The position numbers and the translations under genes were made by a program. Below the pieces are notes generated by a model, which was not told the DNA's origin, did not search any database, and was given only the letters and a program-made list of their open reading frames with translations. A stretch of DNA of 37,163 nucleotides. Source: an uncultured Spartobacteria bacterium. GTDB taxonomy: Bacteria > Verrucomicrobiota > Verrucomicrobiia > Chthoniobacterales > Chthoniobacteraceae. This document shows positions 1-37,163 of this stretch, one piece after another (position 1 is the first letter of the stretch; each line of letters opens with the position of its first letter). The DNA lies in assembly GCA_903882875.1 (NCBI GenBank), contig CAIRYQ010000055.1, positions 1-37,163 on the forward strand, written 5' to 3'.

Positions 1-196
1 AAGTTGCCAGCGCCCTCCGGCGCTGCCCTGCGGGCTGCCTGCGGCAGGCGTCTCGCTCCGCTCGGCTCTGCCTCCACTTGTAGTAGGTGGCCTGGCTGAT
101 GCCGTGGCGGCGGCAGAGATCCTCAACGGCAGCGCCGGCCTGCGCTTGGTTGAGAACCTGGATGATCTGTTCTTCGGTGTGTCGTTGTCGTTTCAT
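1..196 (-). CDS. IS3-family transposase OrfA, N-terminal part (runs off window)
   Basis: The minus-strand frame opens with ATG at 194-196 and is open to base 1 (65 codons). Residues 1-42 match the HTH_Tnp_1 helix-turn-helix of IS3 OrfA proteins: MKRQRHTEEQII, then a helix with LCRRHGIS and the hallmark ATYYKW. After about residue 43 the sequence stops looking like OrfA, which normally continues into a Gly-Gly turn and a leucine-zipper helix. It becomes an Arg/Ala/Gln-rich stretch encoded by three consecutive DNA hairpins (9-49). The element may therefore be broken here by a palindromic sequence, although the frame stays open. OrfA normally binds the terminal repeats and is fused to OrfB by frameshifting. 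It was probably inactive if the C-terminal change is real. Confidence 0.65.
   Translation of the reverse strand, partial: MKRQRHTEEQIIQVLNQAQAGAAVEDLCRRHGISQATYYKWRQSRAERDACRRQPAGQRRRALAT
9..49. repeat. Three consecutive short hairpins (REP-like palindrome cluster)
   Basis: Three perfect inverted repeats lie head to tail: 9-24 (AGCGCC, loop CTCC, GGCGCT), 25-35 (GCCC, loop TGC, GGGC) and 37-49 (GCCTG, loop CGG, CAGGC). They sit exactly where the OrfA reading frame stops resembling its family. The arrangement looks like an extragenic palindromic element inserted in the IS. Function is unknown. Confidence 0.55.
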
Positions 197-247
197 GGAT
201 CGAGGATGTTGTGCCGTTTTCACGGCTCTTCCTCAACCCAGCTCCGG

Positions 248-269
248 CCTAATCACAGGGGGAAGCTCA
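248..269 (-). repeat. Probable terminal inverted repeat of the IS3-family element
   Basis: Read on the minus strand this end begins TGAGCTTCCCCC, a form common at IS3-group termini. Its first three bases (TGA, 269-267) are also the stop codon of the neighbouring small membrane ORF. That coincidence is expected when an insertion truncates a gene. The partner repeat is outside the window. Confidence 0.5.
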
Positions 270-437
270 TACAAGCACTCCTAAGACGAGCCAGATTGCG
301 TAGGCCGCTCCTACATTCCAACTTCGTGGCTTCACGACAGGACCAAAAACGCACGCCGCGCAACCTAAAAGAAAACCTGCGATGAGAAATAGAAGGAACG
401 GTATGACGATCCATGCAATTTTCTTCGTGAGGGACAT
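267..437 (-). CDS. Small membrane or lipoprotein-like protein, probably truncated by the IS
   Basis: This is a 56-residue product if translation starts at the ATG at 435-437; a TTG at 467 would add ten residues. It begins with a basic MSLTKK stretch and a hydrophobic segment (about residues 7-22) ending in LLGC, which resembles a weak lipobox. A second hydrophobic segment (about 41-56) runs right to the stop. The stop codon is the first triplet of the adjacent IS end, so the native C-terminus has probably been lost. I do not recognise a family. No convincing ribosome-binding site precedes either start. Confidence 0.45.
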   Translation of the reverse strand: MSLTKKIAWIVIPFLLFLIAGFLLGCAACVFGPVVKPRSWNVGAAYAIWLVLGVLV

Positions 438-554
438 GGTGTGAATCTCAGACGTTCTCCCCGACAACGCATGGAGGCAAATACCAAAGGGAAATCAAAA
501 TAATGGCAATCGGTGAAAATGGCTCTGGCACGACGCTACCTGGGTGAAATACCT

Positions 555-1490
555 CTACTTCTTTCCTAGCTTGGATTCAATGTGGCGTCTTAACGGTTCA
601 TCTGGAGTGGCAAGCAGCCCATTCAGCACGGCCTCACCTGCGGGTCCATGTTGTGACAGCTCTTGGATCGCATTGTAGCGGATGTAGCGATGCTTGTTGC
701 GCGCACAGAAGTTTGCAAGTTCTGGAACGCTTTGTTTGTGGATTTTGACAAGCGCCATTGCTGCATGCATTTGCGTGTCTTCATCCGACACTGGCGAAAG
801 GACGAGGGATTCCAGCGAACTATCCACGGTGGACTTGCCTTCGTTCAAAAATGCGATGCTGATTACAGATGGCATTTTCCCATTTGTCGACTTTAACAAG
901 ATGTTTTGAAGTCCCCTGCGGTTATCCTCTGTAATGGATTCGTTTACAGGGAATTTGGCGAGGAGGTGACCGATATACGCGCTAAGAGGCATAACATTTT
1001 TCGCCAGAGCGTCAAGGAACGCCCTATTCTGTGATCCGCCGATATCGGCGAGAAACTCTATTGACTGCCTTTGCATAAATGGATTCTTGGTGCCCTCAGC
1101 CGTGACGCGCAGGGCGTTCACATCGTAACGGATGAAATACGCACTGAAAATACCTGACATGGCACGATGAGGTTCGGGCAAAGCTCCATCATCTGCTAAA
1201 GAGGCAAGCGCGAAGCGTGCGTGCGTGCCGTTTTTCGCAAGCTTTTTGATAGCTTCGATTACGGGCTCTTTGGGTGTGCCTGGCATCTTGCGAATGTCTT
1301 CGCATTGCGATTTGATGTCTGCTGGCCAGGTGGCCGGATCGTTGGTGAGTTCGATGACCTGTTGACCGTCAGCAGAAAAACCTGTCATGGCGCACAACAT
1401 CAATGCGGCGACTGTCGTGATTGTGATTCTGCGCCCTACGGAATGTGGCCGTGCAGAGTGCGGAACTGAGTCGAGAAATTGCATTCGCAT
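555..1490 (-). CDS. Exported HEAT-repeat-like protein of unknown function
   Basis: The product is 311 residues from the ATG at 1490 (ATG 1484 is an equal alternative; an upstream GTG/ATG frame at 1541 gives an implausible extension). The N-terminus has GRR followed by a hydrophobic stretch (ITITTVAALMLCAMTGFSA), a signal peptide with a likely cleavage after FSA. The mature part is all-helical. It has repeated helix pairs in which Ala/Leu-rich stretches are punctuated by small residues (for example ARFALASLADDGALPE, HAAMALVKIHKQSVPE, YNAIQELSQHGPAGE). That pattern is typical of HEAT/ARM-type repeats, which serve as protein-binding scaffolds. Codon use is lower in GC than in the operons further right. 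No enzyme motif is visible. It lies alone, downstream of a CoA-binding gene remnant on the same strand. Confidence 0.7.
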   Translation of the reverse strand: MRMQFLDSVPHSARPHSVGRRITITTVAALMLCAMTGFSADGQQVIELTNDPATWPADIKSQCEDIRKMPGTPKEPVIEAIKKLAKNGTHARFALASLADDGALPEPHRAMSGIFSAYFIRYDVNALRVTAEGTKNPFMQRQSIEFLADIGGSQNRAFLDALAKNVMPLSAYIGHLLAKFPVNESITEDNRRGLQNILLKSTNGKMPSVISIAFLNEGKSTVDSSLESLVLSPVSDEDTQMHAAMALVKIHKQSVPELANFCARNKHRYIRYNAIQELSQHGPAGEAVLNGLLATPDEPLRRHIESKLGKK

Positions 1491-1553
1491 AGGGTCGCTT
1501 ATGCAGCTTCTCGCGGTCGCCGCCAACTCAAAAAGTTCCAATCCCCAACATCC

Positions 1554-1658
1554 CTAATGTGCAGTGTTTCCAGCCGATGAAGCAGCTTTCGCCAGATCCT
1601 CATTCTCAGCACCCGGATTGAAGATGATGCGCCTCGGCTTGGCTTTGAGGATGGCCAC
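1554..1658 (-). pseudogene. 3' remnant of a CoA-binding (CoA_binding_2) protein gene
   Basis: On the minus strand 34 codons followed by TAG (1556-1554) encode VAILKAKPRRIIFNPGAEN then EDLAKAASSAGNTAH. This closely parallels the C-terminal part of the intact CoA-binding protein at 30653-31015, which has APRRIVINPGAEN then PQLANAAEAAG. The signature RRI(V/I)xNPGAEN and the following Leu-Ala-x-Ala-Ala helix coincide without gaps. A TGA lies in frame just upstream (1661-1659), so only this fragment survives. It marks a recombination junction near 1658, where plasmid-like sequence begins. The DNA is clearly diverged from the intact copy, so it is not a recent local duplication. Confidence 0.65.
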
Positions 1659-1809
1659 TCATGCGGAAGCACTGAGGCTGGCAATCACCGAAGCAGAACG
1701 CGGCCTTGTGCTCGACCACATCGCTCACACTCGCGCGGCCGCAATCACCATCGAACACAGCGAAGACGCCATCAATACGCTCTTCGAGGACCGATTTGTT
1801 GAACCGTAA
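1651..1809 (+). CDS. Small hypothetical protein at the front of a plasmid/phage-like cassette
   Basis: The ORF encodes about 52 residues from ATG 1651, helical and Ala/Glu-rich (AEALRLAITEAERGLV...INTLFEDRFVEP). It lies 23 bp upstream of the next gene in the same direction. Its ATG lies within the tail of the CoA-binding remnant, at the recombination junction. The original N-terminus may therefore be missing, and what remains could be a gene 3' end. I do not recognise a family. Confidence 0.4.
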   Translation: MATHAEALRLAITEAERGLVLDHIAHTRAAAITIEHSEDAINTLFEDRFVEP

Positions 1810-1820
1810 CTACAGCCAGA

Positions 1821-1826
1821 AAGGAG
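1821..1826 (+). promoter_or_regulatory. Canonical Shine-Dalgarno site (AAGGAG)
   Basis: AAGGAG lies 6 nt before the ATG at 1833. Almost no other gene in the window has a recognisable Shine-Dalgarno sequence. This fixes the start of the 138-aa gene and supports a foreign origin for the cassette. Confidence 0.75.
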
Positions 1827-1832
1827 ATCCAC

Positions 1833-2249
1833 ATGGCTGATTACTTCACATCATTCACTTTGGTCGCCCCGCTGCCTGATGAAGCTGCACAACAATACGC
1901 GTTTCAGCTCTCCACAACCATAAGCGACGCAGGGCGGGACGACACACTGCCCGATAACGTCCCGCAGAGCATTCGAGATGAGATGGAAAACTGGTCCTTC
2001 AATACTGTGGCTGTATCTGAGTCTCACGGCATCTGGCTGCACTCGAAGTTTGGAGGGATCGATGCCGTCTGTGCATTCATCCAGCATCTCCTGCGGAAGT
2101 TCACACCCGAGGCCATCGTGACATTTGAGTGGTCCCACGACTACTCCAAACCACTTACCGATGCCTACGGAGGTGGAGCGGCAATCATCACCGCAACAGA
2201 GATCAAAACCATGAGCACATCAGAGTGGCTTCAACTGAATGCCGCCTGA
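1833..2249 (+). CDS. Conserved hypothetical protein of DUF932-type mobile loci
   Basis: The product is a 138-residue soluble protein with no signal peptide or membrane segment. It starts MADYFTSFT, has GIWLHSKFGG and FIQHLLRKF in the middle, and ends with FEWSHDYSKPLTDAYGGGA and a TSEWL tail. From memory this matches small proteins encoded beside DUF932 genes on plasmids and phages, which share a start like SDYFTxxS, a cxxxKPxxDxFGGGA motif and a final 'T..WL'. Their function is not known. It has the best ribosome-binding site in the window. Its stop overlaps the probable original start of the DUF932 gene (ATG 2239), which suggests translational coupling. Confidence 0.75.
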   Translation: MADYFTSFTLVAPLPDEAAQQYAFQLSTTISDAGRDDTLPDNVPQSIRDEMENWSFNTVAVSESHGIWLHSKFGGIDAVCAFIQHLLRKFTPEAIVTFEWSHDYSKPLTDAYGGGAAIITATEIKTMSTSEWLQLNAA

Positions 2250-2895
2250 GCGTGCTCCAACCCAAACAAAAAAAGAAAACATCATTACGCTCGATCTACT
2301 CGATCTCTCACCAGCACGCCCAAGACGCAAACAACCAAACGTCATCATTCATTGCGGAGCAACCGCAGTGAGCCTCGATGAAGTGGTCTAGGTGAACACT
2401 CCAAGGGCCACCGAAACGTGGACGCCAATCCCACACCATCAGCTCATTCAGACAGTTCAGCGCACACTCAGCACGACAAAGCTGAAGATTGGCACTCAGG
2501 CCCATTCACTGACACATGATGGCGCTCGCTACTTCGGTCTGATGGAGATCCGCCGCAGCCGCAAGAACAGCGACGACTATTGCTGGGTGCTTGGGGTCAG
2601 AAACAGTCATGACAAGACATTCCCCGCTGGCATCGTTGCAGGCGCGAGCTGCTTCGTGTGCGACAACCTCTCATTCAGCGGGGATGTGAAATTCGCCCGG
2701 AAGCGCACTATCCACATCAATAGGGATTTGCCGCAGCTCGTGGAACGCTCCATCTGCCAACTGATGAGTAAATGGCATCATCAGGACAAGCGCATTGAAG
2801 CATACAAAGAGATTGTGATTGAAGACAAAGAAGCTCACGACCTCATCATTCGTGCCTGCGATGTCGGCGTATGCAGCCACCGGTTTGTCTCTTGA
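2239..2895 (+). pseudogene. DUF932-family gene broken by an in-frame TAG and a 3' truncation
   Basis: A frame opens at ATG 2239, overlapping the previous stop, and encodes 50 residues ending HCGATAVSLDEVV before TAG at 2389-2391. The same frame continues for 167 residues (GTG 2392 is the only start available): TWTPIPHHQLIQTV, GVRNSHDKTFPAGI, FVCDNLSFSGDV and RKRTIHINRDLP. These are the conserved blocks of the DUF932/TIGR03299 phage-plasmid family. In that family the HCG...VSLDE segment directly precedes the TW.PIPH block, so the TAG interrupts one ancestral gene. The frame stops at 2893-2895, just where relatives run on into the IPKVL..W and RTAWSLFNAFTE regions. The C-terminal third is therefore missing, displaced by the IS110-like segment that follows. 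Alternatives are amber read-through or a sequencing error at 2389. Confidence 0.75.
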
Positions 2896-3665
2896 CCTCG
2901 TAGTATAACGGGGCTGGCCGAATTGAGGCAGCGGGACGGGTAAACCGGCACCGGCTTGGAACAACAAGTCCGTAATTTAGAACGGCACCCGTTCCCGCCG
3001 CCTCTCCGGCTCGAAGCCTGATGGTATCAAGGACCGCAAGCCTACAGCGTGCGGCAAACCGCAGACAAGCCCGCGCTCGACTGGAGACACCTCAAGGCGG
3101 CCAGCAGCCACAACCCACAAAAACAAACCCACCGACATCCATCTCCATGATCCTCACCGAACCCGTCCGCGCCTGCCTGGGCCTGGACATCGCCAAGGCC
3201 AAGTTCGACGCCTGCCTGCTCCTCGGCCCGCGCGCGCACCAGGCGCAGTTCGACAACTCCGCGCCCGGCATTGCCGCCCTTCGCGCATGGTGCAAAAAGC
3301 TCGGCGCACCTGCGCCGCACACCGTGCTCGAAGCCACCGGCCGCTACGGCGAACTGGCCGCCGCCGCGCTGCACGCCGCGGGCCACCGCGTCCACGTCGC
3401 CAACCCGCGCCGCATCAAGGACCATGCACGCAGCCTCGGCCACCGCAACAAGACCGACCGCATCGCCGCCGCGCTAATCGCCGGCTTTGGCGCCACGCGT
3501 GCATTGCCAGAGTGGCAGCCCGCCGGTGCCGCCCAGCAGCTCCTGCGCGCGCTGATGCGCCGCAGCGCCGACCTCGCCACCATGCTCCAGGCCGAACGCA
3601 ACCGCACCGAGGGCACCACCGATCCGCTCATCGCCAAGAGCCTCGCCCGCGTCATGCTTGTTTTG
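2896..3665 (+). mobile_element. IS110-family element remnant
   Basis: A 251-bp non-coding leader (2896-3146) precedes an IS110-type transposase whose family similarity ends near 3660. The element therefore has a plausible left end and no right half. It abuts the truncated 3' end of the DUF932 gene, as if it had inserted there. IS110 elements lack classical inverted repeats, so the borders are estimates: the left from the loss of DUF932 similarity and the right from the loss of transposase similarity. Confidence 0.55.
2925..3004 (+). ncRNA. Long imperfect hairpin, candidate bridge RNA of the IS110 remnant
   Basis: The left arm 2925-2941 pairs with 2987-3004. GAGGC (2925-2929) pairs with GCCTC (3000-3004), there is an A/C mismatch, GCGGGA (2931-2936) pairs with TCCCGC (2993-2998), T2992 is bulged, and CGGGT (2937-2941) pairs with ACCCG (2987-2991). 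That makes 16 base pairs around a 45-nt apical region, which holds a smaller stem, CCGT...ACGG, with an 8-nt loop. IS110-group elements encode a structured bridge RNA in the non-coding leader upstream of the recombinase, and this hairpin lies in that position. The pairing is directly visible; the bridge-RNA role is inference. Confidence 0.35.
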
Positions 3666-3719
3666 CCATCTGGCGGTGTGCCACCGGATCGCTCATTCAG
3701 CCGCGCGATTTACCTCTGA
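3147..3719 (+). pseudogene. IS110-family transposase (DEDD domain only), truncated and catalytically impaired
   Basis: The start is ATG 3147 (MILTEPVRACLGLDIAKAKF); upstream in-frame codons lie in the non-coding leader. The DEDD_Tnp_IS110 domain covers about residues 8-165. The first Asp is in GLDIAKAKFD, the Glu is in LEATGRYG, and the third is in NKTDRIAAALIA. The family motif is KTDRxDA, so the fourth acidic residue is replaced by Ala. Similarity fades near SLARVM (around 3660). The C-terminal Transposase_20 domain with its catalytic Ser is absent, replaced by about 20 unrelated residues to TGA at 3717-3719. The remaining 190 residues, against about 320-400 normally, cannot be an active recombinase. 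Confidence 0.8.
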
Positions 3720-3730
3720 AAAAACTCCCG

Positions 3731-3754
3731 CTAGGGCGTGTTAATACGCCCTAG
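3731..3754. repeat. Perfect 9-bp inverted repeat
   Basis: CTAGGGCGT (3731-3739), a 6-nt spacer GTTAAT, then ACGCCCTAG (3746-3754). It overlaps the start of the terminator hairpin by two bases, so the two structures are alternatives or stack. It lies just after the IS110 remnant. Confidence 0.7.
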
Positions 3755-3781
3755 CCCGGCGATGAGTCGCCGGGCTGTTTT
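3753..3781 (+). terminator. Strong rho-independent terminator
   Basis: AGCCCGGCGA (3753-3762), a TGAG tetraloop and TCGCCGGGCT (3767-3776) form a perfect 10-bp GC-rich stem followed by GTTTT. It would end transcription from the DUF932/IS110 side and insulate the repeats and genes to the right. Confidence 0.8.
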
Positions 3782-3972
3782 CGCCATGATTTCCCGCAGC
3801 CTTGTCAACAAACCGGACAGGCATGATTGATTTTCTCATCGCACGGCGGGCGGGCCGAATGGCTCCCCGGCGTTTGCGGTCCGAAAAATGAGGTTGACAC
3901 AAAAGACACGCTGAGTTTCGGTCTGCGCAGATGAAGGCGCTCTCCCCAGCATATTCATTCATTCTCCGCAGT
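3782..3972. other. Non-coding spacer
   Basis: I see no credible gene here. Short overlapping frames lack family character. A TTGACA hexamer at 3893-3898 has no good -10 partner at 16-18 bp. The stretch links the terminator to the tandem repeats. Confidence 0.4.
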
Positions 3973-4028
3973 CGGAGCGTCGGAGCGTCGGAGCGTCGGA
4001 GCGTCGGAGCGTCGGAGCGTCGGAGCGT
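3973..4028. repeat. Seven perfect tandem copies of the 8-mer CGGAGCGT
   Basis: The unit CGGAGCGT is repeated without error from 3973 to 4028 (56 bp), preceded by GT and followed by CT. Perfect identity implies recent slippage or active turnover. Translated, it gives an 8-residue period in every frame, which accounts for spurious long ORFs across it. Confidence 0.95.
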
Positions 4029-4105
4029 CTAGTACAGGCGGGGGCATATTTTTCGGAAAATGCGAGGCTGAATCTTTTGCCCGGTCGGCATGTGTGGGCG
4101 CATCC

Positions 4106-4440
4106 ATGCACTGCGCATGGGGCGGGTGCCGGCGTGGCAGCGGGCTTTTGCACGGTGCATGGGGCGTCTGCCAGTGGCAGGCGGGTCAGGTAGCCATGCA
4201 TGTGCGGGCTGCCAGTGTGTCTCCAGGCTCGTGCAGGATGCACGGGATGGCTGGCAGTGTGGCGAGGGGCTGGTGCATGGTGCACGGGGTGGGCCGGAGC
4301 TTGGCGCAGGGTTCGCGCACGGTGCATGGGACCGGTGTCACACGCCGGGCGGGTTCGTGCATGGTGCAAATGGGGACTGCCAGCGTGGCAGGCGACGCGT
4401 GCATGGTGCAGGAGGCGTCTGCCAGCATGGAAATGTTCAT
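4106..4440. repeat. Eight degenerate 42-bp tandem repeats with a TGCA-N3-TGCA palindromic core
   Basis: Units start near 4106, 4148, 4189, 4231, 4273, 4315, 4357 and 4399: the spacing is 42 bp except for one 41-bp step. Each carries a core of the form GTGCA-TGG-TGCAC (perfect palindromes in units 4 and 5; TGCA retained on at least one side in the others). About 16 bp later comes a second block resembling CTGCCAG. Units are diverged, so the array is old. It ends 36 bp before the start chosen for the next gene. Because 42 is divisible by 3, frames stay open across it on both strands; I do not treat those frames as genes. Confidence 0.85.
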
Positions 4441-4476
4441 TTTTCACGAGTTTTCACCCATTTTCCAAAGCCGTGC

Positions 4477-5592
4477 ATGAGATACGTCAAATGGGGCGAC
4501 CCCGTGAAATACGGGGACAAAAATCTCTACTGGGGTTCCCCCGCCTCCTACCTGCTCGAAAAGGGCGACCCCGGCTGGGTGAATGACCCGGATTCCGCTT
4601 CCTATGTAGCACCGACAACAAAACACAAACCACGCAAGTATATGGCATCCAACCCAACTCCAGACCCACTCGGCGAACTCATTTCCTCAGGCGAGGATCT
4701 CTGCGACGGCCTCCAGCAGCACGAGGCCACCATCGGCATCAAGCAAAACACCTTCGCGGATACGCGCGCCGACCTCGATGCGCTCATCGCGGCCAAGAAC
4801 GCCGCGAATGCGGCCGACGGCGCGCAGCCCGCCGCCTACACCGCGCTCCGCACTGCGGACAGCAATGGCAAGGGCTTCATCGCCCGTGCCATCAAGCTCC
4901 TCTCCATCACCCTCGGCGATGCGTGGAGCGACGCATGGCTCGCCACCGGCCTGCCGGACAACACCGTGGGAATCCCACGCACACAGGATGGCCGCTTTGC
5001 CGCCCTTGGCGGACTGAAGGCCTACTTCACCGCGAACCCCTCGATGGAAAACAGCAACGTGAACGTGAACGTCACCGCCGCCATCGCCGCCACGCTCTAC
5101 ACCGCCGTCTCCGACGCACGCAAGGGCGTGGGCAACGCCCTCAAGCTCTCCAGCGACAAACACCAGGCCCTCGACGCCGCCAAGCAGACCTTCCGCGACC
5201 GCTACCGCGCCGCCATTGATGAAATCGGCCAGCGCCTCAGTGACGACGACGCGATGTGGTACGACTTCGGCCTGAACCGCCCGAACGACCCCGGCCAGCC
5301 CGGCCAGCCCTCAAACGTCCACGCCACCCCGCTCAGCGCCGCCCGCGTGCTCGTGCAGGTGGACGGCGCGCGGCGCGCGAACTCGTTCAACTACTACCGT
5401 AAGATCATCGCCCTTCCCGCCGGCTCGCCTTTGCAGCCCGATGCGAAGCCCGTGAAAGTCATCAACACGCAGGGCACGCAATTCACCTTCGAGAACCTGC
5501 CCGTCGGCGCGACCGTGGAAATCACCGTCACCGGCGTGAACGACGCGGGCGAGGGGCAGGCGAGCGACCCGGTGCAAGCGCTTGTCATGTGA
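4477..5592 (+). CDS. WGDP-motif and C-terminal fibronectin-III-like protein
   Basis: The product is 371 residues from ATG 4477. The frame is open further upstream only because it crosses the 42-bp repeats; ATG 4642 (MASNPTPDP) is an alternative start that would remove the N-terminal motifs. Residues 1-40 contain repeated short motifs, KWGDP, KYGDK, YWGSP and KGDPGW, which I associate with a verrucomicrobial protein group. Residues about 56-290 are helical, Ala-rich and contain no signal peptide. Residues about 285-371 look like a fibronectin type III domain (PSNVHATPLSAARVLVQVDG ... VEITVTGVNDAGEG ... PVQALVM). The role is unknown; it may be a structural or adhesion component. It is 30 bp upstream of the giant beta-helix gene, with which it may be co-transcribed. 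No Shine-Dalgarno site is seen. Confidence 0.7.
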   Translation: MRYVKWGDPVKYGDKNLYWGSPASYLLEKGDPGWVNDPDSASYVAPTTKHKPRKYMASNPTPDPLGELISSGEDLCDGLQQHEATIGIKQNTFADTRADLDALIAAKNAANAADGAQPAAYTALRTADSNGKGFIARAIKLLSITLGDAWSDAWLATGLPDNTVGIPRTQDGRFAALGGLKAYFTANPSMENSNVNVNVTAAIAATLYTAVSDARKGVGNALKLSSDKHQALDAAKQTFRDRYRAAIDEIGQRLSDDDAMWYDFGLNRPNDPGQPGQPSNVHATPLSAARVLVQVDGARRANSFNYYRKIIALPAGSPLQPDAKPVKVINTQGTQFTFENLPVGATVEITVTGVNDAGEGQASDPVQALVM

Positions 5593-5622
5593 TGAGGGAC
5601 ATGCCATAAGGCTGGCGGTTCA

Positions 5623-8600
5623 ATGCCCAGTCCCATGTTGGCACGCTTCCACCCCCACCTCACGCTGCTGCGCCTCATCGCCTTCGTCCTGCTGGCGTAC
5701 GGCATTCGTCCTTCCGCAAATGCCGCCCCGCTCTCCGGCACGAAGTCCGTCGGCCCGACGGGCGACTACGCTTCGCTCACCGCGGCCATCGCGGATGTGA
5801 ATGCGGTGGGCAACGGGCTGGGCGGCGCGCTTGTGCTGGAGTTGCAGGCGACTTACGTGAGCACCGTCGAGACCTTCCCGCTCACCATCCCGGCGCTCAA
5901 TGGCGCGAGCGCCACGAACACCCTCACCATCCGCCCGGCCACGGGCGCGACGGGGCTCTCCATTTCCAGTGCGGACACGACGGCGGCGACAGTGGATTTG
6001 AATGGCGCGCAGTTTGTGACCATTGACGGACGGCCCGGCGGCGTGGGCAGCAATGCCGGGAGCGGCGGCGGCACGGCCTCCCAGCTCACGATTGCAAACA
6101 CGAACACGAGCGGCGTGGCGCTGCGCTTCATCAATGAGGCCAGCGGCAACACGATCTGCTACACCACGCTCCGGGGCGTGAACACCAGTGTGACGAGTGG
6201 CACGGTCGTTCTCAGAAATAGCACTGGGGCAAATGGGAATGACAACAACACCATTGACCATTGCGACATCGGCGACGGCGCGAGCACTCCGGCCAACGGC
6301 ATCTACTCGTCCGGCTCCGCTTCACCGAAGGACAACAGCGGCAACACGGTCTCCAACTGCAACGTCTTCAATTTCTACGCCGCCACAGCCGTCGATTCGG
6401 CGGGCGTGCGGCTCGATGGCGGGAATACCGACTGGGCGATCACGGGCAACAGCTTTTACCAAACCGCCAGCCGCGCGGGTGTGGCGGCGAATGTCCGGGC
6501 CATCTCCATCAGCAACGCCTCTGGCAATAACTTCACGGTGGCGGGCAACTTCATCGGCGGCTGCGCGCCAAACGCGGGAGGTACGGCATGGACAACGACC
6601 GGCACTGGTGCGGCATATCTGTTCCAAGGCATCCGGCTCAACGTCGGCACGACCACGCCGAGCACCGTGCAAGGGAACACCATCGCGAACATCGCTTGGA
6701 CGAGTTCCAGCGCCTCCGTCTCGCTGCCCGGCGTGTGGAGCGGGATTTATGTGTTCGCGGGGTCCGTGAACATCGGCACTGTGACGGGCAACACCATCGG
6801 CAGCGGCAGCGGTACCGGTTCGGTCTCCGTCACCACTGCGGGAACGGGTGGCACCAGCTTCGGCATCGGTTCAGCGGGCAGCGGCGAGGTTGCCATCGCG
6901 AACAACACCATTGGTTCCATCACCGTGAATGGCACAAGCACCACGATCTCGGCTTCGCTCACCGGAATCCAAGTCACCGCTGGGACGAACACCATCAGCA
7001 ACAATACCGTGGGCAGCACCACAACGGCGAACAGCCTCAACGCCGCTACCTCGTCCACTTCAGCCACCGGCCAGCAGGTTACGGGTATTCTCAGCTCCAG
7101 TAGCACCAGCGCGAGCATCACGGGGAACACGGTGGCCAATCTCAACAACAACTATGCTGGAACAGCCACCACCGGGCGGATTCTCGGCATTGTCACCACC
7201 AACGGGGTGAACACCATTACCGGCAACACCGTCCACAACCTCTCCACGACAAGCCAGAGCGCGGGCAGCACAACGTCCGCCTCGGTGCTGGGTATCAGCC
7301 AATCCTGCTCGGCGGCGGGCCAGACCGTGTCGCAAAACACGGTGCATTCGCTAGCCAACACAGCCGCCACTGCATCGGTCAACGTAATCGGGATTTCCTT
7401 CGCGAACCCGACTAAAGGCACCAACGTCATCGCGAGAAATCTGGTGCATAGCCTCGCTATCTTTTCCAACAGCACATCATCAATTTTACGCGGAATGTAT
7501 TTCGGGACCGGGACGTTCACCGCACAGAACAACATGGTGCGCCTGGGCCTTGATGCGACGGGCACCAGCACAGCAAGTGCATCCAACGCATGCGGCATTT
7601 ACGACGCTGGCTGGGATCCCGGTTCGGATTCGGGGCGGAACTTCTACCACAACTCCGTCTACCTCGGTGGCACGCAGATCGCCGGCACAACCGGCACCTA
7701 CGCCTTCTATAGTAACGGCACGGGCAATGCCCGCACCTTTGAGAACAACATCTTCGTCAATGCGCGCAGCAACAGCGGTGCGACTGGCAAGCATTACGCT
7801 GTATTTTACAGCAACACCTTCGGCACAAGCCTCACCGGCCTTACGGCGGGCGCGAACATCTTCCTCGCCAACGGCACCGGCGGTGTGTTCGGAAACTACA
7901 ACAACACCGACCGCACCACCATCGCCGCATGGCGGGCCGCGACCGGGCAGGACGCCACGAGCGCGGTGGTAGATCCGCTCTTTGTGAATCCCACCGGGGG
8001 TGCCACCACGGTGGATTTGCATTTGCAGGCGGGCAATCCGGCGGAAGGCAGCGGCGTTCCCATCGCAGCGGTCACGGATGATTTCGACGGCCAGACGCGC
8101 AGCACGCTCACGCCGGTGGACATCGGCGCGGATGCCGGGAATTTCACATCGTCCAGCGGCGACATCTTCGCGCCCATCATCAGCTACCCGCTGCTCACCA
8201 GCGGCTCCACCGCCAACCGCGTGCTTACGGGCTGGGCCACCATCACGGACAACAGCGGCACCGTATCCGGCGGCGCGAGCGCCCCGCGCCTTTACTACAA
8301 GAAGAGCACGGATGCCGATGTGTTCGGCGTTGCCAACGACTCCACCGGCAATGGCTGGAAATATGTGACCGCCGCCGGCGGCAGCCCCTACAGCTTCACG
8401 CTGGATTACTCGCTCATCAATGGAGGCAGCGTCGCAGTGGGGAATACGATTCAATACTTCGTCGTTGCGCAGGACGCCGCGAACAACCTTAGCTCCAGTC
8501 CCGCCGGTAGTGCCACCGCCTCGGCGAACCCGCCCGTGCAGAACGTCAACGGCCACGGTGCGGTGAACAGCTTCAGCATCGTCCCTATCCTCAGTGGCGG

Positions 8601-10923
8601 AACGGTGACGGTCGGCACTGGCGGCACCTATTCCAGCCTCAGCGGTGCAGGCGGACTTTTCGCAGCGATCAACGGCGCGGTGCTCACGGGCAACGTCGTC
8701 GTGAACATCACGAGCAATGTCACCGAGACCGGCACCGTGACGTTGAACGAGTTCAATTCGACCGAATATCCGGCCATCGGCAACTACAATCTCACCGTCC
8801 AACCCAGCAGCGCCACAATGTGGACAATCTCCGGCAGCGCCGCGAATGGTCTCATCACGCTCAACGGCGCGGACCGCGTGACGATCGACGGCAGCTTCGG
8901 CGGCAGCGGACGTTATCTCACCTTCCGCAACACGAATACCGGCGTCGGGGCGAGCACCCTCCTTTTCATCAACGACGCCAGCGGCAACACCGTGCGCAAC
9001 TGCATCGTGGAGGGCGCGGGCACCGGCGGCATCCCAGGCGTTATCAGCTTCAGCACCGGCACGGTGACGGGCAATAACAACAACCTCATCACTGGCTGCC
9101 AGGTGCGCGACCTGAGCACCGCCGCCGGTGTGCCGAATACGTTGATATGCTCACAAGGCATCTCCGCCACGGTGGCGAATTCCGGCAACACCGTCTCAAA
9201 CAACGAGCTGTTCAATTTCAACAGTGTCGGCATCTGGATCACAGGGACGGGCAACGACTCGTGGACGCTCTCAAGCAACACCCTCTACGAGGTGAACGCC
9301 GCAACCTCACAGCCCTTCGGCATCTTGATGGAGGGCGGCGGCACCAACGCCGTCACGGGCAACTCCATCCACGACCTGCTCACCATCAGCACGGAAAGCA
9401 TCGGCATTTGGTTCACCGGCACTGGCACCACGACCCTGGCGCGAAACCGCATCACCGCTCTCGCCGTGAATGGGGCCGCACCAATCATCTATGGGATCTA
9501 TGGCCTGGGCAGCGCCGGGTCGGTGCTCAACGTGGTGAACAACCAAATCACCCTCAGCCCCACCGCATCCGCCAGTAAGGTCCTCTACGGTCTCTCCGAC
9601 GGCGGCTCCGCCGGCAGCGTGGTCAATGCCTTCTACAACAGCATCATCATCGGCGGCACGGAAAGCGGCACGCACAGCTCGTGGGCCAGCTATCGCAACG
9701 TCGCCAGCGCGCACACCGCGCGGGACAACCTTTTCCTGAATCTCCGTACCGGCGGCGGTGTGGATCATTTCGCCGCCGGCAGCGAAGTCTGCGGAGGCAA
9801 TTATGTCGTGGGCAACAACGTCTATGCGGGTACCGGCGCGACGGCGGCGAGCTTCATGGACTTCAGCGGCACATCCGGTACCTCCATCCCCATGAGCTTC
9901 GCGACGTGGCAAACCACCACCGGCGACACCGCTTCGCAGGCCGGAGTCGCGGGCACCGGCAACTTCACGAGTGCGATGTTTGTTAGCGCCGCAACCGGCG
10001 ACCTGCACCTCGTCCCCGGCGGCAATGCGCTCGTGAATCGTCTCGGCACGCCCGTCGCGGGAGTGACCGACGACTATGACGGCGACTCGCGCAGCGCCAC
10101 CACGCCGACCATCGGCTCGGATGAAATCCCACTGCCCGACATCACCGTGACGCAGACCACCGCCCTCACCGACGGCACGGGGAGCGTGGACTTTGGCACG
10201 GTGACGCTCGGCAGCAGCAGCACGGCGAAGACCTTCACCATCACGAACCCCGGCAACGCCGATCTCACCGGCCTCGCCATCGCCACGGACGGTGCGAATG
10301 CGGGTGAGTTCACCGTGAGCGCATTGAGCGGGACGACGGTGCCCGTGGGCAATGGCAGCGTGACTTTCACCGTGAGTTTCACGCCCGGCGCCAGCGGCGC
10401 GAGGAGCGCGGCCATTCACATCGCGAGCAATGTGAACGGCACGAAGAACCCTTTCGACATCGCGCTGACGGGGACGGGGCAGACGTTCTTCCAGACCTGG
10501 GCCGCGACGAATGGCGTGGCGAATGACCCGAATGCGGTGTCCGCAAACGGGCAGAAGAATGTGGTGAACTTCGCCTTCGGCCTCAGCCCGAGCAAGGGCG
10601 GCGGAGGCCCGCTGGTGTTCAACGGGACGCTGGCGGGCGGCGGGACGGTCGGGGCCGTCGGGCTGCCGCTCGTGTGGGTGGAGCCGACGGGGAACGGCAC
10701 GGGATTCAGCGCGCTCTTCATCCAGCGCAAGGACGCCGCGCTCGCGGGGCTGACTTACACGGTGGAGTTCAGCGCAGACGTGTCCGCGTGGAGCGCGAGC
10801 GCCACCGCGCCCACGGTGCTCGCGGACGACGGGACGTATCAGATCCTGGGCGTGCCGTATCCGGCGCTGGTGAACGGAGCGCAGGCCCGCTTTTCCCGAG
10901 TCCGCGTGACGCTCGCGCCGTGA
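5623..10923 (+). CDS. Giant secreted parallel beta-helix protein with choice-of-anchor-D domain
   Basis: The product is 1766 residues from ATG 5623 (ATG 5635 is a near-equal start). The signal peptide is residues 1-35, with cleavage near ANA/APLSG. Residues about 36-840 form a Gly/Asn/Thr-rich right-handed beta-helix with many G-N-T/N-N-T turn motifs. About 846-985 is an Ig/FN3-like insert (APIISYPLL...QYFVVAQDAANN). About 992-1500 is a second helix that repeats the plan of the first: both contain VTIDG, NTNTxV, FINxASGNT and a terminal VTDDxDGxxRS block. About 1506-1620 is a choice-of-anchor-D/ASPM-SPD-2-Hydin-like domain (VDFGTVTLGSSSTAKTFTI). Residues 1620-1766 form a C-terminal beta domain ending in RFSRVRVTLAP, seen in verrucomicrobial surface proteins. 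It likely acts at the cell surface as an adhesin or in polysaccharide binding. No catalytic signature was recognised. Confidence 0.85.
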   Translation: MPSPMLARFHPHLTLLRLIAFVLLAYGIRPSANAAPLSGTKSVGPTGDYASLTAAIADVNAVGNGLGGALVLELQATYVSTVETFPLTIPALNGASATNTLTIRPATGATGLSISSADTTAATVDLNGAQFVTIDGRPGGVGSNAGSGGGTASQLTIANTNTSGVALRFINEASGNTICYTTLRGVNTSVTSGTVVLRNSTGANGNDNNTIDHCDIGDGASTPANGIYSSGSASPKDNSGNTVSNCNVFNFYAATAVDSAGVRLDGGNTDWAITGNSFYQTASRAGVAANVRAISISNASGNNFTVAGNFIGGCAPNAGGTAWTTTGTGAAYLFQGIRLNVGTTTPSTVQGNTIANIAWTSSSASVSLPGVWSGIYVFAGSVNIGTVTGNTIGSGSGTGSVSVTTAGTGGTSFGIGSAGSGEVAIANNTIGSITVNGTSTTISASLTGIQVTAGTNTISNNTVGSTTTANSLNAATSSTSATGQQVTGILSSSSTSASITGNTVANLNNNYAGTATTGRILGIVTTNGVNTITGNTVHNLSTTSQSAGSTTSASVLGISQSCSAAGQTVSQNTVHSLANTAATASVNVIGISFANPTKGTNVIARNLVHSLAIFSNSTSSILRGMYFGTGTFTAQNNMVRLGLDATGTSTASASNACGIYDAGWDPGSDSGRNFYHNSVYLGGTQIAGTTGTYAFYSNGTGNARTFENNIFVNARSNSGATGKHYAVFYSNTFGTSLTGLTAGANIFLANGTGGVFGNYNNTDRTTIAAWRAATGQDATSAVVDPLFVNPTGGATTVDLHLQAGNPAEGSGVPIAAVTDDFDGQTRSTLTPVDIGADAGNFTSSSGDIFAPIISYPLLTSGSTANRVLTGWATITDNSGTVSGGASAPRLYYKKSTDADVFGVANDSTGNGWKYVTAAGGSPYSFTLDYSLINGGSVAVGNTIQYFVVAQDAANNLSSSPAGSATASANPPVQNVNGHGAVNSFSIVPILSGGTVTVGTGGTYSSLSGAGGLFAAINGAVLTGNVVVNITSNVTETGTVTLNEFNSTEYPAIGNYNLTVQPSSATMWTISGSAANGLITLNGADRVTIDGSFGGSGRYLTFRNTNTGVGASTLLFINDASGNTVRNCIVEGAGTGGIPGVISFSTGTVTGNNNNLITGCQVRDLSTAAGVPNTLICSQGISATVANSGNTVSNNELFNFNSVGIWITGTGNDSWTLSSNTLYEVNAATSQPFGILMEGGGTNAVTGNSIHDLLTISTESIGIWFTGTGTTTLARNRITALAVNGAAPIIYGIYGLGSAGSVLNVVNNQITLSPTASASKVLYGLSDGGSAGSVVNAFYNSIIIGGTESGTHSSWASYRNVASAHTARDNLFLNLRTGGGVDHFAAGSEVCGGNYVVGNNVYAGTGATAASFMDFSGTSGTSIPMSFATWQTTTGDTASQAGVAGTGNFTSAMFVSAATGDLHLVPGGNALVNRLGTPVAGVTDDYDGDSRSATTPTIGSDEIPLPDITVTQTTALTDGTGSVDFGTVTLGSSSTAKTFTITNPGNADLTGLAIATDGANAGEFTVSALSGTTVPVGNGSVTFTVSFTPGASGARSAAIHIASNVNGTKNPFDIALTGTGQTFFQTWAATNGVANDPNAVSANGQKNVVNFAFGLSPSKGGGGPLVFNGTLAGGGTVGAVGLPLVWVEPTGNGTGFSALFIQRKDAALAGLTYTVEFSADVSAWSASATAPTVLADDGTYQILGVPYPALVNGAQARFSRVRVTLAP

Positions 10924-11271
10924 GGCATGAAGCACGGTGCGACTGACGCTGCCGGTTCCACGCGTCGCATAGGTGCGGACAATCATTCCGAGGCATGACA
11001 CAAATGTTCACGCTCGCAGGCAGTGGCCCACTTTGGATTTCACTACGAATGGCACAAAGGACATCAAGGCGATTCACAGGGATTCCTTTTCACCCAATGC
11101 CTGTTCTTCGTGTCCTTCGTAGTTCAAATTGACCCATTACCAAGTATCGCTGTTCTGCTTCGCATTTCCTGCGTGTCACCGTGATCGCCAGGAACGCAGG
11201 TGTGCAAAAGATCTCGCGCAAGGCCGAATACGACGCCATAAGGCTGGACAGCACTCCAACTACGAACCCCT
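10924..11271. other. Intergenic region with an inverted repeat
   Basis: There is no credible gene in these 348 bp. CTACGAATGGCACAAAGGAC (from 11043) and the complement of 11101-11122 (CTACGAAGGACACGAAGAAC) form an imperfect inverted repeat. They resemble the 'acgaaggacacgaag' intergenic sequences I associate with Verrucomicrobiota. A hairpin there could terminate the beta-helix transcript, but no T-tract follows. Confidence 0.5.
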
Positions 11272-11805
11272 ATGAAAGCCCCGACCGTCGCCGCCTGCGC
11301 AGCCATCGCCCTCAGCATCACCAGCACCATGTTCGCTGAAGATCGGAAGCCCGACGCCGAACGCACGCAAACACTCGAAAGACAGCCCGCGAAACGCGAC
11401 GAAGATGCACGGCCCGCGCCACGGGAAGGCGAGCGCCGGGCCGAAGCCCGCGTCTCGCGCGGATTCCCTGGCGCGGAACTTCTCACGGAGGAAGAGCGCG
11501 GAAAACTGCACGCAGCCGAAGGCAAGGCGAACGAGGATCCAAGCGTGAAAATTGCCGAAGCCGCATTGCGCGATGCCGCGAATGCAGTCCGTTCCGCAAG
11601 GGACGCGGCGATCATAGCAGCCGATCCCAGCCTCGAACCCATCCTGAAAAAACTCAAGGAAGCGCGGGAGGAACGGGAGAAGGCCGCAGCCGGTGCCCGC
11701 AGGAGAGACGAAGGCGAAACGAACCGCCGCCCCGGCATCGAGCAGCCCCGCCGCGGGGAAGCCGCGCCCGATGGCACCCGGAAAGAACCCGAACCCCGGA
11801 AGTAG
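11272..11805 (+). CDS. Small exported, highly charged helical protein
   Basis: The product is 177 residues. The N-terminus MKAPTVAACAAIALSITSTMFA is a signal peptide with cleavage after MFA. Residues 23-65 are disordered and rich in Arg, Glu and Pro. Residues about 66-145 are helical (LLTEEERGKLHAAEGKANED, then Ala-rich heptad-like helices EAALRDAANAVRSARDAAI). The tail (146-177) is again Arg/Glu/Pro-rich. The LTEEER...KLxxA helix recalls small periplasmic helical proteins of the Spy/CpxP type, but I see no LTxxQ motif and do not assign that family. It stands alone between two intergenic regions. Confidence 0.7.
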   Translation: MKAPTVAACAAIALSITSTMFAEDRKPDAERTQTLERQPAKRDEDARPAPREGERRAEARVSRGFPGAELLTEEERGKLHAAEGKANEDPSVKIAEAALRDAANAVRSARDAAIIAADPSLEPILKKLKEAREEREKAAAGARRRDEGETNRRPGIEQPRRGEAAPDGTRKEPEPRK

Positions 11806-12152
11806 GCGAGTCGCGAACAGCCGAAGCCAGCTTGCAATTACATCACAAGTCGGGCTCGGCGATGACGCAGCGCAGGCAGGCGGTAGTCCGATTTGGATTT
11901 AGGACGGCTTAAGTCAAAGCATGGCGCTTTTGGATGAAGGCGCGGCAACGCCGGTGGAGCGCGTCGTTCCGCGCGCGCTTCCTCCGACTGCAATCAAGAC
12001 TTGCAATCCACGCCCAACCGCGCGCGGAGCGTCGCGCTCCACCGATCCCCGAACCACGACGGCTATACTCTACCTCAAAATGCTCTAACCACGAAGGCCA
12101 CAAAAAGCATGGAGAGCATCCAACTTGCCGGCGCGCGAGCGCAAGCCGGTTC
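11806..12152. other. Intergenic region between convergent genes
   Basis: It contains the long inverted repeat at 11952-12044, an 'accacgaaggccacaaa' tract near 12081-12105, and a smaller dyad CCGGC...GCCGG near 12128-12150, just past the stop of the caspase-like gene. No gene is supported. Confidence 0.5.
11952..12044. repeat. 26-bp inverted repeat with a 41-bp spacer (REP/MITE-like)
   Basis: Arm 11952-11977 begins CGGTGGAGCGCG. The complement of arm 12019-12044 begins identically; the arms differ at only two of 26 positions. They flank a 41-bp spacer that contains TGCAATC and TTGCAATC. The strong stem between two convergent genes could act as a bidirectional transcription stop or be a non-autonomous mobile palindrome. 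Confidence 0.8.
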
Positions 12153-13250
12153 TCAGTATCCGCCGCGGTAAATGCGCGCGATTTTCAGCAGCAGCGCCTC
12201 GAGTTCGCCGAAGTATTCATCCTCCTTCATCCCTGCCTTGCGGTCGCGGAGCGCGGCAAGCTCGCGCTCCAACGCATCCCGCTGCGCGCGCTGTTCCGCA
12301 CTGAGCGCACGCTCGGCGGCGCTGCGGACGAGGTGAATCTGCGCCGCACGCAGCCCGTCCGGCGCGGAGCCGTCCTTTGCCTTCTTCACCGCGCGCACGC
12401 CGGAGAACCAGTCCGGCGGCGTGCCGAGGCCGTCGCCATTATCCTCGAGCAGCGAGTGCTCGGTCGCGAGCCGGCCTTCCTCTTTGTAAAACTCGGCGGC
12501 CTTGCGCGCGGCGGTAAGCCACGCCTCGAGCAGCGAGGTCTCGCCGTCCTTGTCAATGTCCGCCGCAGGATCCGCGATCGCCTGTGAGAGATAGCCGCCG
12601 AATCGCGCGTAGTTGTTTTCCGATCCGCTCTTCGTCGCTGTCACAATGACACGGCCCGGTGCAGCGAGCGGCTTCAGCCACGCGCCGCTGGCGGAGAACG
12701 CGCACACAACGATCACCGGACGCTCGAACCGCTTCAGCCAGGCAGCGATTTCCGCAACCGAGACATCATCGCCGCGCAGATTGAATTTCGCGTCCTTCGC
12801 ATCCGCGGTCCCGTGGCCGAGCAGCACGAGCCAGAGTTCATTCGCGCCGTCAGACGGCTCCGCATCGAGCGCGGCCTTCAGCTTCTCGCGATCCGATGGT
12901 GCGTCCTTCGCATCCGGTGCGGGCTTGTCGAGCCCGATGGTGAGGCGTTTCGCGCCGCCCGCATCGCACGCCTGCTCCCAATGCGCGGCCCACTTTGCAA
13001 ACGCATCCGAATACTGCGCCTCACCGCCCTCGCTGACCGCGATGATCACCGATGCGCGATCTGCATTTGCATCCGCATGGGCAAACGCGCCGAGGCAGAT
13101 GAGCGCCATCAGCACGGCGCAAATCCTCCGCAGCCGACGACGGCACGAGGCGGGCTGATCTCCATTCCGAGATCCGCATTCCGCGCTCCATGTTTGAAAA
13201 AGTGCCAGCCTCCTTCCGTCGGCGGCTGCGGGTGAAATGATGCTTTTCAT
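12153..13250 (-). CDS. Caspase/legumain-like (C13-like) exported protein, last gene of the MoxR operon
   Basis: The product is 365 residues from ATG 13250, which overlaps the TGA of the upstream gene (ATGA) and so is favoured over 13295. A basic stretch and hydrophobic segment (RRRLRRICAVLMALICLGAF, about residues 38-57) form a signal peptide set unusually far in, with cleavage near AHADA. The core matches caspase-hemoglobinase folds: a strand ending LWLVLLGHGT (His146), then FNLRGDD, then VIVVCAFSASG (Cys183) and RVIVTATKSGSEN. A conserved DIDKDGETSLLEAW (EF-hand-like) and LLEDNGDGLGTP follow, and a charged coiled coil ends the protein. His and Cys are placed as a catalytic dyad would be, but activity is not proven. 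Some relatives appear to have Asn at the Cys position. It probably works outside the cytoplasm with the VWA proteins encoded upstream. Confidence 0.75.
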   Translation of the reverse strand: MKSIISPAAADGRRLALFQTWSAECGSRNGDQPASCRRRLRRICAVLMALICLGAFAHADANADRASVIIAVSEGGEAQYSDAFAKWAAHWEQACDAGGAKRLTIGLDKPAPDAKDAPSDREKLKAALDAEPSDGANELWLVLLGHGTADAKDAKFNLRGDDVSVAEIAAWLKRFERPVIVVCAFSASGAWLKPLAAPGRVIVTATKSGSENNYARFGGYLSQAIADPAADIDKDGETSLLEAWLTAARKAAEFYKEEGRLATEHSLLEDNGDGLGTPPDWFSGVRAVKKAKDGSAPDGLRAAQIHLVRSAAERALSAEQRAQRDALERELAALRDRKAGMKEDEYFGELEALLLKIARIYRGGY

Positions 13251-15595
13251 GCGAGTCCTGACTTCCGCCGCAGCCCCCATTCCCCGAGGAAACATGCGAG
13301 GGCGAAAAGGAACATGCCGCTCGTGTGCCAGAGCGGTTCGGTGCTCGTCTCCGTGATCGGCGACTTCCGCTGCGGCATGTCCCTGGCAAATTTTTCCAGC
13401 CGATCCGGCGCGATCACCTCGCCGCCGGTTTTGCGCGCGAGCTGCTGCATCAGCGCGCGGTTCGGGGCGAGCAGGCGGAATTCGTCCGCGTCGAAATTCG
13501 TGCTCCAGCCTGTCTCAGCGGTGCCCGCGTTCGCGCCGGCGTCGTTCAGCACTGTCGCCTCCACACGGTAGCCGCCGCTCTCGCGCGGAGTGTAGCTGGC
13601 AATGTAGAGCCCTGCGTCCTTCGGCGATGGCTCGGCTGGAATGTTCAGCTCGGCATCCGGCCCCTTCGTGCCCGCGCGCTGGATTTTTAAAGTCACCCGC
13701 GCGTTTTCGATCGGCTCGAATTTTGCGTCGCGGGCGCGCACCTCGATCCGCACCGTCTGCGCATCCGGCTGCGGCTCCGCGCGCACCTCAATGGCTCCGG
13801 GCACGTCTGCAACGAGCCATCGCAACATCTGCCGCCACGCGCGCCCGAGATCCTTCTGTCGCACTTCATCGCCGAGCCCCATGTGCCAGAGGTCGCCGAT
13901 CAGGAGCGCCGCAGCCCGCCCGCGCCCGAACTGCTGCGTGACCAGCGCCGGATGCTCGCCCTTCCCATCGTTCACTGTCGCGATTACGGTCGCCGCGGGC
14001 TTCGCTGCGCCGACGCGATTCAATACGCCAAACGCCGGCACTTCCGCGAGCCGCGCGCGTTCGTCCTGTTCGTTCGTGCGAAGCCGCGCCCACGGCTGCA
14101 GCCAGCCTTCGCGGGTCAGCGAGAGGCGCGCTTCGCCCGGTTCCGCAGCGGTCTTCGTATCGAGATACACCGGCAGCATTTCACCGATCGCGGTGCGCGC
14201 GTAGTTCCCGTCGCCGAACGACTCGGCCCCGCCAAGCATCAGGAAACCCGCTCCGCGCTCGCTCACGAATTTTTGCAGCAGCGACATCTGCGCTGCGGTG
14301 AAAAATTCCGCCTCCACCTTGTCCACGATCACCGCGCGGTATCGGAACAGCTCCTCCGCGGTCTTCGGAAAACCTCCGGCGAGCTCGTTCGTATCCTCTG
14401 TTCCGAGCCGCACCATCACCGGCTGATCGTATCGCTCGATTTCCTCCTTCGACTGGTTCCCGAATCCGCGGAACAGCGGATTGGACGATTCGCCTGCGCG
14501 CCCGCGGAACTCAAACTTCGGCTCGCGCTTCGCGATGCGGATGAGCCCGACGAGTTGCGTCTGCTCCTCGCCCTCGATCGCACGCCGCAGGAACTTGTAT
14601 TCCCAATTCGGCCGCCCGCTCACGTAGAGCACGCGATACGGCCCCTTGCCGCGATCCACGGTCACGATGGATTCGTTGTTCGCCATCGTCATCTCCGGCG
14701 CAGCGCCGTCCTTCGCGCCCACCGTGAGCCGGTAAAAAGCCACGCCAGTCTTTTCCGGACGCAGTTGAAAGCGGAACACGACCGTCTTCGCATCGTGCGG
14801 CACTTTGATCTTCTCCTCCGCCGCAGGCTTTGCGTCCGCAGGCAGCGGCTCTGCACCGATGGGAAAAAGCCGGCCCACGATTTCCTCGTCCGCAAATCCC
14901 GACACCGCGACATCCGCCTGCACGCTCACCGGCGCATCGTCGAACGACGTGAGCGTCACCGCCGTGTTCGTGATCGCGAGATCGCGCCCGACATTGTCCG
15001 TTCCGAAGACGACAGGGAAAACGGGCGGCAGCCCTTCGAACGCCGCCGCATCCGCGAGGTCGCTCGCATTGCCATCCGTCAGCAGCACGATGCCCGCAAG
15101 CGGCTGCCCGTGATGCCGCGCCGCGACCTGCCGCAGCGCCTCGCCGAGCGCGCTCGTGCGTCCGTCGAAATTCATCTCGGCAAAAGTCTCAGTCGGTCGC
15201 AGACGCGAATCGGCGAGGTAGCCGCGCACCTCGAAATTTTCCGCCAGCGGCTTGCGCCACGCGCTCCGCTCACCCGAGAGCGCCTCGCGCATTTCCGCGC
15301 CGCGCGACATCTTCGCGCCCGGCTCGTTCAGCGTGAGACTGCGGCTGTTGTCCGCCACGATCGCAAAGACATTCGCCCCCGGCTTCGCCTTCTCGCGGGA
15401 CCACATCGGCTCAAGCAGGCACGCAAGCAGCGCCGCCACGCCGAGCAGCTTCAGCACAGCGCAAAGCGCGCGGAGCCCCGGGCGTCCCGGCGCGCGCAGA
15501 TACGACCACGCGACAAATGCGATCGCGATCACGCCCGCCACCGCGACCGGCGCGAGCCATTCCTTGCGGGCAAAAAAGATCGAGCCAACGGCCAT
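13247..15595 (-). CDS. Membrane protein with VWA-like and glutamine-amidotransferase-like domains
   Basis: The product is 782 residues. It has two N-terminal membrane helices (about 14-33 and 41-62) and one near the C-terminus (FLFALACFLGEWGL). After the first pair comes a VWA-like domain with an intact metal site, ADNSRSL (Asp82, Ser84, Ser86), and the strand GIVLLTDGN. Next are immunoglobulin-like beta domains, a GATase1-like segment (AVIVDKV ... RGAGFLMLGGAESFG ... LPVYL) and another beta domain. I see no catalytic Cys in the amidotransferase-like part, so it is likely a binding domain. Such proteins accompany MoxR, DUF58 and BatA in Planctomycetes and Verrucomicrobia. The start overlaps the upstream stop by 1 nt (TGATG) and its own stop overlaps the caspase-like start. 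Confidence 0.8.
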   Translation of the reverse strand: MAVGSIFFARKEWLAPVAVAGVIAIAFVAWSYLRAPGRPGLRALCAVLKLLGVAALLACLLEPMWSREKAKPGANVFAIVADNSRSLTLNEPGAKMSRGAEMREALSGERSAWRKPLAENFEVRGYLADSRLRPTETFAEMNFDGRTSALGEALRQVAARHHGQPLAGIVLLTDGNASDLADAAAFEGLPPVFPVVFGTDNVGRDLAITNTAVTLTSFDDAPVSVQADVAVSGFADEEIVGRLFPIGAEPLPADAKPAAEEKIKVPHDAKTVVFRFQLRPEKTGVAFYRLTVGAKDGAAPEMTMANNESIVTVDRGKGPYRVLYVSGRPNWEYKFLRRAIEGEEQTQLVGLIRIAKREPKFEFRGRAGESSNPLFRGFGNQSKEEIERYDQPVMVRLGTEDTNELAGGFPKTAEELFRYRAVIVDKVEAEFFTAAQMSLLQKFVSERGAGFLMLGGAESFGDGNYARTAIGEMLPVYLDTKTAAEPGEARLSLTREGWLQPWARLRTNEQDERARLAEVPAFGVLNRVGAAKPAATVIATVNDGKGEHPALVTQQFGRGRAAALLIGDLWHMGLGDEVRQKDLGRAWRQMLRWLVADVPGAIEVRAEPQPDAQTVRIEVRARDAKFEPIENARVTLKIQRAGTKGPDAELNIPAEPSPKDAGLYIASYTPRESGGYRVEATVLNDAGANAGTAETGWSTNFDADEFRLLAPNRALMQQLARKTGGEVIAPDRLEKFARDMPQRKSPITETSTEPLWHTSGMFLFALACFLGEWGLRRKSGLA

Positions 15596-18500
15596 CAGCG
15601 GCTCCGTCCGAGTTCCTCGTAATATCGCCGCACGCGGTCGGAATATTTCACCGGCACGGGATCGCGATCGATCGGCACCAGCGATTCCTTTGATTCACGC
15701 CGTGCGATCTCCTCGCTCACGCGGTTGCGAAGCTCCGCCAGCGGCTTGCTGATCTGCGACTTCACGATGTCCCACTTCGGCCGCGCGCCATCGCGCTTAA
15801 ACTCCGAGCGCACGACTTTCGCCGTCTCGCGAATCTCCGCGACCTCGCGGCGCAACTGCTGCGAATCCAGCATCTCCTCGACATTCCGAAGCCGGTCCGA
15901 CCAGTCCACAAATCCTTCGCCTGTGAGCGGCGCGCGCTGATCGAACTGCGGCCCGCCATCCAGTCCTCCTCCGCCATTCGCCCCGCCATTGTTCGCGCCA
16001 GTCCCCGCACTCGCAGACGATGCGATGTCCGCAAGGCGCGATCCCGCGCGCCTGCCGCCCGGCTGCTCGCCACCGCGCTGCGCGCCAGGCTTGCTGCCAC
16101 CATCCGACTGGCCGGCAGCAGCCCCTTGCGAATTCTGCGACTGCCCGTCAGCGCCAGTGCCACTCTTGCCGTCGCCCTGTTTTCCTTCGCCGTCCCCCTG
16201 CGCTTGTTGCCCCTGTCCTTTTTGCCCCTGTCCTTTTTGCCCTTCACTTGGCCGGCCATCGCCTTTCTGCGCGTCTCCCTTCTGTCCATCACCTTGCCGG
16301 CCGTCGTCTTTTTGTCCCTGGCCCTTTTGCGAAACACCCTTTTGCCCATCACCCTTTTCGCCTTGGCCTTTCTGTCCGTCGCCTTGCTGCCTGCCGCTTT
16401 TCTGTCCCTCGCCCTTCTGCGAGTCTCCCTGCTTTCCCGAATTTTTCTTCTCTCCATCGCCGCCAGATTTTTCACCGTCCGCCTTCGCCTCGCCACCTTT
16501 GCCCGGCTCTGAATTTTTCTCGCCCGCGCCCTCACGCGATCCGTCCGTCCCTTTTTGTTCCCCGTCGTTCACGGCCAAATCGGGACGCGCTTGCGCCATC
16601 TCGCGATCGAGCTGCTTGCCGAGCGAATCGAGTTCCGCGCGCGCCTGACGCAGCGCCTCCGCCTCGTCGCCGAGCACGCTCTCCGCCGCACGCTCCACGC
16701 CCTTCTTCACATTCTCCACCTCGCCGCGCGCCTTCTGTTCAAAGTCCTTCACCTGCGGCCGCATCCCGCGCCGCGCGAGTTCGCCCGCCTTCTTCAGCGT
16801 CTCGTCCGTCCCCGCCTGCGCGTTCTCGCGCAGTGTGTCGTAAAGCTGTCGCGCCAGCAACGGCTCCGCGGCCTCGGCCTGCTCGGACACGCGCTGCATC
16901 TGCTCGCGCAAATCGCCGAGCCCCTTTTGCTGCTGTTCAAATTCCTGCGCCAGCTTCTCGCGTGGGCTCGATCCGTCGAGCGTCCGCCGCTCCTTTTCCT
17001 GCGGTTTCGCACCGAGTTCCTCCGCGATCTTTTCCTGCTTCTCCGCGAGTTCGCGCGCATCCGCGCGCATCTGCCGCATCTCGTCCTTGAACTGCCCGCT
17101 CGCCTTCTTGCGCAAGTCATCGCGCATTTTCTGAAAGCCCTGCTCCGCGCGTTTCCCCTCGGCCAGCGCGCGGGATGATTCGCCCTTCTGCATGGACTCC
17201 GCCGCCTGCTGCGCATCATTCCGCGTCTGCTCGAGCTGCTTTCGCTCCTCGGCGAAACGCGACTGGTTCTCCTGCTTCTCCATCTTCTGCTTCAGCTCGT
17301 CCGCATCCGCGAGAAGCTGCTGCTCCTCTTCGCGCAACCGCTTGAGCTGCCGCTTCGCCTCCTCGCGTTCCTTCTCCGTCCTTGCCTCCTCGATCGCATT
17401 TTGCAGCTCCTTCACGCGCTCATTGATGTTCGCCTGCCGCTGCGCGAGTTCCTTCAGCCGGTTCAAAACGGCGAGCTGCTCCTTCTGCTGTTCGTTCTGC
17501 GGCTGCTCGGCCTCGCTCTGCTTTTCGTAACGCTTCTTCTCGTCCTTCATTTCGAGCTGTCCGAGCTGCCTGTCGCCCTGCTGCTGTCCCTTGCCTTTTC
17601 CCTGCTGATTTCGCTGCACGCGAAATTCATGCGCCGCGAGTTTCAAGAGCGCGTTGTAAGCCGCCTGCTCCGCCGCGAGCGCATCGGGCAGCGGTGCGGC
17701 CGTCTTCTCCGCCGCGGTGAGATGCCCGAGCGCGCGCTGCATTTCCTGCATCACCGTCGCCACCATCGCCGCGGATTTCGGCTCCTCTATTTTTTCCGCG
17801 AGCTTCTGCGCCATGCCGAGCGCCTCCGCCTGCGAATCCTTCACCACCGGCTCGTCCTTGAGAAATTTTTCACTTGGTTCCGGCGCAGCCGCATTGTCCT
17901 CCGCGCGCTTCAGGTTCCACGTTGCGGTGATGATCTGCTTTTGCAAATCCGCGACCTTCGTCGCCTCACCGCCTGCACCGCCGCCCGGCGGTGGCTGGCC
18001 GCCAGAGCTGTCATCGCCGGGCCGGTAGATTTCCTCGAACGGCCGCACCTCCGCGAAGAAAATATCGCTCTGCGTCCGGCGCGGCTTTCCATCCGGCCCG
18101 ATGTCCTCGGCCCACACATGCCACGACACCAGCTCGTCCACCTTCACGCCGATCTCCTCAAGCTTCAGCACATGCTCCAGATGCAATTTTTCGTCCGGCT
18201 TTGAGTCGTGCGCGAGCACGACGTCCTTCGTCTCGCCGCCACCGATGGAATAGCTGATGCCCGCTGCGCGCAGCCCGAAGTCATCCCACGCATCCACGCG
18301 GAACGCGACCTCCTCGATCGGCGACACGCGCTGGTCACCCTTCGGCGTCACGATCTTCAGTTCGGGCCGACGGTTCGGCAGCGCATCGAGCGAAAATGTC
18401 GCTGCAAGCTTGTTCGCTCGCCCGTCGGCGTCCTTGAGTTTCAGCTCCCACACCTTGCTTTCGCGGACGGGAAAATCCTTCAGCTCCGCGACCGCCTTCG

Positions 18501-19491
18501 CGGGATTCACGATCAGAGGCACCACGCTTCCGTCCTTCGCCACAAGCGATGCGGACTGCACGGGCTTGTTGAGTTGAAACGACACATCGAGCGTCGCCCC
18601 CTGCACCGCGCCCACGCGCCGTGTGTCGGCGATCAATTTGTCCGGCAGCTTTGCAAACTCCGGGAAGCGCACGAGCGCATCCGCACGATCCAGCCGAGGA
18701 TGCTCGAACACCTTCACCAAAAATTCACGCGTCGCACGCCCCGCATATTCCACGCGATACGCGAGGTCGCCCGTCACCTCCGGCACGCCGCCGCCGAAAA
18801 CCGGATCGTCGAGATTTTTCACCAGCGCGATGCGCTTCGCCGGAGCATTCATCGGACTGAGCACGAGCGCCGCCTCGCTCGGCACGTCGCGTCCAAATTT
18901 GGCCAGCACCACGAGCCCCGCGCCGCGCTCCAATTCCACATCGCCGGGCGTGACAGTCACCTCTTCTTGCGAATGCTTAGCCACAGTCGGCGTCGTATCT
19001 TCCGAGGAAGGCCGGAGCGCTGCCGCCGAGAATCCGAGCAGCGCGAGCATTGCAAATTGCAAAACGGTCGCACCCGCGAGCTGCCAGCCGGGAACCGCCT
19101 GCATGCAATCACGCCTCCGCATTTCCGCCACCGCATCCGCCACCACTCGCTGCTGGAGAAAGTCGAGCTTGCCCGTCGCGGAATCGGGGCGCTGCTCCAC
19201 CGCCGTGACGAGCAGCGCGTGCAAATCCGGATGCCGCTGCTCCACGCTCCGCGCAATCCCAAGGTAATCCGGCTCCCACGCCGCGATCTTCCGTAGCACC
19301 ACGATCCACGCCGCGAGCACCGCAACGCCCAGCGCAGCGGCAGCGGCGGCGCTGCGCCCATTCGATCTCCAGAGCAAAAATCCCACGGCACCAAGAATGA
19401 GCCACGCCACCGCGGCCCACAGCATGAGACGGAGAAGTTTTTGCCGCCGGACAACCGGCTCCAGTGCAGATTTCAGCAGAGGCAGAGTCAT
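15595..19491 (-). CDS. Very large coiled-coil membrane protein of the MoxR operon (DUF4175-like)
   Basis: The product is 1298 residues from ATG 19491, which overlaps the upstream TGA as ATGA; the longer frame to 19590 is rejected for that reason. Two N-terminal membrane helices (22-40 and 46-66) and a third (137-159) resemble DUF4175 proteins. Beta-rich extracytoplasmic domains follow to about residue 500. Then comes a long Glu/Gln/Lys/Ala-rich coiled coil (about 515-980) and a low-complexity region (about 980-1180) built of degenerate GDGQKG/KGQGQ units. The C-terminal helical domain (1190-1298, with WSDRLRNVEEMLDS) ends YYEELGRSR. It is probably the scaffold on which the VWA partners assemble. 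It is the largest member of the operon. Confidence 0.8.
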   Translation of the reverse strand: MTLPLLKSALEPVVRRQKLLRLMLWAAVAWLILGAVGFLLWRSNGRSAAAAAALGVAVLAAWIVVLRKIAAWEPDYLGIARSVEQRHPDLHALLVTAVEQRPDSATGKLDFLQQRVVADAVAEMRRRDCMQAVPGWQLAGATVLQFAMLALLGFSAAALRPSSEDTTPTVAKHSQEEVTVTPGDVELERGAGLVVLAKFGRDVPSEAALVLSPMNAPAKRIALVKNLDDPVFGGGVPEVTGDLAYRVEYAGRATREFLVKVFEHPRLDRADALVRFPEFAKLPDKLIADTRRVGAVQGATLDVSFQLNKPVQSASLVAKDGSVVPLIVNPAKAVAELKDFPVRESKVWELKLKDADGRANKLAATFSLDALPNRRPELKIVTPKGDQRVSPIEEVAFRVDAWDDFGLRAAGISYSIGGGETKDVVLAHDSKPDEKLHLEHVLKLEEIGVKVDELVSWHVWAEDIGPDGKPRRTQSDIFFAEVRPFEEIYRPGDDSSGGQPPPGGGAGGEATKVADLQKQIITATWNLKRAEDNAAAPEPSEKFLKDEPVVKDSQAEALGMAQKLAEKIEEPKSAAMVATVMQEMQRALGHLTAAEKTAAPLPDALAAEQAAYNALLKLAAHEFRVQRNQQGKGKGQQQGDRQLGQLEMKDEKKRYEKQSEAEQPQNEQQKEQLAVLNRLKELAQRQANINERVKELQNAIEEARTEKEREEAKRQLKRLREEEQQLLADADELKQKMEKQENQSRFAEERKQLEQTRNDAQQAAESMQKGESSRALAEGKRAEQGFQKMRDDLRKKASGQFKDEMRQMRADARELAEKQEKIAEELGAKPQEKERRTLDGSSPREKLAQEFEQQQKGLGDLREQMQRVSEQAEAAEPLLARQLYDTLRENAQAGTDETLKKAGELARRGMRPQVKDFEQKARGEVENVKKGVERAAESVLGDEAEALRQARAELDSLGKQLDREMAQARPDLAVNDGEQKGTDGSREGAGEKNSEPGKGGEAKADGEKSGGDGEKKNSGKQGDSQKGEGQKSGRQQGDGQKGQGEKGDGQKGVSQKGQGQKDDGRQGDGQKGDAQKGDGRPSEGQKGQGQKGQGQQAQGDGEGKQGDGKSGTGADGQSQNSQGAAAGQSDGGSKPGAQRGGEQPGGRRAGSRLADIASSASAGTGANNGGANGGGGLDGGPQFDQRAPLTGEGFVDWSDRLRNVEEMLDSQQLRREVAEIRETAKVVRSEFKRDGARPKWDIVKSQISKPLAELRNRVSEEIARRESKESLVPIDRDPVPVKYSDRVRRYYEELGRSR

Positions 19492-21554
19492 GGGATGACC
19501 TCGGGGTTGCGTTGGGTTGCGGAGAGTTTCGCAGCGACGGCGGTTTCCACCAGCAGGAAGATCACCGCGGCGATCACGAGCCAGCGCCACAGTTTCTGCT
19601 TCTGCTCGGCCTCGGTCGCGGCGGCGTGGATGCCCGTATCCGCCGCCGTCGCAGAGGTCTGCTTTTCTCCCACCGGCAATGCGAGCGCCGCGAGTGCATC
19701 GGGCGCGAGCGGCGACGTGCGGCTTTCCTCGGGATCGAGATTCACGACAAAGCGAAGTTCGCCGGGATTCGCGACGTAGATCCCCGGCTGATCGGTCGCG
19801 GTGAATTTTCCGCCCGCGGCGACGGACGCCTCCGCGCCATCCGGCTTGCGCATCGTGAATGGCTGCGGGCCGGGCGGCAGCGCGATTTCATCGCCGACAA
19901 AATACTGCGCACGCGTCGGTGGCAGTCCCGCGCTTTCATCGAGAAGTGCGTGCAGCATCGGGACGAATTTTGACGACAGCGCAAGCTGGCTGTCCGCCGG
20001 ACGCCAACTGCTCGTGAGCACGATCACCGTGCCTTTCCCGAGCGGGACGCGCACAATCGCCGGGTCGCGGCTCTCGAAGCTCGCGAGCACACGCGCACCC
20101 GGAAGCACCGCAGGATCGATCCGGCGGTAGCGCCAGAAATGGATCTTCGTGAAATCGCTGAAGCGCGGATCGGCGAACGGCGCGAACAGCGGGCTCTGGA
20201 AATCAATCTGCGCGAGCAGCGCGTATTCACGGACCGCAGCCTCTTCGGCGCTGACTTCAGGAATCTCGATCAGCCGCGCGAGCGTCGGCGCGCTCTTCAC
20301 ATCGGTGAGCGGCACCACCACGAGCTTCCCCTCGCGGGCGAACTGCCGGGCCGCGGCAAGCTGTGCGTCCGTCGGCCCTTCGCCGAGCACGACGAGCTGT
20401 GCTTTTTGAAATTCAAACGTCGCGACCGGATCGTTCGCACGGCGCGCGGTGATTTCGACGATCTCCTGCGAGGTCTGCTGAAACGCCCGACGCAGATAGA
20501 ACAGCGAACCGCGCGTGTTGTCGTCCGCATCCGCACCGAGGAACATCACGGGCATCCGTCGCGGCTGCGGCGGGAGCAGCCAGAGCGTGTTGTCAAAATC
20601 CACCTCGTCGCCGGTGAGCGCGAGCTTCTCCACGCCCGCCGGAAGTTTTGGCACGCGCACCACCCGGCTCTGCCCCGCCGGGACATAGACATCGAGCCCC
20701 GCATCCGCATCCGCACCCCACGTGAGGCGGAAACGCTCCGCCTTCGCCTCCGCCGCGTTGCTCACGCGCACACGCATCGCGCCATCCGCACCCTGCGCCT
20801 CCTTTTCCTCGCCGCCGACGAGCCATTGCGGCGCGGCATTGCCGGTGTTTGTGGCGACCACTTTCTCGAAACGTACGGACACATTCGCCGGCCATTCGAG
20901 GCCCTGAAGACCGTCGAGACGAGCGCCTTCCTGCATGTCGCTGATGATCACGATCTCACCGCGCGTCGGCACCGTTTCGCGAGCGACGCTGATCAGATCG
21001 AGCGCCTGCAAGATCGCCGCGCCGAGATTCGTCCCGCTCCATCCCGGGTTCACCGATGCAAGCTGCCGCACCGCGCCGGGGACGCGTTCGCCGACCGGCG
21101 TCGTGCGCCAGCGCTCCATGTCGGTGAGAACGCGCGATGTGCGATCGAAAGTAACGACGGCAACGCTGTCGAGCGGTGTCATCGAGCGGAGCAGCGCCTC
21201 GGCCTTTTCCTGCGCCTGCGTCCAAAGCGTCTCGCGCCTCATGCTCGCACTTGTGTCCATGAGGATCGCGACCCGCCGCCCGGCACCATGCGTGTCCGCA
21301 TTCTTCGCAGCGCTCTCGCGGAAAAACGGACGCGCAAACCCGAGCGCCAACGCGAGCAGCACGAGGCAGCGCAACAGCAGCAGCCAGAGATTTTCGATGC
21401 GGCTCCGTCGCGTCACGCGCGGCGGAGTCGGCTGGAGAAACATGAGCGAGCTGAACGGCTTCACCTCGCGCGTCGTGCGGCGGATAAGATGAAAAATGAT
21501 CGGCCCGACGACCGCAAGCGCACCGAAGAGAAACAGCGGCGAGAGGAAATTCAC
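19488..21554 (-). CDS. BatA-like protein with VWA domain
   Basis: The product is 688 residues. The start is GTG 21554 overlapping the upstream TGA (GTGA). The N-terminal BatA domain has NFLSPLFLFGALAVVGPIIF with HLIRR, followed by a second helix (about 56-76). The VWA domain (about 95-270) has an intact MIDAS motif MDTSASM (Asp100, Ser102, Ser104), SGTNLGAA and EIVIISDMQEG. Beta-sandwich domains and a Rossmann-like segment follow, with a C-terminal membrane helix (WLVIAAVIFLLVETAVA). BatA proteins were named for Bacteroides aerotolerance. In general MoxR-linked VWA proteins present or remodel client proteins at the membrane. This copy lies directly after DUF58. Confidence 0.85.
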   Translation of the reverse strand: MNFLSPLFLFGALAVVGPIIFHLIRRTTREVKPFSSLMFLQPTPPRVTRRSRIENLWLLLLRCLVLLALALGFARPFFRESAAKNADTHGAGRRVAILMDTSASMRRETLWTQAQEKAEALLRSMTPLDSVAVVTFDRTSRVLTDMERWRTTPVGERVPGAVRQLASVNPGWSGTNLGAAILQALDLISVARETVPTRGEIVIISDMQEGARLDGLQGLEWPANVSVRFEKVVATNTGNAAPQWLVGGEEKEAQGADGAMRVRVSNAAEAKAERFRLTWGADADAGLDVYVPAGQSRVVRVPKLPAGVEKLALTGDEVDFDNTLWLLPPQPRRMPVMFLGADADDNTRGSLFYLRRAFQQTSQEIVEITARRANDPVATFEFQKAQLVVLGEGPTDAQLAAARQFAREGKLVVVPLTDVKSAPTLARLIEIPEVSAEEAAVREYALLAQIDFQSPLFAPFADPRFSDFTKIHFWRYRRIDPAVLPGARVLASFESRDPAIVRVPLGKGTVIVLTSSWRPADSQLALSSKFVPMLHALLDESAGLPPTRAQYFVGDEIALPPGPQPFTMRKPDGAEASVAAGGKFTATDQPGIYVANPGELRFVVNLDPEESRTSPLAPDALAALALPVGEKQTSATAADTGIHAAATEAEQKQKLWRWLVIAAVIFLLVETAVAAKLSATQRNPEVIP

Positions 21555-22507
21555 GCCGCCCCCTTTCTGCGGATGAGCTTCCCGCGCATTGAGCGCGCTT
21601 TCAGAAAATCAAACAGCGCGAGTTCGAGCGGCTTCGAGGTGTCGAGCAGCACATGGCTGATGCCGAGTCCTTCGCATGTGCCGCGCACGGACTCCAAGTG
21701 CGCCTCGAAGCGCCGCACGTATTCCGCGCGGGCCAGCGACGGATCGAGGAACAGATCGCGCCCGCTCTCCATGTCGAGAAAGCGCGCAGCCTGATCGAAA
21801 TCGAACGTCCGCTCCGCCGGATCGATCACTTGGAAAACGACCACCTCATGCCGGCTCGCCGTGAGCAGCGCCAGCGAAGTCGCGAGCGATTCAATCGGCG
21901 CAAGCAGATCGCTGATGAGCACGATCAGGCTGCGCTTTCGCACCAGCTCCGCGATGCGCCGCAGCGGTGCCGCGAGATCCGTGCTGCTGCCGTGCGCAGG
22001 CTTTTCCAGCGCGAGCATGAGATGCCGCAGATGGCCGGGGCGGTTCCGCGCGGGCAGGTATTCGCGCACCTGCTCGTCGAAGGTGAACAGCCCCGTGGCG
22101 TCGCCCTGGTGCGAGAGAAAATACGCAAGCGTCGCCGCGAGCGTGCGCGCGTAGTCCGCCTTCGTGTAGCCACGCGAGCCGAAGCTCATTGAGCGGCTGG
22201 AATCCACGAGCAGACTGCAACGCAGGTTCGTCTCGTCCTCGAATTTCTTGATGAAATACCGATCCGTCCGCGCCACGAGCCGCCAGTCGAGATACCGCAG
22301 ATCATCGCCCTGCGCATACGGACGATACTCGGTGAACTCGACCGAGAAGCCGTGATACGGGCTGCGATGAATCCCGTGCCAGAATCCCTCGACCACCGTG
22401 CGAGCGCGCAGTTCGAGATTGCGGATCGCCATCAGCGCCTTCGGATCGAGAAACGACGCTCCGCCCGTGTGGGGCGTCTTCGTCGAAGTCTGCGGCGCGG
22501 CGGACAT
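21551..22507 (-). CDS. DUF58 domain protein
   Basis: The product is 318 residues with no signal peptide. The DUF58 hallmark block YHGFSVEFTEYRPYAQGDD then RYLDWRL is present at residues 51-77. A VWA-like site, LLVDSSRSMSFG (Asp102, Ser104, Ser106), follows. Further blocks are ADYARTLAATLAYFL, SLIVLISDLL and a C-terminal domain ending RRKGAA. DUF58 proteins are the standard cytosolic partner of MoxR ATPases. The stop overlaps the BatA start by 4 nt; the upstream MoxR gene ends 9 nt before its ATG. Confidence 0.9.
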   Translation of the reverse strand: MSAAPQTSTKTPHTGGASFLDPKALMAIRNLELRARTVVEGFWHGIHRSPYHGFSVEFTEYRPYAQGDDLRYLDWRLVARTDRYFIKKFEDETNLRCSLLVDSSRSMSFGSRGYTKADYARTLAATLAYFLSHQGDATGLFTFDEQVREYLPARNRPGHLRHLMLALEKPAHGSSTDLAAPLRRIAELVRKRSLIVLISDLLAPIESLATSLALLTASRHEVVVFQVIDPAERTFDFDQAARFLDMESGRDLFLDPSLARAEYVRRFEAHLESVRGTCEGLGISHVLLDTSKPLELALFDFLKARSMRGKLIRRKGAA

Positions 22508-22516
22508 TGGTAGTCT

Positions 22517-23521
22517 TTATTTCACCGCGTCCAGCACGCGCTCGATCACTTTGCCAACCGACACGCCCTCGGCTTCCGCGCGGTAATTCACGAGCACACG
22601 ATGTCGCAGCACGGGCGCGGCGAGCGCGATGATGTCGTCCTTCGTCACATGTGAACGGCCAGCAAGCAGCGCGCGCGCCTTTGCGCCGAGGCTGAGGAAT
22701 TGCGCTGCGCGCGTACCTGCACCCCAACTCACCCAGTCATTCACAAATGTCGGCGTGGATTGCTGGCGCGGACGCGTGGCGGCAGCAAGGCGCACGGCGA
22801 AGCGCACGAGGTCTTCCGCGATGGGCACCTTGCGCACGAGCGCGTGGAAGCGCAGCACGTCCTCGCCGGTGAAAAGCGGCGCGATTTTTTCGCCAGCGGC
22901 GGCGGTCGTGCGCTGCACGACGGTGACCTCGTCTTCCTCGGGCAGGTTATCTATCACCTCATTGAACATGAACCGGTCGAGCTGCGCCTCGGGCAGCGGA
23001 TACGTGCCTTCCATCTCGATCGGGTTCTGCGTCGCGAGCACGAAGAACGGCTCCGGCAGCGCGTAGCGTCGCCCGCCTGCTGTGACCTGATGCTCCTGCA
23101 TCGCTTCGAGCAGCGCGGCCTGCGTCTTCGGCGGCGTGCGATTGATTTCATCCGCGAGCAGCATGTTTCCGAAAATCGGTCCCGGCACGAATACGAGTTC
23201 GCGGCCATCCGCGCCTTCCTTCAAAATCTCCACGCCCGTGATGTCCGTGGGCATGAGGTCGGGCGTGAATTGAATCCGACGGAATTCGAGGTGAAAAATC
23301 TGCGCGACGGATTTCACGAGCAGCGTCTTCGCGAGTCCCGGCGCGCCGGTGATGAGGCAGTGCCCGCCGGCAAACAGCGCGATGAGGATCTGTTCGATCA
23401 CCTCGTGCTGGCCGACGATGGCCTTGCCGAGTTCGGCGAGGATGCGCGGGCGCGCGGCGGTGAGTTGCTCGAAAGTCGCGGCATCGTCGCGCGAGGAGTC
23501 GCTGTGTGGTTGGTTGGTCAT
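22517..23521 (-). CDS. MoxR-family AAA+ ATPase
   Basis: The product is 334 residues, a typical length. Walker A is GAPGLAKT (59-66), Walker B is LLADE (121-125), sensor 1 is ATQNP (Asn166), and the arginine-finger region is LPEAQLDRF (Arg183). The C-terminal AAA_lid_2 helices begin with VSWGAGTRAAQFL. All catalytic elements are present, so it should hydrolyse ATP and act as a chaperone for the VWA partners. It lies between DUF4159 (27-nt gap) and DUF58 (9-nt gap). No Shine-Dalgarno site is seen. The symbol is left blank because paralogues are common in this phylum. Confidence 0.92.
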   Translation of the reverse strand: MTNQPHSDSSRDDAATFEQLTAARPRILAELGKAIVGQHEVIEQILIALFAGGHCLITGAPGLAKTLLVKSVAQIFHLEFRRIQFTPDLMPTDITGVEILKEGADGRELVFVPGPIFGNMLLADEINRTPPKTQAALLEAMQEHQVTAGGRRYALPEPFFVLATQNPIEMEGTYPLPEAQLDRFMFNEVIDNLPEEDEVTVVQRTTAAAGEKIAPLFTGEDVLRFHALVRKVPIAEDLVRFAVRLAAATRPRQQSTPTFVNDWVSWGAGTRAAQFLSLGAKARALLAGRSHVTKDDIIALAAPVLRHRVLVNYRAEAEGVSVGKVIERVLDAVK

Positions 23522-23548
23522 GGAGAAAAATTCGAGCGCGCTATCCGC

Positions 23549-24469
23549 TCAGTGCGTCATCGCCCAGAAGATGATGTTGATGCCGAGCGGGAAGCCGCGC
23601 TTCTCCGAGAACTCGTGGAAGAAATAATCGCTCTCGCCCTCGCGCTCCCACGAGTCGCCGTTGTCGCAGTTGTGTGTGGCGATGATCATGATGCGGCCCT
23701 TGTCGTCGAACATCGCGCGGACGTGCATCTCGGTGCATTCCTCGATGCTGCCGTCCTTCTGCGGATGCCGCTCCCAAGTCACTCCGTCGTACTGGCTGCG
23801 CACGCCCTGCCGTTCGTTTGGCGTCTGGAGCTTGTTTTTTTCCACATTCAAATCGAAGACGCAGTGGAAAATCGGGTGGTCCATCGGCAGTTCGACGAAC
23901 TCGCGATCGGGGAACACGCGCTTCATCTGCTCGGCGAAACCTTCCCACTGCCACTCGCCCCAAAAATCATCCGCCATGAAAAATCCGCCGTTGAGCAGAT
24001 ATTTTTTCAAAATGGGAACCTCCTCGTCCTGCAGGAGCAGCGCGCCGGGCTCGACCATGTAGATGAACGGGTAATCGCCCAGCGCCGGATCGGTGAGGCG
24101 GATCGTGCGCCCGTTCGGATCGGTGTGCATCGAGGTCATCTGCTGAAGGCGGAACGAGAGGTTCAGATCGCTGTCGGGGAAATCCGTGATCCAGCTTCCC
24201 GCAGTCGGCGAGCCCTCGGGATCGCGGTCGCGGATGATTCGGCAGAAGGTGAATGCGTCGCGCGAAAATCCAGGGGAGTTTTTCCACTCCGGCGTGCCCG
24301 TGCTGTGCGAGGCAATCTCACGCGCCGTCTTCACCGTGCGCGCGTCCACCGCCTCGCCACCCTCGGTGTAATAAATCGGCCCTTCGGCATTACGACGCCG
24401 CCGCTGTGCGAAACCCGCACTCACGAGGAGGAGCAGCAGCAGAAAAAACAGTGCGCGTCGTGATTTCAT
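23549..24469 (-). CDS. DUF4159 domain exported protein
   Basis: The product is 306 residues from ATG 24469, overlapping the upstream TGA (ATGA). A frame extending to 25150 is only an antisense-style run-through inside the TPR gene. MKSRRALFFLLLLLLVSAGFA is a clear signal peptide. The body has the DUF4159 features: FTFCRIIRDRD, DFPDSDLNLSFRLQQMTSM, YPFIYMVEPG, LLNGGFFMADDFWG and MIIATHNCDNGDSW. The fold is thought to be GATase/ThuA-like. DUF4159 genes are regular members of MoxR operons in Planctomycetes and Verrucomicrobia. Biochemical function is unknown. Confidence 0.85.
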   Translation of the reverse strand: MKSRRALFFLLLLLLVSAGFAQRRRRNAEGPIYYTEGGEAVDARTVKTAREIASHSTGTPEWKNSPGFSRDAFTFCRIIRDRDPEGSPTAGSWITDFPDSDLNLSFRLQQMTSMHTDPNGRTIRLTDPALGDYPFIYMVEPGALLLQDEEVPILKKYLLNGGFFMADDFWGEWQWEGFAEQMKRVFPDREFVELPMDHPIFHCVFDLNVEKNKLQTPNERQGVRSQYDGVTWERHPQKDGSIEECTEMHVRAMFDDKGRIMIIATHNCDNGDSWEREGESDYFFHEFSEKRGFPLGINIIFWAMTH

Positions 24470-27057
24470 GGCTTCTTCTTGGGACTGACAATGGGCTCGG
24501 ACTTCGGCCTTGGCGACTTCGATTCCATCTCCAGCAGTAGGCTGTGCGCCTCGCGGAAACGCGGAGCTTCTTCCAGCGCGAGCAGCACCTCGCGTTTCGC
24601 CGCAGCATCGCCTGTCGCGTGAAGGATCCGCGCGAGACGGAAATGAATCTCCGGCTGATCGGGCGGATTCAGCAGGAGCATCGTCCGGTACGCGCGGATT
24701 GCGCCGGGCCTGTCGCCCGTGGCCTCGCGCGCCTCGGCGATCGATCGGTACGGCGCGGCTGCGAGAGGGTTCACGCCGGTGAAAAGCGCGGCGTTGGCGA
24801 GCACCTTCGGCCAGTCTTTCCGCTCGGCAGCGATCTCCGCGAGGCGCGCGTAAGCCTCGGGCGCGTCGCTGCACAGCTCGGCGATCTTGTTCAGCATTGC
24901 CTCCTCCTCGGCGGACTCGCCGAGTTCGCGATGCACGCGTGCGAGCATCGCGAACGCGCTCCCGGCGTCGTGCTGATCGGGAAAGAGAGCGATCAGTTTT
25001 TTCAGAGGGGCTTTCGCGGCTTCCCATTGCTTTTCGCCGAGGCGCTGCTTCGCCTGCTCCGTCAGCGCGGTGAAGTTGTCCGGATTTTTTTCGATCCACT
25101 CGTTCAGCTTCGTCTCGCTTCGCAGGGCGACCGGGTCCGGCTTCGACCAATCGAGCTTCGGGCCGGTGGCATTCGCGAGGCCGCGCGCGTGCGTGGCAAA
25201 GTCGGCGTCCAGCTTTTCAATCGGCGCAAAGCGCGCGGCGAGCGCGGCATTGATCTCCGCGCCACGCGCAAGGTCCGCGAGCAGCGCGCGCATTTTTTCC
25301 ACGCCCCATTTTTTCACAAGCCACTCCACGACGAGCGAAGACTCGAAGTATGCGAACTGCAAATGCACCCCGGACTTCGGGCGAAGGAATGCACCGCTCA
25401 GTTTGCTCACCGGCGTGAATTCCTCGCCGAGGATCATCGCGCGGTACCTCGGCGACATGTGCTCGCCCCAGCTCGCGCGCTGCTGCCGCTCCTCGAAGAC
25501 GCTGATGCCCTCGCTGAGCCAGCGCGGCATCTTGTTCTTCGTGAGCGTGAGCGTGATGACGTGCGTGAACTCATGCCACAGCACCGCCTGCCAGTTCTGC
25601 GGATTGCCGGGCCGTGATGCCGGGCTGTTCGCCGTGATCACGCGGCCAAAACAGACGCCGAGGTAACCCGCGCCGCCGGGAAGTCCGAATGTGCGGATCG
25701 CGAAATCTTTCTGATCGGGAAAAATCTCCACGACCGTTTTTTCGCCCGGTGGCATCCCGTATTTCTTGATCAGCGTCGCGTGCGCTCGCTCCAGCAGCGC
25801 GAGCACATCCGCGCCGTACACCTCCGCCTCGCGCGGATCCATCCGCACTTGGAAATGCTCGCTCTTCAGCACGGTGAAATGCGCGATGGTGTCGCGCAGC
25901 GTCGTGAGATTGAACGCCACCACGTCGTAAGGATCGGCCTTCTGCACCTCGTCGGCGAGCTGCCAGCCCTCGTCGTCCTTTCCGAGCCGCAGGAGATCCT
26001 GCGCGAGCTGGATCTTCGCCGGAGTGAATGCGGCGTCCCACTTCAGCGCCTCGCGCTGGAGCGCCGCGCCCTCGGCGAAACGATACTTCTGCGAGAGCTT
26101 GCGGCCGATGAGATGCGGCACGGCGGGATTTGTCGGCCACGCCTTCAGCGCCTCGGCGCGCTCGACGGCATCGGCCTTCGTATCGGCGCGGAGATTCGCG
26201 AGCACGGAGCGCAGCGCGTGCGCCTCAGCGTGGCGCGGATTGATCGTCAGCACTTCGGTGATCTGCCTGGCGGCCTCTGCATAATCCTCCGAGTCAATCG
26301 CGTGATCCGCGATCAGCATGTGCGCGCCTGCATGGTTCCGATTCAATTCCAGCACCTTTTCGATCTGCTCCTCTGCCGACTCGTCGTCGCTGGGCGCGAA
26401 TGCCCGTGCAAGGCCGAAGTGCGCCTCTGCGTTTTCGGGGAATTTCTTCACCGCCGCCGCAAAGCTCTTCGATGCGAGCGCGAAGTCATGCTTCGCCAGC
26501 GCGAGTTCGCCGTTCGCGAGATACGTGTCGGGAAAATCCGGGTTCAGCTTTTTCACCGGATCGAAAAACAGCTCCGTCACGCGCTTCGGATCCGCGCCGA
26601 GCAGAATCGCCGCCTTGCCCAGCGCCACGCGATCCGCCGGCTCGCGATAAGCCCACTCACGCTGCCCGCCGAAACGGTCCATCTCCTCCTTCACCTTCTG
26701 CGCGCGCTCCGTGTCGCCGTTTGCGCGGAACACGTCGTAGCCCGCGAGCCGCAGACGCATCGAATACGGGAAACGCTCGAGCGCCTTGCTGATCGCCTCC
26801 TGCGCCTCGGGATATTTCCCCGTCGCCATCAGCGCCTCCGCGCGCAGCAGCGGCCAGTCTTCCACGTCCTGCTGTGTCTGCTCGGCCGCAGCCGCGACAT
26901 CCGCGGGATCGTTGTATTTTCCCGCGAGCAGTTGCTTCCGCACATCGTCCATTTCCGCCGCGCGGGAAATGGACAGGCCGAATGCGAACGCAGCGGCCAC
27001 CGCGAGCGCCGACAATTCACCCCGCAGAACGAAGCGGGAAAATTTCGCTGGCGACAT
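24466..27057 (-). CDS. TPR protein with a gluzincin (HExxH) metallopeptidase domain, first gene of the operon
   Basis: The product is 863 residues. A signal peptide (about 1-34, AAFAFGLSISRAAE) is followed by TPR repeats (about 40-390, for example PENAEAHFGLARAFA and PRHAEAHALRSVLA). The peptidase domain (about 400-640) contains VLWHEFTHVITL (His495, Glu496, His499) with the third ligand in WLSEGISVFEE (Glu516), a peptidase MA-type arrangement. More TPRs follow (about 660-845) and a basic tail. The zinc site looks intact. The 86 bp upstream (27058-27143) is the only gap large enough for the operon promoter, but I see only a weak TTGAGT-N18-TAGTCT there. It probably acts in the periplasm. Confidence 0.85.
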   Translation of the reverse strand: MSPAKFSRFVLRGELSALAVAAAFAFGLSISRAAEMDDVRKQLLAGKYNDPADVAAAAEQTQQDVEDWPLLRAEALMATGKYPEAQEAISKALERFPYSMRLRLAGYDVFRANGDTERAQKVKEEMDRFGGQREWAYREPADRVALGKAAILLGADPKRVTELFFDPVKKLNPDFPDTYLANGELALAKHDFALASKSFAAAVKKFPENAEAHFGLARAFAPSDDESAEEQIEKVLELNRNHAGAHMLIADHAIDSEDYAEAARQITEVLTINPRHAEAHALRSVLANLRADTKADAVERAEALKAWPTNPAVPHLIGRKLSQKYRFAEGAALQREALKWDAAFTPAKIQLAQDLLRLGKDDEGWQLADEVQKADPYDVVAFNLTTLRDTIAHFTVLKSEHFQVRMDPREAEVYGADVLALLERAHATLIKKYGMPPGEKTVVEIFPDQKDFAIRTFGLPGGAGYLGVCFGRVITANSPASRPGNPQNWQAVLWHEFTHVITLTLTKNKMPRWLSEGISVFEERQQRASWGEHMSPRYRAMILGEEFTPVSKLSGAFLRPKSGVHLQFAYFESSLVVEWLVKKWGVEKMRALLADLARGAEINAALAARFAPIEKLDADFATHARGLANATGPKLDWSKPDPVALRSETKLNEWIEKNPDNFTALTEQAKQRLGEKQWEAAKAPLKKLIALFPDQHDAGSAFAMLARVHRELGESAEEEAMLNKIAELCSDAPEAYARLAEIAAERKDWPKVLANAALFTGVNPLAAAPYRSIAEAREATGDRPGAIRAYRTMLLLNPPDQPEIHFRLARILHATGDAAAKREVLLALEEAPRFREAHSLLLEMESKSPRPKSEPIVSPKKKP

Positions 27058-27143
27058 TCGGGCAGACTACGCACCGGCCCATGCCGGACTCAAGCCGCGC
27101 GTGCAGCGGCCGCGCATGTCCCCGTGCCGCCCCGCACACTCTC

Positions 27144-27926
27144 TCACTGCGCAGCGTGCTTGAGCACAAATTCGAGCAGCTCGGGGCACTCGAAGAACGC
27201 CGGGATCGCCTTGTGCCCCTCGCCGGGAATGATCTTCACGGTGAACGAGCCGCCGCCTGCCTCGTAGCGATCCTTGAGCACCTTCGTGTTGTCGTCGTAT
27301 GGCACGACTGCGTCGCTGTCGCCATGCACGGCGAACATCGGCACCTTGTTCGCCAGCAGACCTTGCAGGTTGTCCACGGGATTCAGTTCCTTCAACCGCG
27401 CACGGAACTCGGCCTCGGGAATGCCGTAATCCGCGAGCGTCACAGGCAGGTTTTTCATCGGGTAGCTCGTGAGGCTGCACACCGGGTAGATTCCCACCCA
27501 CGCGCGCAGCTTGTCGGGATTCCGAAACGCCCACCCGAGGGTCATGATCCCGCCGCGGCTCTGGCCAAGCAGGATCGGCTTCGGCGAAAATCCGCGCTTC
27601 ACCATCACGTCGTAAAACTCCGTGAACTTCGCCGTGCTCGCCGGCGCGCCGCGCACTTCGCCGATGTCGAAGCCCGCGATGCTGATGCCTGCCTTCAGGA
27701 AGCCCTCGAAATACATCTTCCGCCCAGCGAGCGACACACCCTTCAGCGTCGGAGCATACCAGACCCACGGCTTCCCTGCGGCGGGCTTCGGCGCGGCATA
27801 GAGGAAGGCCGTGTTGCCGTTGATCTCGAATTTCTCGGCGACGCGCGGCAGGGCGTCGTCGGCAGCGAACGCGGTTGTGAAGAACGCAGGAAGCGCGAGC
27901 AGTGCGAGCAATGTCCGTGTGTTCAT
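27144..27926 (-). CDS. Exported alpha/beta hydrolase (dienelactone-hydrolase-like)
   Basis: The product is 260 residues with signal peptide MNTRTLLALLALPAFFTTAFA. The nucleophile elbow is LLGQSRGG (Ser123), the acid is in VHGDSDAVVP (Asp205, or Asp203) and the base is in PGEGHKA (His238), a complete Ser-Asp-His triad. It starts 3 nt after the stop of the esterase/SMP-30 gene, so the two are one transcription unit. The substrate is unknown, but the pairing with an esterase fits breakdown of esterified plant or algal polysaccharides. Confidence 0.85.
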   Translation of the reverse strand: MNTRTLLALLALPAFFTTAFAADDALPRVAEKFEINGNTAFLYAAPKPAAGKPWVWYAPTLKGVSLAGRKMYFEGFLKAGISIAGFDIGEVRGAPASTAKFTEFYDVMVKRGFSPKPILLGQSRGGIMTLGWAFRNPDKLRAWVGIYPVCSLTSYPMKNLPVTLADYGIPEAEFRARLKELNPVDNLQGLLANKVPMFAVHGDSDAVVPYDDNTKVLKDRYEAGGGSFTVKIIPGEGHKAIPAFFECPELLEFVLKHAAQ

Positions 27927-27929
27927 GGA

Positions 27930-29720
27930 TCAGAGTTTGTTCGGCGTCACTTTCGTCCACGGCGTGAATGCGCCCATCGCGTGCTGCTGCACTTTGCGCT
28001 TCCAGATTTTGTTTCCGCAGAATGCAAACAGCGTGTCCTTCTCCGCACCGCCGAGCGCGACGCCCGTCACCCGGCTGCGATCCGGCACCGGCAGGATCAC
28101 CTGCGTTGGGCCGTCGTCCGCGCTGATCTGCACGCCGCTTTTCGTTGCGATGAACTGCCGGCCTTCGAGCGAATAGCACACGGATTCCGGGCCCGCATCG
28201 TCGTCCCAGTCGGCGACGTGCAGATGGAAGAATCGCTCCTTGTTCGTGAGCGAACCGTCCGCGTTCACCTGATACGAATACACCCACTTCGAGTGCCCCT
28301 CCGCGACAGAGAGCAGCCACTGATCCGGGCGAGTCGCCATGCCCGTGGCAAACTTGATCCCGGCATCCACCTGCGTCTTCTTGCCGTCCTTGACGAACCA
28401 CACGCTGCCGCCGTTGCTCGGCTTCTTGTCGTCATTATCCGTAACGTAGAGCCCGCCATCGGGACGCGCGAGGATCGAATGGCCCGTGATTCCGTCGAGC
28501 ACCAAGCTGCCTTTGCCCGCGGAGTCGTAGCGCATGAGCTTGCCCGATTTTTCCGAGATCGTGAAAAGCGTGCCGTCCGCGCCAATCGTGACGCCATGCG
28601 CCGCACCCGTGTCCGCGGCAAACTCGCTCACTTTTCCATCAAGACCGATGCGATGGATCTTGTTGTTCGTCGTGTCGGCGAAGAACGCCTCGCCGCTCGC
28701 GTTGCACGACGGCCCGCGCGTGCTCTTGAAGCCCTCGGCGACAAGCTGCCAGCCTTCGCCGGGCACGATGATTTCCTGCGCACGCGGCGCGCTCGGCCCG
28801 GCTTTCACACGCTCGGGCCAGCCCTTCCACAGATACGCCATCGCCTCTGGCCAAAGTTCGCCGTAACCCGCGACATGGCCGCCTTCGATCGTGCGGAACT
28901 GGTAGTCGTAGCCGGAAAATTTCATCGCCTTGTCCAGCTCCTGATCGAGCACGTACCAGTCACCCGCGCAGTTCTCCATGTCGTGCGTTCCCGTCGTGAG
29001 GAAGGTGCGGATCGGCTTCGCCTCGAACTTCCGGACCATCGTCGGAAACTCATGCCCGCCGCGGAACGCCACAAAGCTCCCGCTCGCCGCATACACGCGG
29101 CTGAATGCATCGGGCCGGTTCCATGCCGCCACGAACGCCGCGATGCCGCCGCTGCTGCCGCCGGACATGCAGCGGTCGTTGCCGTCAGTCGAGAGGTTCA
29201 GTCCGTATTCCTTCGCGATGAACGGCAGCAGTTCCTCGGTGAGAAAACGCACGTTGTTGTCGTTCACCGCGTCGTATTCAAAGTCGCGGTTGCGCCGCCC
29301 GAGCGTGCCCTTCATCGGCGCGGGCACCTCGCCGGGCCGCACGAAGACGCCGACCGTCACCGGCATTTCCTTCGTCGCGATCATCGTCTCCATCATCGTC
29401 TTCTCGCGCGGATTGAAGCCGTCCGTCTTCACATACACGCACGCCGGCTTTTTCCCATCGTACTGCGCCGGGATGAAGACCGTCACCTGGCGCACCGTGC
29501 CGGGGAAAATTTTGCTCTGCGCGAAAGTGAGATCCTTCGTCGTGCCCGGCAGGATTTCCTCGGGCTTGATCGCGGGCGGCTCGTATTTTTTTGCAGCATT
29601 CGCAGCGGCGGCGTGCACCGGCCCGGCGCAGGCGATGAGTGCGACGAGCATTGCAAGAATATGCGCGCCGCGTTCGGGCCTGCGTCGCACGGGAAAAGAT
29701 TGGGCCGGTGTGTTTTTCAT
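27930..29720 (-). CDS. Exported esterase fused to an SMP-30/gluconolactonase-like propeller
   Basis: The product is 596 residues with signal peptide (about 1-38, ILAMLVALIACAGPVHA). Residues about 65-310 form an esterase of the PF00756 type: QVTVFIPAQYDG, the elbow SGGSSGGIAAF (Ser190), FLTTGTHDMEN and TIEGGHVAGYG, which supplies the His. Residues about 325-590 form an SMP-30/NHL-like beta-propeller with repeated G-x-x-FFADTTNNKIHR, ADGTLFTISE, PDGGLYVTDND and GRQFIATKSG blades. This two-domain order is found in Planctomycetes and Verrucomicrobia sugar-degradation loci. Both halves look intact. It may remove acyl groups and then bind or open a lactone. Confidence 0.82.
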   Translation of the reverse strand: MKNTPAQSFPVRRRPERGAHILAMLVALIACAGPVHAAAANAAKKYEPPAIKPEEILPGTTKDLTFAQSKIFPGTVRQVTVFIPAQYDGKKPACVYVKTDGFNPREKTMMETMIATKEMPVTVGVFVRPGEVPAPMKGTLGRRNRDFEYDAVNDNNVRFLTEELLPFIAKEYGLNLSTDGNDRCMSGGSSGGIAAFVAAWNRPDAFSRVYAASGSFVAFRGGHEFPTMVRKFEAKPIRTFLTTGTHDMENCAGDWYVLDQELDKAMKFSGYDYQFRTIEGGHVAGYGELWPEAMAYLWKGWPERVKAGPSAPRAQEIIVPGEGWQLVAEGFKSTRGPSCNASGEAFFADTTNNKIHRIGLDGKVSEFAADTGAAHGVTIGADGTLFTISEKSGKLMRYDSAGKGSLVLDGITGHSILARPDGGLYVTDNDDKKPSNGGSVWFVKDGKKTQVDAGIKFATGMATRPDQWLLSVAEGHSKWVYSYQVNADGSLTNKERFFHLHVADWDDDAGPESVCYSLEGRQFIATKSGVQISADDGPTQVILPVPDRSRVTGVALGGAEKDTLFAFCGNKIWKRKVQQHAMGAFTPWTKVTPNKL

Positions 29721-29836
29721 GGGTCTGAGAGTGATGTGTGAAGCCAGACAATCCGCAGCGCCGCGCTTTGCTGAAAGAATTGGGTGTCATCATTCGCAAT
29801 CCACTCCCCCGGCGGCTGCGCAGACGTCGCGGCGCG

Positions 29837-30532
29837 CTACCTTTTCCCCGCCGCATCCCACCATTTCGACAGGCGTGCAGTCGGCACATCCGGCAGCGCC
29901 ATGCCGGCTGCGGCGTAGTGCGATGTGTCGTTGAAAAGCGTGAGGCGCGCGTGCGACGGATCCTTGAAGTCCACGATGTTCAGCGCCGCGGGAAGCTGAT
30001 CGAGATTGTCCCGGTAGCGGCGCGGATCAAAGCCGAGCAGCGAACTCAGCAGCAGCCGGATGGTCGCCTTGTGCGAAACCACGAGAACATTTTGCGCGGG
30101 ATGCGCGCGGACGATATCGAGAAGCACCGGCAGCGCGCGCGCCGTGACCGCTAGCCCGCTCTCGCCACCCTCCGGCGCAAAGGTGTATGGATCGCGATCC
30201 CACTCCGCAGCCTCGTCGGCAAACTGCGCCTCGACCTCACGCCGCGTCATCTGCTCCCAGCGCCCGTGCGAAATCTCGCGCAGCCCGTCGCGCAGCCTGA
30301 CCTCGATGCCGTGCGGCCCCGCGAGAATCCCCGCCGTCTCGACCGTGCGCCCGAGTGGCGAGGCGTAGATTGCGGAGATTTTTTCGCTGCGCAGCCGCAT
30401 TGCGAGACGCCCGGCCTGCTCGCGGCCTTCGTCGGAAAGCGGCACATCGGTCGCGCCCGCGAAACGATCCTCCGCGGTGAGCACAGTCGCGCCATGACGG
30501 ACGAGAAAAATACGGGTATTCGTGGAAGGCAT
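29837..30532 (-). CDS. Histidine phosphatase family protein (phosphoglycerate-mutase-like)
   Basis: The product is 231 residues. The phosphate-accepting motif is LVRHGAT (His13), followed by AIYASPLGRTVETA, the acidic DGLREISHGRWE and the second His in VVSHKATIR. All family positions are present. It is cytoplasmic (no signal). It may act on phosphoglycerate, alpha-ribazole phosphate or nucleotides, and sequence alone cannot decide. It is a single gene whose start faces the CoA-binding gene across 120 bp, a divergent promoter region. Confidence 0.88.
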   Translation of the reverse strand: MPSTNTRIFLVRHGATVLTAEDRFAGATDVPLSDEGREQAGRLAMRLRSEKISAIYASPLGRTVETAGILAGPHGIEVRLRDGLREISHGRWEQMTRREVEAQFADEAAEWDRDPYTFAPEGGESGLAVTARALPVLLDIVRAHPAQNVLVVSHKATIRLLLSSLLGFDPRRYRDNLDQLPAALNIVDFKDPSHARLTLFNDTSHYAAAGMALPDVPTARLSKWWDAAGKR

Positions 30533-30652
30533 CCCGCGGTGGTAGCGGACTCATCGCTGCGTGTCCACGCGCGGGAATGAACATTCGGACAAATGCGCAA
30601 AGATCTCCGCCCGGCCTTGGCGCGCGGCGGCACATCGGTTAAATTCCGCACC

Positions 30653-31015
30653 ATGAAAACCGTCGTCGTCCTCGGTGCCTCCGCAAAGCCCGACCGCTAT
30701 TCCTTCAAGGCGCTCAAGCGTCTTCGGGAGCATGGCTACAACGCGCTCCCGGTGAATCCCGGCGTGCCGGAAATCCTCGGCGAGACATGCCACCCGAGTA
30801 TCCGCGATGTCGCCGGGCCGATTGACACGGTGACGATGTATCTTTCCGAGGCGCATTCGACGCCGCTGATTCCCGACATCATCGCCGCCGCGCCGCGCAG
30901 GATTGTTATCAATCCCGGCGCGGAAAATCCGCAGCTCGCAAATGCTGCGGAAGCCGCGGGCATCGGCGTCGTCCACGGCTGCACGCTCGTAATGCTGCAA
31001 GCCGGCACATTTTGA
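30653..31015 (+). CDS. CoA-binding domain protein (CoA_binding_2)
   Basis: The product is 120 residues from ATG 30653; the longer frame from 30593 lacks family similarity in its first 20 codons. It is a single Rossmann domain: VVVLGASAKPDRYSFKA (nucleotide loop), NALPVNPGVPEILG, DTVTMYLSE, RRIVINPGAEN, then GVVHGCTLVML with the conserved Cys. YccU/YbgI-type relatives bind CoA; no catalytic role is established. A diverged fragment of a paralogue lies at 1554-1658. Confidence 0.88.
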   Translation: MKTVVVLGASAKPDRYSFKALKRLREHGYNALPVNPGVPEILGETCHPSIRDVAGPIDTVTMYLSEAHSTPLIPDIIAAAPRRIVINPGAENPQLANAAEAAGIGVVHGCTLVMLQAGTF

Positions 31016-31092
31016 TGATGCACGCGAGCGCCCTAAGCATCGGCCCACGAAGCAGGTTCACCATTCCCGTCGCTAGCTTTCTACCTGCACCC

Positions 31093-34000
31093 ATGCAACG
31101 CACCCTCTTCGCACCCGTCGCTCTGCTGTTGGCCTCGCTTTCCACGTTGCGCGCGACGGAGCGCGTGCAGTTCAACCGCGACATCCGGCCCATCCTATCG
31201 GACACATGCTTCAACTGCCACGGCCCCGATGAAAAGCAGCGCAAGGCCGGGCTGCGGCTCGATCTGCGCGAGGAGGCGCTGAAGCCCGCGAAGTCCGGCG
31301 ATGTCGCAATCGTGCCAGGGAAGCCGGAGAGCAGCGCACTCGTCGCACGCGTGCTGACCGACGACGCGGACGACCTCATGCCGCCGACGAAGCTGCACAA
31401 GCCGCTGTCGAAAATTCAAAAGGACACGCTGCGCCGCTGGATCGCGGAGGGCGCGGAATATCAGGGCCACTGGGCATTCCAGACGCCGTCGCTGCCGACG
31501 CCGCCCGCGGACGCGGACACGAAGACCGGTGCGATTGATGCGTTCATCGCAGCGAAATTGAAGGCGGAAAAGCTCGGCTTTTCTCCCGAGGCTTCGCGTG
31601 AAGTGCTGCTGCGCCGCGCATCGCTCGCGCTCACGGGATTGCCACCGACTCCCGCGGAGACGGACGCTTTTCTGGACGACCAATCGCCGCGCGCATACGA
31701 GGTGCTCGTGGACCGCCTGCTCGCGTCGCCGCACTTCGGCGAACGCATGGCGACGCCGTGGCTGGATCTCGCGCGGCACTCGGACACGGCAGGCTATCAC
31801 AACGATTCGCTACGGCAGACGTGGCTGTGGCGCGATTGGGTCGTGAAGGCGTTCAATGACAACAAGCCGTTCGACCGTTTCACCGTCGAGCAGCTCGCCG
31901 GCGATTTGCTGCCGGGCGCGACGCTGGATCAGAAAATCGCGAGCGGCTTCATGCGCAACGTGATGACCTCGGACGAAGGCGGCATCATTGATGCCGAGTA
32001 TCTGAACATCTACCTCGTGGATCGCGTGAACACGCTCGGCACGACGTGGCTCGGCATGTCTGTCGGCTGCGCGCAGTGCCACGATCACAAATACGATCCC
32101 GTGACGATGCGCGACTTCTACGGGCTCTACGCGTTTTTCAACGCCATGCCCGAGCGCGGCAAGGACGGCACGCGCACGATGAATCCCGAGCCGCGCCTCT
32201 CCGTGCCCTCGCCCGAGCAGACCGCGGAGATTGCAAAGCTCGACGCAAAAATCGCAGATGCCGACAAGCTCGTGAAGGAGCGCGAGGCGAAGCTCGACGC
32301 GGAGCAGGCCGAGTGGGAATCGAAGCAGGACGGCAAGACCGCGACGGGCAGCATCGCCGCGCCATTCGATCATTTTCCGCTGATCGCGGACGGCAACGGT
32401 CGCACACACGATGGGCAGGCGATCGAAGGTGCGCTGAACGGCAAGACGGATTTCGCGGACAGCGCGAATGGCAAGGCTCTCGAATTGAATGGCGCGGGCC
32501 ACATTGATCTCGGAGCGCGCTACGATTTCGACAAAGGCGACAAATTCAGCGTCGCCACATGGCTGCGATTGCCAAAGAGCGGCACGGTCGGCGCACCGAT
32601 TGGCAAGATGGAAAACGGACCGAACTACCGCGGCTGGGACATCGAATTTCAGGGCGCGAAGGCGAACGTGCATCTCATTCACAAGTGGCCCGGCGAAATC
32701 ATCCACGTGCAGACGCAGCAGGATCTCGCGACGGACAGCTTCCAGCATTTTGCCTTCACCTACGACGGCTCGGGCAAGGCCGCGGGCGTGAAGATTCTTG
32801 TGAACGGAAAGGCCGTGCCGACGAAGACGCTGAAGGACAAACTCACCGGCACGATCAAGACCACGGCACCGTGCGCGATCGGGCGGCGCGGCGGAGGCGG
32901 CTCGCCGTTCACGGGCCTGCTGCACGATCTCCACATCGCGCCGCGCGTCTTCGGCAGCGGCGACATCGCGATACTCGCAAGCAGCAAGACGCTCGAACTT
33001 CTCACCATCGAAAAAAGCAAACGCACGAAGGCGCAGCGGGACGAATTGCGGCAGTTTTTCCGCGACGCGATCGCGACGGACTACATCGCCGCGAAGCAGT
33101 CCGCCGAGGATGCACGCAAGGCGAAGACGGCATTCGAGGCGCAGATTCCGAACGTGATGGTGATGTCCGAAATGGACAAGCCGCGCGACACGTTCATCAA
33201 GGTGCGCGGCGCGTACGACAAGAACGGCGACAAGGTTGAGGCGGCGTTCCCGGCATTTTTGAAAGCGACGGTGAAACTCGATCAACCGGAGGCAAAGCCA
33301 CGCCTCACGCGACTCGAACTCGCGCAGTGGATCACCTCGCCGCAGCATCCGCTCACCGCGCGCGTCGCGGTGAACCGTTTCTGGGCGATGCTCTTCGGCA
33401 CGGGAATCGTGCGGACGGTGAACGACTTCGGGTCGCAGGGTGAATTTCCGAGCCATCCCGAACTGCTCGACTGGCTCGCCGCGGACTTCGCGCGCGATTG
33501 GGATGTGAAGCGCGCGCTGAAGCAGATCGTCCTGAGCCGCACGTTCCGCCAGAGCGCCGCCGCGTCGCGGGAAATGCTCGCGTGCGACACGGAGAACCGA
33601 CTGCTCGCACGGGGGCCGCGCACGCGGTTGGAAGCCGAATTTGTCCGCGACAACGCGCTCGCGATTTCCGGCCTGCTGAATCCCGCACTCGGCGGCAAAC
33701 CCGTGTATCCGTACCAGCCGCCCGGCATCTGGTCGATCAACGAGATGGGCGGCGGCGGCTGGACGCAGCAGCACGACGACGGCCAGTACCGCCGCGCGCT
33801 CTACATTTACCACCGCCGCAGCACGCCGTATCCGAGCCTGCTCACATTCGACGCACCGAACCGCGAGGTCTGCACCGCGGGCCGCGCGCGCACGAGCACG
33901 CCGCTCCAGTCGCTCGTGCTGATGAATGACCCGGTCTATGTCGAGGCCGCGCGCGCATTCGCAGCGCGCGTGATCAAAGAGGGCGGCAGCGACGATGCCT

Positions 34001-34242
34001 CGCGACTGAATCACGCCTGGCGGCTCGCGCTCGCGCGCACGCTGGGCACTGCCGAGCGCGGCGTGCTGGAGCGTGCGCTCTCGGTGCAGCGCGCGCACTT
34101 CGCCGCGGACAAGACCGCTGCCGATGCACTGCTGAAGGTGGGCGATTTCAAAAATCCCGACGGTATCGAGCGCAACGAACTCGCCGCGTGGACCGCCGTC
34201 GCGAACATCATCCTCAATTTGAACGAAACCATCAGCCGCTGA
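31093..34242 (+). CDS. PSD1-type protein: PSCyt1, DUF1549, LamG-like and DUF1553 domains
   Basis: The product is 1049 residues from ATG 31093 (MQRTLFAPVALLLASLSTLRA is the signal peptide; upstream frame starts lack support). PSCyt1 has the haem motif CFNCH (39-43) and LMPP. DUF1549 (about 120-330) ends in a second CxxCH, CAQCH (326-330), with DHKYDP after it. A coiled-coil linker (about 370-415) precedes a LamG/concanavalin-like domain (about 430-620), then DUF1553 (about 735-990, with VAVNRFWAMLFGTGIV and TSTPLQSLVLMNDP). Such proteins are numerous in Planctomycetes and Verrucomicrobia and are thought to be extracytoplasmic cytochromes linked to polysaccharide use. It is paired, 9 nt apart, with the DUF1501 gene. 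Confidence 0.9.
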   Translation: MQRTLFAPVALLLASLSTLRATERVQFNRDIRPILSDTCFNCHGPDEKQRKAGLRLDLREEALKPAKSGDVAIVPGKPESSALVARVLTDDADDLMPPTKLHKPLSKIQKDTLRRWIAEGAEYQGHWAFQTPSLPTPPADADTKTGAIDAFIAAKLKAEKLGFSPEASREVLLRRASLALTGLPPTPAETDAFLDDQSPRAYEVLVDRLLASPHFGERMATPWLDLARHSDTAGYHNDSLRQTWLWRDWVVKAFNDNKPFDRFTVEQLAGDLLPGATLDQKIASGFMRNVMTSDEGGIIDAEYLNIYLVDRVNTLGTTWLGMSVGCAQCHDHKYDPVTMRDFYGLYAFFNAMPERGKDGTRTMNPEPRLSVPSPEQTAEIAKLDAKIADADKLVKEREAKLDAEQAEWESKQDGKTATGSIAAPFDHFPLIADGNGRTHDGQAIEGALNGKTDFADSANGKALELNGAGHIDLGARYDFDKGDKFSVATWLRLPKSGTVGAPIGKMENGPNYRGWDIEFQGAKANVHLIHKWPGEIIHVQTQQDLATDSFQHFAFTYDGSGKAAGVKILVNGKAVPTKTLKDKLTGTIKTTAPCAIGRRGGGGSPFTGLLHDLHIAPRVFGSGDIAILASSKTLELLTIEKSKRTKAQRDELRQFFRDAIATDYIAAKQSAEDARKAKTAFEAQIPNVMVMSEMDKPRDTFIKVRGAYDKNGDKVEAAFPAFLKATVKLDQPEAKPRLTRLELAQWITSPQHPLTARVAVNRFWAMLFGTGIVRTVNDFGSQGEFPSHPELLDWLAADFARDWDVKRALKQIVLSRTFRQSAAASREMLACDTENRLLARGPRTRLEAEFVRDNALAISGLLNPALGGKPVYPYQPPGIWSINEMGGGGWTQQHDDGQYRRALYIYHRRSTPYPSLLTFDAPNREVCTAGRARTSTPLQSLVLMNDPVYVEAARAFAARVIKEGGSDDASRLNHAWRLALARTLGTAERGVLERALSVQRAHFAADKTAADALLKVGDFKNPDGIERNELAAWTAVANIILNLNETISR

Positions 34243-34251
34243 TCTTCCGCC

Positions 34252-35694
34252 ATGCACACGCCCGATCCCAAGCTCATCACCCGCCGCGCATTTTTGCAGC
34301 GCAACTCCACCGGCCTCGGCGCGCTCGCGCTCGCATCGCTGCTGAAGGCGGACGCATTTTCCGCGAATGCCGCGCCCGGCATGGACGTGCCCGGCGTGCT
34401 CAAGCGCCTGCACCACGCGCCAAAGGCGAGGCGCGTGATCTACCTTTTCATGTCGGGCGCGCCGTCGCATCTCGACCTCTTTGATCCGAAGCCGAAGCTC
34501 GTCGAGATGACCGGCAAGGATCTGCCCGACTCCGTGCGGCAGGGCCAGCGCATCACGGGCATGACGAGCGGGCAGAAGAATCTGTTCTGCGTCGGCTCGC
34601 CGTTCAAATTCGCCAAGCACGGCCGCAGCGGAATGGACGTGAGCGAGCTGATGCCGAACATCGCGGGCATCGCCGACGACGCGACTTTCATCCGCTCGAT
34701 GTTCACCGAGGCGATCAACCACGATCCCGCCGTCACATTTTTCGGCACCGGCCACCAGCAGCCCGGCAGGCCGACGATGGGCGCGTGGGCGAGCTACGGC
34801 CTCGGCAGCGAAAATGCGGACCTACCCGCGTACATCTGCATGCAGAGCGGCGGCGGCGGGCAGCCGCTGCAATCGCGCTATTGGGGCAGCGGATTCCTGC
34901 CCGCGCAGCACGGCGCGGTCACATTCCGCGGCGCGGGCGACGCCGTGCTCTACCTCTCGAATCCGCCGGGACTCAGCACCAGCGCGCGGCGCGACACGAT
35001 TGACACGATGAACGAACTCAACCGCGTGCAGCTCGGTGCGCTCGGCGATCCCGCGATCTCCGCACAGATCGAAAATTACGAGATGGCCTTCCGCATGCAG
35101 GCGAGCGTGCCGGAGCTGATGGATCTGTCGAAGGAGCCGGACTCCACATTCGATCTCTACGGCGCAAAAAAGGGCACTCCGAGTTTCGCCGCAAATTGCA
35201 TCGTCGCCCGCAGGCTCGCCGAACGCGGCGCGCGCTTCATCCAGCTCAATCACCGCGACTGGGATCACCACGGCGGACTGCCTAGCGCATTGCCCGGCAA
35301 GGCGAAGGAAGTGGACCAGGGCGCGGCGGCCCTCGTGAAGGATCTCAAGCAGCGCGGACTGCTCGACGACACGATCGTGATCTGGGGCGGTGAATTCGGC
35401 CGCACGAGCTACAGCCAGGGGGAAATCAAGGCGGCGAGCTTTGGCCGCGACCATCATCCGCGGTGCTTCACGATCTGGGCCGCGGGCGGCGGCTTCAAGG
35501 CCGGCCACATCCACGGCGAAACGGACGACTTCGGCTACAACATCGCCCGAGATCCCGTGAGCGTTCACGATTTCCACGCGACGCTGCTGCACCTGCTCGG
35601 GGTGGACCACACGAAGCTCATCTACCGCCACGAAGGCCGTGACTACCGGCTCACGGATGTCTTTGGAAAAGTGGTGGGCGGCATCGTCGGCTGA
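34252..35694 (+). CDS. DUF1501 (alkaline-phosphatase/sulfatase-fold) protein with Tat signal
   Basis: The product is 480 residues. The N-terminus LITRRAFLQRNSTGLGALAL has the twin-arginine motif RRAFLQ, so export is by Tat in folded form. Family blocks include VIYLFMSGAPSHLDLFDPKP, NHDPAVTFFGTGHQQPGRPTMG, LNHRDWDHHGG and WGGEFGRT. A metal-binding-like cluster GRDHHPRCFTIW and VSVHDFHATLLHLLG lie near the end. The partner of the PSD1 gene just upstream; the pair is standard in Planctomycetes and Verrucomicrobia. The enzymatic activity is unproven. Confidence 0.92.
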   Translation: MHTPDPKLITRRAFLQRNSTGLGALALASLLKADAFSANAAPGMDVPGVLKRLHHAPKARRVIYLFMSGAPSHLDLFDPKPKLVEMTGKDLPDSVRQGQRITGMTSGQKNLFCVGSPFKFAKHGRSGMDVSELMPNIAGIADDATFIRSMFTEAINHDPAVTFFGTGHQQPGRPTMGAWASYGLGSENADLPAYICMQSGGGGQPLQSRYWGSGFLPAQHGAVTFRGAGDAVLYLSNPPGLSTSARRDTIDTMNELNRVQLGALGDPAISAQIENYEMAFRMQASVPELMDLSKEPDSTFDLYGAKKGTPSFAANCIVARRLAERGARFIQLNHRDWDHHGGLPSALPGKAKEVDQGAAALVKDLKQRGLLDDTIVIWGGEFGRTSYSQGEIKAASFGRDHHPRCFTIWAAGGGFKAGHIHGETDDFGYNIARDPVSVHDFHATLLHLLGVDHTKLIYRHEGRDYRLTDVFGKVVGGIVG

Positions 35695-36213
35695 GGCCGG
35701 GACGCTGCGGGCGGGAAAATTGGCCGAAGTCTCCCATGCGCTTTTCGTGATGAAGCGGTGCCGAGGAAATGACGAACGCCAACGGAAACCTCTGCCAAAG
35801 CACGCGCATTAGGATGGGGACGGATATTTGACCACGGATTTCACGGAGGACACGGATGGGTTTCAGATAGGGAGTGTTTTCATCCGCGCCATCCATGTTA
35901 TCGTTGGTTCCTGAATTCTGCATGCTGGCTGGCTGACCGTTGCAAAGCGAGGAGCAAGCCGCCCTGCGTCATCGTCCGGAAACGGGCATCCACCGTGAAC
36001 GGGGTGCATCGTTGGAGCCTCTCCCGTAGCCGCCGATGGAAGGAGACGGGCTGATTCCCGGCCCGGCGGACGTAGTGGCTTTCGGGGTTTGACTCTGTCC
36101 GGAGAAGCATCAAGCCTTCCCACCCATGACGCCCCGCCTCCCATCCAGACCGAGCAAGCCGAAACCTTCACGTGGTCCAATCAGATGTTAGGCAAGTCTA
36201 CACGCACACTGAA
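35695..36213. other. Intergenic region without recognisable gene
   Basis: This 519-bp stretch follows the DUF1501 stop. It contains the 'accacggattt...acggatgg' sequence at 35832-35861 and then sequence of lower GC. Short frames on the minus strand (for example 35898-36113) show no family character. I see no terminator with a T-tract. Confidence 0.45.
35832..35861. repeat. ACGGA-periodic intergenic repeat
   Basis: The stretch contains CCACGGATTTCACGGAGGACACGGATGG, given here in parts: CCACGGATTTCACGGA, then GGACACGGATGG. ACGGA recurs at 8-9 bp spacing. Similar strings are scattered between genes in Planctomycetes and Verrucomicrobia genomes. Function is unknown. Confidence 0.6.
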
Positions 36214-36624
36214 ATGACCACCGAACAATCTTCACTCGAACCGGTGCGGCGCATCCGCTCTGACGTCCTCGGCGTGGAGCGTGTCGAGTTCGACAACTGC
36301 AGGGACACAGCCGCCAGGAACCGCGCCGAAGTCGAGGCTATGCGTGATCTCCTCAAACCCATTGAGCAGCTTCTTACCGATGTCCACGAGGAGGCCGAGA
36401 ACAATCCAAGTGATATTGGACGCCTTGCCGGAGCCACCAAGCGCATGGTCTCTCTTCAGGTGCGCGTCATTCGTTCTAACGACCGACTCAGTCGACACAT
36501 GATTTGGGTTACGTGGGCTATCGCTGCCCTGACCGCCGTTATTCTTTGGCTCACTTACCTTATGTGGGAGCAGTCGAGCCACCAGATTTCCACGCCACCC
36601 GCGCCACCAGCTAAAAGCCCATGA
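36214..36624 (+). CDS. Small C-terminally anchored membrane protein, unknown function
   Basis: The product is 136 residues from ATG 36214 (GTG 36172 would add 14). A helical cytoplasmic part (about 1-95, with EVEAMRDLLKPIEQLLTDV) is followed by one membrane segment (about 96-118, HMIWVTWAIAALTAVILWLT) and a Pro-rich tail. Base composition is lower in GC than in the neighbouring operons, which suggests acquired DNA. No family is recognised. Confidence 0.6.
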   Translation: MTTEQSSLEPVRRIRSDVLGVERVEFDNCRDTAARNRAEVEAMRDLLKPIEQLLTDVHEEAENNPSDIGRLAGATKRMVSLQVRVIRSNDRLSRHMIWVTWAIAALTAVILWLTYLMWEQSSHQISTPPAPPAKSP

Positions 36625-36715
36625 CCGCAACGCCCTACCGCTCAGCGACCGCGCCACGCTCCGCCTTCGCTGAGCTTGACGGTCGTTGGCATCGCTACGC
36701 GCGTTTTTCCCTCCA

Positions 36716-37063
36716 ATGAAGAACAAAGATATTCTTGGCATTGTCTCCGCCGGTCTTGAGGAGGTCAGCCGGAACGCCATCTACCACGAAAAATTGGATT
36801 TTACAGTCGCAGATTTGAATGCGATTTGGCATCCACGCCCGGTCGTCAAATTCTCCATTTGTCCTGAACCAGGACGCTACGAACCGAGGCCAGCTCGGCC
36901 AACGCGTCCGCAACCTTACGAAGCAACGCCACCTCCGCCAAAGCGTCCACCGCCTTGGTATATCGGGATGAGTTCCGACTTTACCAAGGCCGTAAGCAAG
37001 ATAGACCGAAAGCTCCAAGGCCGCATCCTAGTGCAACGTAACATTGACTTCGGCCACACATGA
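36716..37063 (+). pseudogene. RelE/ParE-like toxin gene interrupted by an IS630-family element
   Basis: Starts at ATG 36716. The first 50 residues are unrecognised, followed by a Pro-rich linker (RPARPTRPQPYEATPPPP) and then SSDFTKAVSKIDRKLQGRIL. That last block is the typical opening of a RelE/ParE-superfamily toxin (DF.K...KLD.KLQGRVLEAL). The next codon (37031) falls at the putative IS boundary after TA 37029-37030. The last ten codons to TGA at 37061-37063 are IS-derived. Only the first helices of the toxin fold remain, so no toxin activity is expected. No antitoxin gene is visible to the left; one could lie beyond the IS. Confidence 0.6.
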
Positions 37064-37163
37064 GATAAGATTGGCGAATGGCCATTCAACCATTGATTCT
37101 TACTGATACCGAACGCATGGAACTTCAACGACGGGTGAGATCGCGTAGCGTTCGAGCAGAGGA
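37031..37163 (+). mobile_element. Left end of an IS630-family element (runs off window)
   Basis: Begins after a TA dinucleotide (37029-37030), the target of IS630/Tc1-mariner elements, with GTGCAACGTAACATTGAC. The transposase frame starts at 37078. The boundary is inferred from where the RelE-like sequence stops; the opposite end is outside the window. Confidence 0.5.
37078..37163 (+). CDS. IS630-family transposase, N-terminus (partial)
   Basis: The 28 codons from ATG 37078 read MAIQPLILTDTERMELQRRV then RSRSVRAEE. This matches the start of the helix-turn-helix domain of IS630 transposases (I.LT..ER..LE...RSRS...). The rest, including the DDE domain, lies beyond the window. Confidence 0.7.
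   Translation, partial: MAIQPLILTDTERMELQRRVRSRSVRAE

Follow-up and report, generated by a model that had tools for sequence, protein, structure and literature searches.

A helically phased array of palindromes upstream of a leader/helical-bundle/FN3 gene in a Spartobacteria genome: a putative operator platform

Main finding

The DNA analysed here, a stretch of 37,163 nucleotides from an uncultured Spartobacteria bacterium (referred to as the window), carries a degenerate array of eight 42-bp units directly upstream of a gene coding for a leader, a helical bundle and an FN3-like domain. The array, the phasing of its dyads, a spacing that stays constant while the sequence turns over, palindromes better conserved than spacers, the link to one gene family and a frequent HTH neighbour were all found by computation. 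Taken together, they favour the view that the array is a helically phased cooperative operator platform which controls the downstream gene and has a putative HTH-type reader; we consider this the probable reading.

Layout of the array

The initial annotation had placed a periodic array at 4106-4440, and this was borne out. Identity at lag 42 was 0.531 over 4090-4440, as compared to a mean of 0.300 and a maximum of 0.398 at that lag in 1000 dinucleotide shuffles; nowhere in the lag range 10-175 did a shuffle attain 0.531. The lags ranking next were 126, 168 and 84. It is confirmed that the array is real; it is also degenerate, and TRF gives 2.0 copies. Two dyad series are interleaved in it, with eight A-dyad and seven B-dyad places alternating every 21 bp (once 20), so that 15 dyad places lie within about 315 bp, two helical turns from one to the next. 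The features are as follows.

4107-4432, unstranded: helically phased array, eight 42-bp units (one 41 step), two dyads in each except the third
4107-4117, unstranded: B-dyad 1, near TGCA-N3-TGCA, centre 4112
4127-4139, unstranded: A-dyad 1, TGCCGGCGTGGCA, centre 4133
4149-4159, unstranded: B-dyad 2, TGCACGGTGCA, centre 4154
4169-4179, unstranded: A-dyad 2, the 2-nt shorter form TGCCAGTGGCA, centre 4174, also in the four close orthologues examined
4210-4222, unstranded: A-dyad 3, right arm decayed, centre 4216, with no B-dyad ahead of it
4232-4242, unstranded: B-dyad TGCAGGATGCA, centre 4237
4252-4264, unstranded: A-dyad 4, centre 4258
4274-4284, unstranded: B-dyad TGCATGGTGCA, centre 4279
4294-4306, unstranded: A-dyad 5, decayed, centre 4300
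4316-4326, unstranded: B-dyad CGCACGGTGCA, centre 4321
4336-4348, unstranded: A-dyad 6, variant TGTCACACGCCGG, centre 4342
4358-4368, unstranded: B-dyad TGCATGGTGCA, centre 4363
4378-4390, unstranded: A-dyad 7, TGCCAGCGTGGCA, centre 4384
4400-4410, unstranded: B-dyad TGCATGGTGCA, centre 4405
4420-4432, unstranded: A-dyad 8, partly decayed, centre 4426

The B-dyads are TGCA-N3-TGCA, a core that had been ascribed to every unit. It is exact in five units (4149, 4232, 4274, 4358 and 4400), one letter off in two (4107 and 4316) and missing from the third; each B-dyad lies 21 bp (once 20) ahead of an A-dyad. The CTGCCAG-like block described along with it does exist, as part of a separate palindrome series, the A-dyads of TGCCAG-n-TGGCA type (TGCCA-n-TGGCA-type), in which the places in units 3, 5, 6 and 8 are decayed. 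A uniform spacing of 42 bp had also been claimed; it holds for most steps, the A-dyad centres being separated by 41, 42, 42, 42, 42, 42 and 42 bp and the B-dyad centres by 42, 83, 42, 42, 42 and 42 bp. Whole units are alike or degenerate and hold no separate spacer class. The identical repeats with unique spacers of similar size that mark a CRISPR were thus not found, in agreement with the initial annotation. No sigma-70-like promoter was found at 3700-4700.

The downstream gene and its family

The array is followed by one feature of the coding strand:

4477-5592, + strand: downstream gene, 371 codons, with a W/G/D/P-rich leader, a helical bundle and a C-terminal FN3-like domain

The locus had been described as one for a surface protein, a label that finds no support, the product being a predicted helical bundle with an FN3-like domain. 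An AlphaFold2 model was built from 29 sequences (the window and 28 of the 47 named loci; L093 was dropped for a stop codon and the rest were omitted for brevity or as partial). Its mean pLDDT is 82.5, with nearly all of the leader (residues 1-55) below 50, and after residue 55 it consists of long helices and then a C-terminal beta domain matching FN3 structures. In the structure search the best 50 PDB matches are FN3-bearing proteins (partly by title; some we take to be so), with about 95-114 aligned columns, and the viral structure matches mostly span about 95-114 columns too. A profile search of solved structures also points to FN3 among the best 60 of 148 matches. Within 20 family members (20 of the 38 places found in the search of relatives), fn3 was the only Pfam family matched, in three, and the window protein lies below the curated cut-off; the other library matches were one NCBIfam model in one member and two PHROGs in two and one members. 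The PHROG 'major tail protein' matches two of the 20, and an assignment as tail protein was rejected, the structure matches being read as FN3 instead. A phage origin of the gene family was rejected as well: no relative was found in viral_contigs, and 3950-4480 gave no DNA match in phage records.

Homologues of the gene were found in 12 of 57 relatives and in 26 of 213 genomes of the order, with 47 loci on named contigs, all of them titled Verrucomicrobiota or its subgroups. For a protein family with such scattered library matches, the arrays would give a first handle if the operator reading is right. It was also observed that the W/G/D/P-rich leader (YLLEPGDPGYV-like; window 4477-4641), which stands ahead of a conserved MASN start, recurs on an otherwise different ORF, L148:11337-12275, so it may be a shared module.

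Constant spacing and changing sequence

A tandem array of period 41 or 42 (autocorrelation at least 0.45) was found upstream in 52 of 63 homologous loci. These comprise the 47 named loci and 20 further ones (after removal of duplicates and of one with a short upstream stretch) minus four named loci with fewer than 230 bases upstream; they are not all independent, several being orthologues from related species. At this threshold the period is 41 in 15 loci, 42 in 37 and 39 in one, and ten loci fall below it, while the best lag within 30-60 is 41 in 16 of the 63 and 42 in 39. Arrays have a median length of 7.25 units (range 3.1-11.9) and reach an autocorrelation of 0.98. In the named loci taken alone, a period of 41/42 at this strength marks 34 of 40 upstream regions, as compared to 1 of 43 downstream, 0 of 31 far-upstream and 1 of 37 far-downstream regions. 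Repeats of other periods at 0.45 or above occur in the three control regions (downstream 20/43, far upstream 3/31, far downstream 11/37), mostly at multiples of 3 as expected from coding sequence. The unit sequences, on the other hand, are locus-specific and alike in close relatives only. It had been proposed to see if unit spacing is conserved when sequence is not, and this is what the 52 arrays exhibit. No description of such arrays was found among open-licence PMC papers.

For every array the main dyad was located along with the strongest second dyad, at a minimum distance of 8 bp. The second dyad falls within 0.5 bp of the half period in 26 of the 52 arrays, as compared to 2.5 arrays on average and 6 at most over 40 runs with permuted columns; dyad-symmetric sites thus stand at whole helical turns, as in an operator array. 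The main dyad exceeds all 60 permutations in 27 arrays, the remaining 25 being individually not significant. In these 27 arrays, 1165 of 1686 positions over the main dyad form Watson-Crick pairs (200 unit shuffles: mean 1090, sd 9.5, maximum 1120), and in all 52 arrays 1977 of 3178 do so (shuffles 1857, sd 14, maximum 1896), counts that may be slightly favoured by the choice of the dyad centre for high pairing. Counts above the unit shuffles indicate that the arms co-vary between units.

Two of the 41-bp arrays have a tyrosine recombinase gene directly upstream (L086:87-1106, assigned by eye, and L087:38-496, matched by Pfam Phage_integrase), and the products presumably resemble integron integrases. 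The same loci carry 14-bp tandem repeats outside the upstream region, with scores of 0.74 (L086) and 0.91 (L087).

Conservation between orthologues

The closest named homologues (L095, L098, L104 and L117) code for proteins that are 69% identical and have TGCCAG-n-TGGCA arrays. Their contigs are titled Verrucomicrobiota, Verrucomicrobiaceae or Phragmitibacter, and the comparison with the window probably crosses families. L095, L098 and L117 have eight units with palindrome-start steps of 42, 41, 42, 42, 42, 42 and 42 bp, the same as in the window. All three share with the window a unit 2 of the 2-nt shorter form TGCCAGTGGCA and a variant unit 6, which reads CACACGGTCA in the orthologues and TCACACGCCGG in the window. 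L104 keeps both the short and the variant unit, with one unit fewer between them. Identity to the window in L095, L098 and L117 was 0.69, 0.67 and 0.63 over the palindromes and 0.31, 0.33 and 0.33 over the spacers, while palindromes of non-corresponding units were 0.57, 0.54 and 0.56 identical; these figures rest on three orthologues, L104 being one unit short and not in register. The sites are thus conserved above the spacers between the window and all three.

The TGCA B-dyads are absent from all four of these orthologues. In the relative G014, a contig (C36) ends inside a leader that is 55% identical to that of the window, and it has a 42-bp palindromic array of different sequence. Judged from sequence comparison, palindrome and spacing look to be under constraint, and the sequence itself looks replaceable while the spacing stays. 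Since the spacing is kept despite change of sequence and the palindromes outlast the spacers, helical phasing with dyad symmetry is strongly supported as the conserved property.

Arrays elsewhere in the source genome

It had been suggested to search the genome for the unit and its locations. Array DNA of the window gave 32 matches in the source genome, of which the sole full match was the window array itself and the other 31 were short, with E values of at least 0.011. The idea that the array is a dispersed copy was therefore dropped. A scan of 1.29 Mb (81 stretches, 22% of the genome; a non-random sample, weighted towards contig ends, where most stretches start, and including some picked for an HTH gene or a family member) gave 53 hits, four of them runs of N, and 35 of the 49 others have a period of 21, 22, 41-44 or 63; arrays of 22 and 44 bp thus also occur. 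Extrapolated to the whole genome, these 35 arrays would amount to about 150, a rough figure on the high side: most stretches began at contig ends, assemblies tend to break at repeats, and some of the arrays may be coding. In the dyad test, which 38 of the 53 hits entered (the rest being the runs of N and hits that were too short), 16 of 31 helical-period arrays had a dyad at p <= 0.05 as compared to 0 of 7 at other periods.

All eight FN3-like ORFs in the scanned stretches have an array directly upstream; three of these (L160, L164 and L165) had been profile seeds because of their arrays, three (the window, C81 and C120) came from the seed family, and L199 and L227 alone are wholly new. Other arrays of the source genome have no FN3-like ORF alongside. 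The other arrays of about 21/42 bp are mostly different in sequence, and L165:5413 has the TGCACGGTGCA core as well. The palindrome CAGCCGnGATTCTCGGC is common to L198:1-306, where the array runs off the contig end, and L167:9134-9448. At L174:11830-13400 an array stands ahead of an ORF whose first 30 or so residues look unlike the remainder, and the start of that remainder resembles an exported protein; this ORF is possibly a recombinant or a misassembly.

HTH genes as candidate readers

A Cro/C1-type (XRE) HTH gene lies just upstream in the same direction in 14 of the 45 arrays with at least 450 bp of known upstream sequence (L036, L038, L044, L046, L048, L092, L106, L107, L108, L109, L110, L114, L115 and L119), and by profile the remaining 31, that of the window included, have none. 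Pfam was run on 13 of the 14 genes: ten reach the family cut-off and L092, L048 and L109 lie below it, while the call for L110, outside the Pfam scan, rests on its similarity to L109. At L107 and L115 the open frame of the HTH gene extends into the array. All 14 HTH-linked arrays have the 42-bp period, and none of the 13 testable 41-bp arrays has an HTH gene. LuxR-type HTH genes occur nearby on the opposite strand at L089 and L121.

A wider Pfam scan covered 69 upstream ORFs, i.e. 63 of the 92 upstream ORFs of named loci and source-genome arrays together with six known HTH genes; loci outside the list of 92 were covered by the XRE profile alone. HTH_3 and HTH_31 were matched in six ORFs each, equal to the number of known HTH genes added. 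As a background to the 14 of 45, HTH_3 is matched 12 times in the 5.78 Mb of the source genome. Two of these genes (on C120 and C95) adjoin arrays, a third (C59) has one at a distance of about 1.6 kb, and the stretches examined around the remaining nine yielded none. The first XRE profile missed the C120 regulator, which Pfam matched.

The more similar the HTH domains, the more alike the arrays tend to be (Mantel r 0.52, 1 of 5000 permutations). This correlation is driven by the close pairs L109/L110, L107/L115, L106/L114 and L036/L038 and may reflect plain common descent of these pairs. The L046 palindrome is common to L036 and L038, while the HTH domains of L038 and L046 are 11% identical, and the source-genome contigs C95 and C120 share a palindrome next to different HTH proteins. 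Palindromes shared between differing HTH proteins imply that the neighbour need not be the reader.

Proposed role

Our data favour a role in gene control. The array would be a cis-acting platform of double-stranded DNA with dyad-symmetric sites two helical turns (20.5-21 bp) apart, on which dimers of a sequence-specific HTH-type protein could align along the same face of the helix, touching each other. The touching dimers would form a cooperative nucleoprotein filament, and the filament would control the downstream leader/helical-bundle/FN3 gene. We infer the binding of protein, its cooperativity, the HTH protein (neighbouring or distant) as ligand and the direction of control. An operator platform is the economical reading because the sites lie on one face two turns apart, are kept as the spacers drift, stand upstream of one family and often have an HTH neighbour. 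Several results speak against it: the 31 testable arrays with no HTH neighbour by profile, the palindromes shared between differing HTH proteins, the 25 arrays whose main dyad is individually not significant, the absence of the B-dyads from the close orthologues, the arrays of 22 and 44 bp, the negative promoter search and the Y1 transposase genes close to arrays.

The copy in the window seems to be one of the older members of the group, degenerate and with no regulator gene found beside it. The place that is held by the HTH gene at 14 other loci is occupied by a transposase remnant:

3147-3719, + strand: IS110-family transposase fragment, in which the DEDD_Tnp_IS110 domain alone was matched (ORF 3021-3719)

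The remainder of the transposase is presumably missing. Given the degenerate units, this remnant and the lack of an HTH gene found beside it, the window copy may be decaying or may be served from elsewhere.

It is possible, though we put it forward tentatively, that Verrucomicrobiota genomes hold dozens of such arrays as orthogonal filament-forming operators, conserved in spacing and drifting in palindrome, each controlling a leader/FN3 paralogue of its own. The specificities of the readers would then diversify, and loci would exchange them. If the operator reading is right, the arrays are a natural experiment in DNA recognition, one geometry being rebuilt with different palindromes beside different HTH proteins, and could be used to derive rules of protein-DNA specificity and to build orthogonal, highly cooperative switches.

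Alternative explanations

The arrays could instead be satellite-like or REP-like repeats that play no part in gene control and owe their spread and homogeneity to slippage, unequal exchange or a Y1 transposase. Many arrays are indeed highly homogeneous, with autocorrelation up to the maximum given above, unit sequence changes wholesale from locus to locus, and the palindrome CCGATCGG is common to two source-genome arrays. Of the three Y1 transposase genes in the source genome, two have an array no more than about 2 kb away (contigs C3, 8763-9101, and C120), and the ORF L032:555-1109 beside an array matches Y1_Tnp weakly, at 20.5 bits for a cut-off of 23; no Y1 transposase was matched in the ORFs of the window that were scanned. 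Against this, the short unit 2, the variant unit 6 and the 41-bp step are kept in orthologues whose spacers are near saturation, and retention of single-unit features in such a background is the opposite of homogenisation. A fixed period with dyads at the half period is also not produced by mutation alone. The unit-end tags GTAG and CGTC of REP/BIME elements with RAYT were not found as a rule: counted anywhere on both strands, and hence with no bearing on end position, GTAG reaches 0.5 per unit or more in 2 of 52 arrays and CGTC in 20 of 52. Nor were their many copies seen, the 31 further matches in the source genome all being short. This explanation is therefore unlikely.

Long rows of phased sites resemble centromeres of the parC/tubC type, and a genome has many arrays, so a chromosome-organising or partition-type site that lies by these genes by chance was also considered. 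Against this, the arrays stand consistently upstream, rather than downstream, of one gene family and differ in sequence within one genome, and no partition gene was found among 25 of the 46 listed families of upstream ORFs. We regard it as improbable.

A string of RNA hairpins, in the 5' leader or in a separate RNA and acting after transcription, has still less to recommend it. The + strand of the window array folds at -197.4 kcal/mol as compared to -169.2 in shuffles (z -5.3; - strand, z -2.1), but any repeated palindrome yields a low folding energy, whatever its function. If RNA pairing were under selection, G.T mismatches of the transcribed strand would outnumber A.C by a wider margin within the arms than outside them. 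Uncorrected counts do favour G.T (337 to 221; in excess in 33 arrays, with A.C in excess in 13), but the G.T:A.C ratio is 1.43 inside and 1.26 outside the arms in the 52 arrays and 1.39 inside and 1.43 outside in the 27 with a significant dyad. Since these ratios are similar, base composition explains most or all of the excess. Additionally, the period stays at 41/42 across different sequences, which hairpins do not need, and Rfam gave 0 matches at the gathering score in window 3000-6000. With no clear G-U preference left after composition, the functional form is likely double-stranded DNA.

Finally, a coding repeat of 14 residues at the 5' part of the frame 4090-5592, suggested by a frame that is open through the array and by 42 being a multiple of 3, was rejected on account of the frame-breaking 41-bp step and the period of 41 in 15 of 52 arrays, dyad symmetry being no coding property and the orthologue alignment being far better conserved after the leader start than in the array.

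Comparison with known systems

The operator platform proposed here has partial likenesses among known systems. Plasmid iterons are direct repeats of about 21 bp in helical phase which are bound by one protein and lie at replication origins with a Rep gene. They resemble the arrays in their phasing of about 21 bp and differ by the Rep gene, no replication initiator gene having been found among 25 of the 46 listed upstream-ORF families or the window ORFs scanned.

BvgA dimers are reported to occupy adjacent sites at a spacing of 22 bp, two helical turns apart on one face, and the ptx promoter takes six dimers at sites that are all weak (PMC7250471). BvgA promoters are the closest worked example found, as the dyads of the arrays lie likewise two turns apart on one face. 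The differences are that a BvgA promoter takes six dimers of a known reader at a 22-bp spacing, whereas an array has as many as about twenty dyads, with two kinds alternating in each unit, a period of 41/42 (21) with locus-specific sequences, and a candidate reader only. In Xre-RES systems, Cro/C1-type (Xre) dimers are reported to read palindromes, and a proposed second operator site adds avidity (PMC12204516). The HTH family is that of the genes neighbouring the arrays; the Xre-RES regulator has a single site or a pair of sites in the promoter of its own gene, whereas the arrays are long and lie between the regulator gene and the FN3 gene.

REP and BIME elements with RAYT are described as extragenic palindromes of about 20-40 bp, sometimes clustered, with a high copy number per genome, transcribed hairpins and end tags (PMC3733652). 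Unlike REPs so described, each array mostly has its own sequence, a fixed phasing and no clear wobble bias. The intergenic TAACTGA direct repeats of Beggiatoaceae, many sets of which lie upstream of start codons, are reported to be possibly regulatory (PMC4679880). They consist of one fixed heptamer in two to six copies, whereas the arrays have palindromic units at 42 bp.

Other observations in the window

A CCGGTTTGTTGACA element with a stem-loop follows the IS110 fragment (window 3760-3820). It also adjoins arrays at L162:1030 and L156:8551, is present at L016 and L223 too, and is possibly an IS110-type end. Just 5' of the array, window 3971-4029 is a perfect 8-bp tandem repeat, GTCGGAGC, in 7.4 copies. 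The gene at 4477-5592 is followed on its 3' side by an ORF of 1766 codons (window 5623-10923) with ASH and beta-helix matches.
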